Assembly (NCBI GenBank): GCA_008501735.1
Contig: QQUF01000043.1
Coordinates: 20,581-84,580 of the forward strand
Direction: 5' to 3'
Source: Calditrichota bacterium
GTDB taxonomy: Bacteria > CLD3
DNA length: 64,000 nt
The stretch's first letter is position 1, and each line of letters begins with the position of its first letter. Positions 1 through 64,000 of the stretch are shown here, one piece after another. The notes below the pieces were generated by a model, which saw only the letters and a program-made list of their open reading frames with translations, made no database searches and had not been told where the DNA came from. The translations under genes and the position numbers were made by a program.

Positions 1-451
1 CTTCACTTGATATATCATATCTAAATCCTTCTGTTTGATGAGATATTCCAGATGTATGTGTGAGTAACTGATGAATAGTGATTTGTTTCTTATCACTTGG
101 TGCTTGCGGGAAATACTTTTCAACTTTGTCAGAGATGCTAAGTTTTCCGAGTTCTACAAGTTTTAGAATTGCTGTAGCAGTGAATTGTTTAGAAACAGAG
201 CCAATATTGAAAATCGTTGAAGGAGTGTTAGGTATTTTTTTGTTTTTATTAGCCCAACCGTATCCTTTTGCCAATAAAATTTCACCATCTTTTGCCACCA
301 AAACACTACCTGAAAAACCATTCTGAACACTGCTATCTAAGTAATTACTAATTCGATTTTGAATATTTGCATCTTTGATTTCTTGTTGTGCTTCTAAATC
401 AGAAGAAATGAAGAAAATTAAACTCAAAATGATTGGAAATATTTTTTTCAT
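1..451 (-). CDS. Serine hydrolase of the beta-lactamase class C / penicillin-binding family, 3' end cut by window edge
   Basis: The first 150 codons are visible; the rest lies beyond the left edge. Translation from the ATG at 451 gives a signal peptide (about residues 1-22, basic start then a hydrophobic run ending near LEAQ). The start of a class C beta-lactamase fold follows (Pfam PF00144 family). The nucleophile motif SxxK is present as S85-V-S-K88 within NIGSVSKQFT, and LTHTSG at 130-135 matches the block usually found downstream of it. Family members are exported or periplasmic D-alanyl peptidases, esterases or beta-lactamases. The visible part cannot separate these, and the YxN and HxG motifs are outside the window. 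No partner gene is evident, and the downstream neighbour is unknown. Confidence 0.85.
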   Translation of the reverse strand, partial: MKKIFPIILSLIFFISSDLEAQQEIKDANIQNRISNYLDSSVQNGFSGSVLVAKDGEILLAKGYGWANKNKKIPNTPSTIFNIGSVSKQFTATAILKLVELGKLSISDKVEKYFPQAPSDKKQITIHQLLTHTSGISHQTEGFRYDISSE

Positions 452-581
452 ATTCTTAATAAACGAAAAATTTATAAGTTTTAACAAATTCATTTCCTCG
501 TGCTTTTAAAGTTAACATTTGGCTAATTTTACCACTTTCTAAAGAATTGTTTTAGTAAGTTTTATATTTCTTTTTTTGCAT

Positions 582-614
582 AAAAAAAGGACTGCTAAAT
601 TTAAGCAATCCTTT
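582..614 (-). terminator. Rho-independent terminator after the NmrA-like gene
   Basis: The arms at 586-596 and 604-614 pair as an 11-bp stem with one mismatch around a 7-base loop. On the minus strand the stem is followed by a run of seven T. It sits 14 bases past the stop codon at 628, as expected for an intrinsic terminator. Confidence 0.8.
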
Positions 615-627
615 ATAATAACTTTTT

Positions 628-1470
628 TTAAATACTTTGGGGAATCATTTGATTCCAAACACCCGTTAAAGCTGTTTTTTTCACAAATTCACTAAAGTCA
701 GTAGCTTTTCTTCCAAGCACCTTTTCAATGTCATTTGAAATAACCTGATTTTCGGAATTACCCAAAACTTCTTTAAATAAGTAACCAAAGAGCCAAATAT
801 AATTTTCAGGTAAACCAGCAGTTCTCATTCCAGTTTTAAACTCTTCAACTGAAATCGGTTGGAAATGGATTTCCTTATTAGTTACTCTTGAGATTTCTTC
901 TATAACTTCTTTAAAGGTTAGTCTCCTTGGACCTGTAACAGTAATAGTTTGACCATTGTAAGAATCATCTAAAAGGACTTTTACAACTACGTCAGCAATG
1001 TCGTCTGCGTCAACAAATGGGATTTTTGCTTCTGACATCGGTAATGCAACGTTACCTGCAAGAATTGGGTCAAGCAAAAAACTTTCACTGAAATTCTGAT
1101 TGAACCAAGAAGCTCTGACGAGTGTGTAATTTAAACCAGAATTTGCTACGATTTCTTCACAAGCTTCTGCCTCTTTTTCTCCTTTTCCTGAGAGTAGAAC
1201 TACTTTTTCCACTCCTTCTTTGAGTGCAATTTCAGTAAGTTCTGAAATCGCTTTTTTTGCACCGGGAACTGCAAGGTCTGGATAATAAGTAATGTAAACT
1301 CTATCCATTCCTTTTAGAGATTTTGAGTAAGTTGAAGGGTTATCCCAGTCAAATGAAGGAGTATTATTTCTACTTCCGATTCTTACATTTTGATTTAGTT
1401 TAGTTAGGTTTTCGGCAACTCGACGACCAGTTTTTCCAGTTCCGCCTATTACTAAGATGTTGTCTTGCAT
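628..1470 (-). CDS. NmrA-like NAD(P)-binding protein
   Basis: 280 residues from an ATG. The N-terminus carries the Rossmann dinucleotide-binding motif GGTGKTGRRVAEN (residues 9-21), and the length and overall pattern fit the atypical short-chain dehydrogenase group NmrA / NAD(P)-binding (PF13460 or PF05368). Such proteins are cytoplasmic; some are quinone or ergot-type oxidoreductases, others are redox-sensing regulators without enzymatic activity. The usual YxxxK catalytic pair is not obvious, so a sensor or reductase role cannot be decided. The gene lies 105 bases downstream of the AraC-type regulator on the same strand and ends in a clear terminator, so the regulator may control it. A second NmrA-like gene is at 36849-37703. 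Confidence 0.8.
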   Translation of the reverse strand: MQDNILVIGGTGKTGRRVAENLTKLNQNVRIGSRNNTPSFDWDNPSTYSKSLKGMDRVYITYYPDLAVPGAKKAISELTEIALKEGVEKVVLLSGKGEKEAEACEEIVANSGLNYTLVRASWFNQNFSESFLLDPILAGNVALPMSEAKIPFVDADDIADVVVKVLLDDSYNGQTITVTGPRRLTFKEVIEEISRVTNKEIHFQPISVEEFKTGMRTAGLPENYIWLFGYLFKEVLGNSENQVISNDIEKVLGRKATDFSEFVKKTALTGVWNQMIPQSI

Positions 1471-1575
1471 TTTTTCTACCTTGTTAATTTATAAATTAGT
1501 TAATTATTAAATTCAGTAGAAAATAAGGAAAGGTGTTTATGAATGCTTGACTATTCAAGCCAATTTTATGACAGT

Positions 1576-2583
1576 TTAAGCCAAAGAGGAGTTTTTATTT
1601 TGTTTTCGGTAATCTGCTGGCGATTTACCAACCCAACGTTTGAAAGCACGACTAAAAGCACTTTGCTCAGAAAAACCTGTTTCAAAAGCAATTTCAGTAA
1701 TTCCCATTTTGGAGTTTTTAAGAAGTTCTTTGGAGACTTCTTCTTGTGTCTTTTTTATTAAATCTCTGAATGAAAGATTACTTTCAGACAATCTGCGAGT
1801 GAGTGTACGATTACTCATTCCGATAAGTTGTCCAATTTGGTTAATGCTTGGAATTCCGCTTGGAAGTGCATCTTTAATCAAATTTTCAACATCAGAAACT
1901 ATTTTGTTTGTACTTAATTCAATTCCATTTGTTTCTTCTTCTACTCTTTCAACGAGGAATTTATTGATACTTTCATCTGCTTTAGCGGTTCTCATCTCCA
2001 AGTCTTGCGTTTTGTAAGCAATGTAGTTTTGAGCCTGATTAAATAAAATCGGACATTTAAATGCTTGAATGTAACTTTCATCTTTTTTCGGAGGAGAATG
2101 TTTGAAAGAGACTTCAACAGGAGCAATATTTGATTCGGTCATTGCTTGGAGTACAACAACCGTAGCGGAAAAAGTTGCTTCATTTGATAATTCTACACCT
2201 CTTCGATTTGCTTCGCGATACAAATAGATATAAGAAATTTCTTCACCTTTTTCAACTTTGAATAAATAGGTATTTGAGAGTAACTTAAAATACCTTTCAC
2301 ACCTATCAAAAATTTCTCCTACCCAAGAACAAGTTCTCCAAGATAAACCAAGCACTCCATAATCTTCTATTTTCATTTGCTGACCCAATCTTACTGAAAA
2401 CCCTGAACCTAATTTTTCGTCTAATTTCTCGTGAAGTTCAAAGAAATGAGATGCAGGAACAGCTTGAATATTTTCGATTGAATCAATTGGAGTTGGCAAA
2501 TTCTCAAAATAATCTCGTGTAAGACCTTCAGACAGAGCATAATCTATCATTTTTCGATATAAGTTAATGGAGATGTATTTCAT
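1576..2583 (-). CDS. AraC-family transcriptional regulator with arabinose_bd-type N-terminal domain
   Basis: 335 residues from an ATG. The first about 200 residues look like the arabinose_bd / OruR-type ligand domain (PF12625): the GxxVRLGQQ-like segment near residue 60 and a conserved YGVLGLSWRTC block. The last about 100 residues form the double helix-turn-helix AraC DNA-binding domain. They include IGQLIGMSNRTLTRRL (first HTH) and ITEIAFETGFSEQSAFSRAF (second HTH), then the typical PADYRK end. Proteins of this layout usually activate an adjacent oxidoreductase or lipid/aromatic catabolism gene. The next gene downstream is the NmrA-like protein, which is the most likely target. The ligand is unknown. 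Confidence 0.88.
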   Translation of the reverse strand: MKYISINLYRKMIDYALSEGLTRDYFENLPTPIDSIENIQAVPASHFFELHEKLDEKLGSGFSVRLGQQMKIEDYGVLGLSWRTCSWVGEIFDRCERYFKLLSNTYLFKVEKGEEISYIYLYREANRRGVELSNEATFSATVVVLQAMTESNIAPVEVSFKHSPPKKDESYIQAFKCPILFNQAQNYIAYKTQDLEMRTAKADESINKFLVERVEEETNGIELSTNKIVSDVENLIKDALPSGIPSINQIGQLIGMSNRTLTRRLSESNLSFRDLIKKTQEEVSKELLKNSKMGITEIAFETGFSEQSAFSRAFKRWVGKSPADYRKQNKNSSLA

Positions 2584-2660
2584 AAAAGAACCTCCGAGTC
2601 ATTCAATTCTTAATTAAAGCCAAAATTTTTAATAGCCTTTTTTATTCTAAATTAGGATTT

Positions 2661-4154
2661 TTATTCTCTAATTTTTACCATCTTGACTTCATCAATGTAG
2701 TTTGTGAAATTTGGGTCTTCTAATTCATTAAGAGATTGTAATACATCCGAAATCCTATCAATTGATTTTCGCATTGAAAAAGCTATTTTTTCAAGTCTTT
2801 GAGGATTGAGATTACTTTCTATTTCAGATTGCAATAATCCTACATTACCTAAAAGTACAGTAAGCGGTTGGCTGATTTCATGGTTTGCTGTTACCACCGT
2901 TGCTAGATACATTGATTTTCTTTCAGCATCAACCAACTTATTTTGAGTGCTCACCAACTTTTCATTCATATTTACAAGTTCAATATTTTTCAAACGATAA
3001 AGTTCAGTCTCAAACTTCGCTTGCATTCCTGCAATTGATTTTTCCTTATCATTTGTAAAAATAATCTCTCTCAAGTCGGCAAACTTCTTTTGAAAAATAA
3101 ATGCTTTTTCATAATCCTTAGTTTTATAAAATAGATTTGAAAGTGATTTGTAAATTTCAATTAATTCAGGTTTAACATCAATTTCGACGGCAATTTCCAT
3201 TGCCTCTTTCAAACCATTAATTGCTTGAGTCAGGTTGCCTTCTTTTTCGTTAATTTCGGTTAAATCTCTTATTGCTCTAACTAGTTCATACTTTGTATTG
3301 GTTTCTCTTGTAACCTGAATAACATTTTCAAAATAATTTCTGGCTTTAGCGAGATTACCTAATTGTGAGTAAATTTCACCTAAATTAATAAGTGTGTGTG
3401 AAATTCCTCTTTGGTCATTTAGTTGAATTTTTAATTTTAAAGCTGTTTCAAAACAATCTATAGATTCTTGGAACTTCTCTTGGTGTCTAAAAATTACGCC
3501 AATATTATTTGAAGCAAAAGATTCAAGGAAAATATCAGATATATCTCGAGCCATTTTTCTCGTTCTTTGGAAAAAGTCCAAGGCTCTTTCAAAATTATCA
3601 GCTTGAAAATAAGAGATACCAATATTGTTAAGTGAAGAAGCTATCAAAAATTTATCACCTAATTTTTCATTTAACTCTAATGCTTTAAAATTTGCTTTCA
3701 TTGTTCCGTCAAAATTTCCTAAATCATAGTAGCATTTTCCAATTGCGTGCAAACATTTTGAAATTCCTTGACTGTAATTTAGCCTTTTAAAAATTTTATA
3801 TGCTTTAAAATGATTTTCCAATGCAGTATGATATTTTGCACTTACGCTGTTAATTACGCCTTTTTGGAAAATCGCTTTTCCGAGCTCCAATTTCATTTTA
3901 TTTTCAGAAGCTACGGAAATAGAAGCTAAATTATATTTTAAAGATTCTTCAAGTTCCGTTAGCCGTGCAAGAGCAATCGAAGTTTTGTGCAAAGCATTAA
4001 AATGTAGTTTCGGGAAGTTTGTAATTTCTTCAAATTCTAATGCCTTTTTAGAAAATTCAAGACATTTTTTAGGAGAGTTTCTTAATTCTTCTTCTGCAAA
4101 ATCAATATTTTTTTTACACTCTTCAAGTGCATAATTTTGAGGTATTTTAGGCAT
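2661..4154 (-). CDS. TPR protein with histidine-kinase DHp (HisKA-like) segment, no ATPase domain
   Basis: 497 residues, no signal peptide or membrane segment, so cytoplasmic. About residues 10-350 are tandem TPR helices (many ALE/AxxxF and IGxxYxxxG pattern repeats). A coiled coil of about 40 residues follows, then NHEISQPLTVLLGN at 424-437. That is an H-box like those of HisKA phospho-acceptor domains, with candidate His425. The second DHp helix follows, and the protein ends about 30 residues later with NYIDEVKMVKIRE. The N, G1, F and G2 boxes of the HATPase_c domain are absent. It may be a phospho-relay or dimerisation scaffold that needs another kinase. The start is divergent from the permease gene at 4282. 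Confidence 0.8.
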   Translation of the reverse strand: MPKIPQNYALEECKKNIDFAEEELRNSPKKCLEFSKKALEFEEITNFPKLHFNALHKTSIALARLTELEESLKYNLASISVASENKMKLELGKAIFQKGVINSVSAKYHTALENHFKAYKIFKRLNYSQGISKCLHAIGKCYYDLGNFDGTMKANFKALELNEKLGDKFLIASSLNNIGISYFQADNFERALDFFQRTRKMARDISDIFLESFASNNIGVIFRHQEKFQESIDCFETALKLKIQLNDQRGISHTLINLGEIYSQLGNLAKARNYFENVIQVTRETNTKYELVRAIRDLTEINEKEGNLTQAINGLKEAMEIAVEIDVKPELIEIYKSLSNLFYKTKDYEKAFIFQKKFADLREIIFTNDKEKSIAGMQAKFETELYRLKNIELVNMNEKLVSTQNKLVDAERKSMYLATVVTANHEISQPLTVLLGNVGLLQSEIESNLNPQRLEKIAFSMRKSIDRISDVLQSLNELEDPNFTNYIDEVKMVKIRE

Positions 4155-4202
4155 ATTTGAATTTCTTGAATTTTGAATTGGTTAATAAAAATAAGGTTTT
4201 CT

Positions 4203-4244
4203 TTAACGAAAGAAAAGATTTTTAAAAAATCTTAATTTCGTTAA
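4203..4244. repeat. Long inverted repeat in the divergent promoter region
   Basis: TTAACGAAA at 4203-4211 is repeated in inverse at 4236-4244, and between them a second inner pair (AAGATTTTT / AAAATCTT) extends the dyad. It lies between two genes read outward (4154 minus, 4282 plus). It could be an operator for either or both, or a hairpin in the permease leader. There is no T-run, so a terminator is unlikely. Confidence 0.45.
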
Positions 4245-4281
4245 CTTCTGAATCTCAAAAATAAAATTAAATGAAAATTTG

Positions 4282-5289
4282 ATGTTTCTCTATTTCTTAA
4301 AAAGAATCTTCGCACTTTTACCTACTTTAATCGGGATTTCAACTTTAGTTTTTCTAATGATTCAAATGATTCCAGGAGACCCAGCTAGGGTAATGCTTGG
4401 CGAAAGAGCAACACCAGAAGCAATAGAAAATTTGAGAAAAGATTTAGGCTTAGACGAACCTGTTTATTACCAGTATTTTACTTTTATCAAAAATTTAGCA
4501 AAAGGCGATTTAGGACGTTCTTTCAAATCGAGAGAAGAAGTAACGACAGAACTTAAGAATTACTTTCCTGCAACAATGGAGTTAGCTTTTACAAGTCTTT
4601 TGATTGCAACTTTTCTCGGTGTTTTGGCAGGAATTTCGTCAGCTGTAAATCGCAAAACATTCTTAGATTATTTTAGTATGATTTCAGCACTTGTTGGAGT
4701 TTCTATGCCTGTCTTTTGGTTAGGTTTAGTTTTGATTCTGATTTTTGCTGTAAATTTTGATTTCTTACCAATCTCTGGTCGAATTTCTACCGAATTTATT
4801 TTTACACCAATAACAAATTTTTATCTAATTGACACACTTTTATTGGGAAACTTATCTGCTTTTTGGGACGCTCTAAAGCACTTAATTTTACCCGCAATTA
4901 CTTTAGCAACAATTCCTTTAGCAATAATTGCAAGACTGACTCGCTCAAGTATGCTTGAAGTTTTGAGCAAAGATTTTGTCAGGACTGCAAGGGCAAAAGG
5001 TTTGAAAGAAAAAATTGTCGTTTTCAAACACGCACTGAAAAATGCTTTAATCCCAATTGTTACAGTAATTGGGATTCAGTTTGGGCTTTTGCTCGGAGGA
5101 GCGATTTTAACTGAAACAATTTTTGCTTGGCCTGGAATTGGAAGATGGGTTTTGAACTCTGTTCTTGCTCGTGATTTTCTTTCTGTTCAAGGTGGAGCGA
5201 TTGCCATTGCTACTGCTTTTGTCCTCATAAATTTATTCGTCGATTTGATTTACTTTTACCTCAACCCGAAACTAAGGTCTAATTTATAA
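4282..5289 (+). CDS. ABC transporter permease, DppB/OppB type
   Basis: 335 residues starting at the ATG at 4282 (a TTG one codon earlier is less likely). The N-terminal helix, with LIGISTLVFLMIQMIPGDPA, is the signature of DppB/OppB permeases for peptides, nickel or oligosaccharides. About six membrane helices can be counted. The EAA loop is seen as FVRTARAKGLKEKIVVFKHA near residues 236-255, which contacts the ATPase. Usually a DppC permease, two ATPases and a binding protein lie alongside. None is here, so the partners must be elsewhere. The stop codon directly abuts the engB start at 5290, so the two genes are co-transcribed. Confidence 0.9.
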   Translation: MFLYFLKRIFALLPTLIGISTLVFLMIQMIPGDPARVMLGERATPEAIENLRKDLGLDEPVYYQYFTFIKNLAKGDLGRSFKSREEVTTELKNYFPATMELAFTSLLIATFLGVLAGISSAVNRKTFLDYFSMISALVGVSMPVFWLGLVLILIFAVNFDFLPISGRISTEFIFTPITNFYLIDTLLLGNLSAFWDALKHLILPAITLATIPLAIIARLTRSSMLEVLSKDFVRTARAKGLKEKIVVFKHALKNALIPIVTVIGIQFGLLLGGAILTETIFAWPGIGRWVLNSVLARDFLSVQGGAIAIATAFVLINLFVDLIYFYLNPKLRSNL

Positions 5290-5859
5290 ATGAAAATTCA
5301 TCACTCAAAATTCATCAAAAGTGTTTACTCAAAAAAAGAATTTATCGAAGATCCACTTCCACAAATTGCTTTTTCAGGAAGGTCAAACGTTGGAAAATCT
5401 TCTCTCATAAACAGTATCGTCGGAATGAAAGAACTTGCAAAAATCAGTTCAAAACCTGGTAAAACTCGTTGCATTAATTATTTTAACATTGATGAAAAGT
5501 TTTATCTCGTCGATTTACCCGGTTATGGTTACGCAAGAGTTTCGGGGAAAATGCAGAACACTTGGGGGAAGTTGATTACCGATTATTATACAGAAAGCAA
5601 AAACCTAAAATTTGTAATTCAATTGATTGATTCAAGATTAACTCCACAAAAATCAGATGTTGAGATGTTTAATTGGCTTTTGGACAATGAAATTAGTGTT
5701 TTGCCTGTTTTTACAAAAGTTGATAAACTGAATCAAAGTTTAAGAACAAAGAATTTCAAAATTTTTAAAAAGACATTTGGTTTGGAAGAAATTTTAGGAA
5801 CTTCGAGTAAAACAAAAGAGGGAATTTCTGACCTTTTGTATTCTTTAGAAATTGAATAA
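5290..5859 (+). CDS. engB: Ribosome biogenesis GTPase EngB (YihA/YsxC)
   Basis: 189 residues, the usual size for this TrmE-Era-EngA-like GTPase, which acts in the cytoplasm late in assembly of the large ribosomal subunit. All G motifs are visible: G1 GRSNVGKSS at 30-38, G2 threonine in SKPGKTRCINYF near 59, G3 DLPGYG at 75-80, G4 TKVDK at 141-145 and G5 SSKTKEG near 176. The ATG follows the stop codon of the permease with no gap, implying translational coupling. An essential housekeeping gene behind a transporter permease is an accidental-looking arrangement. Confidence 0.95.
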   Translation: MKIHHSKFIKSVYSKKEFIEDPLPQIAFSGRSNVGKSSLINSIVGMKELAKISSKPGKTRCINYFNIDEKFYLVDLPGYGYARVSGKMQNTWGKLITDYYTESKNLKFVIQLIDSRLTPQKSDVEMFNWLLDNEISVLPVFTKVDKLNQSLRTKNFKIFKKTFGLEEILGTSSKTKEGISDLLYSLEIE

Positions 5860-5927
5860 ATTTTGAATCCGAAAGTTAATTCCTGCGTTACGTTTTGGTA
5901 TCAAATTTTAAACTGAAAGAAAAGAAA

Positions 5928-7709
5928 ATGCGATTTAAAAATATACTTTTGTTACTTCTATTAGCTTTTATTTTCACAGAAGTTAATGGGCAAGTGAGTG
6001 AAAAACAAAAGTTGGTATTAGCTCGAAATTATGTAAGGTCAAAAAGATTTGCAGATGCAGCTAAAATTTATACAGATTTACAAAAAAATAATCCGAAAAA
6101 CAGAATTTACTACAACGGCTTAAAGGAATCTTTAGTTGCTTTAAATGACATTGAGCCTTTGTTAGAAATCGTAAATTCAGAACTCGCAAAAAATCCAAAC
6201 GACATTTTTTATAATGCAGAGTTAGGTGACATCTTTTTTAAAATGGAACGAAAAGATGATGCACAAAAAGTTTGGAAAAATTTGATTCTCAAACAGCCAA
6301 AGAGTCAAGCAATTTACCGTACGGTTTCAAATTTACAATTTGGCAACAGACTTTACGACGAAGGAATCGAAACTTTAAAATTCGCACGAGAACAGATTGG
6401 TGTTCCAGATTTGTTTGCTTTAAATATTGCAAGTATTTACTTTACAAAGCTTGCTTACCCAGATGCAATTGAGGAATACATTCTTTACATTAGTAATTCA
6501 CAAAACCGTTTTGCGTCAGTTGCAAACCAGCTTTTGAAAATTCCAAGCTCTGAACAAGTTCTGAAAAAGATAGACGAAGGAATCAAAAAAACAGGAGAGA
6601 ATAAAGTTTTACTAGAAATTAAATCTGCATTTTTATTTAAAGAAAAACGTTACGCAGAAGTTCTTGAAGTTTACAAAATTTTGGATTCAAAATCAGAAGA
6701 GAAGGGTAGATTACTTTTAAATTTTGCTTCAGATTTATTCGCAGAAAGTGAGTTTGAACTAACCCAAAATGCCTTACAGTTCGCTTTAAAAACTGTAAAA
6801 AACCAAAACACGAAAGCTGAAATTTTAATTTTACTTGCACAAACAAAAGAGAAATTAGGGATTTATGAGAACGAAAAAGAAGGCGAAAAAATAATCACAG
6901 GTGCGATTTCAGATTACGAGGAAATTACAAAATTTGGTAACTCTTGGAAAGATGAAGCTAATTTTAGATTGGGAAATATTTATTTAAATAAATACAATCA
7001 AAGCGAAAAAGCACTTTCTTACTTTTTACCGATTTTGCGAAATCGTAGGGCAAAGAACTTTTGGGACGTTTTGGCATTGACTTGTGAGTGTTACATTTTG
7101 CAGGGAGATTTGGATAGAGCGAGACAACTTTACAAATCAAATATTCCTTTAATGCCTGACAAAAACAGAAAACAAAAGTTGATTTTCAAACTTACAGAAT
7201 TAGAGTTTTTTGCTTCAAACATTGACAGTGCCAGAGTTTTTCTAAATCAAGGAATTACAATGGGATTGCAAAATGATTATACTAATGAGTTGATTAGCCT
7301 TGGTTTTGTAATCAATGTTGAAGACACAAAATCTTTGTCAATTTTTGCAAGTGCATCTTTACAAAAGTTCCAAAAAAGTTATGAAAAGGCAGAGGAGAAT
7401 TTTGAAAAAGTCATTCAATCTTCAAAAGAGGAAAAGTTAAAGGAAGAATCTTTTTGGCAACTCGGACAAATGGCTTTTGAGCAAGAGAATTACTTAGAGG
7501 CAATAAAAATTTACAGTGATTTACAAACGAAACTTCCAGAAAGTGGTTTCGGTCCACAATCTCAATTTGAAATCGCAAAAATCTACGAAGAAAATCTCAA
7601 CGACAAAATCACAGCAATAAAAGAATACGAAAATTTCCTCATAAATTATTCAGACAGCGTTTTAGTTTTTGAAGTCCGAAAAAGAATCCGAGCTTTAGCA
7701 GGAGTCTAA
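5928..7709 (+). CDS. Exported tetratricopeptide-repeat protein
   Basis: 593 residues. I choose the ATG at 5928 because it gives a good signal peptide (MRFKNILLLLLLAFIF, cleavage after VNGQ near residue 22), while the TTG at 5895 only adds a hydrophilic prefix. The mature protein is built of TPR-like helical pairs throughout; clear ones lie near residues 30-100 (FADAAKIYTDLQ) and again at the C-terminus (YLEAIKIYSDLQ, AIKEYENFL). The C-terminal part resembles outer-membrane tol-pal associated / YbgF or BamD-like TPR arrays. No catalytic motif is visible. It probably acts in the periplasm as a protein-binding scaffold. It lies 68 bases after engB on the same strand. Confidence 0.8.
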   Translation: MRFKNILLLLLLAFIFTEVNGQVSEKQKLVLARNYVRSKRFADAAKIYTDLQKNNPKNRIYYNGLKESLVALNDIEPLLEIVNSELAKNPNDIFYNAELGDIFFKMERKDDAQKVWKNLILKQPKSQAIYRTVSNLQFGNRLYDEGIETLKFAREQIGVPDLFALNIASIYFTKLAYPDAIEEYILYISNSQNRFASVANQLLKIPSSEQVLKKIDEGIKKTGENKVLLEIKSAFLFKEKRYAEVLEVYKILDSKSEEKGRLLLNFASDLFAESEFELTQNALQFALKTVKNQNTKAEILILLAQTKEKLGIYENEKEGEKIITGAISDYEEITKFGNSWKDEANFRLGNIYLNKYNQSEKALSYFLPILRNRRAKNFWDVLALTCECYILQGDLDRARQLYKSNIPLMPDKNRKQKLIFKLTELEFFASNIDSARVFLNQGITMGLQNDYTNELISLGFVINVEDTKSLSIFASASLQKFQKSYEKAEENFEKVIQSSKEEKLKEESFWQLGQMAFEQENYLEAIKIYSDLQTKLPESGFGPQSQFEIAKIYEENLNDKITAIKEYENFLINYSDSVLVFEVRKRIRALAGV

Positions 7710-7745
7710 GAAGTTTAAAATTCAGAAGCAAAAGTAGGAGCTAAA

Positions 7746-9197
7746 ATGAGAATCACCAAACAACTTTTCTTAAACACAATTTCCTGCACAACTCTTGGTT
7801 GGAATTCTAAAAAGAGCAGAGAACAAGGCGAGGAATTAAGCCTTGATGCTCAATTTAGAATTGATGAAGGAAACCAAATCGGAGAATTGGCGAGAAAATC
7901 TTTCCCAAGTGGAAAATTGATTTCGGAACTAAGGTCTGAAATAGCTTCTCTTGAAACAAAAGAAGTTATGCAAAGCTCCGACATTAAGAACATCTTTGAA
8001 GCAACATTCATTCACGAAAACTTTGTTACTAAAGCCGATGTTTTAACCCGAAATGAAAACGGAACTTGGGATTTAATCGAAGTTAAATCCAGTGTAAATG
8101 ACAAAGATGAATTTATTGACGATATGGCTTACACCACAATGATTATTGAAAATTGTGGCGTAAAAATTGACAAGACTTTTCTTTACTTGGTTTCCAAAGA
8201 TTTCAGACTTGGAATGCCTTTGGAAAAACTATTTGTTGGAATTGAACACACCGAAGAAGTCAAAGAAAGAGTCCAAGAGTTCAAAGCAGTTGCCGACAGT
8301 GTTGTAAAGGTTTTAGAAACAGAAAACAAACCTTTGAACCCAATCGAATTTAAGTGTAAAAAATGTGATTTCTTTGCCGATTGTTCAGGGCATAAAATCA
8401 AGAAGCACATTTTTTCTTTACCAAGACTTTCACAGAAAAAATATTCAGACCTTAAAGAGTTGGGAGTTGATTTAATCAAAGATGTTCCCGATTCTTACAA
8501 GCTAACTGCTAACCAACAAATTGTTAGAGATTCCACAAAAACAAACAAGGTTTTGATTCAAAACGGACTTGCACAAAGTTTGGAACAAATTACTTTTCCT
8601 GCTTACTACTTAGATTTTGAAACCACAAAAACGGCTTTTCCTGTTTTCCCTGAAACTGCACCTCACACACAAATCTTAACTCAATTTTCAATTCACAAAT
8701 GTGGTTCGCTTGGTAAAGTGGAAAATCATTTTGATTACTTAGTAGAAACGGACAAAGATTATCAAGAGGAACTAACTGAAAGGCTGATTCAAGCACTTGG
8801 AACAGAAGGAAGTATTGTCGTTTACACAAATTTTGAAAAAACTCAAATCAATGGTTTAATCAAAAAATTTCCGCAGTTTACCGCAGAGCTTGAAAACATC
8901 ATTTCTCGTTTGGTGGACTTGGAAAAAATTATCGAAAAGGGAATTTACCACCCGAAATTTTATGGAAGCTTTTCAATCAAAAATACTCTTCCTGCTTTTG
9001 TTCCCGAAATGACTTACGAAGGAATGGCAATTGGAAACGGCACAAATGCAATGTGCGTTTTTGCAATGATGCTTCAAGGGAGATTTCCTAAGGATAAAAT
9101 TGAGGAAACTCGAAAAGATTTATTAGATTATTGCAAACTGGATACCTTAGCGATGGTTAAACTTCACGAAGAAATTTACAACTTGGTCAATCCCTAA
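7746..9197 (+). CDS. DUF2779-type protein: Cas4/RecB-like nuclease fused to RNase H-fold exonuclease-like domain
   Basis: 483 residues from an ATG 36 bases after the TPR gene. The N-terminal half has a PD-(D/E)xK nuclease core, D98 in KADVL and E112-V-K114 in LIEVKSS. A possible iron-sulfur set is C14 plus C204-x2-C207-x5-C213, the one-plus-three spacing known from Cas4/AddB nucleases. The C-terminal half (about 285-480) matches the DUF2779 family (PF11074): YLDFETTKTAFP with D290 and E292 resembles the first DEDD exonuclease motif, and LLDYCKLDTLAM with D466 resembles the last. So two nuclease folds appear in one chain. Its biological role is not established. The stop codon lies 4 bases before an HsdM relic, so the gene sits at the edge of a decayed restriction island. 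Confidence 0.8.
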   Translation: MRITKQLFLNTISCTTLGWNSKKSREQGEELSLDAQFRIDEGNQIGELARKSFPSGKLISELRSEIASLETKEVMQSSDIKNIFEATFIHENFVTKADVLTRNENGTWDLIEVKSSVNDKDEFIDDMAYTTMIIENCGVKIDKTFLYLVSKDFRLGMPLEKLFVGIEHTEEVKERVQEFKAVADSVVKVLETENKPLNPIEFKCKKCDFFADCSGHKIKKHIFSLPRLSQKKYSDLKELGVDLIKDVPDSYKLTANQQIVRDSTKTNKVLIQNGLAQSLEQITFPAYYLDFETTKTAFPVFPETAPHTQILTQFSIHKCGSLGKVENHFDYLVETDKDYQEELTERLIQALGTEGSIVVYTNFEKTQINGLIKKFPQFTAELENIISRLVDLEKIIEKGIYHPKFYGSFSIKNTLPAFVPEMTYEGMAIGNGTNAMCVFAMMLQGRFPKDKIEETRKDLLDYCKLDTLAMVKLHEEIYNLVNP

Positions 9198-9200
9198 ACT

Positions 9201-9742
9201 TTTTACGTTTGGATTGTTACCAACAAAAAGCCGAAAAGAAGAGAAGGCAAAGTTCAACTTGTGAATGCAGTTAGCTTTTACAAAAAAATGCGTAAAAGTC
9301 TTGGCAGTAAAAGGAATTTCATTACCGATGAGCAAATCCAAGGAATTACTCAAATCTACACTGGATTTGGAGAAAATGAGTTTTGTAAAATCTTTGACAA
9401 TGATGATTTTGGTTACACGAAAGTAACTGTTGAAAGACCTTTGGTAAAATAGACGGCAAAACAGTTACTGACAAAAAAGGAAATCCGAAACCTGATTCAA
9501 AGTTAAGAGATTACGAAAAGATTCCTCTCAAACAAGACGTTGAGGAATACTTTGAAAAGGAAGTTTTGCCTCACGTGAAAGATGCTTGGCTTGACAGAGC
9601 AAAAGACAAAATCGGTTACGAGATTAATTTCACGAAGTATTTTTACAAATACAAGCCTTTGCGTTCACTTGAAGAAATCAAAGCGGATATTTTGGAAGTC
9701 GAGGAGCAAACCGAAGGACTTTTAAAGGAAATCTTAGAATGA
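9201..9742 (+). pseudogene. hsdM: Remnant of type I restriction-modification methylase HsdM (C-terminal third)
   Basis: Conceptual translation gives FYVWIVTNKK..., then KVQLVNAVSFYKKMRKSLGS, IFDNDDFGY and TVERPL. A second frame continues with DGKTVTDKKGNPKPD, DVEEYFEKEVLPHV and FYKYKPLRSLEEI, ending at 9742. This is the standard C-terminal end of HsdM N6-adenine methylases, in the right order. The frame changes near 9445, where one extra A in the GTAAAATAG run would restore it. The SAM-binding and NPPY catalytic regions are absent. The junction with the DUF2779 gene is only 4 bases past that gene's stop, which points to a deletion that removed the 5' two thirds. Not functional. Confidence 0.85.
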
Positions 9743-9784
9743 ATTTAGTTACATTTTTAATTTATCTTTGAAGGGACGTTTTTA

Positions 9785-10022
9785 CATCTCCCTAAATCCC
9801 TCTTCAAAGAGGGACTTTAAATGTTGCGACTTTCTAATTTCTTCTTTGAATTAGTGGAGAACATCTTCCTAAATTTCTTTTCAAAGAGGGACTTTAAATG
9901 TTTGGACTTTCTAATTTCTTCTTTGAAGGAGTTGTAAACATCTCCCTAAATCCCTCTTCAAAGAGGGACTTTAAATTCTGTGAACTTTCTAATTCCTCCT
10001 TTGAAGGAGGTTAGGAGGATGT
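9785..10022. repeat. Three imperfect tandem copies of a 77-bp unit with palindromic core
   Basis: Units begin at 9785, 9862 and 9939, each with CATCTCCCTAAATCC-like text, the palindrome CCCTCTTCAAAGAGGG (degenerate in unit 2), then ACTTTAAA and a second palindrome CTTCTTTGAAGGAG. The spacing is exactly 77 bases twice. Related single copies flank the other genes of the island (11374-11472, 11939-11981). The 319 bases between the HsdM and HsdS relics hold nothing else recognisable. Confidence 0.8.
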
Positions 10023-10061
10023 AAAACACCCAAACGACAAAATAAAATGAAAAACTAAAGT

Positions 10062-10711
10062 ATGAAAAAATATCCAAATTACAAAGATTCAGGCGTTGAA
10101 TGGCTTGGCGAAATTCCCGAACATTGGGAAGCGAAAAAGTTGAAGTTTTCAGATTTAGTAATTATGGGACAATCACCTGATTCTAAGGACTACAACACTG
10201 AAAAGAAAGGTTTTCCCTTTTTACAAGGAAATGCTGATTTTCAGGAAGTTTTTCCAAGTCCAAGAATTTGGTGTGAAAATGTTAGAAAGATGGCAAATGA
10301 AAACGATATTTTACTTTCTGTTAGAGCACCAATCGGAGCGGTAAACATTGCAAATGAAATTTATGGAATTGGTCGTGGGTTAAGTGCAATTCGTTCAAAG
10401 AACTCATTTCAAAATATCTTTATTACTTGATTTTATCTTCGGAAGATGAGCTAAATAGCTTAGGAACTGGTTCAACTTACAAAGCTATTTCAGTTAGTAT
10501 TGTTGAAAATACTTCAATTTCTCAACCACCACTTTCCGAACAAGAAGCAATCGCAAACTACCTTGACGAAAAGACGGCGAAAATTGATTTGTTGGTTGAG
10601 TTGAAGAAAAAACAAATCGAATTGCTCAAAGAACAACGCACAGCACTAATTAACCAAGCAAGTTACCAAAGGTTTAAATCCAAACGCAAAAATGAAAGAT
10701 TCAGGCATTGA
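10062..10711 (+). pseudogene. hsdS: HsdS specificity subunit, first target-recognition half, frameshifted twice
   Basis: The ATG at 10062 opens MKKYPNYKDSGVEWLGEIP, a typical HsdS beginning, and the first target-recognition domain follows (PF01420). The frame stops at 10430. In the shifted frame the domain continues as YYLILSSEDELNSLG... and passes into the conserved helix PPLSEQEAIANYLDEKTAKI and KEQRTALI. One lost A in the CAAAATAT run near 10411 explains the break. A second shift, an extra A near 10661 (GCAAGTTACC for GCAGTTACC), separates this half from the second. Without it the linker would read AVTKGLNPNAKMKDSG, the usual bridge between HsdS halves. The original gene was one protein of about 429 residues spanning 10062-11348. 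Confidence 0.85.
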
Positions 10712-11348
10712 ATGGCTCGGCGAAATCCCCGAACATTGGGAAAAAGTTAAAGTGAGTCACTACATTTATTTACGACATGGATTTCAATTTAGAGATTATG
10801 ATTTTACAGACTTTGGGTGTAAAATTATTAAAATTTCTCAACTTCTACCCTCAGGGAAATTGGATTTAGAAAATTGCGATACAATTGATTCAAATAGAAT
10901 TTCAAACTTTGAGGAAATTGTAATTAGGAATGGTGATGTTTTAATGGCTTTGACTGGAGGAACAATCGGAAAAGTTGTTAAGGCAAATGGAGTAAAAGAA
11001 ATTATTTTACAAAATTATCGTGTCGGGAATTTCTTCCCTAAGGATATTAATTTAATTTCAAAAGAATTTATTTTTTGGATAATGAAATCAGAATTACTTT
11101 TTGCACAAATTAATTTTGCACAAAGAGAAACTGGGCAACCGAACATTGGGAAAGAAGATTTTCGCGATATGTTTTTTGCTCTTCCATCACCTCCAGAACA
11201 AGAAACGATTGCGAATTACCTTGACGAAAAGACAGCGAAAACTGACGATTCAATTTCCAAAGCAGAAAGCCAAATTGAATTTTTGAAAGAATATAGAACG
11301 GCTTTGATTTCCGAAGCAGTTACAGGCAAAATTGATGTTAGGGGTTGA
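10692..11348 (+). CDS. hsdS: HsdS specificity subunit, second target-recognition half (open frame cut off from first half)
   Basis: 218 codons from ATG 10692: MKDSGIEWLGEIPEHWEKVK starts a second copy of the HsdS N-terminal motif. A target-recognition domain with LMALTGGTIGKV and IILQNYRVGNFFP follows, then the coiled-coil conserved region PPEQETIANYLDEKTAKT and the end TALISEAVTGKIDVRG. In a working enzyme each half reads one side of a bipartite DNA site and the coiled coil sets the spacing between HsdM subunits. Here the upstream half is in other frames, so only a half-size subunit could be made from an internal start. Half-size HsdS can dimerise in some systems, but no intact HsdM or HsdR is in the window. 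I regard it as part of a relic. Confidence 0.75.
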   Translation: MKDSGIEWLGEIPEHWEKVKVSHYIYLRHGFQFRDYDFTDFGCKIIKISQLLPSGKLDLENCDTIDSNRISNFEEIVIRNGDVLMALTGGTIGKVVKANGVKEIILQNYRVGNFFPKDINLISKEFIFWIMKSELLFAQINFAQRETGQPNIGKEDFRDMFFALPSPPEQETIANYLDEKTAKTDDSISKAESQIEFLKEYRTALISEAVTGKIDVRG

Positions 11349-11373
11349 TAGACCAAATCTTTCTTGCAAGGAA

Positions 11374-11472
11374 CGTTTTACATCCTCCTAACCTCCTTCA
11401 AAGGAGGAATTTAAGAACGAGCAACGAGTTAAAGTCCCTCTTTGAAGAGGGATTTAGGGAGATGTAAAAAAC
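11374..11472. repeat. Compound palindromic repeat between HsdS and DUF559 genes
   Basis: The left arm reads CGTTTTACATCCTCC followed by the palindrome CCTCCTTCAAAGGAGG. The right arm is its approximate inverse: CCCTCTTTGAAGAGGG, then GGGAGATGTAAAAAACG. The whole can fold into a large cruciform. It is made of the same words as the 77-bp unit at 9785-10022 but with one arm reversed. Confidence 0.7.
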
Positions 11473-11500
11473 GCTTAACTTCACCAAAAGGACAAAATAA

Positions 11501-11878
11501 TTGGCACGTAATAAAATTATTCCTTACAAAAGTCATTTGAAAGATTACGCAAGACATTTAAGGAAAAACAGCACTTTACCAGAAATTATTCTTTGGAAGC
11601 AAATCAAGGGAAAAGCTCTTGGAGTTGAATTTCATAGACAAGTTCCTATTGATAATTTTATTGTAGATTTTTATTGCCACGAATTAATGTTAGCGATTGA
11701 GATTGATGGAAGTAGCCACGATAATAAATATGAATACGATTACAGAAGGGAAACAAAATTACAGGATTTAGGAGTAAAATTTATTAGGTTTAACAATTCA
11801 GATGTTATGAATAATTTGATAGGTGTTTTTAACGCATTGCAAAAAAGAGTTGAAGAAATTCAAAGAGAAAATTCTTAA
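11501..11878 (+). CDS. DUF559 (Vsr-like fold) endonuclease-domain protein
   Basis: 125 residues starting at TTG 11501 (MARNKIIPYKSHLKDYARHLR). The sequence follows the DUF559 family (PF04480) closely: LPEIILWKQIKG, then GVEFHRQVPIDNFIVDFYC, IEIDGSSH and the end with FIRFNNSDVMNNL. The D and E-x-D residues in the FIVDF and AIEIDG strands are the putative metal ligands of this PD-(D/E)xK / Vsr-like fold. Such genes often ride along with restriction and methylase loci, and the function is unproven. It is the only undamaged reading frame of the island and is bracketed on both sides by copies of the palindromic repeat. No ATG alternative fits the conserved start. Confidence 0.82.
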   Translation: MARNKIIPYKSHLKDYARHLRKNSTLPEIILWKQIKGKALGVEFHRQVPIDNFIVDFYCHELMLAIEIDGSSHDNKYEYDYRRETKLQDLGVKFIRFNNSDVMNNLIGVFNALQKRVEEIQRENS

Positions 11879-11938
11879 CAAAAAATCCTTCTTTTTAATT
11901 TTCTCTCAAAAGAGTAAAATCAAATTTGTAAGCAGTTA

Positions 11939-11981
11939 AAAAGTCCCCTCTTTGAAGAGGGATTTAGAGAGATGTAAAAAA
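11939..11981. repeat. Single copy of the island palindromic repeat
   Basis: It contains CCCTCTTTGAAGAGGG followed by ATTTAGAGAGATGTAAAAAA, the inverse of the words in the 77-bp unit. It lies between the DUF559 and AlbA_2 genes. Confidence 0.65.
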
Positions 11982-12015
11982 GATTACAAAATCACCAAAA
12001 GACAAAAATTAGAAA

Positions 12016-13450
12016 ATGAACACAAACGAAATTCTAAAAATTATCGAACAAGGCGAAAGCAAAAAAGTTGAGTTCAAAGAATCACGCTCAAAACCTAGTA
12101 ACGATGTTTTTGACTCCGTTTGTGCTTTCCTTAATGGCTTTGGTGGACATTTATTTCTTGGTGTTTGTGATGACGGAACAATTTGCGGAATCGAGCCGAA
12201 AGCTAAAAATCAAATCCTAAACGACTTTGTAACTTTGGCTAACAATCCACAAAAACTAAACCCGACTTTTTATTTCTCACCGGAAGTTTTTGAGATTGAA
12301 GGTAAAACGGTGATTTACATTCCGATTTCCAAAAGTACACAAGTTCACCGTTCAAAAGGCAAATATTTTGTCAGAAATTCAGACGGTGATTTTGACATCA
12401 CAAACTATTCTTCACAAGTCGCAAATCTTTACTTAAAAAAGAATTCAAATCACACGGAAAACACTGTTTATCCTTTTTAAAAATCTCTGATTTCAGAAGC
12501 AATTTAATTGAACGTGCTCGAAGACTTACAAAGCACAATTCACCAAAGAACCGTTGGTTTGAAATGGACGATTTGGAAGTAATGTGAAGTGCTAAACTTT
12601 TGGTGAAAAATCCAGAGACAGGCGAAGAAAATTTTACACTCGCCTCAGTAATGCTTTTGGGAAAAGATTGCACGATTCACAGCATAATTTCACACCACAA
12701 AACCGATGCGATTTTGAGACGTGAAAACACAATGCGTTACGATGACAGAGAGTACATTGACAGGAATTTGATTGAGAGCTTTGAAAGATTAATGGATTTT
12801 GCAAGGAAGCATTTGCCCGATAAATTTCACCTCGAAGGAGTTCAAAGAATTAGCATTCGAGATAAAATATTTAGAGAGGTTTTTCAAACCTCCTGATTCA
12901 TCGTGAGTTCTTTCATTCTTTTCCTGCAAAATTTGTAATTGAAAAAGGCAGAATTTTTACTGAAAACTTCAACATTCCTCACACAGAAGGAAAAATTAAT
13001 CCAAAGTCTTTCATTCTCTTTTCCAAAAATCCGAAAATTGCTTCATTTTTTAAAGAAATCGGTTTTGCTGACGAACTTGGTTCCGGAGTTCGGAACTTGT
13101 TCAAGTATTGCAAAATTTATTTCGGACAAAACCCGGAACTAATCGAAGATGAAATTTTTAGATTTAATCTTAAATTCCCTCAAGTTACCACGCAAGTTAT
13201 CACGCAAGTTACCACGCAAGTTGAAGACAAAAGAATTAAAGGAATTCTCAAGTTTTGCAAAACACCTAAAAGCAGAGATGAGATTCAAAACCACGTTGGA
13301 ATTAAGAACAGAGAGCATTTTAGGAAAAGCATTTTAAAACCTTTGCTTGAAAAAGGATTGTTAGGAATGACAATTCCCGACAAGCCGAGAAGTTCAAAGC
13401 AAAAATATTTTACTGCAACCGTGCAAGTTAGTGACCAAGTCGAAAGTTAA
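12016..13450 (+). pseudogene. Broken AlbA_2 (Schlafen-like) / HATPase_c_4 ATP-binding protein
   Basis: Frame 1 (12016-12480) is an AlbA_2 domain (PF04326): KVEFKESR, then FGGHLFLGVCDDGTICGIE and YFVRNSDGDF. One lost T in the run near 12475 moves the frame; it continues LKISDFRSNLIERAR and RWFEMDDLEVM, then hits TGA at 12585-12587. The same frame goes on with TGEENFTLASVMLLGKD and YDDREYIDRNLIESFE. A second lost T near 12882 moves it again to NLLIHREFFHSF, ELGSGVRNLFKY and a C-terminal winged-helix-like tail ending at 13450. The intact protein would have had about 475 residues. Such proteins are frequent companions of type I restriction loci. A 12-base tandem repeat at about 13180-13220 encodes the TTQV/ITQV repeats typical of the linker. 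Confidence 0.83.
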
Positions 13451-13460
13451 AGTAAATTAA

Positions 13461-13536
13461 GTCAGAGCCTCACTTTTAGTGAGAATCTGACAGAGTTGTG
13501 AGGCTCTGACTTTCAGTGAGATTCTCACTAAGAATC
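13461..13536. repeat. Interleaved inverted repeats downstream of the AlbA_2 relic
   Basis: GTCAGAGCCTCAC at the left is matched exactly in inverse by GTGAGGCTCTGAC. A second pair, AGTGAGAATCTGAC-like and TGAGATTCTCACT, is interleaved with it. The text looks like a REP-type palindromic element, unrelated in sequence to the 77-bp repeats. Confidence 0.65.
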
Positions 13537-13553
13537 TAATTTTAGAAGACAAA

Positions 13554-13706
13554 ATGAGCTATACAGAAAAAGATTTTGAAACACACATTGAAGAACATTT
13601 GTTGAATTCAGGTTATCAAAAAAATGTTTCCAAAGAGTTCGACAAAGATTTGATTTTTATTCCGGCAAGAGTCGAAGAGTTGAAAGATTCTGTTAGAATT
13701 AGTTAG
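13554..13706 (+). pseudogene. hsdR: N-terminal stump of type I restriction subunit HsdR
   Basis: A 50-codon frame starts MSYTEKDFETHIEEHLLNSG and continues YQKNVSKEFDKDLIFIP. This is the normal opening of HsdR motor/nuclease subunits, which are about 1000 residues long. The frame ends at a TAG, and the following bases (13707-13790) show no further HsdR-like translation. The nuclease and helicase parts are gone. Together with the HsdM and HsdS relics it fixes the original order as hsdM-hsdS-(accessory genes)-hsdR. Confidence 0.75.
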
Positions 13707-13789
13707 TTGTGTAAACTTATCGAACCAAAACTAAAAGTTGGAAAATCTGCTTTTAACCTTTTGAAAGGCAGATTCTGGCAGGGGAAATA

Positions 13790-13822
13790 AAAAAAGCTGT
13801 TCAAAAGAACAACTTTTTTTAT
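13790..13822 (-). terminator. Terminator downstream of tRNA-Arg
   Basis: Read on the minus strand, a stem made of AAAGTTGTTC and GAACAGCTTT with a short T-rich loop is followed by seven T. It lies directly after the tRNA 3' end. Confidence 0.7.
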
Positions 13823-13827
13823 AAAAA

Positions 13828-13901
13828 TACACCCGTCGAGATTTGAACTCAAAACCTTCTGATTCGTAGTCAGATGCTCTATCCAATTGAGCTACGGGTG
13901 C
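13828..13901 (-). tRNA. tRNA-Arg (anticodon ACG)
   Basis: 74 bases on the minus strand fold as a full cloverleaf. The acceptor stem is GCACCCG with CGGGTGT (one G-T pair), the D arm is GCTC...GAGC, and the anticodon stem CTGA/TCAG holds a loop with ACG. The T stem TTGAG/CTCGA encloses TTCAAAT. The discriminator base is A and CCA is not encoded. ACG reads CGU and, after A-to-I editing, CGC/CGA. The gene stands alone beside the restriction relic, and tRNA genes are common island boundaries, but no attachment-site duplication was found. Confidence 0.93.
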
Positions 13902-13974
13902 AAAATTGAGTCGGAATTTAACTCTGTTTGTAATTTTTCCCAAATAAAAAATCTAACTAAAAATACTTTTTTAA

Positions 13975-13995
13975 TTTGAAAATATATTTTTCAAA
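13975..13995. promoter_or_regulatory. AT-rich palindrome upstream of the dehydrogenase gene
   Basis: TTTGAAAATATATTTTTCAAA is nearly perfectly self-complementary. It lies about 80 bases before the ATG at 14077, a sensible place for an operator. Simple AT-rich sequence could also produce it by chance. Confidence 0.3.
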
Positions 13996-14076
13996 CAAAT
14001 GTTTAATTCTGTAAATTAGCATTCCTCAATAGGATTTTGTAATCACTGAACTTTAAAAATTAGGAGAAAGCCATTT

Positions 14077-15246
14077 ATGGCAAATCTTAACTTGGGAACT
14101 CTCCCGACAAATCTTCCCGAAGAATTGGGACCTGAAAAAATTTTAATTGTTAGTAATCCAAAAACTGGAATGCTTGGTTATTTGGTTATTTACAACTCTG
14201 CTCGCGGAATCGGAAAAGGTGGAGTTAGAATGGCATCAAACCTTACTCTTGAAACAGTAATGCTTCTTGCAAAAACTATGACTTTTAAAAATGCGATGGC
14301 AGGTTTGCCTTTCGGTGGAGCAAAAGGTGGAATTGTTGCTGACCCAAACGACCCAAATCGTGAAGCAATTATTCGTTCTTACGCAAAAGAACTAAGAAAT
14401 ATTATTCCTAACGAGTATGTCTTTGGGCTTGATATGGGACTTTCAGAATCTGACGCAGCTTTAGTTGTTGATGAACTTGGAAACAACAGACTTGCTTCAA
14501 CTGGTAAACCAAAATATATGGGCGGAATTCCTTACGACGAAGAAGGTTTAGCAGGGCTTGGAGTTGTTGAAGGAATGCAAAATTCTTGTCAATTTATTCA
14601 GGGATTAACAATGCCTTCTTCGACAATTTCCATTCAAGGTTATGGAGCAATGGGAAAAGCTGTTGCAAAATATTCTACTAATCGAGGTGCAAAAATAGTT
14701 GCGGTTTCAAATATGGTTCGTGGTGAATCAGCAAAAGCAATTTACAATCCTAAAGGAATTGACCTTGAAAAGTTGAATTCGTTAGTTACTGATGCTTCAA
14801 AAAGTGTAACACTTTACAAAGATGCAGAAGTTCTTGAAGGTGGTGAGGAATTATTCTTAGATTGTGATTTTGTTGTTCCCTCGGCTGCGGGTGGTGTGAT
14901 TACAAAAGAAAATGTTCACAGAATTCAAGCAAAAGTTTTGGCTGAAGCAGCAAACAATCCTGTAACTCCTGAAGCTCAAAAAATGCTTGACCCAAATAAC
15001 ACTCTTTACCTTCCAGATTTTGTAATTAATAGTGGTGGAGTAATTGCCGCCTACGTTGAATACATTAATGGAACTCTCGACCAAGCAGTTGAAAGAATCA
15101 GAAAAACAGTGCCATACAACGTCGAAAGAGTTTTAAAAGAGGCAATTGATAATAAAGTAAAAACTATAAGCGAAATTAGAGATATTGCGGAAAGAATTGC
15201 AAAAGATAGAGTTGTAAAAGCTATGAAAGCTAAAGGCAGAATATAA
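14077..15246 (+). CDS. Glu/Leu/Phe/Val dehydrogenase (glutamate dehydrogenase type)
   Basis: 389 residues. The ATG at 14077 follows a good ribosome binding site (AGGAGAA). The protein would catalyse reversible NAD(P)-dependent oxidative deamination of an amino acid, most likely glutamate to 2-oxoglutarate. The catalytic domain shows GKGGVRM at 46-52, a substrate lysine in TMTFKNAM (K71) and the catalytic lysine in FGGAKGGI (K84). The nucleotide-binding domain starts with IQGYGAMGKAV (G188-x-G-x-x-G193). The C-terminus has VINSGGVIAAYVEY. It is somewhat shorter than typical bacterial GdhA (410-450). Substrate choice among Glu, Leu and Phe cannot be settled by eye, but the K71/K84 context and SGGV favour glutamate. 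Confidence 0.9.
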   Translation: MANLNLGTLPTNLPEELGPEKILIVSNPKTGMLGYLVIYNSARGIGKGGVRMASNLTLETVMLLAKTMTFKNAMAGLPFGGAKGGIVADPNDPNREAIIRSYAKELRNIIPNEYVFGLDMGLSESDAALVVDELGNNRLASTGKPKYMGGIPYDEEGLAGLGVVEGMQNSCQFIQGLTMPSSTISIQGYGAMGKAVAKYSTNRGAKIVAVSNMVRGESAKAIYNPKGIDLEKLNSLVTDASKSVTLYKDAEVLEGGEELFLDCDFVVPSAAGGVITKENVHRIQAKVLAEAANNPVTPEAQKMLDPNNTLYLPDFVINSGGVIAAYVEYINGTLDQAVERIRKTVPYNVERVLKEAIDNKVKTISEIRDIAERIAKDRVVKAMKAKGRI

Positions 15247-15259
15247 TTTTTGAATATTT

Positions 15260-15295
15260 GGTAGTAATAGTTTTTTTAATTTTTACTACCTTTTT
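15260..15295 (+). terminator. Terminator of the dehydrogenase gene
   Basis: GGTAGTAA (15260-15267) pairs with TTACTACC (15283-15290), followed by TTTTT. It overlaps the last codons of the convergent gene ending at 15276, so one hairpin may serve both strands. Confidence 0.55.
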
Positions 15296-16157
15296 GTGAA
15301 ATTGGCTCTTCCCAATTCACGTTGAATTCTCCAAATCCTAATTCGATTTTAAGGTAAAGGATAAAGTCATTTCTGTCAAAACCAATGTTTCGGTAAAGAC
15401 TTGGTCCTACTTTTTCAAACTTCTCATAATTTTTGTCAGTAAAAATTGACGCTTCTTCTTTAATCTCAACTGAAATTCCTTTTTGGAGAAATATTTCTAT
15501 TTCCGAAAAACCTGCTGTGATTTCGGCTTTCGCTGATTTGCTTATATGATTGCCTGTAAATTGAAAAATATATTCTCCGACTCCACCTTCAAAGTATAAT
15601 TCTTCAAAGTTTGTATTTAGAATATCATAAAAACTAATCTCACCAACACCACTTTCTATAAATATTTTTTGCAAAGAACTTTGAGATTGTTTCCCGCATT
15701 TTAAAACAACTTCGCCAATCCCATTTTCGAGGGTAAAATTTGTTAATCTCAAATCTGCCAAATCGAAATCGGCTTCTGCTGCTCCCAAACTAAAGTTTAA
15801 ATCAAATTTTAAATCGTCAGTTAGAAATATTCTCCAATGATTTTCATCAAAATCACTAGAATTTAAAATACTCATCTTTTTATTAATCGGGAAAAGTCTA
15901 AAGTAACCGATAGAATCTTCCAAAATTTCATAAGTCATTTTGGGTCTTTGAGTTTCAGTAGAAAATGAGATTTCTGCTTCTAAAATATCTTTGATTTCAT
16001 CAGATTCAATTTCTAATTTACCGCTACTGAACTCTAAGTTCACATTAACGATTTTTTCAGAACTTCGAGGAATTGAAATATTTGAAGAACTTCCACCACC
16101 AGCAAAAACCGCTTGTGTAAGGCTTAAGAGGAAGCTCAAAATGCAAAGAGGAAGCAT
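15276..16157 (-). CDS. Exported toastrack-like (DUF2154 / LiaF C-terminal-like) beta protein
   Basis: 293 residues with a signal peptide (MLPLCILSFLLSLTQAVFAG). The mature part is repetitive beta structure with short recurring blocks (LEIESDEIKD, NGIGEVVLKCG, SGVGEISFYD, GGVGEYIFQF, GFGEFNVNW). This is the GxGE-type rung pattern of the toastrack domain found in LiaF and related cell-envelope sensors. The gene begins 4 bases after the ECF sigma gene and is surely co-transcribed with it. LiaF-like proteins sense envelope stress, so this could be the sensor or a regulon product. There is no membrane helix after the signal peptide, so it is periplasmic. The assignment is by pattern only. Confidence 0.65.
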   Translation of the reverse strand: MLPLCILSFLLSLTQAVFAGGGSSSNISIPRSSEKIVNVNLEFSSGKLEIESDEIKDILEAEISFSTETQRPKMTYEILEDSIGYFRLFPINKKMSILNSSDFDENHWRIFLTDDLKFDLNFSLGAAEADFDLADLRLTNFTLENGIGEVVLKCGKQSQSSLQKIFIESGVGEISFYDILNTNFEELYFEGGVGEYIFQFTGNHISKSAKAEITAGFSEIEIFLQKGISVEIKEEASIFTDKNYEKFEKVGPSLYRNIGFDRNDFILYLKIELGFGEFNVNWEEPISQKGSKN

Positions 16158-16161
16158 TTGC

Positions 16162-16752
16162 TTAGTTTAAAATTTTATTTTTGAGTGCAACTTTGAGCAT
16201 TTCTCTTGCTCGGAAAATTCGGGCTTTTACTGTTCCAATCGGAATATTAAGGAGTAGTGCAATTTCTTCGTAAGATTTGTCTTCTTGATGTCTAAGAACA
16301 ATTGCTTCGTGATATTTCTTAGGCAAATCATCGATTGCTAGTTGGATTAAATTTGAACGCTCTTTTTGAATAATTTCACGTTCTGGAGTAACTGCTTCGG
16401 TATCTTCGTATTCTCGTTGCCTTTCGCCGTCTTTACCTTCGATTGGATTTTCCATCGAGTAGGTTTGTAACTTTTTTTTGCGGATAAAATCAATGCAATT
16501 ATTTCGTGCAATTTTGTAAAGCCAAGTAGAAAATGCGTGTTCGGGGTTGTAAGATTCTAAAGCTCGAAAAGCTTTTAGAAAGGTTTCTTGGACTAAATCT
16601 TCAGCTTGGATTGGGTCGTAAACCATCTTTTTTAGCATTAAAAAAAGCCCATCTTTGTAACGGTTTACAATAATCTCGTAGGCTTTTTGGTCACCTTTAA
16701 GTGCCTTTTCAATTTCTAATTTGATTTCTTCTGAATTTAGAAGTTTTTCCAA
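16162..16752 (-). CDS. ECF RNA polymerase sigma factor (sigma-70 family)
   Basis: 196 residues. The start is a TTG (16752); no in-frame ATG precedes region 2. Region 2 is seen as IVNRYKDGLFLMLKKMVYD, then AEDLVQETFLKAFRALESY, with FSTWLYKIARNNCIDFIRKK as the -10 binding helix. Region 4 is YHEAIVLRHQEDKSYEEIA and IPIGTVKARIFRAREMLK, a helix-turn-helix for the -35 element. This is the layout of group 4 (RpoE/SigW) sigma factors. No anti-sigma gene with a zinc-binding or RseA-like domain follows; the co-transcribed partner is the exported toastrack-like protein. Confidence 0.92.
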   Translation of the reverse strand: MEKLLNSEEIKLEIEKALKGDQKAYEIIVNRYKDGLFLMLKKMVYDPIQAEDLVQETFLKAFRALESYNPEHAFSTWLYKIARNNCIDFIRKKKLQTYSMENPIEGKDGERQREYEDTEAVTPEREIIQKERSNLIQLAIDDLPKKYHEAIVLRHQEDKSYEEIALLLNIPIGTVKARIFRAREMLKVALKNKILN

Positions 16753-16769
16753 ACTGTTTTCCGAAAAAT

Positions 16770-17237
16770 TTAGTTTAGTGCTTTTGAAGCAACTTGAACA
16801 GCTTCAATGATTTTTGTGTAACCAGTACAACGGCAAAGATTTCCTGACAAAGCATCTTTGATTTCATCAACTGATGGATTTGTATTTTGGTCTAATAAAT
16901 TTTTAGAAGTAATTAAAAAGCCAGGTGTACAAAATCCACATTGAGCTCCACCGCAATCATCAAATGCTTTTTGAACAGGATGAGGTTCACCATTTTTGGC
17001 TAAGCCTTCAACTGTAACAATTTTCTTACCTTGACTTGAAACTGCCAAAGTCAAGCAAGATTGAATTGGAATGTCATCAATTAAAACCATACAAGAACCG
17101 CAATCACCTACATCACAACCTTGTTTCGTTCCTGTAAAATTGCATTCCTCTCGGATTGCTTCTAGTAAAGTTCTGTTGTCTCTAACAGCAATTTCATAGT
17201 CATTGCCGTTCACATTTAGAGTAATTATTTTTTTCAC
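16770..17237 (-). CDS. (2Fe-2S)-binding small subunit of a molybdenum hydroxylase (CoxS/XdhC-type)
   Basis: 155 residues from a GTG at 17237. An upstream TTG would add 12 residues, but MKKIITLNVNGN is the normal family start. It has a plant-type ferredoxin cluster with C41, C46, C49 and C61 (GCDVGDCGSC...C), and a second helical 2Fe-2S domain with C100, C103, C135 and C137 (CGFC and CRC). These are the two clusters that carry electrons between molybdopterin and FAD in xanthine-dehydrogenase-like or CO-dehydrogenase-like enzymes. The large Mo subunit and the FAD subunit are not adjacent: the sigma factor lies downstream and hemL is divergent. The substrate is therefore unknown. Confidence 0.9.
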   Translation of the reverse strand: MKKIITLNVNGNDYEIAVRDNRTLLEAIREECNFTGTKQGCDVGDCGSCMVLIDDIPIQSCLTLAVSSQGKKIVTVEGLAKNGEPHPVQKAFDDCGGAQCGFCTPGFLITSKNLLDQNTNPSVDEIKDALSGNLCRCTGYTKIIEAVQVASKALN

Positions 17238-17381
17238 TTTTAGATTAACCTTATTTAAATCTTTAACGCACAAAGATAAAAAACTTTTGCTAGAATTTTA
17301 ATTAATTTAATATTGATTGGGTGTAAAGTGAAAACAACAAAATTGAAGTCAGTTTTCCTTAGTAAGAAAAAAAATATTTGT

Positions 17382-17389
17382 TAAATTTG
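17382..17389 (+). promoter_or_regulatory. Bacteroidota-type -7 box (TAAATTTG) before hemL
   Basis: TAAATTTG fits the TAnnTTTG consensus of the principal sigma factor in Bacteroidetes, 43 bases before the hemL ATG. The same 13 bases, TTTGTTAAATTTG, occur before the dus gene (41011-41023). No convincing -33 TTTG at the standard spacing is seen, so this stays tentative. Confidence 0.3.
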
Positions 17390-17432
17390 CGGGTCGAAAA
17401 AATAACAAATATTTGAAAGAATAATTCAAAAA

Positions 17433-18728
17433 ATGAAAAGAGAAAATTCAAACAAATCTTATAAAAAAGCTCTCGAACTCTTTCCAAGAGGAGTTAATTC
17501 ACCAGTTAGAGCATTTCAAGCAGTTTATGGTTATCCAATTTTTATTGTTCGTGGAGAAGGTTCGAGAACTTGGGACGCAGACGGAAATGAATTCATTGAC
17601 TTTTGTTGTTCTTGGGGACCTTTAATTCTTGGACACAACAACAAATATGTTCGTGAAAAAATTATTGAAACTACTCTTAATGGAACTTCTTTCGGCACTC
17701 CAACGATGCAGGAAAATGAGCTTGGGGAATTGATTTTAAAGAATAACTCAAAAATTGAAAAAATCCGATTTGTAAATTCTGGAACAGAAGCAGTAATGTC
17801 TGCTGTAAGACTTGCAAGAGGGTACACTGGAAGAGATAAAATTTTAAAATTTTCAGGTTGTTACCACGGACACGTTGACCATCTTTTGGTTAAAGCTGGT
17901 TCGGGTTTGGCAACTTTTGGAGAATCTTCTTCGGCTGGTGTTCCACAAAGTTTTGCGAAAGAAACAATCGTTTGTGAACTTAATAACAAGGAAGCAGTTG
18001 AAAAGGCATTTGAAGAATTTGGCAACGAAATAGCTTGTATTTTAATTGAACCGATTCCTGCAAATAACGGATTGCTTATTCAAGACAAAGAATTTTTGGA
18101 ATTTTTGAGAGGGATTACAACTAAAAATGGCTCATTGTTAATTTTTGATGAAGTTATTTCAGGCTTCAGAATTGGATTTGAAGGAGCTTCGGGTTATTTC
18201 GGAATTCAGCCTGATATTTTGACTTATGGAAAAATAATTGGTGGTGGAATGCCAGTTGGTGCTTATGGAGCAAGTCGCGAAATTATGTCTTTTATAGCTC
18301 CTGAAGGACCTGTTTACCAAGCTGGAACTCTTTCTGGCAATCCTGTTGCAATGGCTGCTGGTTCAGCTCAAGTTACACAATGTCTTGAAGAAGGCTTTTA
18401 TGAGAAACTTGAAAAAAAGACTCACAAATTTGTAAATGAAATTAATGACTTTGCAAAAGCTAATGATTTTAATGTTAAAGTCTTTTCTGTAGGCTCAATT
18501 TTTTGGTTTGCTTTTACGGACTTAGAGAAAGTTCAGAAGGCTGAAGAGATTGACCTTCAAAGTATGGAAATTTATAAAATTTTTCACAATGAACTTCTTG
18601 AACGTGGAATTTACTTTGCACCTTCTGGCTACGAAGTCGGATTTATTTCAGCAGCACACACGGAAGAAGATTTGAAAATCACAGTTAATGCAGTTAAAGA
18701 GAGTTTAGAAGTTGCACTCAAAAACTAA
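17433..18728 (+). CDS. hemL: Glutamate-1-semialdehyde 2,1-aminomutase
   Basis: 431 residues, the usual length. This cytoplasmic PLP enzyme turns glutamate-1-semialdehyde into 5-aminolevulinate in the C5 route to heme. Visible are PRGVNSPVRAF near the start, the PLP-phosphate block NSGTEAVMSA at 115-124, YHGHVDH at 144-150, the cofactor Asp in FDEVISGFR (D239), and the Schiff-base lysine K267 in TYGKIIGGGMPVG. It overlaps hemH by 17 bases, so the two heme genes are translationally coupled. The C5 pathway implies a glutamyl-tRNA reductase (hemA) elsewhere in the genome. Confidence 0.97.
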   Translation: MKRENSNKSYKKALELFPRGVNSPVRAFQAVYGYPIFIVRGEGSRTWDADGNEFIDFCCSWGPLILGHNNKYVREKIIETTLNGTSFGTPTMQENELGELILKNNSKIEKIRFVNSGTEAVMSAVRLARGYTGRDKILKFSGCYHGHVDHLLVKAGSGLATFGESSSAGVPQSFAKETIVCELNNKEAVEKAFEEFGNEIACILIEPIPANNGLLIQDKEFLEFLRGITTKNGSLLIFDEVISGFRIGFEGASGYFGIQPDILTYGKIIGGGMPVGAYGASREIMSFIAPEGPVYQAGTLSGNPVAMAAGSAQVTQCLEEGFYEKLEKKTHKFVNEINDFAKANDFNVKVFSVGSIFWFAFTDLEKVQKAEEIDLQSMEIYKIFHNELLERGIYFAPSGYEVGFISAAHTEEDLKITVNAVKESLEVALKN

Positions 18729-19734
18729 AACAGGGATTCTATTAGTAAATCTAGGAACTCCTGATTCACCGTCAACAGCAGACGTTAGAAAATATTTACG
18801 CGAATTTCTTTTAGACCCAAGAGTAATTGACATTAATCCAATCGGTAGATTCTTACTTGTAAACTTAATAATTGCTCCGTTTCGTTCCCCAAAAAGTGCA
18901 AAACTTTACAAAGAAATTTGGTCAGAAAAAGGCTCGCCACTTTTGTTTTATGGAATTGAAGTTAAAAATCTTCTACAAAAAGAATTAGGTGATGATTTTG
19001 TAGTTGAACTTGGAATGCGTTATCAAAGCCCATCTTTGGAAGAAGCAGTTCAGAAATTTAAAAGTCATTCTTTTGACAAAGTAATAATTTTACCACTTTT
19101 TCCACAGTATGCTTCTGCTTCAACAGGTTCAGTTTATGAAAAAATTATGAAGATTACATCAAAATGGGAGTTCTTTCCAAGTATCGAATTCATTAGTGAT
19201 TTTCACCAAAATGAGCAATTTTTAGATGCTTTTGCAAATCTTGGCAAAAAATATTTAAAAGCAGAAGAATACGACCACATTTTATTTAGTTTTCACGGGC
19301 TTCCAGAACGCCAAATTCAGAAAACAGATTGTTCAAATTTGTGTTTAGTTTCAAAGGATTGTTGCGAAAGTTACAATGAAAAAAACCGATTTTGTTACAA
19401 GGCATCTTCGTTTGAAACTGCAAGGCAAATTGCCAAAAGATTGAATTTAAAGGCTGATGATTACACAATTTCTTTCCAGTCAAGATTGGGTAGAGAAGAG
19501 TGGATTAAACCTTACACAACTGATACTTTGAAAGATTTTGCCACAAGAGGTATTAAAAAAGTTTTAGTCTTTTGTCCAGCTTTTATTTGCGATTGCTTGG
19601 AAACAGTTTATGAAGTCAGTGTTGAGCTGAACGAAGAATTTCGTCAAAATGGTGGTGACAAAGTTCAACTTGTTGAGGGATTAAACTCAAATCCTGATTG
19701 GATTAAAGCGATAAGAAGTATTTTGCAAGTTTAG
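18712..19734 (+). CDS. hemH: Ferrochelatase
   Basis: 340 residues from a TTG start inside the hemL end; the motif GILLVNLGTPDSP at 8-20 fixes the frame. It would insert ferrous iron into protoporphyrin (or coproporphyrin) IX at the membrane surface. The catalytic histidine H195 is in FSFHGLPER and the second active-site region is FQSRLGREEWIKPYT. The segment after FHGLPER has several cysteines (DCSNLCLVSKDCC, NRFCYKA) and a late CPAFICDCLET, as in proteobacterial-type ferrochelatases. It ends 3 bases before the convergent PHP gene, leaving no room for a separate terminator. Confidence 0.96.
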   Translation: MHSKTKTGILLVNLGTPDSPSTADVRKYLREFLLDPRVIDINPIGRFLLVNLIIAPFRSPKSAKLYKEIWSEKGSPLLFYGIEVKNLLQKELGDDFVVELGMRYQSPSLEEAVQKFKSHSFDKVIILPLFPQYASASTGSVYEKIMKITSKWEFFPSIEFISDFHQNEQFLDAFANLGKKYLKAEEYDHILFSFHGLPERQIQKTDCSNLCLVSKDCCESYNEKNRFCYKASSFETARQIAKRLNLKADDYTISFQSRLGREEWIKPYTTDTLKDFATRGIKKVLVFCPAFICDCLETVYEVSVELNEEFRQNGGDKVQLVEGLNSNPDWIKAIRSILQV

Positions 19735-19736
19735 TT

Positions 19737-21407
19737 CTATTCGATTGAAGAAACAAAAATTGGGTTTGTCATAAAAACAAAGAATTTTTGTTCTCCTTTG
19801 CCAATTATTACTCTGTAAAAAGATTTTTGTCGGTGGGTGTATTCAGCATCTTCGATTTCAAAATAATTTTCACCTTTTTCTAAGATTCGTTCTTCAAGAA
19901 TCTTTCCATCTTTTATAAAAAATAATGTGAGCTTTTCTTTCATTTTTTCATCAATATCAAAATCAAGTCTAAAAACAGGGTTTTCACCTTTTTCTAAACT
20001 TAAAGTTTCACCAATTATTTTTTTGAAATCCTTTGAATTTTTTACTGAAAACTCGTTAAAACTTAAGTAAGTATGAGCAAAATTTCTGAAATTCACCATT
20101 CTTCCTTTGCGGATAGCTTTTAGAACTCCCTTTTTATCTCTTTCGTGAGTGTAAAGCAGTGTAAGAGATTCTGCGATATTTTTGGGATCGCCTCCGTCAA
20201 AATCTAATTCTGAAATTGACCAAGTCGGGTTTTCTTGATTAGAGAGGCAAAATTGTTTGAGTTGTTGGTCCCAAATTCCACCAATTGAACCAGTCCTTTT
20301 TGCCCCTTCCCAAAATGTTGCGAAACCTGTCCAACCAGTAGTTTGTGCTAGAGAATTTGAATAATCTTTAGTTTGCATTCTGACATTCATTCCAAGAGTT
20401 TTCCCTAAATCTAAATTATTACTTTTCTCAGGATGAGCCCAAAAAACCATTCCACCTTTTGCATTGACGTAATCAATTAATTCTTGGTAAGGTTTCTCAC
20501 CAGAATCTTCATATTGGTCATAAATCGGAGCAACAAAGTAAGGAAAATTATTCAAAATATAAATTACTGATAATACTATGATGATAGAACCTTCTCTTTT
20601 GAAACCTCGTTTCTTATCGTGCAGGACTCCATACTTTCGAACTTGGGTATTAATTACTGTTCTAAAAATTTTGACGCCAAACCAAAGAGTTATAAAGGGA
20701 ATAATATTTAGTAAATACCAGAATGAAAAATTGTTTTTATAACCACTTTTAATTGAAGGTAAGTTTGCATAATCTTCTGCTGTCTCTAAACCTAAAACCA
20801 ATAAATGTTTATGGAAATTCATTATTTTAAAAGTCAAACTTTCCCAATCAATTTCCCAAAAATAGTAAGGAATGACTTCTGAACCGTGCAGTAAAATTAA
20901 ATTACCGTAATGATTTCTAAGTGAATTAATTCTTGAAATATATTCTTCTTCACCAAGAGTTGAGATGGAATTTTTTTCTTGAGAAAATGAAAAATTTCTT
21001 AGAAAGGGAAGCCCGTATTCAATTTTCATATTGTCGTGGTCGGTGAAAATCCCAATATCAATTTTATTCTCATTTAAAATATCTGCTAATTCTCTTAAAG
21101 AATAGTCACCACCACTTATTTGAGAATCAAGATGAATTGCTGCAAGTAAATTATGATATTCAGAATAGGGGTTACTGTCTTTATTCGGAAATTTTTTGAT
21201 GATTTTTTTGTCTTCTTTAATAACACCAATATTCAATGAGTCAGACTTTGACTGTTTTTTCTTTTGGCTTTTAGTTTTACTTTCTTCTTCTTTCATCACT
21301 TTCAAAAAATCTTCTAAAGTAGAATTTTTGGATTGATCTTGCGAAAATACCTGAAATGGAAAATAAAGTGCTAAAAATATTACTAAAAATTTAGAGAAAA
21401 GAGTCAT
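19737..21407 (-). CDS. PHP-domain metal-dependent phosphoesterase-like membrane protein
   Basis: 556 residues with an N-terminal signal sequence (MTLFSKFLVIFLALYFPFQVFSQ). A Lys/Ser/Glu-rich linker follows, then a PHP-like fold: AAIHLDSQISGGDYSL (where PHP proteins have HxHS), DIGIFTDHDN, HGSEVIPYY and FWAHPEKSN. Two membrane helices (about 225-250 and 283-305) are inserted in the middle of the fold. PHP enzymes hydrolyse phosphate esters with two or three metals. Here the first motif is HLDS rather than HxHS, so activity is uncertain. The 5' end overlaps the glycosyltransferase stop by 17 bases, suggesting a joint cell-surface role. A soluble relative of similar layout is at 55978-57582. Confidence 0.72.
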   Translation of the reverse strand: MTLFSKFLVIFLALYFPFQVFSQDQSKNSTLEDFLKVMKEEESKTKSQKKKQSKSDSLNIGVIKEDKKIIKKFPNKDSNPYSEYHNLLAAIHLDSQISGGDYSLRELADILNENKIDIGIFTDHDNMKIEYGLPFLRNFSFSQEKNSISTLGEEEYISRINSLRNHYGNLILLHGSEVIPYYFWEIDWESLTFKIMNFHKHLLVLGLETAEDYANLPSIKSGYKNNFSFWYLLNIIPFITLWFGVKIFRTVINTQVRKYGVLHDKKRGFKREGSIIIVLSVIYILNNFPYFVAPIYDQYEDSGEKPYQELIDYVNAKGGMVFWAHPEKSNNLDLGKTLGMNVRMQTKDYSNSLAQTTGWTGFATFWEGAKRTGSIGGIWDQQLKQFCLSNQENPTWSISELDFDGGDPKNIAESLTLLYTHERDKKGVLKAIRKGRMVNFRNFAHTYLSFNEFSVKNSKDFKKIIGETLSLEKGENPVFRLDFDIDEKMKEKLTLFFIKDGKILEERILEKGENYFEIEDAEYTHRQKSFYRVIIGKGEQKFFVFMTNPIFVSSIE

Positions 21408-22530
21408 AAATACTTTTTACCTTGTCAATCATCAATTGCATTTCAAAATCTTCTGCTCGACGTTTGCCATTACTAATTAAATTTTCTTTTAAGTCATTTT
21501 GAGAAACCAATTTAAGAATATTTTCAGATAATTCACTAATATTTTCAGAGCTAAAAAGTAAGCCACTTTTACCATATTCAACGACTTCAGGAACTCCACC
21601 AACTTCTGAAGCAACAATCGGAATTCCTGATACCATTGCTTCAACAAGGACTCTTCCAAGACCTTCGTTTCTAGAGGTAAGAACAAAAACATCTAAAGCT
21701 TTGAAAATTTGTGGAATGTCGTTTCTCATTCCTGTAAAAATCACTTTATCCGAAATTCCTAAATTCTTAGCTAAAGTGTGAACTTGTTCTCGTAATTCGC
21801 CGTCTCCAACAACCATAAATTTTACGTTATCAGCTTTCTCCGAAACTTGTTTTGCACCTTTAAGAAAAATGTCACAACCTTTAATTTCTGTAAGTCTTCC
21901 AACAAAACCAACCAAAAATTCAGACTCGTTTACTCCAAATTCTGTACGAATTTCAGATTTCGTACAATTTTTGAAATCGTCCAAAAATATGCCACAGTAA
22001 ACTGTTTCAAATTTTTCGGGTTTATCAATTTTTTCTTTAATGTGGTCGCTTCGCCCCTCATCTGTAAGATTCAAAATCTTATGCGACGTTTTAGCAAAAA
22101 ATTTCTCAATTAAAATAAAAAACTTAGTCGTAAATCTGTCAAAGTAACCATAAAAAATGTGTCCGTGTGGAGAATGAACTCGAACAGGAATTCTTGCTAA
22201 AAAACCTGCGAGACGACCAACAATCCCAGCTTTTGAAGTATGAGTGTGAAGAATTTGCGGTTTCTGTTTTTTGAGAATTTTATAAAGTTTGAAAGTCGCA
22301 ACCAAATCTTTTAGTGGGTTTACTTCCCGAATCATTTCAGGAATGCAATGAGTTTTGATTCCAGTTTTTTGTTCAAAATCTTTGAATGAAGAGTGAAATG
22401 AAGAAGTTAAACCATAAATTAATTCGACATCAAGACCTTGTTTTTTCAACCCTTCGACTAAATCTAAAGTAACTCCAGCAGAACCACCTTCGTCTAATCT
22501 TGTTATGATGTGAATGTTTTTTATTGGCAT
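21391..22530 (-). CDS. Glycosyltransferase family 4 (GT-B fold)
   Basis: 379 residues from an ATG. The N-terminal part begins IHIITRLDEGGSAGVTLDLV, the donor/acceptor loop of GT4 enzymes, and HTHTSKAGIVGRLAG (about 97-111) is the usual second block. The C-terminal nucleotide-sugar domain has VGRLTEIKGCDIFL, GDGELREQVHTL and VFVLTSRNEGLGRVLVEAMV, then GIPIVASEVGGVPEVV. The E-x7-E motif is seen as E288 to E296 (approximate). It should move a sugar from a nucleotide donor to a lipid-linked or surface glycan in the cytoplasm. It is operon-linked to the downstream PHP protein by overlap; no other polysaccharide genes are near. Confidence 0.9.
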   Translation of the reverse strand: MPIKNIHIITRLDEGGSAGVTLDLVEGLKKQGLDVELIYGLTSSFHSSFKDFEQKTGIKTHCIPEMIREVNPLKDLVATFKLYKILKKQKPQILHTHTSKAGIVGRLAGFLARIPVRVHSPHGHIFYGYFDRFTTKFFILIEKFFAKTSHKILNLTDEGRSDHIKEKIDKPEKFETVYCGIFLDDFKNCTKSEIRTEFGVNESEFLVGFVGRLTEIKGCDIFLKGAKQVSEKADNVKFMVVGDGELREQVHTLAKNLGISDKVIFTGMRNDIPQIFKALDVFVLTSRNEGLGRVLVEAMVSGIPIVASEVGGVPEVVEYGKSGLLFSSENISELSENILKLVSQNDLKENLISNGKRRAEDFEMQLMIDKVKSIYDSFL

Positions 22531-22634
22531 TAAAAGTCTAAAGGTTTAGTTTGAAAATTTGGAGAAGTTAAAATAAAAAATCATTTTAATTCCAAAAAAA
22601 ATTACGTCGGGAAACTTAGAACAACTTTTTACGG

Positions 22635-23609
22635 TCAAAAATCAATTTTAAAAAGCTGCCCTTTGTGGTCACTGAACCCGAAATTAATTGTTTCATAATT
22701 TTGAAATCTAACTTTCTCGTTACCTAGAGTGTGGTCAATTCCCCAAACAGGAAAAGCTCTTGGAAATGTTAGGTGAAACCCAATTCCAACTTCCGAATGA
22801 GCATTTCGCATTCCACTCAAATTTAAATTTGAAGAGTAAAAAGGTGCGTTAAAGTCTCCTGAAATCAAAATTGGCAGTTCATTTTTTGAAGAAATCCATT
22901 TGTTCAAAAGTTCACTTTCTTTTAAATGCCAATCTGCTTTGTCGCTTGCTTTTTCGATTAAATCACTCAAACTACTTTTTTTGTCAAGGTAGAAAGCCTT
23001 CGTTGTGTGAACATTCACGAGCCAAATTTCTCTTTCCTGAATTTCAATTTTTAAAGCAAAAGTTCTGTAGCCAGTTATTGCTGTTTCTATAAAAGACTCT
23101 TTAGTGAGCAATGATTTTCTGATTCCAATAACTGATGAAAAAGGGCTATAGTTTTTATGCTCAAACTCTTCGTTTTCATTCATAGCATAAAATTTATAAT
23201 CTGAAAGAACATCTGAAAAAGTTCTACGGTCTCTTTTTTTGACTTCTTGTAAGATTAGAAAATCTACTTTGTTTTTTTTACAAAATGTTTTGAACTCGGA
23301 AAGTTTTTCTTTTGTGTTGTGAATATTAAAACTTAAAACTGTGAACCCATTTTCACTTTCTATTGAGTTTCCAAAATTTAAACCAATAAAATAAATATTG
23401 ATAAAAAAGAAGAATATAGAGATTATTGACACTAAACTTTTCTTTTGGAAACCAAAGTAACCAAAAATCAGAATTGATAAAAATGCCAAAATAAATCTTG
23501 GAGGATAACTAAAAATTAGCGAAGATTTTGCAAATTCTTCGAAAACGAAAAGAGGTGAAATTGAAAATATTATGAGAACCCAAAGTAAAATTTTAAAGAA
23601 AATTTTCAA
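22635..23609 (-). CDS. Endonuclease/exonuclease/phosphatase (EEP) family membrane protein
   Basis: 324 residues from a TTG at 23609 (an in-frame stop lies four codons upstream). The first about 90 residues are three hydrophobic helices. The rest is the EEP fold: VLSFNIHNTKEKL (Asn metal ligand), DFLILQEVKKRD (Glu), VNVHTT, ISGDFNAPFYS (Asp/Asn pair) and the final FGFSDHKGQLF (Asp-His). All main catalytic positions are present, so a phosphodiesterase or phosphatase active on the outer face of the membrane is plausible. The substrate is unknown. It is followed by the hypothetical gene order 23619 to 26572 upstream on the same strand, with 9 bases between this gene and the next. Confidence 0.85.
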   Translation of the reverse strand: MKIFFKILLWVLIIFSISPLFVFEEFAKSSLIFSYPPRFILAFLSILIFGYFGFQKKSLVSIISIFFFFINIYFIGLNFGNSIESENGFTVLSFNIHNTKEKLSEFKTFCKKNKVDFLILQEVKKRDRRTFSDVLSDYKFYAMNENEEFEHKNYSPFSSVIGIRKSLLTKESFIETAITGYRTFALKIEIQEREIWLVNVHTTKAFYLDKKSSLSDLIEKASDKADWHLKESELLNKWISSKNELPILISGDFNAPFYSSNLNLSGMRNAHSEVGIGFHLTFPRAFPVWGIDHTLGNEKVRFQNYETINFGFSDHKGQLFKIDF

Positions 23610-23618
23610 ATGGTTAAC

Positions 23619-24605
23619 CTAATCTTCTTGAATTTCATTTTTGATATTTCTACAAATCTTGAGCTCAAGAACAGCACCTTTTAAATCCCCATTTTGGAAT
23701 TCATTTTTAGCTTTATTAAAGTGAGTTTTTATTCTTTTGAGAATTCGCATTTTTCGTTTGGAAGGGTTTGTTTTAATTTTTTCTTGTAATAAATTAATTC
23801 GGTTATGGGCAACTAAGAGAAGATTTTCGACAAATTCAGTGGATAAATTGTCTTCTCCAAACTCTTCGTTAAAGTTTGTTTTAAGGGTTTTTCTAACAGA
23901 TTCTGAAAGCTCAACAGCTTTATGAAAATCTTTTGCACTGAAATTTTGCCAAGCATTATCCTGTAAATTTTTTGCTGTGTTATAGTTTTCAATTGAAATG
24001 AAACCTTTGGCTTTTCTAAGGAAACTATCTGTGATTTTTATGAAGTTAAAAGCATCTGTTTCGGTTAAGTCTGCGTTATTAATCTTCGCCATTTTATAAG
24101 CAGTTTGTGCTAAATAATTTGCTTTGTCAGTATGAGTTTTTGCTCTTAAAAAATTTACATTTCTCATTTCAATTCTTGCTGAGTCCAACTTCTCATTTGC
24201 AAGAATGAATGTGTTAATTGATTCGAAATTTTGTGCTTTGCGAACGTCAGGTCTTATTTTCTCCAAAAAATTTTCTGTTTGAAAAAAATTTTTAACGGTT
24301 TTTGAAGTACTAGCTCCATAAGTTGAATCAAGCAGATTAAAAATTGATTGCTTGGCTTCAAAAGTGCTTTTTAGTGCAATTCCAAATTTATTTCTTAATT
24401 GCATTTCACGTGCTTTTTTTAGACTATTCTTGGCACTTTCAAGATTTCCATTTTCAATTAAAGTTTTTTTCTGAAATTCTAAAATTTGAATTAGGTTTTC
24501 TGTTCTTTCTATCTCTTTGAGAAGTAAAGGATTAGAATAGGCGATTTGATTCAGATATAAAATAGCAATAAATAGTTTGAATAGAGTTTTTGCAATGTGT
24601 TTCAT
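23619..24605 (-). CDS. Exported helical protein of unknown function
   Basis: 328 residues from the ATG at 24605 (a TTG nine bases earlier is less likely). The signal peptide is MKHIAKTLFKLFIAILYLNQIAYS. The rest is almost entirely charged amphipathic helix, with repeated AKxxLxxAREM / LDSARIEMRN / AKxxLQDNAW-type helices that look like degenerate TPR or SEL-like pairs. Each block of about 70 residues has a similar pattern of Asn-Phe-x-x-Ala. No enzyme motif is visible. It probably functions in the periplasm as a scaffold. It lies between the EEP protein gene (9 bases) and the XPB-associated gene (36 bases) on the same strand. Confidence 0.65.
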   Translation of the reverse strand: MKHIAKTLFKLFIAILYLNQIAYSNPLLLKEIERTENLIQILEFQKKTLIENGNLESAKNSLKKAREMQLRNKFGIALKSTFEAKQSIFNLLDSTYGASTSKTVKNFFQTENFLEKIRPDVRKAQNFESINTFILANEKLDSARIEMRNVNFLRAKTHTDKANYLAQTAYKMAKINNADLTETDAFNFIKITDSFLRKAKGFISIENYNTAKNLQDNAWQNFSAKDFHKAVELSESVRKTLKTNFNEEFGEDNLSTEFVENLLLVAHNRINLLQEKIKTNPSKRKMRILKRIKTHFNKAKNEFQNGDLKGAVLELKICRNIKNEIQED

Positions 24606-24641
24606 TTGGTACAAAAAATTAAAATTAGTGTACTTGTGGGG

Positions 24642-26363
24642 TCATTCGGACAAAATTAATCTTTTAAATTCTTTGTTAATCGTGCCAAATGCAACTTTTG
24701 AGAATAAATAATTTACATCGTCAATTTTTATGCCTAAATCTTTTCCACGCTCAATCGAACTTTTTGTAAACTCAAATTCATTAGGAGTTTTTGTTTCAAA
24801 AGTTAATTTTTCTAAGATACTTTCTAATCTCAAATCACTTTTAGAGTTATCTAATTTTATTTTGTTTTCATTTAAATGTAAAGGTTTAAAATCTTTAGTC
24901 TCAATGACTTGGTAATTTCGCAAATATTTCATTTCAAAATTTTTTGCTTCTTCTTTGGTAACAAAAACAAACTTTCCTTTTGCACACCTAAATCCTTTAG
25001 CTTTTATTTCTTTCCAAAGTTCCCTTTCTTCAATTTCATAAATCAAAAGATTTGTTGCAAGTCTGACAGAATCTTTTCTTTTACTTAACCTATTAATCTC
25101 TACTCGAAAAATTTCGGGAATGTCAAAAAACACGTCTTTTAATAAAATTTCAATTTGAGAGAGTGAAATGCCATTCTCAGTCAGAGAGAGAATTTTTTTG
25201 GGGTTCAACTTAAAAGTATTTTCCTTAAACAAATCACCAAACAAATTTGAAACAAAGATTGTTTTAAAGCTCTTTAATTCGTCAAATTTTACGATTGATT
25301 CCCTAATGAAATTATAGCTTTTGTTTGTATCGGAAGAGTAATTTCCAAGTAATTCGTTTGTGATTGAAAACTTTTGATTTTTGGAGTTAATGGAAACGAA
25401 ACCGAGTTTTACAAAATCTTCAACAATGATTTTGGTTAAAAATGAAATCCGTTTTGAATTAAATCGAAAATTATTATTTAGGGTAAATGCATCAGAAAAA
25501 TGAATTAGAAACCCTTCAGTTTTTTGAGAAATTTCTTCTAAAAATAGTTCTTGTCTCTCATTAAAAATATTTCTCACAGCGTTAAGAATTAACTTTGACC
25601 AATTTTCAAAATCTTTTGGGTGGTAAAATGGGAAGTAGATTGGTATGAAAGTTTTTATCCAACTGTTATAACAATCTTTGTGAACTTCTTTGAAATTATT
25701 TGAAACTAAATTTGAGAAATCTTTAATCAATGACTCAGAAGTTAGGTTCTCAAAAATTCTTTTATAGAAAGTTTCAACCTCTGAAGAATTTGCAAGGCTG
25801 TGTTTCTTTAATATAAAATTTGAAAGAGCATTTTTGATTGGCAAACACTCTCCGAATGGAATTTCTTCTTTTGAAAATGTTGAAATTCGTTTTGATATGT
25901 TTGGAATAATTTTGTGATTTATTAATGGAGATAATTTGAGTTTGAAGTTAAAATTCAAATTTGGTAGGGTAGAGTTTTCATCAATTTTTTCTAATATTCC
26001 AACGTTAACTAATTTAAAAATTGATAAGGTTGAAAATGCATTTTGTTTCACCAAAATTTCTAAAGCATCTAAAAATGAAATTTGAGTTCTGAATGTTAAT
26101 TCATACAAAATACTTTTTTCAGGAATTGTTAGCCTATGAAAAAAAATTGATATTTTTTTGTCATTTTTTAGAATGCTTACTATTTCTTTTATGGCTTGAA
26201 CTTTGTTAAAAGAATTTCTCGTCTCATTTGAAAGGAGAAAAATTGCATACTTTAAATCTGAGAGGTTTAGTTTTTCAAGGTATTCATAACTCTTGTTTAC
26301 ATCTAATTCAGAACTTCCTGTTTTACTAATGCGGTTAAGTTCTTTGATGGATAAGGTATTCAT
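24642..26363 (-). CDS. Helicase_C_3-like (XPB-associated) protein without a helicase motor
   Basis: 573 residues, soluble, very rich in Lys, Asn and Phe. The N-terminal segment LNLSDLKYAIFLLSNETRN followed by KVQAIKEIVSILKN resembles the SAP-like lead of helicase-associated proteins. Residues about 380-500 (LNPKKILSLTENGISLSQIE, PEIFRVEINRLSKRKDSVRL, YEIEERELWKEIKAKGF) follow the pattern of the Helicase_C_3 domain (PF13625) found N-terminal to bacterial XPB/Ssl2 helicases. Walker A, DExH and the other helicase motifs are absent. The start codon overlaps the stop of a 70-residue gene by four bases (ATGA), so the pair is translationally coupled. A DNA-repair or transcription-coupled role would be a guess. 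Confidence 0.6.
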   Translation of the reverse strand: MNTLSIKELNRISKTGSSELDVNKSYEYLEKLNLSDLKYAIFLLSNETRNSFNKVQAIKEIVSILKNDKKISIFFHRLTIPEKSILYELTFRTQISFLDALEILVKQNAFSTLSIFKLVNVGILEKIDENSTLPNLNFNFKLKLSPLINHKIIPNISKRISTFSKEEIPFGECLPIKNALSNFILKKHSLANSSEVETFYKRIFENLTSESLIKDFSNLVSNNFKEVHKDCYNSWIKTFIPIYFPFYHPKDFENWSKLILNAVRNIFNERQELFLEEISQKTEGFLIHFSDAFTLNNNFRFNSKRISFLTKIIVEDFVKLGFVSINSKNQKFSITNELLGNYSSDTNKSYNFIRESIVKFDELKSFKTIFVSNLFGDLFKENTFKLNPKKILSLTENGISLSQIEILLKDVFFDIPEIFRVEINRLSKRKDSVRLATNLLIYEIEERELWKEIKAKGFRCAKGKFVFVTKEEAKNFEMKYLRNYQVIETKDFKPLHLNENKIKLDNSKSDLRLESILEKLTFETKTPNEFEFTKSSIERGKDLGIKIDDVNYLFSKVAFGTINKEFKRLILSE

Positions 26364-26572
26364 TTTACCTCGAAATTATTTAGAGAGTAACCAAAATCAT
26401 TGAGAGCTTTTTGGACTTGCTCCAAATTATTTGGAGAGATTAAAGCAATTTTATCCGAAAGTTTTGAAACAATTAGCCACTGCAAGCCACAAACCTTAAG
26501 CAAATGTTCCATAAGCTCACTTGATTCGAATTCCAAAATTGCTAAGTCTGAATGTTTTTTTATATAATTCAT
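26360..26572 (-). CDS. Small protein (70 residues) coupled to the Helicase_C_3-like gene
   Basis: No named family recognised. The pattern is alternating strand-helix-strand-helix (LAILEFESSELMEHLLKVC, LIVSKLSDKIALISPNNLEQ, VQKALNDFGYSLNNF). It resembles the last subdomain of Helicase_C_3 proteins, in which a beta strand with hydrophobic I/V is followed by a helix counting 'position, element' and ends in GY. The ATG at 26572 is 60 bases downstream of the stop of the long secreted protein (26635), so it may have its own promoter. The 4-base overlap with the next gene supports joint function. Confidence 0.55.
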   Translation of the reverse strand: MNYIKKHSDLAILEFESSELMEHLLKVCGLQWLIVSKLSDKIALISPNNLEQVQKALNDFGYSLNNFEVK

Positions 26573-26580
26573 AAAAACAA

Positions 26581-26614
26581 AAAACTCCTCACAAGAAAAC
26601 TTGCGAGGAGTTTA
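26581..26614 (-). terminator. Terminator after the 933-residue secreted protein
   Basis: AACTCCTC and CAAG at the left pair with CTTG and GAGGAGTT at the right; on the minus strand the stem is followed by TTTTTT. It lies 21 bases past the stop codon at 26635. Confidence 0.8.
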
Positions 26615-26634
26615 AAATTAAAGCCTCTTTTAAA

Positions 26635-29436
26635 TTACTTCAAAAGAACCATTTTTTTAGTTTGAACACCATTTTGAGTTGAGAATCTTGAGAAATAGAT
26701 TCCACTTGCAACTTTGTTTCCATTGTTATCAGTTGCGTCCCAAGTAACATTTTGGTTTCCAGCGTTTACTGTTCCGTTTACTAAAGTTTTAACAAGTTGC
26801 CCGTTAATGTTAAAAACTGACAATGTAACTTCTTGACGGTTAGCAACTGTAAACTCAATATTTGTAGTTGGGTTGAATGGGTTAGGGAAGTTTCCAACTA
26901 ACTCGAATTCAGCAGGAACATTTGTTCTGTCATTAACATCTACAATTTGAACGTCAACACTTGCAGGTGTAAATTGACTATCACCTTCGTCATAAACTGC
27001 AACAATTTTGTAGTGAACAGTTGCAACACCATTTGTTGGGTTTGCAAAGTTTTGCTCTGGAGCATTATCAATAAAAGAGTAAACATCTTGACCGTTTACA
27101 AAAGGAATTGATTCAGCACCAGCAACAATATTGTTGCTATTTGGTACGAAGTTAGGAAGTTCACCTGAATGAATTTTAAAAGTCTGTAAAGCATCAATAC
27201 CAAAAATAGCAGCTGGTTTTGGAGCTTTTACAGAATTTAAAGTAATTGAAGAGTTGCTAACTCTTTGAGCACTTAAAGAAGAAATATCTCCATTTGGACT
27301 CATAGTGAAAACTTCGTTATCATTTTGAGCAAAAGCAGCATTTGGAGTTGGTCCAGCAATACAATCAACTAATCTGTAGTTTGCTCTAACTTGTGGAATG
27401 TTTCCACCAATACTAGTAGTTGGATCTAAAGTGCTAATATCAGTCCAAGCACCTTGATTAATTCTAACCCAGTGATTTGTTGGTAAGAAAACAGTTCCGA
27501 TTGCAGCAGATTGGTCATCAAAACCAATTGCAAAGTGACCAGCAACAGTTGAAGTAACTCTTGCAATTGCAACAAAATAATCACCAGGGTTAACAGCAAC
27601 AGGTTGTTGTAAATCAAGAGTTTTCCAAACTCCTACATCGGCAGCAACAACATTGAATGTTTGTGATTGTCCGCCAATTACTGGAGTTGAAGAAGGAGTA
27701 TTTGAAAAAGGATTCCAAGTATAAGTTAAGAAGCTATAAGCATCTCCAACATAAGAAGTAGCTGTATTTGCAAAAAACAAAGAGATTGAATTTACATAAA
27801 TTACACTGTTAGTTGTATTTTGGAATTTATTTCCACCTTCAATTGTATTTGCACCAGCTCCGATTCCACCTTCAGAAACATTGTCGTCCCAAGAAAGTGA
27901 ATCAGTTAAAGCTACTCCAGGAGTTGTCCATTTTAATTCAGTTTGGTCAGTTGCACCTTGATTTGGCAAACAAGCTAAGAAGCCACCAACAGGTTGAGTA
28001 ATTGCAACTCCATTTCCATAAATTAATGCTTGTTTATAAGGATTTTCATCATTTGTATGAACTCTTATGACTATAAAATAAGGAATTCCAGAAGTGTTTT
28101 CAGAAGTTGGAGTAAATTCAATATCAACTACTAAATCATTTCCTGGAGAAACAGTTGCAGCAGGAGTTGCATTTGTGATGTTGAACATTGCAGGAGTAGA
28201 ACCACCAAAAGGTTCAACAGAGATACTGTCAACTTGTAAATCAGCTTGTCCGGTATTAGAAATTGTTAAATTAAGAGTTGAAGTTGTATTTGTAACTACA
28301 TCTCCGAAGTCATAAAACATATAGTCAAATTCTCCACCACCTAAAGCAGCAGGAGCTTCGAAAACATCAACTCCGTTTTCACCGTCAATTTCCATATTTG
28401 GTTGAAGGCTTGTAGAAGCACCTTCAAACGCATAAAGATTTGCACCTGTGAAAGTTGCTGGGTCAATTCCGATTGCAAAATAAGACTCAGTTATGTTTCC
28501 AGCGTTGTCAACATCTTTTCTAATACAGTTGTTGAAAAATCTTCCATCAACAGTTGAAGCCCAAGTAATTCCAGCAACTGGAGTATTTCCACCAAGGAAA
28601 GTTCCAGAGTTATCTAAAACAAAAATGTCAGTTGCATTGAGTCCTGAAGCATTTCCACCAACATCGTGAATTGTACTTGAAACTGGGTCATAACCAAATC
28701 CACCAGCAAAATCATCAGAAGTATAAGATGATTGGACTAAAACATTTCCAGTAGCATCAAATTTTACAAACTCAGAGTTTACAACTTCTTTTGCCCACCA
28801 ATCGCCATTGTCATATGCGATTCCGTTAAAAGCAACTCCATTTGCACCGCCCAAATTTGTAATGTCAGGTGTGATTGAAGAAGTCACAGTCGCTGAAGCG
28901 ATGTTATAAACGTGAACCTCTGGATTTGGAATAAATTCGATTTGGATTCCAGTTGCACTGACCGCAAAATTAAAACCTTTCATAAAAAGAAGGTTTCCAT
29001 TTCCATCAGAAGTCAAACCAGTGATACTGTCAATTCCAGCAACAGTAAAGTTTCCGTTTGGTTGAAAAAATGTTTGAGGAACTGGAGCAGCAGGGTTGTA
29101 AGTGTAACGAAAAACTGTTAAATTTCCCGCAGATGCTCTGTGGTTCGCTACATAAACCGTATCTCCAATAGCTGTAATTCCAAAAGGAGTTGCAGCAGTT
29201 GCTGGAGAAATAGCAATTGAACCAACTAAGTCACCAGGGTTGTTATCAAGGAGATTTTGGTTGATTCCACCAGCAATCTCGTTGCTAGTTTTACCTGTTG
29301 AGATTGTACCTTCTAATCGATTTAATTCGATTCTGTCGGCAAATCTCTCCATTGAAAATTGTTGCTCTGCAAAAGCAGTTCCAGCAATAGCCAAACCAGC
29401 AAAAAGAGCTACAAAGTTTTGTTTTTGAATTTTCAT
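26635..29436 (-). CDS. Secreted beta-propeller/choice-of-anchor-like protein with type IX sorting tail
   Basis: 933 residues from the ATG at 29436, preceded at the right distance by GGGAGGA. The signal peptide is MKIQKQNFVALFAGLAIAGTAFAE. Residues about 50-330 are propeller-like with repeated DxSGT and YDNGDW blocks, and about 345-480 contain a choice-of-anchor D / ASPM-SPD-2-Hydin type Ig domain (DLQVDSISVEP, VVDIEFTPTS). The C-terminal 85 residues are the FlgD-like sorting domain: NFPNPFNPTTNIEF, VFNINGQLVKTLVNG, WDATDNNGNKVASGIYF and KKMVLLK. It is expected to cross the outer membrane through type IX secretion, with the tail removed. No partner gene is adjacent. Confidence 0.88.
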   Translation of the reverse strand: MKIQKQNFVALFAGLAIAGTAFAEQQFSMERFADRIELNRLEGTISTGKTSNEIAGGINQNLLDNNPGDLVGSIAISPATAATPFGITAIGDTVYVANHRASAGNLTVFRYTYNPAAPVPQTFFQPNGNFTVAGIDSITGLTSDGNGNLLFMKGFNFAVSATGIQIEFIPNPEVHVYNIASATVTSSITPDITNLGGANGVAFNGIAYDNGDWWAKEVVNSEFVKFDATGNVLVQSSYTSDDFAGGFGYDPVSSTIHDVGGNASGLNATDIFVLDNSGTFLGGNTPVAGITWASTVDGRFFNNCIRKDVDNAGNITESYFAIGIDPATFTGANLYAFEGASTSLQPNMEIDGENGVDVFEAPAALGGGEFDYMFYDFGDVVTNTTSTLNLTISNTGQADLQVDSISVEPFGGSTPAMFNITNATPAATVSPGNDLVVDIEFTPTSENTSGIPYFIVIRVHTNDENPYKQALIYGNGVAITQPVGGFLACLPNQGATDQTELKWTTPGVALTDSLSWDDNVSEGGIGAGANTIEGGNKFQNTTNSVIYVNSISLFFANTATSYVGDAYSFLTYTWNPFSNTPSSTPVIGGQSQTFNVVAADVGVWKTLDLQQPVAVNPGDYFVAIARVTSTVAGHFAIGFDDQSAAIGTVFLPTNHWVRINQGAWTDISTLDPTTSIGGNIPQVRANYRLVDCIAGPTPNAAFAQNDNEVFTMSPNGDISSLSAQRVSNSSITLNSVKAPKPAAIFGIDALQTFKIHSGELPNFVPNSNNIVAGAESIPFVNGQDVYSFIDNAPEQNFANPTNGVATVHYKIVAVYDEGDSQFTPASVDVQIVDVNDRTNVPAEFELVGNFPNPFNPTTNIEFTVANRQEVTLSVFNINGQLVKTLVNGTVNAGNQNVTWDATDNNGNKVASGIYFSRFSTQNGVQTKKMVLLK

Positions 29437-29659
29437 ACTTGAAAATCCTCCCAAATTAAGTTAAAGGTTAGTAAGTTTTGACTCTTCGTAAAAATTCATC
29501 AAAAAACTTATCTTTTTAAAATTCATAAATTTAATTATTTATTCCATAAAATAGAATTCGTAAACAACGAAAATAAGTAATAAATGATTCATTTAAAAGT
29601 TATTTTTATGACTTAAAAATAGGTAGATAATTTTGGAGTTTCGAGCATTTAAAACTTAA

Positions 29660-29770
29660 TTACTTGAGTAGCAACATTTTACGATTTAATGAAAGATTGC
29701 CAACATTAAGTTTGTAAAAATAAATTCCACTTGAAACAGAGTTTCCAAAATTATCAATTCCATTTCAATT
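29660..29770 (-). pseudogene. Relic of a type IX sorting tail (C-terminal fragment only)
   Basis: Minus-strand translation from 29764 gives NGIDNFGNSVSSGIYFYKLN followed by VGNLSLNRKMLLLK and a stop at 29660. This is the end of a FlgD-like sorting domain, in good frame. The codon before NGID is TGA where sorting tails have TGG (Trp), and nothing similar is seen further upstream (29771-29957). Only about 36 codons remain of what must have been another secreted protein. The gene it belonged to is gone. Confidence 0.7.
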
Positions 29771-29848
29771 AAAAAATATATTTTATTATCTAAATCTTAA
29801 ATTCAATCATTTGGGAAATTCTAATTCCAAAGCAATTCTTCTTCCTAT

Positions 29849-29877
29849 CCGATAAGTTAGAAAGCCAAACTTATCGG
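29849..29877. repeat. Inverted repeat upstream of the Spy/CpxP-like gene
   Basis: CCGATAAGTT (29849-29858) is perfectly matched in inverse by AACTTATCGG (29868-29877), nine bases apart. No T-run follows. It is either an operator or the remnant of the terminator of the lost secreted protein gene. Apart from the tail relic, the 520 bases between 29437 and 29957 hold nothing else recognisable. Confidence 0.5.
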
Positions 29878-29957
29878 TTCTTTAGGCAAAAAATATTTTC
29901 CTCCTTAAAATCCAAACAATTCACAAAACTTCAATCAAAATTTTAAGGAGTAACAAA

Positions 29958-30404
29958 ATGTTTACTCAATCATTTCTCGGAATTTCACTCATTGCACTAA
30001 TCGGACTCGTCTTTTCAGGTTGTTCTGATAGAAAAGGGAAGTTCTTCACACAATCCACAAAAGGCGACTTTGCTGTCAAACTCATTTCGTACGAGCTTGG
30101 TTTAAATGAAGAACAAAAGTCAGAACTTGACAAAATCGTTGATGAACTTTTGGCAATGGAATTCGAACACGAAAATTCCCACAAGAAAGTTAAAACTCAA
30201 ATTATTGCCCAACTTGAAAAAGAGAACCCAAACGAGGCAGACTTAAACTTTCTCTTCGAAACTCAAGAAAAAGAATTTTCTGCAATGCGTAAATCTGTAA
30301 TTTCCAAATTTGTAAGTTTTCATAAAATTTTGAATTCAGAGCAGAAATTGAAATTCAATGAACTTTTTCAAAAATATGGAAATGACAATTCGTACCATCA
30401 CTAA
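29958..30404 (+). CDS. Spy/CpxP-like periplasmic lipoprotein
   Basis: 148 residues from an ATG with AAGGAG upstream. A lipoprotein signal ends in the lipobox LVFSGC (Cys22 by count), so it is membrane-anchored on the periplasmic side. The rest is a four-helix pattern rich in Glu and Lys with LGLNEEQKSELDKIV and ILNSEQKLKFNELFQKYG, the LTxEQ-type turns of the Spy/CpxP/zinc-resistance family. It ends in His-rich NSYHH, a possible metal-binding tail. Family members are small chaperones or metal-stress proteins in the envelope. The next operon encodes an RND pump, which is consistent with an envelope or metal-stress theme. Confidence 0.75.
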   Translation: MFTQSFLGISLIALIGLVFSGCSDRKGKFFTQSTKGDFAVKLISYELGLNEEQKSELDKIVDELLAMEFEHENSHKKVKTQIIAQLEKENPNEADLNFLFETQEKEFSAMRKSVISKFVSFHKILNSEQKLKFNELFQKYGNDNSYHH

Positions 30405-30406
30405 AC

Positions 30407-30448
30407 AAAATTCGTAATGAACAAAGACTTTTGTTCATTACGAATTTT
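30407..30448 (+). terminator. Strong hairpin terminator after the Spy/CpxP-like gene
   Basis: A perfect 19-bp inverted repeat (30407-30425 with 30430-30448) with a 4-base loop GACT starts three bases after the stop codon. The 3' arm ends in TTTT. It can act in both directions. Confidence 0.85.
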
Positions 30449-30529
30449 AATATTTGTAGAAACAACTATTGTTTTTTAAATAATTTACTTTCTAATTAAA
30501 ATAAATGCTTTAAATTCGACTAAATTTTG

Positions 30530-30546
30530 CTAACCAAAGTGGTAAG
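30530..30546 (+). promoter_or_regulatory. Candidate MarR operator
   Basis: CTAACCAAAGTGGTAAG is a 17-base dyad with one mismatched pair (perfect core ACCA-AAG-TGGT). It lies 25 bases before the marR ATG and next to a TAAATTTTG box. Size, symmetry and place fit an autoregulatory MarR site. Confidence 0.5.
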
Positions 30547-30571
30547 TCAATTTTAAAATTTGGAGAACAAA

Positions 30572-31066
30572 ATGCAAGTTCCTCTTGGAAGGCGGTTTGC
30601 AATACTTTTTAGAAAAGTCAAAAACGCGATTTCTGAAAAATTACCAGAAGCTGTTGGTAGAGATTTTCCTATACTTGGAGTCTTGGCATTGTTAGATAAA
30701 CCTTTGCAGCAAAATGAATTAGCTGAAAATTGTTTTTGCGATACACCAACTCTTGTTAAAGTTTTAGATAAATTTGAGAAATTAGAATTCTTAAAAAGAA
30801 AAAAAAGTGAAACTGATAGACGAGTAAATCTTGTTCACATTACTGAAAAGGGCAAAAAATTAATGCCTGAAATATTTTGTGGTGTCTCAGAAGTTGAACA
30901 AATGATTTTTAATGATTTTACAAAAGATGAGAAAGAAACATTTTTGAATTTACTTACAAAAATTGAAGTCAATCTGAAAGACTTCGAGCCAAAAACTGAT
31001 AAATATATTGAAGAAAAAATGGAAAAATTAAAACAACTAAACTTAAAGGCTACTAAAAGATGCTGA
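30572..31066 (+). CDS. MarR-family transcriptional regulator
   Basis: 164 residues from the ATG at 30572, with GGAG seven bases upstream; the TTG at 30560 overlaps the ribosome binding site and is unlikely. The winged helix-turn-helix is seen as LALLDKPLQQNELAENCF, then TLVKVLDKFEKLEFLKRKK, and the wing SETDRRVNLVHITEKG with the DRR motif. It overlaps the next gene by 7 bases. As first gene of the efflux operon it most likely represses that operon and is released by a pump substrate. It has a cysteine pair (CFC at about residue 50) in the recognition region, so redox sensing is possible. Confidence 0.9.
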   Translation: MQVPLGRRFAILFRKVKNAISEKLPEAVGRDFPILGVLALLDKPLQQNELAENCFCDTPTLVKVLDKFEKLEFLKRKKSETDRRVNLVHITEKGKKLMPEIFCGVSEVEQMIFNDFTKDEKETFLNLLTKIEVNLKDFEPKTDKYIEEKMEKLKQLNLKATKRC

Positions 31067-32205
31067 AACAAATTTGGGATAGAAAAACAATTGTTTACGG
31101 AATTCTAATTATTGTTTTTTCAATTGTAGGAATGAATTTTCTTGCAAATATGAAAAAAACTCCTCCTAGAAAAGCATTTGAAATTCCACCAAAACTTGTC
31201 GAAACTGTGAAAGTGAATTTGTCAAATAATTTTCCAAAAGTTGAGGCTTTTGGTAGAGCAACTTCAACTGAACCTGTAATGCTAATTGCAGAAGTTGGTG
31301 GAAAAATTGAAAAAGGAAAAGTTGACTTAAAAGAAGGTGCAAGGTTCAAAAAAGGTGATTTGATTTTTAAGGTTGATGAAAGACAAACAAAATATGATTT
31401 GCTTAGCAAAAGAAATGACTTGTTGAATTCTATTTCACAAATGCTTCCTGAGTTGCAACTTGACTTGCCTAAATCTTACAGTAATTGGCAAAAGTATTTT
31501 GATAATTTTGATTTAAATGCTGAAACTTCTGAATTACCTAAAACTCAAAACCCAAAAGAAACAATCTTTTTAGTTCGATACGGAGTTTTGAAAAATTTTT
31601 ACGCAGTTAAAAAATTAGAAATTTTATTTGAAAAACATTTTTTCAAAGCAGAGTTCGATGGTGAAATTTCTGAAGTTTTTACGAATACTTTTTCAACTGC
31701 AAGAGTTGGCTCTCAAATTGCAAAGATAATCCGTTCGGATAAATTTGAATTGGAAGTTCCTTTGAGCACTGAAGAAATTATTTGGGTTGAGAGAAATCAA
31801 GAAGTGGAAATTTTCGATTCGCGAGGTTCAGTTTTTTTGACAAGCGGTAAAATTAAAAGAGTTTCTAAAAAAGTGAATTTGAATGAGCAAACAATTAATG
31901 TTTTTCTTGAAGTTAGAAATCCGAATGAACTAAATATTTTTCAAGGCGATTTTTTGCTTGCGAAGTTCAAGGGAAAGCCAATTGAAAACTCGTTTGAAAT
32001 TCCAAGAAAAGCAATTTACAATGATAAATTTGTTTATCTCGTAAATGAAAATAAACTTCAAAAACGTGAAGTCGAAATTGCCAAGTTTAATAAAGGAACT
32101 GCAATAATTTCAAATGGGCTTGAGGGAAATGAAATTTTATTGACGGAAGCTTTACAAAATGCATACGAAAATTTTCCTGTGAGATTGGCAAAGGGTTCTG
32201 AATAA
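31060..32205 (+). CDS. RND efflux periplasmic adaptor (membrane fusion protein)
   Basis: 381 residues from an ATG overlapping marR by 7 bases. An N-terminal membrane anchor (TIVYGILIIVFSIVGMNFLA) is followed by the biotinyl-lipoyl half (VGGKIEKGKVDLKEGARFKKGDLIFKVD), a helical hairpin and a beta barrel with IPRKAIYNDKFVYLVNE. This is the HlyD/AcrA family layout, with a shortened helical hairpin. The protein bridges the inner-membrane pump and the outer-membrane channel. The stop codon shares a base with the pump start. Confidence 0.9.
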   Translation: MLKQIWDRKTIVYGILIIVFSIVGMNFLANMKKTPPRKAFEIPPKLVETVKVNLSNNFPKVEAFGRATSTEPVMLIAEVGGKIEKGKVDLKEGARFKKGDLIFKVDERQTKYDLLSKRNDLLNSISQMLPELQLDLPKSYSNWQKYFDNFDLNAETSELPKTQNPKETIFLVRYGVLKNFYAVKKLEILFEKHFFKAEFDGEISEVFTNTFSTARVGSQIAKIIRSDKFELEVPLSTEEIIWVERNQEVEIFDSRGSVFLTSGKIKRVSKKVNLNEQTINVFLEVRNPNELNIFQGDFLLAKFKGKPIENSFEIPRKAIYNDKFVYLVNENKLQKREVEIAKFNKGTAIISNGLEGNEILLTEALQNAYENFPVRLAKGSE

Positions 32206-35200
32206 TGATTAGAAAAATAACTGCTTTCCTTGTAAAGTATCCAATCTTAGTAAATATGATTATGATTTCGATTTTTGTATTCGGAACTCTTGGGTTTATG
32301 AATATGAAAAGTTCATCATTTCCTGAACTTCCTGCGGACAAGATTTTTGTTAATGTAACTTTCCCTGGAGCTTCACCAACAGAAGTTGAAGAAGGCGTAA
32401 TTTTAAAAATCGAAGACAATCTTGAAGGAATCGAAGGAATCGACAGAATTACTTCTTCTTCGAGTGAGAATTATGGTTCAATTACAATCGAATGCTTAAA
32501 AGATTATGACATTGATGACATTTTATCCGATGTAAAGAATGCTGTTGACCGAATTTCTTCTTTCCCAGAAGATGCAGAAGAACCAAGAATTTACAAACAA
32601 CCAGAAACTTCTCGTGTTATGACGATTATGCTTTTCGGTGATGTGAACTTACAGGCTTTAAAAAATCAAGCAGAAAGTATGCGAGATGAATTTTTAGCTT
32701 TTGATGAAATCTCACAAGTCGAAATAGGGGGAATTCCTTCACCAGAAATTTCAATCGAAGTTAGTGATGAGTCTCTTAGAAAATACAATTTGACATTTGA
32801 TGAAATCGCAAATCGAGTAAGACTTGCAAATCAAAACCTTACAGGTGGAAAAATCAAAACCACTGAAGAAGAATTACTCATCCGTTCAAACAACAGAAAA
32901 TACGACGCTGACTCTTATAAAAAAATTGTAATTAGAGCAGAAAAAAATGGAGGAGTTGTTTTACTCGAAGAAGTTGCAACAGTTCTTGACGGTTTTGAAG
33001 AAATTCCAGACAAAGTATTCTTCAATGGGAAACAAGCTGTAAGCATCACGATTCAAAAAACTCGAAAAGAGAATGTTTTAACGATTAACGATTTTATTAA
33101 AGATTATTGTCAATCATTTAACGAAGCTGACGGAGCTTTTGAAGTTTCGATAATTGATGACTCAACAATTAATCTGACACAAAGGATTGACATATTAATT
33201 GAAAATGGGATTGTAGGGTTAATTCTGATTTTAATAGTTTTGACGATTTTTATTAATCTTAGACTTTCATTTTGGGTTGCTCTCGGGATTCCAATTTCTT
33301 TTGCAGGAATGTTCATTGTTATAAGTTTAGCAGGAATGACAATCAATTTAATTTCTTTGTTTGGAATGATAATTGTTGTTGGAATTCTGGTTGATGACGC
33401 AATTGTAATCGGTGAAAATATTTACAAATACATTGAGCTTGGTGAAGACCCTGTAGAAGCTGCTATCAAAGGAACTACAGAAATGTTTCCTGCGATTTTT
33501 ACTTCGATTTTGACTACAATTATTGCATTTACACCTCTTTTCTTTTTAGAAGCAACAATTGGAAAATTTATTTGGAATATTGCCGCGGCTGTAATTGCGG
33601 CTTTGATTTTTTCTTTGATTGAATCAATCTTGATTTTGCCTTCTCATATTGCTCATATGAAACACACAAAAAAGGTTAAGATAAATCCAATTCGTGCCAA
33701 AATTGAAAAAGCGATTGAGTTTTTTACTATGCAATTGTACGCACCGACTCTTAGATTTTTTATGAAAAATAAGTGGTTCGGTTTTTGTATTCCTGTAGCT
33801 GGGTTCTTTCTAACAATTGGATTAATGCGTGGAGGGTTGATAGGTTTTTCATTTTTTCCAAACATTGACGGAGATGTGATTCCAGTAAGAATCACTTTGG
33901 CAAGTGGAGAACGAGAAAGTAAAACTCTAGAAATTCTTAACCGAATCGAAACAGCTGTTTGGGAATTGAACAACGAAATTAAAGAAGAAAGAGCTGACGG
34001 ATTAGACGTTGTCCTAAGTATTAAAAAGGAAATTGGGACAACAGGAACTGCAGGAAGAGGACCTGGAAGAAGTTCTTCAAGTAATAGTACTTCGGGAAAT
34101 TTGGGTTATTTACAAATTCAGCTTTTGGACAACGAAGCGAGAAATATGAGCAGCTTTCTTGTCGCCAATCGAATTAAAGAAAGAGTTGGCGAGATTCCAG
34201 AAGCGATTGAATCAACTTTTGGGCAAGAGGCAATCTTTGGAAAACCTGTTTCGATTAGTATTCTTGGAAATGACTACGATGAACTCGAAAAAACCAAAGA
34301 GCTTTTTAGAGAAGAACTTTCACAGTTTGCTTCATTAAAGAATATTTCAGACAACAGTAAACCTGGAGCAAAAGAAATAAAAGTTGAGTTGAAACCACTT
34401 GCATACAATTTAGGATTGACGAGTGGAGCGGTCGCAAGACAAATTCGACAAGGTTTTTTAGGGCAAGAAATACAACGAATTCAGCGTGGTAGAGACGAGT
34501 TAAAAATCTGGGTTAGATTTGAAGAAAGAGACAGAAAGAAAATCGAAACTTTAGAAAATATGCGAATCCGAACACCTCAAGGTAGTGAAGTTCCATTTTC
34601 AGAAATTGCGACTTATACTCTTGAAAGAGGAATTGTTTCGATTGGGCACATTGATAAAATGCGAGAAATTAAAGTTGAAGCGGAACTTGTAAATCCGAAT
34701 GAAGAAATTCCACCAATCTTAGCAAGTATCGAAGAAACTGTATTTCCTAAAATATTATCCCAAACTCAAGGAATCAAAGTAAGATTTGAAGGACAATCTC
34801 GTGAACAAGCGAAGATTCAAAAATCGGCACAGAAGGCATTCCCATTAGCTTTAATCACGATAGTTTTAATAATTATCACTGTCTTTCGTTCTTCTTTACA
34901 AGCTGGAATTATTTTTGTGATGATTCCACTTGGAATTATCGGAGCAATTTTAGGACACGGAATTCATAATGTTCCTGTGAATATTTTATCATTTTTTGGA
35001 ATCATTGCTTTAACTGGAATTGTGATTAATGATGCGATTGTTTTTGTTGACGTAATTAATAGGAATTTGAGGAATGGAATGTCACTTTTTGATTCTGTTT
35101 TTGATGGAGGAATTTCACGATTAAGACCAATACTTTTAACAACATTAACTACAGTTTCTGGGTTAGCACCTTTGATTTTGGAAAAATCTCTTCAAGCACA

Positions 35201-35417
35201 ATTTTTAATTCCGATGGCTATCTCAATTGCTTACGGACTTTTAATTGGAACAATTCTGATTCTAATTGAAATTCCTGTTCTGTTCTTAATTATTAACCGA
35301 ATTCGACAAGTTTGGTTTTGGGTTCTGAATGGCGAATGGCCAAAACCTGAATTTGTAGAACCTGCTGTAAAAGAAATCGCTTTTGAAAAAGCTCACAAAG
35401 GAGGAACAAATGCTTAG
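32205..35417 (+). CDS. RND-family efflux permease (AcrB/MexB-like)
   Basis: 1070 residues. Twelve membrane helices appear in two sets: helix 1 near 10-28, then 2-6 around 325-475; helix 7 near 525 and 8-12 around 875-1030. Two large periplasmic loops lie between. The proton relay appears in helix 4 as GMIIVVGILVDDAIVIGENI with adjacent aspartates. The repeated second half has GIIALTGIVINDAIVFVDVI. A Gly/Ser-rich loop (GTAGRGPGRSSSSN) lies in the second porter region. The sequence style matches Bacteroidota pumps for hydrophobic drugs or metals, with no clear heavy-metal Met triad, so drug/solute export is favoured. It ends eight bases inside the start of the TolC gene. Confidence 0.93.
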   Translation: MIRKITAFLVKYPILVNMIMISIFVFGTLGFMNMKSSSFPELPADKIFVNVTFPGASPTEVEEGVILKIEDNLEGIEGIDRITSSSSENYGSITIECLKDYDIDDILSDVKNAVDRISSFPEDAEEPRIYKQPETSRVMTIMLFGDVNLQALKNQAESMRDEFLAFDEISQVEIGGIPSPEISIEVSDESLRKYNLTFDEIANRVRLANQNLTGGKIKTTEEELLIRSNNRKYDADSYKKIVIRAEKNGGVVLLEEVATVLDGFEEIPDKVFFNGKQAVSITIQKTRKENVLTINDFIKDYCQSFNEADGAFEVSIIDDSTINLTQRIDILIENGIVGLILILIVLTIFINLRLSFWVALGIPISFAGMFIVISLAGMTINLISLFGMIIVVGILVDDAIVIGENIYKYIELGEDPVEAAIKGTTEMFPAIFTSILTTIIAFTPLFFLEATIGKFIWNIAAAVIAALIFSLIESILILPSHIAHMKHTKKVKINPIRAKIEKAIEFFTMQLYAPTLRFFMKNKWFGFCIPVAGFFLTIGLMRGGLIGFSFFPNIDGDVIPVRITLASGERESKTLEILNRIETAVWELNNEIKEERADGLDVVLSIKKEIGTTGTAGRGPGRSSSSNSTSGNLGYLQIQLLDNEARNMSSFLVANRIKERVGEIPEAIESTFGQEAIFGKPVSISILGNDYDELEKTKELFREELSQFASLKNISDNSKPGAKEIKVELKPLAYNLGLTSGAVARQIRQGFLGQEIQRIQRGRDELKIWVRFEERDRKKIETLENMRIRTPQGSEVPFSEIATYTLERGIVSIGHIDKMREIKVEAELVNPNEEIPPILASIEETVFPKILSQTQGIKVRFEGQSREQAKIQKSAQKAFPLALITIVLIIITVFRSSLQAGIIFVMIPLGIIGAILGHGIHNVPVNILSFFGIIALTGIVINDAIVFVDVINRNLRNGMSLFDSVFDGGISRLRPILLTTLTTVSGLAPLILEKSLQAQFLIPMAISIAYGLLIGTILILIEIPVLFLIINRIRQVWFWVLNGEWPKPEFVEPAVKEIAFEKAHKGGTNA

Positions 35418-36735
35418 TCAAATAAATTTTTTTGTAATTATTTCAATTTGCATTTTAGGAATTGCTGATTTTCAAAAAGCCTTTTCGCAAGAAATTCTAA
35501 CTCTTAAAGAAGCTGTAAAAATTGGCTTGGAAAATAATTTACAAATCAAAATTGTCGAAAACCAAAAAGCAATTTCTGAAAACAACAATTCTTATGGAAA
35601 CGCTGGATTTTTACCAAAACTTGATGCGAGTTTTTCGGCTCAAAAAGTTTTTCCTTCAACAACAACCAAAATTGGGCAAGTTGAATCAAAAAATGATAAT
35701 TCAACTACTTCTTTGAGTGGTGAAGTCAGTTTAAATTGGACAATTTTTGATGGCTTTGGAATGTTTGCAAGGAAAAGTAAATTTTCATCTTTAGAAAAAG
35801 CAAACGAGGAAAATCTCAAAAACACAGTTCAAGAAATCTCACTTGGGATTTTGCAAAGCTACTTTAATGTTGTTTTGCAAAGCAACTTGTTAAAGATTTT
35901 CGAAGAATCTGTGAAAATTTCCGAAGACCGATTTTTAACTGCAAAAAGGCGAAATGAATTAGGGCAGATTTCCAAATTTGACCTTTACAATGCGGAAATA
36001 TCATTGAATTTGGACAAGTCTAAATTGTTACAACAAAAGACAAATTTCACAACTTCAAAAAATAATTTACAGATTTTACTCAATAAAGATTTTGCAAAGT
36101 CTTTTGAAACACAAAATGAAATTTCGTTTGGAAAGAGGCTTTATAATTTGGAAGAAACCACAACCTTAGCTTTTGAAAAAAATTCTGAGCTTAAGGTTGC
36201 TAAAGAAAATATAAATGGCTCGAAGTCAGACATTACTTCCTCAAAATCAAATTTTTATCCAAGAGTTTCTGCTTTTGGAAAGTTGACTTCAAGTGATAGA
36301 GAATCTGTTTTTAACGGGCAAATTTCTGAAACAAAAGGAGAAGATTTTACTTTAGGTCTTACAGCTTCTGTGAATCTTTGGAACGGAAATTCAGACAAAA
36401 TTAAAGTTCAAAATTCAAAGATTGCAAAAAGAAATGCTGAGCTAAGTTTGGTGAACCTTGAAAATCAGATTCGACAAAATGCTGAAACTTTGCTTGAAAG
36501 GTTCAAAAATGAAATTGATATTATAAAAATTCAGGAAGAAAATTTTCAAGCTGCAAAAGCAAACTTGGATTTACAAAAGAAAAACTTTGAAGTCGGAAAT
36601 ATCAATTCACTCCAATTTCGTGATGCTCAAGTTTCATTTATAAATGCAGAAACAAATTTAATTACTGCAAAATACCAAGCAAAAATCAGCGAATTAGAGA
36701 TTCAAAAATTAATCGGCGAAATTTTGTTAGACTAA
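35410..36735 (+). CDS. TolC-family outer-membrane efflux channel
   Basis: 441 residues from the ATG at 35410, which has GGAGG upstream and overlaps the pump stop; an earlier TTG is less likely. The signal peptide is MLSQINFFVIISICILGIADF. Two tandem OEP domains (PF02321) follow, with LKEAVKIGLENNLQIK at the first and TLAFEKNSELKVAKENI at the second. Long amphipathic helices would make the alpha barrel, and strands such as GEVSLNWTIFDGFGMF and GLTASVNLWNGNSDK the beta barrel. It completes the marR-adaptor-pump-channel operon. No terminator hairpin is obvious in the 110 bases that follow. Confidence 0.92.
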   Translation: MLSQINFFVIISICILGIADFQKAFSQEILTLKEAVKIGLENNLQIKIVENQKAISENNNSYGNAGFLPKLDASFSAQKVFPSTTTKIGQVESKNDNSTTSLSGEVSLNWTIFDGFGMFARKSKFSSLEKANEENLKNTVQEISLGILQSYFNVVLQSNLLKIFEESVKISEDRFLTAKRRNELGQISKFDLYNAEISLNLDKSKLLQQKTNFTTSKNNLQILLNKDFAKSFETQNEISFGKRLYNLEETTTLAFEKNSELKVAKENINGSKSDITSSKSNFYPRVSAFGKLTSSDRESVFNGQISETKGEDFTLGLTASVNLWNGNSDKIKVQNSKIAKRNAELSLVNLENQIRQNAETLLERFKNEIDIIKIQEENFQAAKANLDLQKKNFEVGNINSLQFRDAQVSFINAETNLITAKYQAKISELEIQKLIGEILLD

Positions 36736-36848
36736 CATTTTCAGTAACTTAAGTTTTAGACTTGTATTGCGTTTTAAAATTAAATTTATTAACTTCTGCA
36801 CCTTTTGGACAGAAATAAAGTTTTTACTTTCAAAATTTAGGATAAAAA

Positions 36849-37703
36849 ATGAACGATAAAATGATTTTGGTTTCAGGTGCAACTGGTAAACAAGGTGGAG
36901 CAGTTGCTCGCCAATTATTAAAAGATGGTTGGAAAGTGAGAGCATTGACAAGAGATGCTTCACAGCCTGCTGCAAAAGAGTTAGAAGAACTTGGTGCTGA
37001 AATTTTTCAAGGAGATATGACAAATCTTAATTCCTTAGAAAAAGCAATGGAAAAAGTTTACGGCGTTTTTAGCGTTCAGCAATTTTGGGAAGATGGACTT
37101 GACGGTGAGTTAGAGCAAGGAAAAACTATGGCTAACGTTGCCAAAGCCAACAGAATTGAACATTTTGTTTACACAAGTGTTTCAGGAGCTGAAAAGAAAA
37201 CAGGTGTTCCACATTTTGATACAAAATGGGATATTGAAGACCATATTAAAAGAATCGGATTAAGTGAAAATACTACGGTTGTAAGACCAGTGTTTTTTAT
37301 GGAAAACTTTTTGGTCGGAGATTGGTTTGAAGGTGTTAAAAATGGACGACTTGTTATGGCAATGACACCTAAAAAGCCAATTCAATTAATTTCAGTTGAA
37401 GATATTGGGATAATTGTTGGAAAAATTTTTGCGAACCCAAAAGAGTTTAAAGGAAAATCTTTTGACATTGCAGGCGATTCTAAAAATTGTAAAGAATTAG
37501 CAGATGCATTTTCAAAGAAAACAGGAAAAGATGTAGAATTTGTTGTTTTACCAATGGAGCAACTTAGAAGTATGAATGAAGATTTTGCTTTAATGTTTGA
37601 ATGGTTTAACAAAGAAGGTTATTCTGTCAACATCAAAAAAGTAAAAGAAATTCATTCTAAAGTTAAGTCTTTCAAAGTTTGGCTTAAAACTCAAGAATTT
37701 TAA
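36849..37703 (+). CDS. NmrA/HSCARG-like NAD(P)-binding protein
   Basis: 284 residues. The Rossmann motif GATGKQGGAVARQL is at 10-23. The sequence RALTRDASQPAAKELEELGA, then VYGVFSVQQFWEDG and FVYTSVSGAE, is typical of NmrA/HSCARG redox sensors, which bind NADP and respond to its reduction state. No YxxxK. The gene follows the efflux operon by 113 bases and precedes the acetyltransferase by 2 bases, so it may be co-transcribed with the latter. A distant paralogue is at 628-1470. Confidence 0.85.
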   Translation: MNDKMILVSGATGKQGGAVARQLLKDGWKVRALTRDASQPAAKELEELGAEIFQGDMTNLNSLEKAMEKVYGVFSVQQFWEDGLDGELEQGKTMANVAKANRIEHFVYTSVSGAEKKTGVPHFDTKWDIEDHIKRIGLSENTTVVRPVFFMENFLVGDWFEGVKNGRLVMAMTPKKPIQLISVEDIGIIVGKIFANPKEFKGKSFDIAGDSKNCKELADAFSKKTGKDVEFVVLPMEQLRSMNEDFALMFEWFNKEGYSVNIKKVKEIHSKVKSFKVWLKTQEF

Positions 37704-37705
37704 AT

Positions 37706-38191
37706 TTGATAAATTCAGAATTTGAAATAAAATTTGCCAAAGCAAAAGATATTCCGATAATCTTAAATTTTATCAAAGATTTAGCGAAATATGAAAAGTT
37801 GGAAAATGAAGTTGTTGCAACAGAACAATCTTTACACGACACACTTTTTGGTAAAAAAACTTTTGCGGAAGTTTTGATAGCAAGTGAGAGTGGAGTTGAA
37901 GTTGGTTTTGCACTTTTCTTTCACAATTATTCAACTTTTCTCGGAAAACCTGGAATTTATCTAGAAGACTTATTCGTTAAAGAGGAGTTCAGAGGTAAGG
38001 GCTATGGCAAAGCACTTTTGACAAAGTTAGCTAAAATTACAGTTGAGCGAAATTGTGGAAGGTTAGAGTGGTCAGTCCTTGATTGGAATGAGCCTTCAAT
38101 AAAATTTTATAAAAAACTCGGGGCTGTTCCGATGGAAGGTTGGACAGTTTTCAGAGTTGATAAAGATTCTCTGCTAAACTTAGCGAAATAA
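37706..38191 (+). CDS. GNAT-family N-acetyltransferase
   Basis: 161 residues from a TTG two bases after the previous stop; no closer ATG gives the full fold. The acetyl-CoA binding loop is seen as VKEEFRGKGYGKALLTKLA (R/Q-x-x-G-x-G). FALFFHNYSTFLGKPGIYLEDLFV is the strand 4-5 region, and WNEPSIKFYKKLGAVPM is the normal C-terminus. The layout matches spermidine/diamine acetyltransferases (SAT-like) of many bacteria, about 160 residues. The substrate cannot be shown from the sequence. It is followed at once by a strong terminator. Confidence 0.9.
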   Translation: MINSEFEIKFAKAKDIPIILNFIKDLAKYEKLENEVVATEQSLHDTLFGKKTFAEVLIASESGVEVGFALFFHNYSTFLGKPGIYLEDLFVKEEFRGKGYGKALLTKLAKITVERNCGRLEWSVLDWNEPSIKFYKKLGAVPMEGWTVFRVDKDSLLNLAK

Positions 38192-38224
38192 AAAAAGCCG
38201 ATTCAAAACGAATCGGCTTTTTTT
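38191..38224. terminator. Bidirectional terminator between converging genes
   Basis: AAAAAAGCCGATTC is mirrored by GAATCGGCTTTTTT around an AAAAC loop. The stem is A-rich before and T-rich after on either strand, so it ends both the acetyltransferase (stop 38191) and the secreted-protein gene (stop 38241). Confidence 0.88.
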
Positions 38225-38240
38225 ATAAAAGAAATTTTGT

Positions 38241-39686
38241 CTATTTCAAAAGAAGCATTTTGCTTACTTGAGTTTCATTTCCAGTAGTGATTTTGTAAAA
38301 ATAAACACCAGAAGGAACTAAAGAATTATTTTCGTCTGTTCCATTCCAAGAAATTTGATTTGAGCCTTCTTTTGCAATTTCATTTTCTGCAAGAACTTTT
38401 ACTGATTGCCCAAGAACGTTGAAAATTTCGATACTGAATTTCGCCTGTTCAGGAACTGAAAATTCAATAGTTGTTTCAGGGTTGAATGGGTTAGGGAAGT
38501 TACCTAACAAAGTAAAATCCTTTGGAAGTGGTGAAAAAACTATAAAAATTGTTGCAGGTTTATCCTTATGTTTTGTCTCTTTTCCATTAAAATCAACGTC
38601 GGCGACAATATATGAATAATTTGTATGTGAGGCTAACCCCTGATTATCGTAGAAAAAATAATCATTTCCAAAAGGGGTACTTCCTTGACCTTTTAGAGTT
38701 TTGTCAGTCCTAAAGTCAGCAATCATTTCATAAGCCTTAGCTTCAAATTTTCTTCGATAAATTCTAAACCCAGCATTGTTATGTTCTGTTTCTGTTCTCC
38801 AATCTAATCTGACATTGTTTCCTTGTTGACGAGCAGTGAACGAACTTAATTCAACGGGAAGGGAATGATCTCCTGTTGTATGAAAAGGACCACCTGAATT
38901 AGGATTTGAACTAAAATCTGCATCATCTCCTAAGTTAGAACCTCCAGGATCTCCAGGAATTGTTTCATTAGATGAGAATCCAGTCGAGTTTGTAATTAAA
39001 ACAAACATATTTACAGTTTGAGAATTATCAATACCTGGCATTGCATCATAATCAAAACGAACTTCAATTCCTTGGTCTGCTCCACCACCGTTATTATAAG
39101 CAATTTGGATACCATTAGCAGAAATACCCGAAGTAGTAGTATTAGGAATGTTTGAAGCAGTTCCAGATTGGTTGCAACTTAAACCTGAACCATTATTTAA
39201 GAATCCAGAATCAATAATCGGGTCTCCAGAACCACCAGTTCCAAATCTTGCTGCATCAACGAAAAATTGTGTAGTTCCATTACCTTCATTAAAAGCGAAA
39301 GCGTAATCAACTTCAAAGTCCATTCTGCAACCACTTCCAGATGTATTAGTAAAACCACTTCCACCAAATACTCCAGAAGCTCCACTTTCTCCTACAGGAT
39401 TTCCGCTGTCATTTCCATCATAACCTGAGAAATCAAAAAATAATACAATATTATCGTTTGAACCTAAATCACAAGGAATACCAATGTACATATGAGTTAA
39501 ATCTGCGAAATAATTAATTTCATCAATATTGTTACCTGAACCAAATCCATCTCTTCCACTTGTGTAACTTGCGATTACAGTGTAATCGCCATCACTTGAG
39601 TCTCCATCAATTGTTGGAGTTGCAAAGAGATTACTAAATATTGTTATTGAGCTAAGAGCTAATAATGCTGGTAAATTTTTTTTCAT
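38241..39686 (-). CDS. Secreted protein with Fn3-like region and type IX sorting tail
   Basis: 481 residues from the ATG at 39686, which has GGAGAA upstream; an earlier start adds a poor prefix. The signal peptide is MKKNLPALLALSSITIFSNLFA. The middle is rich in Gly, Ser, Asp and Asn, with SDGDYTVIASYTSGRDGFGS and repeats of GNDSGNP. The segment PVELSSFTARQQGNN, WRTETEHNNAGFRIYRR marks the familiar Ig/Fn3 block before the tail. The C-terminus has LLGNFPNPFNPETTIEFSV, VKVLAENE, WNGTDENNSLVPSGVYFYK and KMLLLK. Expected to be exported and anchored or released at the cell surface. No enzyme motif seen. Confidence 0.87.
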   Translation of the reverse strand: MKKNLPALLALSSITIFSNLFATPTIDGDSSDGDYTVIASYTSGRDGFGSGNNIDEINYFADLTHMYIGIPCDLGSNDNIVLFFDFSGYDGNDSGNPVGESGASGVFGGSGFTNTSGSGCRMDFEVDYAFAFNEGNGTTQFFVDAARFGTGGSGDPIIDSGFLNNGSGLSCNQSGTASNIPNTTTSGISANGIQIAYNNGGGADQGIEVRFDYDAMPGIDNSQTVNMFVLITNSTGFSSNETIPGDPGGSNLGDDADFSSNPNSGGPFHTTGDHSLPVELSSFTARQQGNNVRLDWRTETEHNNAGFRIYRRKFEAKAYEMIADFRTDKTLKGQGSTPFGNDYFFYDNQGLASHTNYSYIVADVDFNGKETKHKDKPATIFIVFSPLPKDFTLLGNFPNPFNPETTIEFSVPEQAKFSIEIFNVLGQSVKVLAENEIAKEGSNQISWNGTDENNSLVPSGVYFYKITTGNETQVSKMLLLK

Positions 39687-39800
39687 TGTTACATTTTCTC
39701 CAAGATTAGAGTTAATAAAGAAAAACATAATTGTAAAATTTATTTATTTTTCGTAAAGAAGTAAATGAAAAATTGACTAACATCACATAATTATTATATT

Positions 39801-40901
39801 TTAGACATTAAAACGGAAAAGAATTACATCACCATCTTTTACAATGTAAGTCTTTCCTTCTTTTCGCATCACACCAGCTTCGTTTGCTGCTTGTCTTGAA
39901 CCTTGTTTTACAAATTCTTCGTAACCGATTGTTTCAGCTGCAATAAATCCTCTTTCAAAATCTGTGTGAATTACTCCAGCTGCTTGTGGAGCTGTATCGC
40001 CAACGTGAATTGTCCAAGCACGAACTTCTTGAACTCCTGCAGTAAAATAAGTTCTAAGCCCTAAAGTTTCATAACCTTGACGGATTAATTTGTTCAAACC
40101 TGATTCTGTTAGTCCGTAACTTGAAAGAAATTCTAATTTCTCCTCTTCATCCATTACAGAAATTTCAGATTCGATTGCTCCAGAAATTACCACTGTTTCA
40201 GAATTTTCCGTGTTAGCAAATTCGCGAACTTGATTAACCATTTCATTATCTTTTCCGTCTGGCAAATCTTCTTCACTAACATTTGTTACGTAAATTACAG
40301 GCTTTAGAGTAATTAGCATTAAAGGAGCTAAGTCTTTGAGTTCGCTGTCGTTTAAGTCTAAACTTCTAACTGCTTTTCCGTTGTCTAAACATTCTTTTAC
40401 TTTTTGGAAAACTTCAACTTGTCTTTTAGCTTCTTTGTCGCCAGACTTCGTGAGTTTTCCAACTCTGTAAATATTTTTCTCAACTGTATCCAAATCTTTT
40501 AAACAAAGTTCAGTGTTGATGACTTCAATGTCGTCAATTGGATTAATTTTTCCATCAACGTGAGTAATGTTTGAATCTTCAAAACATCTTACAACGTGAA
40601 CAATTACATCAACTGCTTTGATGTGTCCCAAAAATTGATTTCCAAGTCCCTCGCCTTGTGAGGCACCTTTTACAAGACCTGCAATGTCAACGAATTCGAT
40701 TACGGCAGGAACTGTTTTTTTAGGCTGAACTAATTCTTCAAGTGTTTTTAATCTGTCGTCAGGAACTTCAACGATTCCTACATTTGGCTCGATTGTGCAG
40801 AAAGGATAATTTGCAGCTTCTGCTTCTGCTGCTGTCAAAGCATTAAAAATTGTTGATTTACCAACATTTGGAAGTCCGACGATTCCGCATTTGAAACCCA
40901 T
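39801..40901 (-). CDS. ychF: Redox-regulated ATPase YchF (Obg-family)
   Basis: 366 residues, the standard length. G1 GLPNVGKST at 8-16; G2 PFCTIEPN; G3 [16 protein letters not shown] (D-x-A-G); and the unusual G4 NVSEED in place of NKxD, which makes the family prefer ATP. The C-terminal TGS domain is seen as [19 protein letters not shown], with the end DGDVILFRF. It acts with ribosomes in the cytoplasm and in oxidative stress response. The gene starts 170 bases before the divergent dus gene. Confidence 0.97.
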
Positions 40902-40958
40902 TTATTTCTCCGAAAGTTTTAAGTTCATCTTGTTTTTGCGGTCTGAATTTACAATGAA

Positions 40959-40989
40959 AATTAAGAATTAAGAATTAAGAATTAAGAAT
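40959..40989. repeat. Heptanucleotide tandem repeat (ATTAAGA)
   Basis: ATTAAGA is repeated four times plus ATT between ychF and dus. It is short-tandem repeat DNA in the shared upstream region; a role in expression is not shown. Confidence 0.75.
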
Positions 40990-41015
40990 TTTTCAAATTG
41001 TCCAAAACTCTTTGT

Positions 41016-41023
41016 TAAATTTG
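41016..41023 (+). promoter_or_regulatory. Bacteroidota-type -7 box before dus
   Basis: TAAATTTG, preceded by TTTGT, exactly as before hemL. It lies 47 bases before the dus ATG. No -33 box at clear spacing. Confidence 0.3.
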
Positions 41024-41070
41024 TTACCCAAAATTTATAACTTCTTAAAAAAAGTTTTTCAAATCGATTA

Positions 41071-42051
41071 ATGAAAATAGATTTATTCAAAAGTAAGCCA
41101 ATATTTCTTGCTCCGATGGAAGGAGTTTCAAATTCAGTTTTTCGTAGAGTAATTGCAAAAAATGGTGGAATTGACTGCGTTTGTACAGAATTTATCAGGA
41201 TTACAGGGAAACCTGGAAGCCGAAGTAAGCTCACAAAAGACCTTGAGAAAATTGATGGAATTTATCTTTCCGTTCAACTAATGGGAAACGAGCCTGAATT
41301 TTTCCCTGAAACTGCAAATATTTTACTCGAAGAAGGTGCTGATTTAATAGACTTAAATTTAGGCTGTCCTTCTAAAAGAGTAAATAAACATGGCTCAGGA
41401 GCTGCTTTGCTTGGAGATTTACCAAGACTAACGAAAATTGTAAGAGGAATTAGAAATGGAATTCCAAACCACACTTTTTCTGTAAAAATGAGAGCAGGTA
41501 TTAGTGGAACTGAAAATTTATTTGAAATTTTGGAAATCTTAGAAGGTGAGGGAATTGACTTTTTGACGATTCACCCAAGAACTCAAAAACAATCTTACAC
41601 AGGAAAAGCGAACAAAGAAATTATTGCCCAAGTCAAAGATTTTGTGAAAATTCCAGTTGTCGGAAATGGAGACATTTGCACTTCCGAAGAGGCAAAGGCA
41701 ATGTTTGAAAAAACAAACTGCGACGGAATTATGATTGGTCGTGGAGCAATGAAAAATCCTCTTATTTTTAGAGAAGCTAAAGAGTTTTTTGACAATGGAG
41801 TTTACCAAAAATCAAATGACTTTGAAAAATTAGAAATTCTTAAAAATTATGCGAATGAACTTGTCGAATACGGTTTCTCAGAACGGGGAACAATTGGAAG
41901 AGTGAAAGAGTTTTCGGGATTTTTATGTCAAGGAATTGGAAACGGAATAGATTTAAAACAAAGGATTTTAAGGTCGCAAAGCCTTGAAGAAATATTTGAA
42001 ATCTATGACAAGAATTTTGAATTTCGAGAGTTTACTTTACAGAATCAGTAA
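41071..42051 (+). CDS. tRNA-dihydrouridine synthase
   Basis: 326 residues from an ATG. FMN-dependent reduction of uridine in the D-loop of tRNA. Motifs: IFLAPMEGVSNSVFRRVI near the N-terminus, the catalytic Cys99 in LNLGCPSKRVNKHGSGAALL, K139 in VKMRAG, HPRTQKQSYTGKAN, and GNGDICTSEEA followed by MIGRGAMKNP for the phosphate of FMN. The sequence is closest in style to DusB, but subfamily assignment by eye is uncertain. It ends about 40 bases before a small hydrophobic reading frame. Confidence 0.93.
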   Translation: MKIDLFKSKPIFLAPMEGVSNSVFRRVIAKNGGIDCVCTEFIRITGKPGSRSKLTKDLEKIDGIYLSVQLMGNEPEFFPETANILLEEGADLIDLNLGCPSKRVNKHGSGAALLGDLPRLTKIVRGIRNGIPNHTFSVKMRAGISGTENLFEILEILEGEGIDFLTIHPRTQKQSYTGKANKEIIAQVKDFVKIPVVGNGDICTSEEAKAMFEKTNCDGIMIGRGAMKNPLIFREAKEFFDNGVYQKSNDFEKLEILKNYANELVEYGFSERGTIGRVKEFSGFLCQGIGNGIDLKQRILRSQSLEEIFEIYDKNFEFREFTLQNQ

Positions 42052-42093
42052 TAAATTAATTAGATTTGGCGAGTTAAATTTTGGATTGGAAAA

Positions 42094-42204
42094 ATGGAAT
42101 TAATTGATTTTTTAATAGAATTATTTTTAGAAAATATTGAGATTTTAGCAAAAGCCTTATTGGAATTTCTTTTTAAATTAATCGCATTGATTTTGGGTAA
42201 ATAA
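42094..42204 (+). CDS. Putative small hydrophobic peptide (36 residues)
   Basis: ATG 42094 opens a 36-codon frame, beginning MELIDFLIELF and ending IALILGK, dominated by Ile, Leu and Phe with spaced acidic and basic residues. An amphipathic or transmembrane helix is likely. GGA precedes the ATG at about eight bases. It fills the gap between dus and the convergent transporter gene (its stop is 2 bases before that gene's end). It resembles in form type I toxin or membrane-active peptides, but no antisense partner can be shown. It may be a chance frame. Confidence 0.35.
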   Translation: MELIDFLIELFLENIEILAKALLEFLFKLIALILGK

Positions 42205-42206
42205 TT

Positions 42207-43157
42207 TTAAGTTTTAGAAGGAGCAATTTTAACAGGAACTGCATTTTTATTTTTTGAAAGAGAAATTGCCATTGAGCCTAAAACAACCATTAAGGCACCA
42301 AGGACTACCAAAAAATCAAACGATTCTTTGTGAATCATTTCTGGGAAATAATTATTTGTTAAAGCGACAAAAATAAAAGTCATAATTGGAGTAATTGCTA
42401 AAACAGCACTTACTTTTGTTGCTTCCCAATGAGCTAACGCTTCTGCGAAACTTCCATAAGCGAGCAAAGTGTTTAATGCACAGAAAATCAGAATCCAAAT
42501 TTCAACATCATTAAGAGCAGAGATCGACGATGGTTCTATGAAAGGAGAAAGTGATAAAGTACAACCGATGTAAATTATCATCATAATATTTTGTGAACTC
42601 AAATCTTTCAAAAGCCTTTTTTGTGCGATTGCATAAAAAGCCCAAGTTAAAGCTGCTAAAACAATAATTAAAGTTCCAAAAAAATAGTCGTCGAAGTTAT
42701 AGAAGAACTCGAATAGTTTTTTGTTGAAAAATAGAATGAAGCCCAAATTTAGAATACCAAAACCAATCCATTGTTTTACGTTAAACCTTTCCTTGAAAAA
42801 ATACATCGAACCAAGTGAGAAAAAGAGTGGAGCAGTTTGAATAATTACTTGAGTGTGAGCAGGTTCAATAAATCTCAAACCAATCAAATAAAGAATGTAA
42901 TTAGCATTTAAGCCAACAGTTGCAACGATTAGAAGTAAAATTACATTTTTGGTGAAATTACTTTTGGAAGGAAGTCTTTTCCTAACACCAAGAACGATTA
43001 AAAGAAAAATGGAAGCACTCAAGAATCTGTACCAAGTAATAGTGTAAGGATCCATTACTTGAATCAGAACTTTCTGTGCGATTGGTAAAGCTCCCCAAAA
43101 AACAACTGTGTTGATTGCTAATAAAAATCCTAATAAAGGACGTTGGTTTTGGGGCAT
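42207..43157 (-). CDS. EamA/DMT-family transporter
   Basis: 316 residues from the ATG at 43157 (a TTG directly before it is also possible). Ten hydrophobic helices form two EamA repeats (PF00892). The first repeat has PYTITWYRFLSASIFLLIV and RFIEPAHTQVIIQTAPLFF; the second has LAALTWAFYAIAQKRLLKD and ISALNDVEIWILIFCALNT. Members export metabolites such as amino acids or purines, and the substrate is unknown. The gene begins 5 bases after the nuoN stop, on the same strand, so it sits at the end of the nuoM-nuoN unit. Confidence 0.9.
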   Translation of the reverse strand: MPQNQRPLLGFLLAINTVVFWGALPIAQKVLIQVMDPYTITWYRFLSASIFLLIVLGVRKRLPSKSNFTKNVILLLIVATVGLNANYILYLIGLRFIEPAHTQVIIQTAPLFFSLGSMYFFKERFNVKQWIGFGILNLGFILFFNKKLFEFFYNFDDYFFGTLIIVLAALTWAFYAIAQKRLLKDLSSQNIMMIIYIGCTLSLSPFIEPSSISALNDVEIWILIFCALNTLLAYGSFAEALAHWEATKVSAVLAITPIMTFIFVALTNNYFPEMIHKESFDFLVVLGALMVVLGSMAISLSKNKNAVPVKIAPSKT

Positions 43158-43161
43158 CAAA

Positions 43162-44607
43162 TCAGATTTGGAAAAGGAAGTGCATTACTTGTGATGGGAA
43201 AATACCAATGAGAATTGTTCCGATAAATGAAAGAAGTAAAGCAAGTTTTAAACTTGGACTTGCATCGTTTACTTCTACTTCGTTTGGCTCTTTCATCCAC
43301 ATCAAGACGATTGGAGAAAGATAGTAGTAAACACCAACAACAGCATTTAAAACACCAATAATAGCTAAAGTGTTTGCACCAGATTTTATCAAAGAAGTAA
43401 AGATAAAATATTTTCCAAAAAATCCAGCCATTGGTGGAATTCCAGCTAATGAGAAAAGGAAAATTGTGAGCATAAAAGCTACAAAAGGCTTTTTCTTTCC
43501 AAGCCCTGTGAAGTCGGAAAGATTAACAAATTCTTCGCCTTTGTTTCCAACTAAAGTGATAATTGCAAAAGCTCCGATATTCATAAAAGCATAACTGAAA
43601 AGGTAGAACATTATTGCTTGAGCACTCAAGTCGTTTCCTGCAATAATTCCAAGAAGTAAATAACCTGCGTGAGTAATGCTTGAATAAGCGAGAAGTCTTT
43701 TGAAATTGGTTTGTTGAAGTGCCAAAATATTTCCAACAACCATTGTGAGAATTGCTAAAATTGCGAGAATATCAGTCCATTCAGTTCTGACCCCTGCAAG
43801 AGCAGTTACGAAAACTCTAACAAAAGCTGCAAATCCTGCTGCTTTTGCTCCAACTGACATAAAACCAGTAATTGGTGAAGAAGCTCCTTCGTAAACGTCA
43901 GGAGTCCAAGAGTGGAAAGGAACTAAAGCGACTTTGAAACCAAATCCAACAATCAAAAATGCAATTCCTACCATTAAAATTATTGGGAACTCTAAAGTTT
44001 CAGTAGATATTTTTTGAGCCATTACGTTTAAATCTAAAGTTCCTGTTGCACCATAAATCATAGAAATTCCGTAAAGGAAAAATCCTGAAGCAAATGCACC
44101 AAGAAGAAAGTATTTTAAAGCACTTTCGAGCGATTTCATTTCGTTCTTTTTGATTCCTGCAAGAATGTAAAGAGCGATTGACATTACTTCTAAGCCAACA
44201 AAAATCACGGCTAAATTTGTTCCACAAGCCATAACCATCATTCCAACAACTGCAAAAAGCATTAGTCCAAAATACTCGTTTGGTGGAATGTTTTCATCTT
44301 TTACGTATTTTGAGGAAGCTAAAATGCTAAGTAGTGCAACGGTTAAGAAAATGAAATTAAAACCTGTTGTAATGTAATCGAGTGTAAACATACCATTTGC
44401 GGTTAGGTTTTCAGTACCGAAATAACCTGTTAGACAAAAAACATTTGCAGCTAAAGCTAAAACAACTCCACCAATTCCAACGTAATTTAGGAATTCAGGT
44501 CTTTTGGTTTTTTCCAAACCAAGAACTAAAACAACAATTGCGAAAAATGTTACAATTGTCATTGGAGCTAAAAATACCCAATTTAAATCAGGAACTTGAA
44601 ATTGCAT
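43162..44607 (-). CDS. nuoN: NADH-quinone oxidoreductase subunit N
   Basis: 481 residues, 14 membrane helices. It is an antiporter-like, proton-pumping subunit of complex I. Signature blocks: ALYILAGIKKNEMKSLESALKYF (helix 4-5 loop with Lys/Glu), FGFKVALVPFHSWTPDVYEG with the conserved Lys and PFHxW, FKRLLAYSSITHAGYLL, and the SLAGIPPMAGFFGKYFIF end region. It directly follows nuoM (0 bases apart). Only these two complex I genes are in the window; the other subunits must be encoded elsewhere. Confidence 0.96.
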   Translation of the reverse strand: MQFQVPDLNWVFLAPMTIVTFFAIVVLVLGLEKTKRPEFLNYVGIGGVVLALAANVFCLTGYFGTENLTANGMFTLDYITTGFNFIFLTVALLSILASSKYVKDENIPPNEYFGLMLFAVVGMMVMACGTNLAVIFVGLEVMSIALYILAGIKKNEMKSLESALKYFLLGAFASGFFLYGISMIYGATGTLDLNVMAQKISTETLEFPIILMVGIAFLIVGFGFKVALVPFHSWTPDVYEGASSPITGFMSVGAKAAGFAAFVRVFVTALAGVRTEWTDILAILAILTMVVGNILALQQTNFKRLLAYSSITHAGYLLLGIIAGNDLSAQAIMFYLFSYAFMNIGAFAIITLVGNKGEEFVNLSDFTGLGKKKPFVAFMLTIFLFSLAGIPPMAGFFGKYFIFTSLIKSGANTLAIIGVLNAVVGVYYYLSPIVLMWMKEPNEVEVNDASPSLKLALLLSFIGTILIGIFPSQVMHFLFQI

Positions 44608-46143
44608 TTATTTAGACTCCTCCAAAGCACTTGTAAAAAATTTAAACTCTTTGTTCGATTGGTTTTGTGAATACTTAGTTTCCATAATTTCCAAAATATT
44701 ATCCACAGAAGGCTTGATTGTTTTTAAGAGAGGTTGAGGATAGAAACCGAAAACAAAAACCAAAATTAGAAGTGGTGTCAAAAGTCCTAATTCTTTAGGA
44801 GTCAAATCTTTAAGTTCACCGACTTCTTTGGACTTAATTTCCCCGTAAGCAACTCTTTGGTACATCCAAAGTAAGTAAACTGCTGCTAAAATTACTCCGA
44901 CTGCTGCGAAAACAACAGCTGTTGGGTGAGTTTCAAAAGCTCCAAATAGAATTAAGAATTCTCCAATGAATCCATTTGTTCCGGGTAAACCAAGTGAAGA
45001 AAGACAGAAAATTAAAAATATTGCAGAGAAAACAGGAATTTGTTTTGCAATTCCTCCAAAATCTTTAATCATTCTTGAGTGTCTTCTTTCATAAATCATT
45101 CCGACACAAAGGAACAAAGCTCCTGTGCTAATTCCGTGATTTATCATTTGAACAATTCCACCTGAAAGGCTTTCGGCATTTAGAGCAAAAATTCCAAGAA
45201 CTACAAAACCTAAGTGAGAGACAGAAGAGTAAGCGACGAGTTTTTTCATATCAGGTTGAACCATCGCAACTAAAGCACCATAAATTATTCCAAAAACTCC
45301 AAGTGCAAGTAAAACAGGTCCATATTCAACCGTTGCTTCTGGGAAAAGTGGAAGGTTGAATCTGATGAATCCATAAGTTCCCATTTTTAGCAAAACTCCA
45401 GCAAGAATCACCGAACCAGCTGTTGGAGCTTGAACGTGTGCGTGAGGAAGCCAAGTGTGAAATGGAAAAAGTGGAACTTTAATTGCGAATGCCAAAGCAA
45501 AAGCACCAAAAAGCCAAGCTTGGTATTCTAATGGAGTGTTAAAGTTGTAAAGAGTTAGTAGGTCGAAAGTATAATTTCCAGTTGCTTTTCCGTGCAAGAA
45601 GTAAAGTGTGAGAATTGCAACTAACATCAAAACACTTCCAGCCATTGTGTATAGGAAGAATTTTGTTGTTGCCATAATTCGTTCTTTCCCGCCCCAAATT
45701 CCAATTAAAAAATACATCGGAATTAGCATTGCTTCCCAGAAAACGTAAAAAAGAACAACGTCAGTCGCAGAGAAAACACCAATCATTCCTGTTTCAAGCA
45801 AAAGCATACAAGCAAGAAAACCTTTGAGGTTGTTTTTAATGTTAAAAGAAACGAAAAGGCAAAGAGGAGTGAGCAGAGTAGTAAGTAAAATTAATAAAAG
45901 GCTGATTCCGTCAATTCCAACACTGTATGAAATTCCAAGAGAAGGAATCCAATCAAGTTTTTGTACAAATTGCATTTGAGCAGTTTCAGTGTTAAAGTTC
46001 ATCATCAATGGAATTGAAAGGACAAAAGCTAAAAGGCTTGTAACGGTAGCAAGTATTTTGTTAACCGATTCGTTTTTAATCAAGAGAATCGAAATTGCTC
46101 CAACAAGTGGAAGAAAAATTAAAACGCTAAGTAGGTATTCCAT
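44608..46143 (-). CDS. nuoM: NADH-quinone oxidoreductase subunit M
   Basis: 511 residues, 14 helices. Antiporter-like proton-pumping subunit of complex I. The sequence shows FVFWEAMLIPMYFLIGIWGG with the key Glu, then FAIKVPLFPFHTWLPHAHVQAPTAGS, KKLVAYSSVSHLGFVVLG and LGLPGTNGFIGEFLILFGAF. All are standard for NuoM. The gene starts divergently from the SBBP-repeat gene and leads into nuoN. The first codon is about 220 bases from that gene, so both have their own promoters. Confidence 0.96.
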   Translation of the reverse strand: MEYLLSVLIFLPLVGAISILLIKNESVNKILATVTSLLAFVLSIPLMMNFNTETAQMQFVQKLDWIPSLGISYSVGIDGISLLLILLTTLLTPLCLFVSFNIKNNLKGFLACMLLLETGMIGVFSATDVVLFYVFWEAMLIPMYFLIGIWGGKERIMATTKFFLYTMAGSVLMLVAILTLYFLHGKATGNYTFDLLTLYNFNTPLEYQAWLFGAFALAFAIKVPLFPFHTWLPHAHVQAPTAGSVILAGVLLKMGTYGFIRFNLPLFPEATVEYGPVLLALGVFGIIYGALVAMVQPDMKKLVAYSSVSHLGFVVLGIFALNAESLSGGIVQMINHGISTGALFLCVGMIYERRHSRMIKDFGGIAKQIPVFSAIFLIFCLSSLGLPGTNGFIGEFLILFGAFETHPTAVVFAAVGVILAAVYLLWMYQRVAYGEIKSKEVGELKDLTPKELGLLTPLLILVFVFGFYPQPLLKTIKPSVDNILEIMETKYSQNQSNKEFKFFTSALEESK

Positions 46144-46295
46144 TGGTTACTTTTTTGCCAAATTTAGTAAGAAAATTACCTTGATTTTAAGTCGCCGAAA
46201 GTTAAGCAAAAGCCTTGTTAGAAGCAAAACAAAAAACTATGAAGACGTGGATAATATTGTGTGAATAATCAATAAAAATTATAAAGTATTGTTAG

Positions 46296-46324
46296 TTGAC
46301 TAAAATTTAGTTTCAACTTATATT
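46296..46324 (+). promoter_or_regulatory. Candidate sigma-70-type promoter of the SBBP-repeat gene
   Basis: TTGACT (46296-46301) and TATATT (46319-46324) are 17 bases apart, 37 bases before the ATG. A small hairpin GTTTC-ATTA-GAAAC follows at 46327-46340. Near-consensus but unproven; the standard promoter in this group may differ. Confidence 0.5.
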
Positions 46325-46360
46325 AAGTTTCATTAGAAACATAAAATTAGCGAGAATTAG

Positions 46361-48001
46361 ATGAAAAATATATTTTTTGTTTTTTGTTTTATTTCATTTT
46401 CGAATAGTTTATTTGGAGCTTCATTAGACTTTTCAACATTTTTAGGTGCTTGGGGAACAATAAAAGGTTACGATATTGTTTCAAATGATAGTGGAGAAGT
46501 TTTAGTTACTGGAGAATTTCAAGCTTCAGGTTTTCCAATAACATCAGGAACTTATACCGCTGGATTTTCAGGTAAAAATATTTTTGTCAGTAAATTTTCT
46601 AAAGATGGTTCTAATTTATTGTTTTCTTCATCAATTGGAAGTCAAGGAAATGATTTTGGGTATGGTATAAAACTAGGTAAATACGAAGATATTTTTATAA
46701 TTGGAAGAACTTGGAGTTCTAGTTTCCCAACCGTAAATTTTTATGATTCCTCATATAATGGATATAGCGATAATTTTGTTTGCAAATTATCATCTGATGG
46801 TGCTACAATTGTTTACTCATCCTATATCGGAGGTAATTGGTATGATTATGCCTATGATTTAGCAATTGATAATAATGAAAACTTATTTTTATTAGGTTCA
46901 GTTGAATCAAGTAGCTACCCAAAAGTCAATGCGTTTGATAATTCTTTTGGAGGTAGTGTAGAAATGACATTAACTAAATTTGATTCCGTTGGAAATGGAA
47001 TAATATTTTCAACATTTATTGGTGGAAATTCGTCCGAATATGGTCATTGTTTAACATTAGATAGTTTTGGCAACCCAATTCTAACTGGTTTTGCTCATTC
47101 TTCAGACTATCCGACAATAACAGGTTCATTTGATATTTCTAAAAGTGGTAGTAATGATATAATTGTTTCAAAATTCGCAGCTGATGGTCAAACTTTGTTA
47201 TTTTCTACTTTTATAGGAGGTGCAGGAAATGATATTGGAAATGCATTGGTCACTAATTTGAATGATGACGTATTTCTAACAGGCTATTCATTGTCTACTA
47301 ACTTTCCAACTGCAAATGGGTTTTCACAGATATTAAACGGAAGTCAAGATGCAATAATTTGTAAAGTTTCAAATGATGGTTCAGCACTTTTATATTCTTC
47401 ATTTTTTGGTGGGAGTTCTGATGAATTTGGCTATGGAATAAGTTTGGGAGAAAATTCACAAGTATTTATTTCAGGCAATACAATTTCAAATGATTTACCA
47501 GTTTTAAATTCTATAGATTCAACTTATAGTGGAGGAAATGATATATTTATTTCTCATTTAAATGTTCTAAATAATAGTTTAAATTTTTCAACTTATTTAG
47601 GAAGCCCTTTAGAAGATTCACAAGATATTTATGGAAATCCTTTAACTTATAATAATGGTAATGTTTCTTTTATAGGATACACTAATTCAAACTTTCCATC
47701 AACAATAAATTCCTATGATAATTCTTTTGGGGGTGATTGGGATGCAGTTATTGGTTCACTAAAACCAGATTATAGAATAAGTGATTTACAAATCGAAACT
47801 TTTGGGAATAATATAAAATTAACTTGGGGTAAAATTCCTATTGCAGTTAATTATAAAATTTATAGAAGTACCACATCAAATATTAACAATGCAGTCTTGC
47901 TAACAACATTATCAAATTCTTTTAACCAACCAAGTTTTACAGATGATGGAACTTCTCAAAATAGTGATAAATATTTTTATTTTGTTACTTGGGAAGATTA
48001 A
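46361..48001 (+). CDS. Exported SBBP-repeat beta-propeller protein
   Basis: 546 residues. Signal peptide MKNIFFVFCFISFSNSLFGAS. From about 25 to 460 there are at least seven repeats of roughly 55 residues with the pattern YSSYIGG...D.AY.LAID..GN..L.G...SS.YP (for example ISKFSKDGSNLLFSSSIGSQ, VYSSYIGGNWYDYAYDLA). This is the SBBP/WD40-like propeller repeat PF06739. The last 80 residues form an Fn3-like domain (KLTWGKIPIAVNYKIYRST). There is no sorting tail, so export may use another signal or the protein is periplasmic. No catalytic residues are known for this family. It lies alone between nuoM (divergent) and lipA (convergent). Confidence 0.82.
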   Translation: MKNIFFVFCFISFSNSLFGASLDFSTFLGAWGTIKGYDIVSNDSGEVLVTGEFQASGFPITSGTYTAGFSGKNIFVSKFSKDGSNLLFSSSIGSQGNDFGYGIKLGKYEDIFIIGRTWSSSFPTVNFYDSSYNGYSDNFVCKLSSDGATIVYSSYIGGNWYDYAYDLAIDNNENLFLLGSVESSSYPKVNAFDNSFGGSVEMTLTKFDSVGNGIIFSTFIGGNSSEYGHCLTLDSFGNPILTGFAHSSDYPTITGSFDISKSGSNDIIVSKFAADGQTLLFSTFIGGAGNDIGNALVTNLNDDVFLTGYSLSTNFPTANGFSQILNGSQDAIICKVSNDGSALLYSSFFGGSSDEFGYGISLGENSQVFISGNTISNDLPVLNSIDSTYSGGNDIFISHLNVLNNSLNFSTYLGSPLEDSQDIYGNPLTYNNGNVSFIGYTNSNFPSTINSYDNSFGGDWDAVIGSLKPDYRISDLQIETFGNNIKLTWGKIPIAVNYKIYRSTTSNINNAVLLTTLSNSFNQPSFTDDGTSQNSDKYFYFVTWED

Positions 48002-48023
48002 TTCAAAGTTTACAACTTTTCAT

Positions 48024-48911
48024 TTATTGCCTATCCATTCTTGCTTGTTCGTCTGCGTGGTAAGAACTACGAACTAAAGGAGCTGATTCAATGTGTCTCA
48101 ATCCCATTTTTTCGCCTTTTACTTTAAAATCCAAAAATTCTTGAGGAGTTACAAAACGAGTTACAGGAAGGTGTTTTTTTGTTGGTTGTAAGTACTGACC
48201 CAAAGTCAAAATGTCGCATTTAATTTTTACCAAGTCTTCAATCACTTCAAAAACTTCGTGATTTTCTTCGCCAAGTCCGAGCATAATTCCTGTTTTTGAC
48301 AAAAGTCCTTTTGACTTTGCACGTTCAAGAACTTCCAAAGTCCTTTCGTATTGTGCTTGTGGTCTAACGAGTTGATAAAGTCTTGGAACTGATTCTGTAT
48401 TGTGTCCGAGAATGTCAGGTTTTGCCTCCAAAACTAAATCTAATGCGTCCCAATTTCCCATAAAATCAGGAATTAAAACTTCGATAGTTGTTTCAGGATT
48501 TGCTTTGCGAATTTCATAGATTGTTCTCGCAAAAATATCTGCTCCTCCATCTGAAAGTTCATCTCTGTTTACAGAAGTAATTACTGCGTGTCTTAAATCC
48601 AAAAGTTTTACGGATTCAGCTACTTTTACAGGTTCTTGTAAATCCAACTCTGTTGGCTTTCCTGTAATGACTGCACAAAATCCACAACTTCTTGTACAAA
48701 TATCTCCAAGAATCATAAAAGTTGCTGTTCGGTTTCCCCAACATTCACCAATGTTTGGACAACGAGCACTTTCACAAACTGTGTGAAGTTGGTGTTCGTC
48801 AACTACTTCACGAACAAATTTATACCCTTGACCTTGTGGAACTTTAACCTTAAGCCAGTCAGGTCTTTTAACGCGTTCTTTTTTTGGTTGAGTTGCAAGT
48901 ATTTCTGACAT
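48024..48911 (-). CDS. lipA: Lipoyl synthase
   Basis: 295 residues. A radical SAM enzyme with two 4Fe-4S clusters that puts two sulfurs into octanoyl groups on lipoyl domains. Auxiliary-cluster cysteines are C46, C51 and C57 (CESARCPNIGEC); the radical SAM motif is C72-x3-C76-x2-C79 (CTRSCGFC). The serine ligand near the C-terminus is in the RSSYHADEQ end. It is the last gene of the packed minus-strand run mnmA-panB-rlpA-cyclase-lipA, 24 bases after the cyclase. LipB is not in the window. Confidence 0.97.
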   Translation of the reverse strand: MSEILATQPKKERVKRPDWLKVKVPQGQGYKFVREVVDEHQLHTVCESARCPNIGECWGNRTATFMILGDICTRSCGFCAVITGKPTELDLQEPVKVAESVKLLDLRHAVITSVNRDELSDGGADIFARTIYEIRKANPETTIEVLIPDFMGNWDALDLVLEAKPDILGHNTESVPRLYQLVRPQAQYERTLEVLERAKSKGLLSKTGIMLGLGEENHEVFEVIEDLVKIKCDILTLGQYLQPTKKHLPVTRFVTPQEFLDFKVKGEKMGLRHIESAPLVRSSYHADEQARMDRQ

Positions 48912-48935
48912 TTTTATTCTTTAAGTATTTTAATT

Positions 48936-51900
48936 CTATTTTAATTTTAAATTTTCAAGTTCATTAATTTTTAAACTAACATCATAAGTTTCACATTGTG
49001 TAAAGATACTAATGTAAAGCTCTAAAGCCACTTTCTGAAATTTATTAGCTTCTTCAAATTTTTCTAATTCTGAATATAATTTTGCTATCTCATAATTCAC
49101 TTTTGCTTTTTCAATCTCTTTAAGATTAGGGTTGAGTAACTTTTCAAGTTCAGAAACTGCTTCTAACTTTTTATCTTTTGTTACAGATTCTTCAAATTGA
49201 ATTTGTTTTGTAAGAATCTGAGACTTTAGAACTGCTTCTGTGTGCTTAACTTCCTCTGCAAATTTTTCAAGTTCTTCTAATCTTTTTTGCAAATTCTCAA
49301 ATTTCTTTCGTTGAAAATTAAGTTCTTCAAGTTCGAATTTAAATTCACAAATATAGTATTTGAAGTTAATTTTCTCAAATTTACTAATCGCGAGATTGAA
49401 AAATTCTTCAGCTTTTTCCAAATTATTAGTTGCTTTAAAAATATTTCCAAAATTCCCAAGAATTAAAGCTTCTGCAGTTTTATCGCCAATTTCAAAATTA
49501 AGATTTTGTGCTTTTGTCAAATTTTCAATTGCTTCTTGAAATTCTCCAATTTGAAATTCCAATATAGAAATATTTATTAAAACACCACAAACACCGATTT
49601 TATCACCAATTTCTTCTGCAAGTTCTCTTTTACGAAAATAAAATTCTAAAGCTGCAATATTTTCTTTTAGTTGCATCGAAGCTGCACCAAGCATTCCTAC
49701 TGCAAGGGAAATTCCCCTTTTGTCACCTATCTTTTCACAGATCTCCAAATTTTTCAGATACATTTCTTTTGCTTTTAGATATTCACCTTTAAACCAATGA
49801 ATATGTCCTTTTGCATAAGTGCATCTTGATAAAAGAATGAAATCTTTTAATTGCATTGAGCTTTTAAGTGCTGACTCTAATTTGCTTTGAGCCTCTTCAA
49901 ACCTGCCTTTTTTCCTTAATACATCTGTATAAATTAAGTTTAAATTTATCAGATTTTCATCTGTAGAATTTGTTTCAAAGTTTTTGTCTGAACGTCCCAA
50001 AAAATCTATTGCTTGGTCAAAATCTCCTCTGAAATTGCTAATTTTACCTAATTCACAAAATATTTTGCCTTTATAGTTATTGACTAATTCTGAACTTATT
50101 GAAGCAGTTAATTCCAAACATTCAGATAAATCTTTTTCACTTTTATCCCATTCTGTAATTTGAGTTTCTAAACAGGCTCTACCATAAAGTGTTTCAAGTT
50201 TTTGTTCAGAGGTTTCAAATTCTAATTCTAAAATATTATTGTAAATCTTTATTGCTTCTTGTGTCTCACAATTTTTTTCTAATTCTTTACAGGCACTAAA
50301 ACCAAACTCAATTTTCTCTTTTACAAGATCTGTATGCTTGTAGTGGCTATAGATAACAAAGGGATTTAATTCGTTTTCTTCAATTAAGATTTCTGCAGTA
50401 ATCTTGTGAAGTAACTTTCTGTTGTGAATAAGTAAAGTATTGTAAGCAACATTCTGTACTGAGAATTGGTTAAAGGAAAAACTTTTAAAGTCATTTTCTT
50501 CAGTTTTTGTAAGCCAACCAGAATCAACTAAAGAATCCAAAGTTGAGTCGCTAAATTCAATATTTTCAAAACTATCGGAAACTTTTGATAAAATTTTTGA
50601 AGTAAAAGTTGTTCCGATTACGCTTGCGACTTGAATTAAACTTTTATGTCCTTTTTCGAGTGTATCCATTCTCGTAAGTAAAATGCTGTTAATATTCATC
50701 GGGATTGAGATTTGCTCTTCATCAATTTCTTTTATTTCACTTAACTCCTTAACTGAAAATTGTGCCAGTAATGATTTAATCCACTCTTCTAAATAAAAAG
50801 GATTTCCGCCTGACTTTTGGAAAAGTTCGTCATAAATTTTTATTGATAAATGAATGTTTGTTAAACGAGATTTGATTAATTCAGAACACTGTTCTAAAGT
50901 AAGCGGTTTTAAAGCGTATTCATCAATTTTAATTTTGCTAACGGTTTTTTCAGAAATTTCATAATCAGGTCTGTAGAGCAAGAAGACAAGAATCTTTTTA
51001 GAATGCTCTGTTTTTCCTTCGTTTTCAATGTTAAAAGTACTAAAAAAGTATTCCAAAAATTTATGTGAATTTTCATCAAGCCAGTGAATGTCGTCAAGAG
51101 TCAAAACTAATGGAAACCCAAAAGAATTGGCACGATTCACAATTGCTTCTAAAATAAACCTTAAAGAAACATTAATTTGGGTTTGTTTGGCTTGAGGTGT
51201 TAAGTCAGCAAACTTAGATTTGTCGAAACTTAAACTTAAAAGATATCTGACAAATTGCTCACTTTTCTTAAGTCTCTCCAAGTCGGAATCTTTTGAAAAT
51301 TTTTGCAAGTTTTCAAAACCCTCACTGAATTTTTTTTCAGAAACATCTTTTGGCTCGTACTCAAAAATCCCAAAATATTTTTGCAAAACTGAGATTAAAA
51401 TCCCATAAGGTATTTTTAAATACGGGTGAGGGTGACCATAAAGAGTAAGATTTTTTTTGTCAACTTCCTCGTATTGTTTTTTGAAAAATTCATAAATTAA
51501 ACGAGTTTTTCCGAACCCACCTGGAGCTTTTAAGCCGACAATCTTTATGGGAGAATTATTATTCTCATCAAGTTGTGTTTTTACTAAATCATACTTGTTA
51601 CAAAGTTCATCTAACTCAAAATCTCTACCAATAAATTTTGACCTCTTGGAGTCCAAAATCCTTTCCCATCTTTTCCCAAGAGTTTGGTTAACTCCTTTAA
51701 CCAAAAAAGTATTAATGGGTTTTTCTTTACCTTTTACTTTAACTTCACCGAAATGCTCAAAATCTATTTCTTCTTTAGCGAGATTCATTGTTTCTTCAGG
51801 AATCATAATTCTACTAAGTGGAGCTTTTGACTCCATTCTCGAAGCAAGATTTACAGCATCACCGTAAACTGTAAAATCGCCTTCACGTTCAACTCCAACT

Positions 51901-52358
51901 TTCCCCGTCGTTACAAGACCAGTGTTAATTCCAACTCTAATTTTTAAATCAATGTCAGTTAAATTTGGGTTTTTTCTTAAAAGTAAATTTATCTGTTTAA
52001 GTTTTTCAACCATTTCTAAAGAAGCACGAATTGCTCGTTCAGTATCGTTTTCACTTGCACTCTTTGCACCGAAGAGAGCCATAATTGCATCACCTTCGTA
52101 TTTGTCAACATAACCAGAATAATTATTAATTACGTTTGTGAAAACCTTGAGGACTTTGTCCAAAATCATATAAACTTGTTCAGGGTCTAACTTTTCACTT
52201 AAAGCTGTAAAACCACTAATATCAGCGAAAAGTACGCAAACTACTCGCCTTTCACCTTCTTTGAGCTTCTCGGTTTTTACCTTAGAGGGCTCTAAATCAC
52301 TTGTGAGTTTATCAATATCTGAAAGTAATAGGTCGTCCCAACTTGAATCTTCAAACAT
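48936..52358 (-). CDS. Class III adenylate/guanylate cyclase fused to AAA-type ATPase and TPR array
   Basis: 1140 residues. Residues about 35-220 are a class III cyclase domain with the metal ligands D46 (FADISGF) and D90 (EGDAIM), the likely purine-selecting K86 (DKYEGD) and D161 (DFTVYG), and the transition-state N170 and R174 (YGDAVNLASRM), so it looks active and adenylate-type. Residues about 240-640 form a signalling ATPase module (Walker A APGGFGKT at 278-285, Walker B LTLDDIHWLDE). The rest is TPR repeats with NFRGDFDQAIDFLGR and LGNFGNIFKATNNLEKAEEFF. Large proteins of this kind occur in many phyla and are thought to be stress-signal integrators. The gene starts 9 bases after rlpA. 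Confidence 0.92.
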   Translation of the reverse strand: MFEDSSWDDLLLSDIDKLTSDLEPSKVKTEKLKEGERRVVCVLFADISGFTALSEKLDPEQVYMILDKVLKVFTNVINNYSGYVDKYEGDAIMALFGAKSASENDTERAIRASLEMVEKLKQINLLLRKNPNLTDIDLKIRVGINTGLVTTGKVGVEREGDFTVYGDAVNLASRMESKAPLSRIMIPEETMNLAKEEIDFEHFGEVKVKGKEKPINTFLVKGVNQTLGKRWERILDSKRSKFIGRDFELDELCNKYDLVKTQLDENNNSPIKIVGLKAPGGFGKTRLIYEFFKKQYEEVDKKNLTLYGHPHPYLKIPYGILISVLQKYFGIFEYEPKDVSEKKFSEGFENLQKFSKDSDLERLKKSEQFVRYLLSLSFDKSKFADLTPQAKQTQINVSLRFILEAIVNRANSFGFPLVLTLDDIHWLDENSHKFLEYFFSTFNIENEGKTEHSKKILVFLLYRPDYEISEKTVSKIKIDEYALKPLTLEQCSELIKSRLTNIHLSIKIYDELFQKSGGNPFYLEEWIKSLLAQFSVKELSEIKEIDEEQISIPMNINSILLTRMDTLEKGHKSLIQVASVIGTTFTSKILSKVSDSFENIEFSDSTLDSLVDSGWLTKTEENDFKSFSFNQFSVQNVAYNTLLIHNRKLLHKITAEILIEENELNPFVIYSHYKHTDLVKEKIEFGFSACKELEKNCETQEAIKIYNNILELEFETSEQKLETLYGRACLETQITEWDKSEKDLSECLELTASISSELVNNYKGKIFCELGKISNFRGDFDQAIDFLGRSDKNFETNSTDENLINLNLIYTDVLRKKGRFEEAQSKLESALKSSMQLKDFILLSRCTYAKGHIHWFKGEYLKAKEMYLKNLEICEKIGDKRGISLAVGMLGAASMQLKENIAALEFYFRKRELAEEIGDKIGVCGVLINISILEFQIGEFQEAIENLTKAQNLNFEIGDKTAEALILGNFGNIFKATNNLEKAEEFFNLAISKFEKINFKYYICEFKFELEELNFQRKKFENLQKRLEELEKFAEEVKHTEAVLKSQILTKQIQFEESVTKDKKLEAVSELEKLLNPNLKEIEKAKVNYEIAKLYSELEKFEEANKFQKVALELYISIFTQCETYDVSLKINELENLKLK

Positions 52359-52367
52359 TCTTAAGCC

Positions 52368-52796
52368 TTAATCCAAAATTATTTCTAAAGTAACTTCAGT
52401 GAGCCCTTTTTGAATGTAATCTAACTTACGTGCAGCAGCTTTAGTAAGGTCAATACAACGTCCAGGTTTCGGTGTAAATCTGTCATTAACTGTTACAATT
52501 ACAGATTTGTTATTTGATAAATTCGTAACTTTCAATTTTGTACCAAAAGGAAGGTCTTTATGAGCAGCAGTAAATTTTTTTTGTGAGTAAATTTCGCCGT
52601 TTGCTGTTAATCTTCCCTCATACTTGTCAGCGTAGTAAGAAGCTAATCCTTTTTGGTAAATCTTAGAACTTGAGCTTTGTCCAAGGGTTCCAACTTTTCC
52701 GCCTTGAGATTGGTAAATCGGGTTCGGAGAGCAAGAAAACAGTGAACAGTGAATAGCGAACAGTGAAAAATAAAGAATTGCTTTGTAAATTGTCAT
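52368..52796 (-). CDS. rlpA: RlpA-like double-psi beta-barrel lipoprotein
   Basis: 142 residues from the ATG at 52796, one base after the panB stop. The signal peptide is MTIYKAILYFSLFAIHCSLF with a lipobox SLFSC, so it is an outer-membrane lipoprotein. The RlpA domain is clear: GLASYYADKYEGRLTANGE, FTAAHKDLPFGTKLKV, VTVNDRFTPKPGRCIDLTKA. The catalytic Asp/Asn-Asp positions of the DPBB fold are present; a SPOR domain is missing. Family members act on denuded peptidoglycan at the septum. The signal-peptide codons consist of a simple repeated motif (TTCACTGTTCAC-like). Confidence 0.88.
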   Translation of the reverse strand: MTIYKAILYFSLFAIHCSLFSCSPNPIYQSQGGKVGTLGQSSSSKIYQKGLASYYADKYEGRLTANGEIYSQKKFTAAHKDLPFGTKLKVTNLSNNKSVIVTVNDRFTPKPGRCIDLTKAAARKLDYIQKGLTEVTLEIILD

Positions 52797-52797
52797 T

Positions 52798-53595
52798 TTA
52801 GTAGCTTTCATTCTCATTTGGAAAACCACCTTTTTTGACATCACCTTTGAAATTTGAAATTGCACTTTGAATATCTTTTCCGATTTCAGCGTAACGTCTT
52901 ACAAATTTTGGGTGAAATTCATCAAAAAGTCCAAGAAGGTCTTGAGTAACTAAAACTTGCCCGTCGCAATGATTTCCTGCACCAATTCCAATTGTCGGTA
53001 TTTCGAGACTTTCTGTAACTTCTTTCGCAAGGTCTGCTGGGATTTTTTCTAAAACTATTGCAAAAGCTCCTGCATCTTGAAGTGCTTGAGCGTCTTCTTT
53101 GAGCTGAACTGCCTCATCTTTTTTCTTTGCTCTGACTCCGTAAGTTCCGAATTTATAAATACTCTGTGGAGTTAATCCCAAATGCCCAACGACAGGAATT
53201 CCAATTTTAGTAAGTTTTTTGATTGTTGGTGCGAGCCACTTTCCACCTTCCATTTTAATCGTCTGAACTCCACCTTCTTTCATAACTTTACTACAATTTT
53301 TGAGAGCAGAGGACTTGGTTTGGTAAGTTCCGAAAGGCATATCTCCAATGATTACAGAATCTTTTGCACCTTTGGAAACAATTTTACAATGGTAAATCAT
53401 CTGCTCCAAAGTTACGCCGATTGTTGTCAAATCACCTTGAAAGACCATTCCCAAAGAGTCTCCAACAAGAATCATTTCGATTCCACAAGAGTCAATTAAT
53501 TTAGCAGTTAGGTAATCATAAGCAGTTAGGACAACTATTTTATCGCCTTTTTGCTTCATTTGCTGGATTTTTGGAACGTTAAAATTTCTAATCAT
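52798..53595 (-). CDS. panB: 3-methyl-2-oxobutanoate hydroxymethyltransferase
   Basis: 265 residues. First step of pantothenate synthesis: it transfers a hydroxymethyl group from methylene-THF to ketoisovalerate. Sequence landmarks: KIVVLTAYDYLTAKLID, ILVGDSLGMVFQG (metal-binding Asp), DMPFGTYQ, IKMEGG, VVGHLGLTPQS and IPTIGIGAGNHCDGQVLV. All are normal for PanB (about 265 residues). The gene overlaps mnmA by 8 bases and is followed one base later by rlpA. PanC and PanD are not nearby. Confidence 0.97.
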   Translation of the reverse strand: MIRNFNVPKIQQMKQKGDKIVVLTAYDYLTAKLIDSCGIEMILVGDSLGMVFQGDLTTIGVTLEQMIYHCKIVSKGAKDSVIIGDMPFGTYQTKSSALKNCSKVMKEGGVQTIKMEGGKWLAPTIKKLTKIGIPVVGHLGLTPQSIYKFGTYGVRAKKKDEAVQLKEDAQALQDAGAFAIVLEKIPADLAKEVTESLEIPTIGIGAGNHCDGQVLVTQDLLGLFDEFHPKFVRRYAEIGKDIQSAISNFKGDVKKGGFPNENESY

Positions 53596-54697
53596 ATTTT
53601 ATTGCCTCTTCAATAAAAGCACCTGCAACAACTTTGTCATTTTCATAAATTACTAAAGATTGCCCTGGTGTTACGGCTCTTTGCGGTTCATCAAAAATTA
53701 CTTTAAAATTTCCTTCACCATCGTAGTAAACAGTTCCGGGATAAGGAGGACTATTGTAGCGGATTTTGACATCAGCAGGAAAAGGAATTGTTGTTGGTTT
53801 TTTTGAAACCCAATTTGCACCTTTTGCTGTAAGTCCAATGTCAAGCAATTTGTCATTACTTCCAACGTGAATTGTGTTTGTCTTGAAGTCAATTTTATTT
53901 ACGTAAATAGGTTCTGGTGTAGTTATTCCAATTCTTCTTCTTTGCCCGATTGTGTAAAATGGGAAACCTCTGTGAATTCCTAATTCTTCACCACTTTCAC
54001 CAATGATTTTGCCACCAGCAACTTTTTCTTCAAGCTCAGGAACTGCTTTTTTGAGGAATTTTTCGTAATCATTATCAGGAATGAAGCAAATTTCTTGAGA
54101 TTCTGGTTTATCTGCTGTTTTAATTTCATATTTATGGGCTAATTCACGAACTTCTTTTTTGGTAAGCTCACCAAGTGGTAACATTGTGTGTTCCAAGCTA
54201 TGTTGTTGAACTCCCCAAAGTGCGTAAGATTGGTCTTTTGAGTCGTCTAGACCTTTGAGAAGTGAAAAGCGATTTTCATCTTTTTCAAAACCAATTCTCG
54301 CGTAATGCCCTGTTGCAACGAAATCCGCTCCGATTTCAAATGCTTTCTTGACTAAAGTATCCCATTTGATAGTTGTGTTACACATTACACAAGGATTTGG
54401 AGTTCTTCCGTGAAGATATTCGCTAACAAAATTATCAATTACGTTGTTGTCAAATTCTTCAGAAAAATTCACAACGTAGTAGGGGGAATCAATGGAATTG
54501 CAAACATTTCTTGCATCGTTCACTGAATCAAGAGAACAACAGCCTGATTCGTGATTTATATCGATTCCGAGTTTTTCGTAATTCCACAATTTCATTGTCA
54601 TTCCGATGACGTTGTAACCTTGCTCTTTGAGCATTACAGCTGCGACAGAGCTATCAACTCCACCACTCATTGCAACGACAACATTCTTTTTTTTCAC
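53588..54697 (-). CDS. mnmA: tRNA 2-thiouridylase
   Basis: 369 residues from a GTG. PP-loop ATP pyrophosphatase AMSGGVDSSVAAV (SGGVDSS at 11-17). Catalytic cysteines C103 and C106 in NPCVMCNTTIKW and C204 in SQEICFIPDND. The C-terminus has the beta-barrel binding the tRNA (IDFKTNTIHVGSND, FDEPQRAVTPGQ). It thiolates U34 of Lys, Glu and Gln tRNAs. First gene of the minus-strand run; about 180 bases separate it from the upstream unknown gene at 54877. Confidence 0.97.
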   Translation of the reverse strand: MKKKNVVVAMSGGVDSSVAAVMLKEQGYNVIGMTMKLWNYEKLGIDINHESGCCSLDSVNDARNVCNSIDSPYYVVNFSEEFDNNVIDNFVSEYLHGRTPNPCVMCNTTIKWDTLVKKAFEIGADFVATGHYARIGFEKDENRFSLLKGLDDSKDQSYALWGVQQHSLEHTMLPLGELTKKEVRELAHKYEIKTADKPESQEICFIPDNDYEKFLKKAVPELEEKVAGGKIIGESGEELGIHRGFPFYTIGQRRRIGITTPEPIYVNKIDFKTNTIHVGSNDKLLDIGLTAKGANWVSKKPTTIPFPADVKIRYNSPPYPGTVYYDGEGNFKVIFDEPQRAVTPGQSLVIYENDKVVAGAFIEEAIKYD

Positions 54698-54721
54698 TAA
54701 AAACCTTTCTTAAAAACGTTA

Positions 54722-54801
54722 ATTACACTACAAAATAATTAAGATTATTTTTATTTAGTTAGGTGAATGTAAGATTATTTTAGATTAAAATCAGTAGTGT
54801 A
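54722..54801. repeat. Inverted repeat in the mnmA upstream region
   Basis: TTACACTAC (54722-54730) and its exact inverse GTAGTGTAA (54793-54801) bracket 62 bases that contain two copies of TAAGATTATTTT. It could be an operator pair. Weak evidence. Confidence 0.3.
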
Positions 54802-54876
54802 AAGATTAGTAAATATAAAGCTAAAATTAGATTTTTGCACTTACTTTAAACACTAAAGATATGGATTTGATTAGAC

Positions 54877-55140
54877 TTATTGGTTTTTCCCTAATGCATA
54901 TTTTACTCTGTCTTTTTTAAGTTGGATTTCTAATAAAAGACAAATTGCAACTGCTAATTCGCGAGTGTCATTAGTTTGCAAAGACTCGAATTCAATGAAT
55001 TTCGCTAAATTTGGATTTGTAAAACGTAAATCACCAATAATTCTCTCAGCTTGGCTTTGAGCTCCAAGTAAAAAGTTTGCTGCTTTTTGTTCTGTGTATT
55101 CTTGAATTGTATCGTCTTCAATTAATGGAATACAATCCAT
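54877..55140 (-). CDS. Unknown protein of 87 residues
   Basis: ATG 55140. The sequence is mostly helical: MDCIPLIEDDTIQEYTEQKA, then NFLLGAQSQAERIIGDLRF, NPNLAKFIEFESLQTND and AICLLLEIQLKKDRVKYALG. There is no signal peptide, membrane helix or known motif. It stands alone, divergent from the probable selenoprotein gene at 55298 (157 bases) and 180 bases upstream of mnmA. It looks like a real gene by composition and by its ATG. Confidence 0.6.
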   Translation of the reverse strand: MDCIPLIEDDTIQEYTEQKAANFLLGAQSQAERIIGDLRFTNPNLAKFIEFESLQTNDTRELAVAICLLLEIQLKKDRVKYALGKNQ

Positions 55141-55297
55141 AAATTACCTCATTTTCGTTAGTTAAAATTTATCGAAAGTAGAGAGTTATGTTTTTTTTGT
55201 CAAGGAAAAAGTTTCACTGTAATTTGGAATAACTTTGATTCTAAAGTGTTTGATTTTCTTGAGTTTCACAAACAGGATTCTTTAAAAAAGAACAAAA

Positions 55298-55975
55298 ATG
55301 CAAAAATTAAATTTCCTTTTAATCTTTATACTTTTTACAAGCTGTTCATTGATTTCTGAAGAGAAAAGTGCAGATTCGCAAATTGAAATTATTGAAGAGA
55401 ATGATAAAGTTTTTATCCAAGACAGAACGGGCAAAAAATGGGACGTTACAAGTGCAATTGAAAAGTATGAAATGAAAGCTGATAAATTTCAATTTGGTTT
55501 AGGAACTGACGCAATTCCTCCTGTGATAAATCCAAGAATTTTAAAAGATGGTGAAGCAGGTTACCCTTCTAACTCAGATGAATCTTTGATTTTGGGTGTA
55601 ACAATGAGCAAAGATGCAAGAGCTTACTCAAAAAATCAACTTTCGAGACGAGAGGTTGTTAATGAAAGATTTTCAACTAAAACTGTTGCGGTTGCTTACT
55701 GACCATTGATAGATTTGGCTGCAGTTTACAGTCGGGAAATTGGTGGAAATATTTTGACACTTGCGGCAAGTGGTTGGACTTACGCTTTTACTTTTGTGCT
55801 TTATGATTATGAGACGGAAAGTCTCTGGTACCCAAATATTACAGAAAATAAATTAGAGTGTATAAGTGGATTTTATGAAGGAAAATCATTGAAAGTTGTT
55901 TCGTCTGTCAAACGTTCAAATTGGAAAAAATGGAAAACTAGTAATCCCGATACAAAATGGTTACTTACAAATTGA
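55298..55975 (+). CDS. DUF3179-like lipoprotein with in-frame TGA: probable selenoprotein
   Basis: Read through one TGA (55700-55702) the frame codes for 225 residues. Signal peptide MQKLNFLLIFILFTSCSL with lipobox LFTSC. The family resemblance to DUF3179 (PF11376) rests on GVTMSKDARAYSKNQL, then VAVAY-U-PLIDLAAVYSREI, NILTLAASGWTY, FVLYDYETESLW and the end NPDTKWL. DUF3179 proteins have YCPLC at the position of the TGA, so codon 135 takes the place of the first, conserved Cys. The second Cys of the usual CxxC is Ile here. The frame after the TGA stays open for 90 codons with unchanged family pattern. A SECIS-like hairpin follows. Alternatives: a nonsense mutation, with the part before it expressed alone. 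Function of the family is unknown, probably redox or metal-related in the envelope. Confidence 0.75.
55713..55740 (+). promoter_or_regulatory. Candidate bacterial SECIS element
   Basis: Downstream of the TGA at 55700-55702, ATTT pairs with AAAT (55713-55716 with 55737-55740). GGCTG pairs with CAGTC (55717-55721 with 55729-55733, including one G-T pair). The 7-base loop CAGTTTA carries the GU (55724-55725) expected at a bacterial SECIS apex. GGG at 55734-55736 bulges out. The loop begins 19 bases after the TGA, within the 16-37 base range known for bacterial SECIS elements. Confidence 0.6.
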
Positions 55976-55977
55976 TT

Positions 55978-57582
55978 TTAAGAAAATCCTTCAAAATCAA
56001 CTTCTTCGTCAATAGTTTCACAATTTTCTCTGTAAAGTGGAGTTAACATAAAAATTGAACCTGATTCAGTTTCGCCTTCAAAACGAATGTAATCTTCTTG
56101 AAAATCCAAATCGAACCTGTCAGCGAAAAAGTAAGAATTTGGTGCAATTTCCTTAATCGCGTGTTCGTCTTGGGTCGTGTAATTTCCTGAAAGCATTGTG
56201 ATTTTTGTAATCATTCCAAATTCTTTTGAACTTTTGGCTGTGAAAGAAATTGTTCCCTTGGTTTCAGTTGTTGTGTCGCCGAAAGTAAAGTTTCCGTTTT
56301 CAGTTAAAAACTCAAAATCTGCGATGACTCCTGTTGAGAGCCCTGTTTTTCCAAGTTTGAAGGCTTCTAAAATAGAATCTTCCGAGAAATAATCTCGAAT
56401 TTTTAGAAACGTTTTTACTTTCCCGAAAATCTGTTCATTATGTTCCGTCATTTTGAAAAAAGGAAAACTAACTTGTCTGAAACGGTTGAAATTTCCGTGG
56501 GCATCGTTTCCTGCAATTATTGAGATTTTTTTCCCTTTGAGCAAAGACTGAATCCAACGCTTTTTCCCAACTTCAAAAGAATGGTCTAAAGTTCCGTTCA
56601 ATATCTGGACTCCATTTAAACCTTCAGTGCAAAAATCGTCAAGATTCCATTCACCACGATTAATCAATAATTTTTCCAAAGTTGGAGCTTCGCAACCAGG
56701 ATGAGCAGCAAATGCGACACTTTTAGATTCTAAGTTTTGAAGAATTTGAGAAATAGAATTTTCAGAATCTGTCTGAAACCATTTTTCGGCAGAATCACCA
56801 CTTCCATAAAAGAACTTTTGATTTCCGTAAACTAAAAGATGAACATTTTTGCCAAGAGAGTTTTCACAAGTTGCTTCTTCACCACGAACTACAACAAAAT
56901 TATCGTTTTGGGAGTTCAGTCTCGTTACTTCATTTTGTAGAAATTTCCATTTTTCCAAAGTTGGGGAAGTTTCAAGGTAATTTTCCCATTTATCGTCAAG
57001 GTCGTAAGAGTGGTCTGTTGTTGTGTAAAAATCCAAGCCTATTGGTTTTGAAAGCAATTTCGAAGCTTCGATTGGAGCTCCGTACTCAACTTGGTCACTT
57101 GTTAAGTTTGTATGACAATGACATTCACCAAAGTAGAAATCCTCAAACTTTGGTAAATTTTCTTCAGCTACAAAAGTTTCCAAAGGAGAATTTGAAAGCC
57201 CTTTGTAGTTGTCGTTTGTCGCTTTTTGGGATTTACCTTGTGAGTTTTCCCAATGAAAAGTAACATTCAAAAAATGTTTGCCAATTCCAAGTGGCTCTAT
57301 ATCTTCGACTTTCCACCAAAATTGAGAATTGATTTTTTCATTAAAATAAAAGACTTCTACTTTTTTAGATTCGCCTAATGTTATTTCAACTGAAATTTTT
57401 GTTAAGGTGATTGGATAAGAATCGGAATCTTTTAACAAAAACAAAACAGGGATTTTCTGATTCGGTTCGATTCTGTAAGGAGCATCTGCAAGAATTTCAG
57501 GTTCTTTTGTTTTGAGGTAACTAAAAAAATACTTGAATCTGTAATGAATTTCTGCGTAACCGAAAATTGGAAAAAAGAACAT
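55978..57582 (-). CDS. PHP-domain / DUF3604-like protein
   Basis: 534 residues from an ATG at 57582. The N-terminus is hydrophobic (MFFFPIFGYAEIHYRFKYFF), weak as a signal. After an Ig-like part the PHP-type block begins: YFGECHCHTNLTSDQVEYG (H-x-H motif), DFYTTTDHSYDLDD, VVRGEEATCENSLGKNVHLLVYG, FAAHPGCEAP and IIAGNDAHGNFNR. These match the metal-binding pattern of PHP phosphoesterases and DUF3604 proteins. It has no middle membrane helices, unlike the protein at 19737-21407. The gene starts 6 bases after prkA, so it is likely in that operon. The substrate is unknown. Confidence 0.75.
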   Translation of the reverse strand: MFFFPIFGYAEIHYRFKYFFSYLKTKEPEILADAPYRIEPNQKIPVLFLLKDSDSYPITLTKISVEITLGESKKVEVFYFNEKINSQFWWKVEDIEPLGIGKHFLNVTFHWENSQGKSQKATNDNYKGLSNSPLETFVAEENLPKFEDFYFGECHCHTNLTSDQVEYGAPIEASKLLSKPIGLDFYTTTDHSYDLDDKWENYLETSPTLEKWKFLQNEVTRLNSQNDNFVVVRGEEATCENSLGKNVHLLVYGNQKFFYGSGDSAEKWFQTDSENSISQILQNLESKSVAFAAHPGCEAPTLEKLLINRGEWNLDDFCTEGLNGVQILNGTLDHSFEVGKKRWIQSLLKGKKISIIAGNDAHGNFNRFRQVSFPFFKMTEHNEQIFGKVKTFLKIRDYFSEDSILEAFKLGKTGLSTGVIADFEFLTENGNFTFGDTTTETKGTISFTAKSSKEFGMITKITMLSGNYTTQDEHAIKEIAPNSYFFADRFDLDFQEDYIRFEGETESGSIFMLTPLYRENCETIDEEVDFEGFS

Positions 57583-57588
57583 AAAAAC

Positions 57589-59643
57589 CTAAGAGTTATC
57601 CTTTGCATCGCCGCGAGCAAAAATACTTGCAACGTAATTCAAAACATCTGTTGCAGACTCGTCAGAGTAACCGAAGTATTTTACTAAACGGCTTTTTACA
57701 ACGTCAATTTTTTCTTGTGTTTCTCTGTCAACAACGTTTGAAATAAGGCTTGTGAGTTTAATCGAATCTTTTTGGTCTTCGAAAAGCTTTAATTCAAGAG
57801 CTTTGTGAAGTCTTTCGTTGGTAGAATAGTCAAAGGTCTTTCCTTCGATTGCCAAAGCTCCAATGTAATTCATAATTTCACGTCTAAAGTCATCTTTCCT
57901 GCTTTCTGTAATTCCAATTTTATCCTCAATCGAACGTAGAAGTCTTTCGTCTGGACCTTCGTATTCGCCTGTGTATTTATTTTTGACTTTTTCGTGTTGA
58001 ACGTAAGCTTTCAAATTATCAATGTAGTTTGCACATAATTTTTTAATCGCTTCTTCGTCGGCACTAATTGCTCTTTGAACTTCATTTTTGACAATGTCTT
58101 CGTACTCTTCTTTGACGACAGAGAGCATTTCCAAAAATCGCTTTTTCTGGTCTTCGTTTGAAATTAAAGAATGATGCGAAAGCCCTTCCTCAAGTTCATT
58201 CATTACCATAAAAGGATTAATTGAAGTTGTTTCAAGTTCGCTAACGAGTGCGTTTGAAATTTTGTCTTGAATGTAACGTGGAGAAATTCCGTCCATTCCT
58301 TCACGCAAAGCCTCTTGTTTTAATTCTTTGACATTCTCGACTGTGTAACCGGGAAGAGTTTTTCCGTTGTATAGTTTGAGTTTTTGCATCAAAGAAAGAT
58401 TCGCTTTCTTTGGGTCTTCAAGACGAGTCAAAATTGCCCACATTGAAGCAACTTCAATTGTGTGAGGTGCAATATGTTTGTTTCGGATTTTGTCTTGGTT
58501 GTAATCTTTTGAGTAAATCCTGATTTCGTCTTCAAGTTTTGTGATGTAAGGAATGTCAATTTTTATTGTTCTGTCGCGAAGTGCTTCCATAAATTCATTG
58601 TTTTGAAGTTTTTTGTATTCCGCTTCGTTCGTGTGTCCGATAATTACTTCGTCAATGTCGGTTTGAGGAAATTTCTTTGGTTTGATTTTATGCTCTTGTG
58701 AAGCTCCAAGCAAATCGTAAAGAAAAGCAACTTCGAGTTTTAAAACTTCAACAAATTCAATTACACCACGATTTGCGACGTTAAATTCTCCATCAAAATT
58801 AAAAGCTCTTGGGTCTGAGTCAGAACCGTATTCTGCAATTTTCCTGTAATTTATGTCACCTGTGAGCTCTGTTGAATCTTGGTTTTTCTCATCTTTTGGC
58901 TGGAAAGTCCCAATTCCGATTCTGTCTTCTTCCGAGAGAACAAGTCTTTTAACTTTAACATTGTCTAAAATTGCAGACCATTTGCCGTCATTTTCTTCAA
59001 GAACTTTGTTGTACATAAAACGGCAATAAGGGCAGAGTGAACCTTCTATTTTGATTTCGTGCTGAGATTTTCCGCTTGAGTTGATTCGCTCTTCCATTTC
59101 TTTTCTAAGTTCAGGTGGAATCAATTTTAGTGGTTCTTCGTGAACAGGGCATTGAACCCAGTTTTCAGTTCCATCTTTTTCAATATCTTTCCAAAAATGA
59201 GTGTAAAGAGCTCCTTCATCAGTTTTTGAATATTCTTCAGTTCCTTTTTTGAGTAAACGAGCAATTGTACTTTTTGCACTTCCAACAGGACCGTGAAGAA
59301 GCAAAACGCGTTTTTCAGTTCCGTAACGACGCGAAGCAGATTTGAAAAAACGAACAATTTTTTGGAGTGGTTCTTCAATTCCATAAATTGCATCTTTTCC
59401 GTTACCGATTGGGTCGGAGAAAAAATTGTATTTGATTAACTTCTGTTTGTTTTCATAAATAACTTCAGTTCCATAGCTCATAATCATATCATAAAGCCTT
59501 TGGTAAGAAGTTCTTGAAACATTTGGATTTTCTAAAACAATGTCAAAGTATTCCTCAATCGTTCCTGACCAAGTTAATGCTTTGTAAATTTTAGCGTCTT
59601 GTTTGTCTTTTATGAAATTGATAATCTTGTTTGCAGAATCCAT
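57589..59643 (-). CDS. prkA: PrkA-type serine protein kinase (AAA-like)
   Basis: 684 residues from the ATG at 59643, with GGAG eight bases upstream; a start 9 codons earlier is less likely. PrkA proteins are about 640-690 residues: an N-terminal AAA domain and a C-terminal kinase-like domain. Walker A is [18 protein letters not shown] (G118-S125), and there is an aspartate-rich Walker B-like [12 protein letters not shown]. The rest has [36 protein letters not shown] and [18 protein letters not shown]. In other bacteria it stands with yeaH and spoVR; neither is present here. Followed 6 bases later by the PHP-like gene. Confidence 0.95.
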
Positions 59644-59684
59644 TTTGTTCTCCTTGAAGTTAAATTTCAAAAAACTAAAGAGTT

Positions 59685-59717
59685 AGACCTGACAGGTTTT
59701 TAAAACCTGTCAGGTCT
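59685..59717. repeat. Palindromic repeat (AGACCTGACAGG) between prkA and the phosphohexomutase gene
   Basis: AGACCTGACAGGTTTT is followed immediately by its inverse AAAACCTGTCAGGTCT. It has no T-run on the outgoing side of either strand, so it is not a standard terminator. Its text looks like a dispersed REP-type element. Confidence 0.75.
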
Positions 59718-59725
59718 AAAAAAAC

Positions 59726-61102
59726 TTAAATCGTAAATTCACCGAACTCTCTTAGTTTACCAACGATTGTTTTTTGATATTCTTCCAATTTTTCAGGAGT
59801 TTTTGCTTCGAATCTCAAAACAATCACTGGTTGAGTGTTAGAAGCTCGAATTAATCCCCAACCTTCGTCGAGTAAAATTCTAACTCCGTCAATGTCAATA
59901 ACTTTGTAGTGTTGTGGGAAATATTCAACAGCTTTTTTGACGATTTCAAATTTTTCTTCATCACTTGCACACTCGGCACGAATTTCAGGAGTTGAGTGGT
60001 AGTAAGGAATTGATTTTAACATTTCGTCAGAAGTACCGTCGTAGTTTGAGAGAATTTCTGTGAGTTTACAAGCACCGTAAACTGCGTCGTCGAAACTGAA
60101 ATAATTTTCACCAAAGAAAATGTGTCCACTCATTTCACCAGCGATTAAACCGCCTATTTCTTTCATTTTATTTTTGAGCAAAGAGTGACCTGTTTTCCAC
60201 ATTAAAGGTTTTCCGCCGTGAGCTTCGATGTCTTCGACCAAACCTTGTGAGCATTTTACATCAAAAACAACCTCTTGTCCTGGATTTCTAGAAAGAACGT
60301 CTCTTGCAAAAATTGCAAGAAGTTGGTCGCCCCAAATTACGTTTCCTTTGTTAGAAACTGCTCCGATTCTGTCGCAATCTCCGTCAAAACCAACTCCTAA
60401 GTCTGCACCTGTTTCAGCAACTTTGGCTTTTAAGTCAACGAGATTTTTTTCAACTGTTGGGTCAGGGTGATGATTTGGGAAATTTCCGTCAACGTCGCCG
60501 AAAAGTCCGATAACTTCAATTCCAAGTTTTTTCATTAATCTTTCAGCAAACAAAGCTCCTGTTGCATTTCCTGAGTCAACAACGACTTTCATTTTTTTAG
60601 AAGGCTTGATTCTTTCGCAAACCATTTCGATGTAATCTTCGACAATGTCTTGTTCTCTTACACTTCCTTTACCTGAAACGAAATCTTCTTTTAAAATGAT
60701 TTCGAGGATTTCTTGAATTGCAGAACCAAAAACAGAGCCTTTTCCAACGCCCATTTTGAAACCGTTGTAGTTTGAAGGATTGTGAGAACCTGTAATCATC
60801 AAATTTGCATCAGGTTTTAAAGCAGTTGCTGAGTAGTAAGTTACTGGAGTTGTAACTTCACCAATGTCAATCACATCAATTCCTGATTCGATAAAAGAAT
60901 TTACCAAAATATCTCTGAATCTTTTTGAGTGAGTTCTAACGTCTCGACCTAAAGTAATTGTCAATTTTCCATTTTTTTCAGGAAGTCTTTTGTTGACGTA
61001 AGAAGCGAATCCTTTTCCAATTAAAGCAACTGACTCATCTGTCAAATCCGTATCAACAATGCCTCTGATGTCGTATTCTCTGAAAATATTTTTATTTACC
61101 AT
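59726..61102 (-). CDS. Phosphomannomutase/phosphoglucomutase (AlgC-like)
   Basis: 458 residues. The phosphoserine loop is LMITGSHNPSN with S106; the metal-binding loop is GVGFDGDCDRIGAV; the sugar-specificity loop GLIAGEMSGHIFFGENYF carries E-x-S-G-H; and the phosphate-binding loop is IRASNTQPVIVLRFEA. It would interconvert hexose 1- and 6-phosphates in the cytoplasm, feeding GDP-mannose or UDP-glucose for surface glycans. The bifunctional mannose/glucose layout is typical of the AlgC/ManB group. A REP-like palindrome lies 8 bases past its stop. Confidence 0.95.
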   Translation of the reverse strand: MVNKNIFREYDIRGIVDTDLTDESVALIGKGFASYVNKRLPEKNGKLTITLGRDVRTHSKRFRDILVNSFIESGIDVIDIGEVTTPVTYYSATALKPDANLMITGSHNPSNYNGFKMGVGKGSVFGSAIQEILEIILKEDFVSGKGSVREQDIVEDYIEMVCERIKPSKKMKVVVDSGNATGALFAERLMKKLGIEVIGLFGDVDGNFPNHHPDPTVEKNLVDLKAKVAETGADLGVGFDGDCDRIGAVSNKGNVIWGDQLLAIFARDVLSRNPGQEVVFDVKCSQGLVEDIEAHGGKPLMWKTGHSLLKNKMKEIGGLIAGEMSGHIFFGENYFSFDDAVYGACKLTEILSNYDGTSDEMLKSIPYYHSTPEIRAECASDEEKFEIVKKAVEYFPQHYKVIDIDGVRILLDEGWGLIRASNTQPVIVLRFEAKTPEKLEEYQKTIVGKLREFGEFTI

Positions 61103-61232
61103 TTGATTTGTAACTCCAAAATTTTAATTAAGATTTTATTCTATTACTTATAAACTTCAATTTAAACAGTTCTAATTCCAAAATAAAATCTATTCTTAGG
61201 AATTTTGGGTTTCAATGAGCAGCTATAAAACT

Positions 61233-61262
61233 AAAAAAGCCACACAGCTAAAAGTGGTATGG
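61233..61262 (-). terminator. Possible weak terminator after the 157-residue gene
   Basis: On the minus strand GCCATACCAC and GTGTGGC can pair with a bulge and are followed by TTTTTT. It lies about 30 bases past the stop of the gene at 61294. The imperfect stem makes it uncertain. Confidence 0.4.
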
Positions 61263-61293
61263 CAATAATTATGAAAATAAAAAAACTGAAAAA

Positions 61294-61767
61294 CTAATTT
61301 GCAATTAAGATTGTAGAAATAATTGCTAAACCAATACTAGTAAAATATAATCCAATCATTGTATTGGAAATTCGATTCACCTTTTCTTCAATCTTTGAGA
61401 GTTTATGGTTTGACTGAGAGTTTAAATAGACTTGAAATTCTCTTTCTGTGAATTTTTCCAAATCAACGGGTGGATTTTCATTTTCTTCAGTACCACCATT
61501 CCAAGTTTTAAAATCTTCAAAATTGTTAAAATAGGATTTTTTGTTTTTTACGTTGCTAAATGATAATGTTTGTTCATTTCTCATCATCTTTTTAATATTA
61601 AAATAATTGATTTTATATTTTTTCTTCTTTTGAGTAAAAAAAAGGAAAGGGTCTTTCATTCCAACAATTTCACATTCAATTATTTCAAAATCTTTTGTGT
61701 GAATTTGGTCTTGTCCAAATACTAATGAAAAAATCATTAAGGTAATCGCAATAGCTAAAACTTTCAT
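61294..61767 (-). CDS. Exported or membrane protein of 157 residues, unknown
   Basis: ATG 61767. Signal peptide MKVLAIAITLMIFSLVFGQD; a Lys-rich beta part follows (IIECEIVGMKDPFLFFTQKK, YKINYFNIKKMM). A middle linker is rich in Asn and Glu, with NGGTEENENPPVD. The C-terminal helix is LYFTSIGLAIISTILIAN, a membrane anchor. The profile resembles small Bacteroidota proteins that sit in the membrane by a C-terminal helix. No family recognised. It is a single transcription unit. Confidence 0.6.
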   Translation of the reverse strand: MKVLAIAITLMIFSLVFGQDQIHTKDFEIIECEIVGMKDPFLFFTQKKKKYKINYFNIKKMMRNEQTLSFSNVKNKKSYFNNFEDFKTWNGGTEENENPPVDLEKFTEREFQVYLNSQSNHKLSKIEEKVNRISNTMIGLYFTSIGLAIISTILIAN

Positions 61768-61943
61768 TTTATCGCCCCTGTTTTATATTTTAAAATATTT
61801 GATTTTACTTAAGATAAAATATTTTCTTTTTTTCGCAAAAGCTAAAACCTTCTGTCAAAAATCTATAAAATACAAACTCTTGATTCTACAAAACCTAAGA
61901 GTTAAATTGAAGAAATTTTACGGGTAATAAAATTAAAAATCTA

Positions 61944-64000
61944 ATGCTTAGACAATTACTGAAAATCTTTATTTTCTGTTTTGTATCGCAGAATTTGGCT
62001 TTTGCACAAAGTCCGAATTTTCAAACGATTTCTTTGGACGAAGGACTTTCGCAAAGTGGAGTTCGTTCGATTGCACAAGACAAAACAGGCTTTCTCTGGT
62101 TTGCAACTTCTGATGGTTTGAACAAGTACAACGGCTATGAAATTCAAGTTTTCAGAAATGAACAAAACAATCCTAAAAGCATTTCAAGCGACATAATTTC
62201 TTGTGTTTTTACTGACTCAAAAGGAAATTTGTGGATTGGAACTCGCGACAAAGGCTTGAATCTTTACGTAGCAAAAGACGAAAGTTTTAGGCATTTTCAA
62301 AAAGACCCCAAAAATCCAAAATCAATTATTAGCAATGAGATTAGTAGAATTTACGAAGATAGAAAAGGAAATCTTTGGATTGCAACTTTTGAAGGGTTAA
62401 GCAGATTTAACAGCGACACAAAAGAGTTTTATAATTTTGAAGTTCCTCACGGAAATTTGAATTACAAGCGTGTTTTTGACATTTACGAAGATTCTGAAAA
62501 CACACTTTGGGTAGCTGGTTTGTTTGGACTGTTTATTTTTGATAGAGAAGTTGATGCTTTAAGAAAGTTTGAAAGAGTTGAAAATGAAATCGATACTTTT
62601 TCAGGAGAAGAATTAGTTTTTTCAAAAATTTTTGAAGACTCTAATAAAAATTTATGGCTTGGAACTTTAGAGAATGGAATTGTCTTTTGGGATAAAAAAG
62701 CTGATACTTTTCGACATTTTAAACCCTTGAAAAAAGATAAAACTACAATTCCCGCTTACTCGGTTTGGGATTTTAATGAAGATTCAAAAGGCAATTTGTT
62801 AATCGGAACTTGGAAAACAGGTTTAGTAAAATTGAACTTAGATGATTTCGCTTTTGAAAATTTTAGAAAAAATGATTCCAACCCTCAAAGCCTTAGCGAC
62901 AATACAATCTTTTCAATTTTAATTGACCACTCAGAAACAATTTGGCTCGGAACAGGACTTGGCGGAGTTTGTAAAACTAATCCTTTTCAAAAGAAATTTA
63001 ATCACGTCAAAAATGAAATTGGAAATCCCAATTCACTTCGCAACAACATTATTTGGAATTTTGATGAAACTTTAGATGGGAAAATTTTAATCGGAACTCA
63101 AGGTGGTGGATTAAATGTTTTAGATAAAAAAACTAAAAAGATTTCCAATTTTCAGCACAATCCAAACGATTCAAAAAGTATTAGTGGAGATGTTGTAACA
63201 GCAATTTCTGTTGACGGTGAAGGTAAGATTTGGGTAGGAAATTCGATGAGAGGTTTGAATCTTTTAAATTGGGAGAAAGGAACTTTTGAGCATTTTTCAA
63301 GAATTGAAGGAAATGAAAATAGTCTAAGTAATAATTTCATCACAAACCTTTTGGCAGATGAAAATGGAATTTTGTGGATTGGAACTTCATTTGGAGGCTT
63401 GAATAAGTTTGATACGAAAACTAAAACTTTCAAACATTTTTCAAAAGCTGAAAATTCAATTCAGAGTAACAGAATTTCCACTTTAACAAATTCAAAAGAC
63501 GGAAATTATCTTTGGATTGGAACTCCTGTTGGACTTTACAAATTTGATAAAGAAACGGAAGAATTAGAACTTTATGAAAGCAAACCAAACGACACAAGTG
63601 GTTTGAGTAGTAATGAAATTATGTCTGTTTATGAAGAGAGTGAGAATTTAGTTTGGATTGGGACTTACAACGGTTTGGAAAAATTTGACACTAAAACTAA
63701 AACATTCAAACACTACACAACTCAAGATGGTTTGCCGAATAATTTAATTTATGCGATTTTGCCTGACGACAACGGAAATCTTTGGTTAAGCACAAACAAA
63801 GGTCTTTCAAAGTTCAGCCCAAAAGACGAAACATTTAGAAATTATGACGTTAGCGATGGACTTCAAAGCAATGAATTTAATGGGAATTCTGCTTTTAAAT
63901 CAAGTTCAGGAGAATTGTTTTTTGGCGGAGTAAATGGTTTTAACTTTTTTCACCCTGATAGTGTAAAAGACAATCCGAACATTCCAAAAATTTTGATTTC
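61944..64000 (+). CDS. Two-component-regulator propeller (Reg_prop) sensor, 3' part beyond the window
   Basis: 685 codons of an open frame from ATG 61944 to the right edge. The signal peptide is MLRQLLKIFIFCFVSQNLAFAQ. Then come about twelve Reg_prop repeats, each of the form D..G.LWIGT..GL..F (for example QDKTGFLWFATSDGLNKY, DSKGNLWIGTRDKGLNLY, DDNGNLWLSTNKGLSKF). This is the periplasmic two-blade propeller part of hybrid two-component systems or ligand-sensing GGDEF/kinase proteins. Its end, with NPNIPKILIS, is where a Y_Y_Y domain normally begins. The cytoplasmic output domain is not visible, so kinase versus other output cannot be called. No start alternative is as good. Confidence 0.9.
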   Translation, partial: MLRQLLKIFIFCFVSQNLAFAQSPNFQTISLDEGLSQSGVRSIAQDKTGFLWFATSDGLNKYNGYEIQVFRNEQNNPKSISSDIISCVFTDSKGNLWIGTRDKGLNLYVAKDESFRHFQKDPKNPKSIISNEISRIYEDRKGNLWIATFEGLSRFNSDTKEFYNFEVPHGNLNYKRVFDIYEDSENTLWVAGLFGLFIFDREVDALRKFERVENEIDTFSGEELVFSKIFEDSNKNLWLGTLENGIVFWDKKADTFRHFKPLKKDKTTIPAYSVWDFNEDSKGNLLIGTWKTGLVKLNLDDFAFENFRKNDSNPQSLSDNTIFSILIDHSETIWLGTGLGGVCKTNPFQKKFNHVKNEIGNPNSLRNNIIWNFDETLDGKILIGTQGGGLNVLDKKTKKISNFQHNPNDSKSISGDVVTAISVDGEGKIWVGNSMRGLNLLNWEKGTFEHFSRIEGNENSLSNNFITNLLADENGILWIGTSFGGLNKFDTKTKTFKHFSKAENSIQSNRISTLTNSKDGNYLWIGTPVGLYKFDKETEELELYESKPNDTSGLSSNEIMSVYEESENLVWIGTYNGLEKFDTKTKTFKHYTTQDGLPNNLIYAILPDDNGNLWLSTNKGLSKFSPKDETFRNYDVSDGLQSNEFNGNSAFKSSSGELFFGGVNGFNFFHPDSVKDNPNIPKILI

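Follow-up and report, generated by a model that had tools for sequence, protein, structure and literature searches.

The stretch of DNA analysed here (the window; 64,000 nucleotides of contig QQUF01000043.1 from a Calditrichota bacterium) carried a reading frame interrupted by one TGA, with 134 codons before it and 90 codons between it and the TGA stop at 55973 (Table 1). The protein obtained by reading through the TGA matched the DUF3179 profile PF11376 with 108.3 bits (cut-off 27) over residues 71-222, corresponding to profile positions 2-147 of 292. When the two halves were searched separately, the 134-aa half scored 39 bits and covered positions 2-64, and the 90-aa half scored 46 bits and covered positions 66-147, each above the Pfam cut-off. 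These results indicated that the TGA occupied position 65, which was the invariant first Cys of Y-C-P-L-C in all alignments made; the chance of a TGA landing on that codon was about 1 in 225. The observation of the earlier note, that a single TGA divides a frame that is family-like on both sides and falls at the YCPLC cysteine, was confirmed as a whole. Among the window's two-sided TGA frames, defined as at least 50 codons before the TGA and at least 40 after it, this was the only one found to be family-like, and most of the 12 others overlapped real ORFs. The genome contained one DUF3179 gene. A standard gene caller would end the protein at 134 aa, a likely mis-annotation that the read-through reading corrects.

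Table 1. Coordinates of the features at the DUF3179 locus (positions in the window).
Feature	Position	Strand	Remarks
Proposed DUF3179 selenoprotein gene	55298..55975	+	225 aa with the internal TGA read as Sec; stop TGA 55973-55975
TGA codon within the frame, at the invariant family Cys; proposed Sec135	55700..55702	+	Same column is TGA in 50 homologues
Predicted signal peptide with lipobox-like FTS-C16, MQKLNFLLIFILFTSC	55298..55345	+	Read from sequence; model confidence low for residues 1-26
SECIS-like hairpin GGCUG(C) / (A)CAGUC, apical AGUUU	55714..55736	+	Register common with 29 covarying homologous hairpins
Possible lower stem, 5' arm CCAUUGAU pairing with AUUGGUGG (55739-55746)	55703..55710	+	64-nt fold, weak
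Convergent neighbour gene	55978..57582	-	Ends 3 bases past the DUF3179 stop

The genome of the window (4.14 Mb, 59 contigs, 100% complete) was found to encode SelA (492 bits), SelB (371 bits), SelD (367 bits) and a tRNA-Sec with anticodon tca (61 bits), and the search for selB and selC that the earlier note had proposed was thus answered in favour of Sec. In 6/9 genomes of the phylum, a tRNA-Sec match above the cut-off was obtained. Two other genes of the same genome, both of known selenoproteins, also contained the Sec TGA expected in them, namely that of SelD itself, in CAGUASK (locus L104 1531, G000:C46), and that of a formate-dehydrogenase-like protein, in UHAPTV (locus L108 1732, G000:C41). 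The hairpin of the latter gene resembled SECIS_3, with 35 bits, under the gathering score of 63. Reading of the UGA by another route, either near-cognate suppression or UGA as Trp, would have to operate beside this complete Sec apparatus; in addition, this same frame terminates at TGA, with a TAA two codons on, and the family residue at the position is Cys and not Trp. Nothing was found in favour of such a route, and we regard its probability as negligible.

The DUF3179 relatives were then compared at the same codon. Nearly all of the 80 genome loci with DUF3179 were Cys forms, and one acidobacterial locus (L062) read WUPLCGSG. In a survey of 396 Acidobacteriota genomes, DUF3179 was present in 133, and about 50 among the matches listed contained exactly one TGA. 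The TGA stood at the window's column in all 50 examined Acidobacteriota loci with an in-frame TGA (L062 included), and a second TGA was located far downstream, at +236, in 2 of the 50. The comparison of homologues suggested by the earlier note therefore yielded the same recoded column, in a distant phylum. L062 belongs to a metagenome-assembled genome (G009) in which no tRNA-Sec was detected above the cut-off, perhaps reflecting an incomplete assembly.

In a tree of DUF3179, the Sec label required at least 7 changes. The clade of YUTLC forms (L191-L200, L157-L182) comprised 20 Sec and 10 Cys rows, and the Cys rows formed one nested clade with an SH-aLRT of 99. A tRNA-Sec of at least 56 bits was detected in 17/18 of the Sec genomes tested in this clade, whereas no match of any score was obtained in the nested Cys genomes tested (0/9). 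The nested clade has likely reverted from Sec to Cys and lost the Sec machinery, which counts as a single evolutionary event rather than nine independent ones. This pattern is what selenoprotein biology predicts. Across all tested Acidobacteriota genomes, the contrast was weaker, with tRNA-Sec in 34/40 versus 26/40; the line of 56 bits used for this count was set by us to exclude tRNA-Ser-like matches near 50 bits. These results indicated that Sec forms of DUF3179 are common in Acidobacteriota, with a switch from Sec to Cys in genomes without tRNA-Sec.

We analysed the hairpin downstream of the TGA by folding and by comparison with homologues. The strong stem was formed by 55717-55721 and 55729-55733, and the apical loop began at 55722, at a distance of 19 nt from the UGA. 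The earlier note had placed the start of a hairpin with a GU loop at 19 bases; the hairpin exists, but this distance fits the loop and not the start of the stem. In the minimum-energy fold the loop was CAGUUUA with G in third position, or AGUUU with G in second position if the C.A mismatch stacks. The minimum free energies were -8.1 (46 nt), -12.2 (64 nt) and -5.7 (bare hairpin) kcal/mol; the bSECIS criterion applied was a G at loop position 1 or 2 together with -7.5 kcal/mol or lower. Published bSECIS criteria comprise a loop of 3-9 nt, an upper stem of 4-16 bp and a spacing of 16-37 nt (PMC13188914), and the window hairpin, with a loop of 7 (or 5) nt, a stem of 5 to 8 bp and a spacing of 19 nt, falls within these ranges. 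The folding energy alone was ordinary (z -0.1 to -1.4; 64-nt fold z -1.4). The exact register with a G-U loop was rarer, being observed at 6 of the 2704 TGAs in the window and in 2.6% of synonymous recodings of the peptide.

The 29 homologous hairpins aligned from the UGA without gaps, and 94.1% of the cells of their 7-pair stem were paired, against 81% in shuffles. Two-sided changes affected five pairs, in 20 cells; none of 500 shuffles reached the observed pairing or covariation value, and all slid registers were far worse. In this register, 6/7 positions of the window hairpin could pair and its G-U stood at positions 24-25 from the UGA. Its weak points were the innermost pair, which is a C.A mismatch, and the outer part, which relies on G-U wobbles. 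No SECIS family was detected at the TGA in an Rfam scan, and a covariance model of the homologous hairpins found no match in a filtered scan of the whole window; without filters, it scored 3.2 bits at the right place. In the SECIS scoring called for in the earlier note, register, loop length, stem and spacing fitted; Rfam gave nothing and the homologue model only this low score. Taken by itself, the hairpin would be no proof of Sec, but it supports Sec when the position of the codon and the homology are considered with it. As a side observation, DUF3179 has two SECIS registers (L128-L189): in UPL forms the loop occupies +23 to +27 relative to the UGA, and in the UTL, USL and UVL forms the hairpin is mostly CACACC-GGUCU-GGUGUG, its loop occupying +18 to +22.

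A sequencing or assembly error, by which the codon would really be TGT or TGC, might be considered for a draft assembly of 59 contigs. Such an error would need to strike the one codon at which relatives have TGA, in a genome that uses Sec elsewhere, and upstream of an in-register G-U hairpin of the kind found at so few of the window's TGAs. We judge it highly improbable.

The window protein differed from the family in several features. Only about half of the full-length domain (~292 profile positions) was present, since the profile match stops at position 147 and the frame at 55975; the Pfam cut-off for PF11376 can be passed without full length. As the convergent neighbouring gene ends 3 bases past the stop, the absent C-terminal half does not simply follow downstream. 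His118 of the family was replaced by Arg (HEIVN to REVVN) and the second Cys by Ile138, and the only Cys residues besides Sec135 were Cys16 of the lipobox and Cys188. The lipobox-like motif suggested that the protein is probably an extracytoplasmic lipoprotein. In the tree it lay on a very long branch and was not placed. No relative above about 40% identity was found in the genomes, plasmids and viral contigs searched; none of the eight further genomes examined from the phylum had the DUF3179 gene, no NCBIfam model matched the protein, and no recurring gene neighbour was apparent around DUF3179.

The long branch, the half length, the loss of His118 and the second Cys, and the absence from those eight genomes would also suit a decaying gene, in which a nonsense mutation in a dispensable, fast-evolving copy happened to hit the Cys codon. 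Decay does not readily explain why 225 codons of such divergence contain no further stop or frameshift, why 90 family-like codons follow the TGA, or why that one codon in about 225 was struck, in a genome with Sec machinery and with 50 homologues carrying TGA in the same column. We consider decay improbable, though less so than an error in the assembly.

No other explanation accounts for the in-frame TGA nearly as well as read-through as Sec. The claim that this TGA encodes Sec was strongly supported by the machinery, the two other selenoprotein genes, the 50 same-column TGAs and the covarying hairpin, and the read-through protein gave a confident AlphaFold2 model (pLDDT 83.5). Counted against it were the 3.2-bit hairpin score, the failure of the whole-window scan to pick up the hairpin, the C.A closing pair, the ordinary folding energy, the long branch, the absence from eight genomes of the phylum and the lack of a close relative by which selection could be judged. 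From these sequence comparisons, it is very probable that the gene is a half-length DUF3179 selenoprotein with Sec at residue 135. SelB with Sec-tRNA(UCA) would bind the hairpin just 3' of the UGA, and insertion of Sec would give an all-beta protein of 225 aa, probably held outside the cytoplasm by a lipid anchor. The reactive group would most likely be the lone selenol of Sec135, since Arg and Ile stand in for the usual His118 and second Cys. At CxxC-type positions, Sec almost always serves in redox chemistry, and a one-selenol redox site is therefore what we infer as most likely.

The earlier note was correct in its Sec reading and mistaken on the novelty of the family, which it did not know as a selenoprotein family. 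DUF3179 is listed as UxxC/T in the selenoprotein tables of reviews from 2022 (PMC9312934) and 2026 (PMC13188914), and the former credits it to 2007 work by Zhang and Gladyshev on the Olavius algarvensis symbiont. Plasmid records are already named 'DUF3179 domain-containing (seleno)protein'. The window gene is thus a divergent addition to a known selenoprotein family and not a new one. It resembles the published forms in family, in having Sec in place of the first CxxC cysteine and in the alternation of Sec and Cys; it differs in its UxxI motif, in its length (2-147 of 292), in its lipobox and in its long branch. The absence of the second Cys, considered an oddity in the earlier note, was correctly read as CxxC to UxxI but proved common: 19/50 Sec homologues lack it, and the +3 residue was C in 31, A in 13, T in 3, and V, D and S in 1 each, to which the window protein adds I. 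Judged by these translated loci, the published UxxC/T motif is too narrow, and the window protein widens it further.

Acidobacteriota selenoproteins such as L130 (WUPLVNAGIVYAREIGG) and L189 (WUPLANAAVVYSRDYDG) have the same TGA column and hairpin register, often without the second Cys, and the AGUUU loop recurs in L062, L128 and L130. They differ in their mostly longer profile matches and better-paired hairpins; L130 is about 38% identical to the window protein. Cys-type DUF3179 proteins (Thiothrix, haloarchaea, Hahella and others) have the domain and the Y-C-P-L-C position in common with it but carry Cys for Sec and an intact two-Cys motif. The Sec and Cys forms provide a practical set for working out the role of DUF3179. 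Particular to the window protein are its half length, strong divergence, probable lipid anchor and retention of only Sec from the His/Cys/Cys set. A new half-length, lipid-anchored subfamily, with this set reduced to one Sec that is possibly resolved by Cys188, may be put forward tentatively, with the odds somewhat against it; if true, it would represent an enzyme with one selenol that is held outside the cytoplasm by its anchor.

The AlphaFold2 model, built with homologues, was mostly beta and, from about residue 30 onward, confident along the greater part of the protein; a single-sequence prediction was useless (pLDDT 36). No relatives in the PDB were found by sequence, and Foldseek with the good model gave no match. 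With that model, the top VIA-align matches were Rieske-type ferredoxins (Z 6.3, rmsd 2.6, 92 aligned; next rows 3.8). Profile comparison did not support this relationship (hhalign probability 1%), and the protein lacks the ligand set CxH...CxxH. An interpolated alignment placed Sec135 near chain residue 34 and the cluster ligands at 46-68. We therefore claim no Fe-S role, as Sec appears to lie away from the cluster ligands and no profile relationship to Rieske ferredoxins was obtained. Elsewhere in the window, a large protein (48936-52358) adjoins a lipoyl-synthase-like gene (48024-48911) and shows, by eye, an adenylate/guanylate-cyclase-like N-terminus, an ATPase-like middle and TPR-like repeats.
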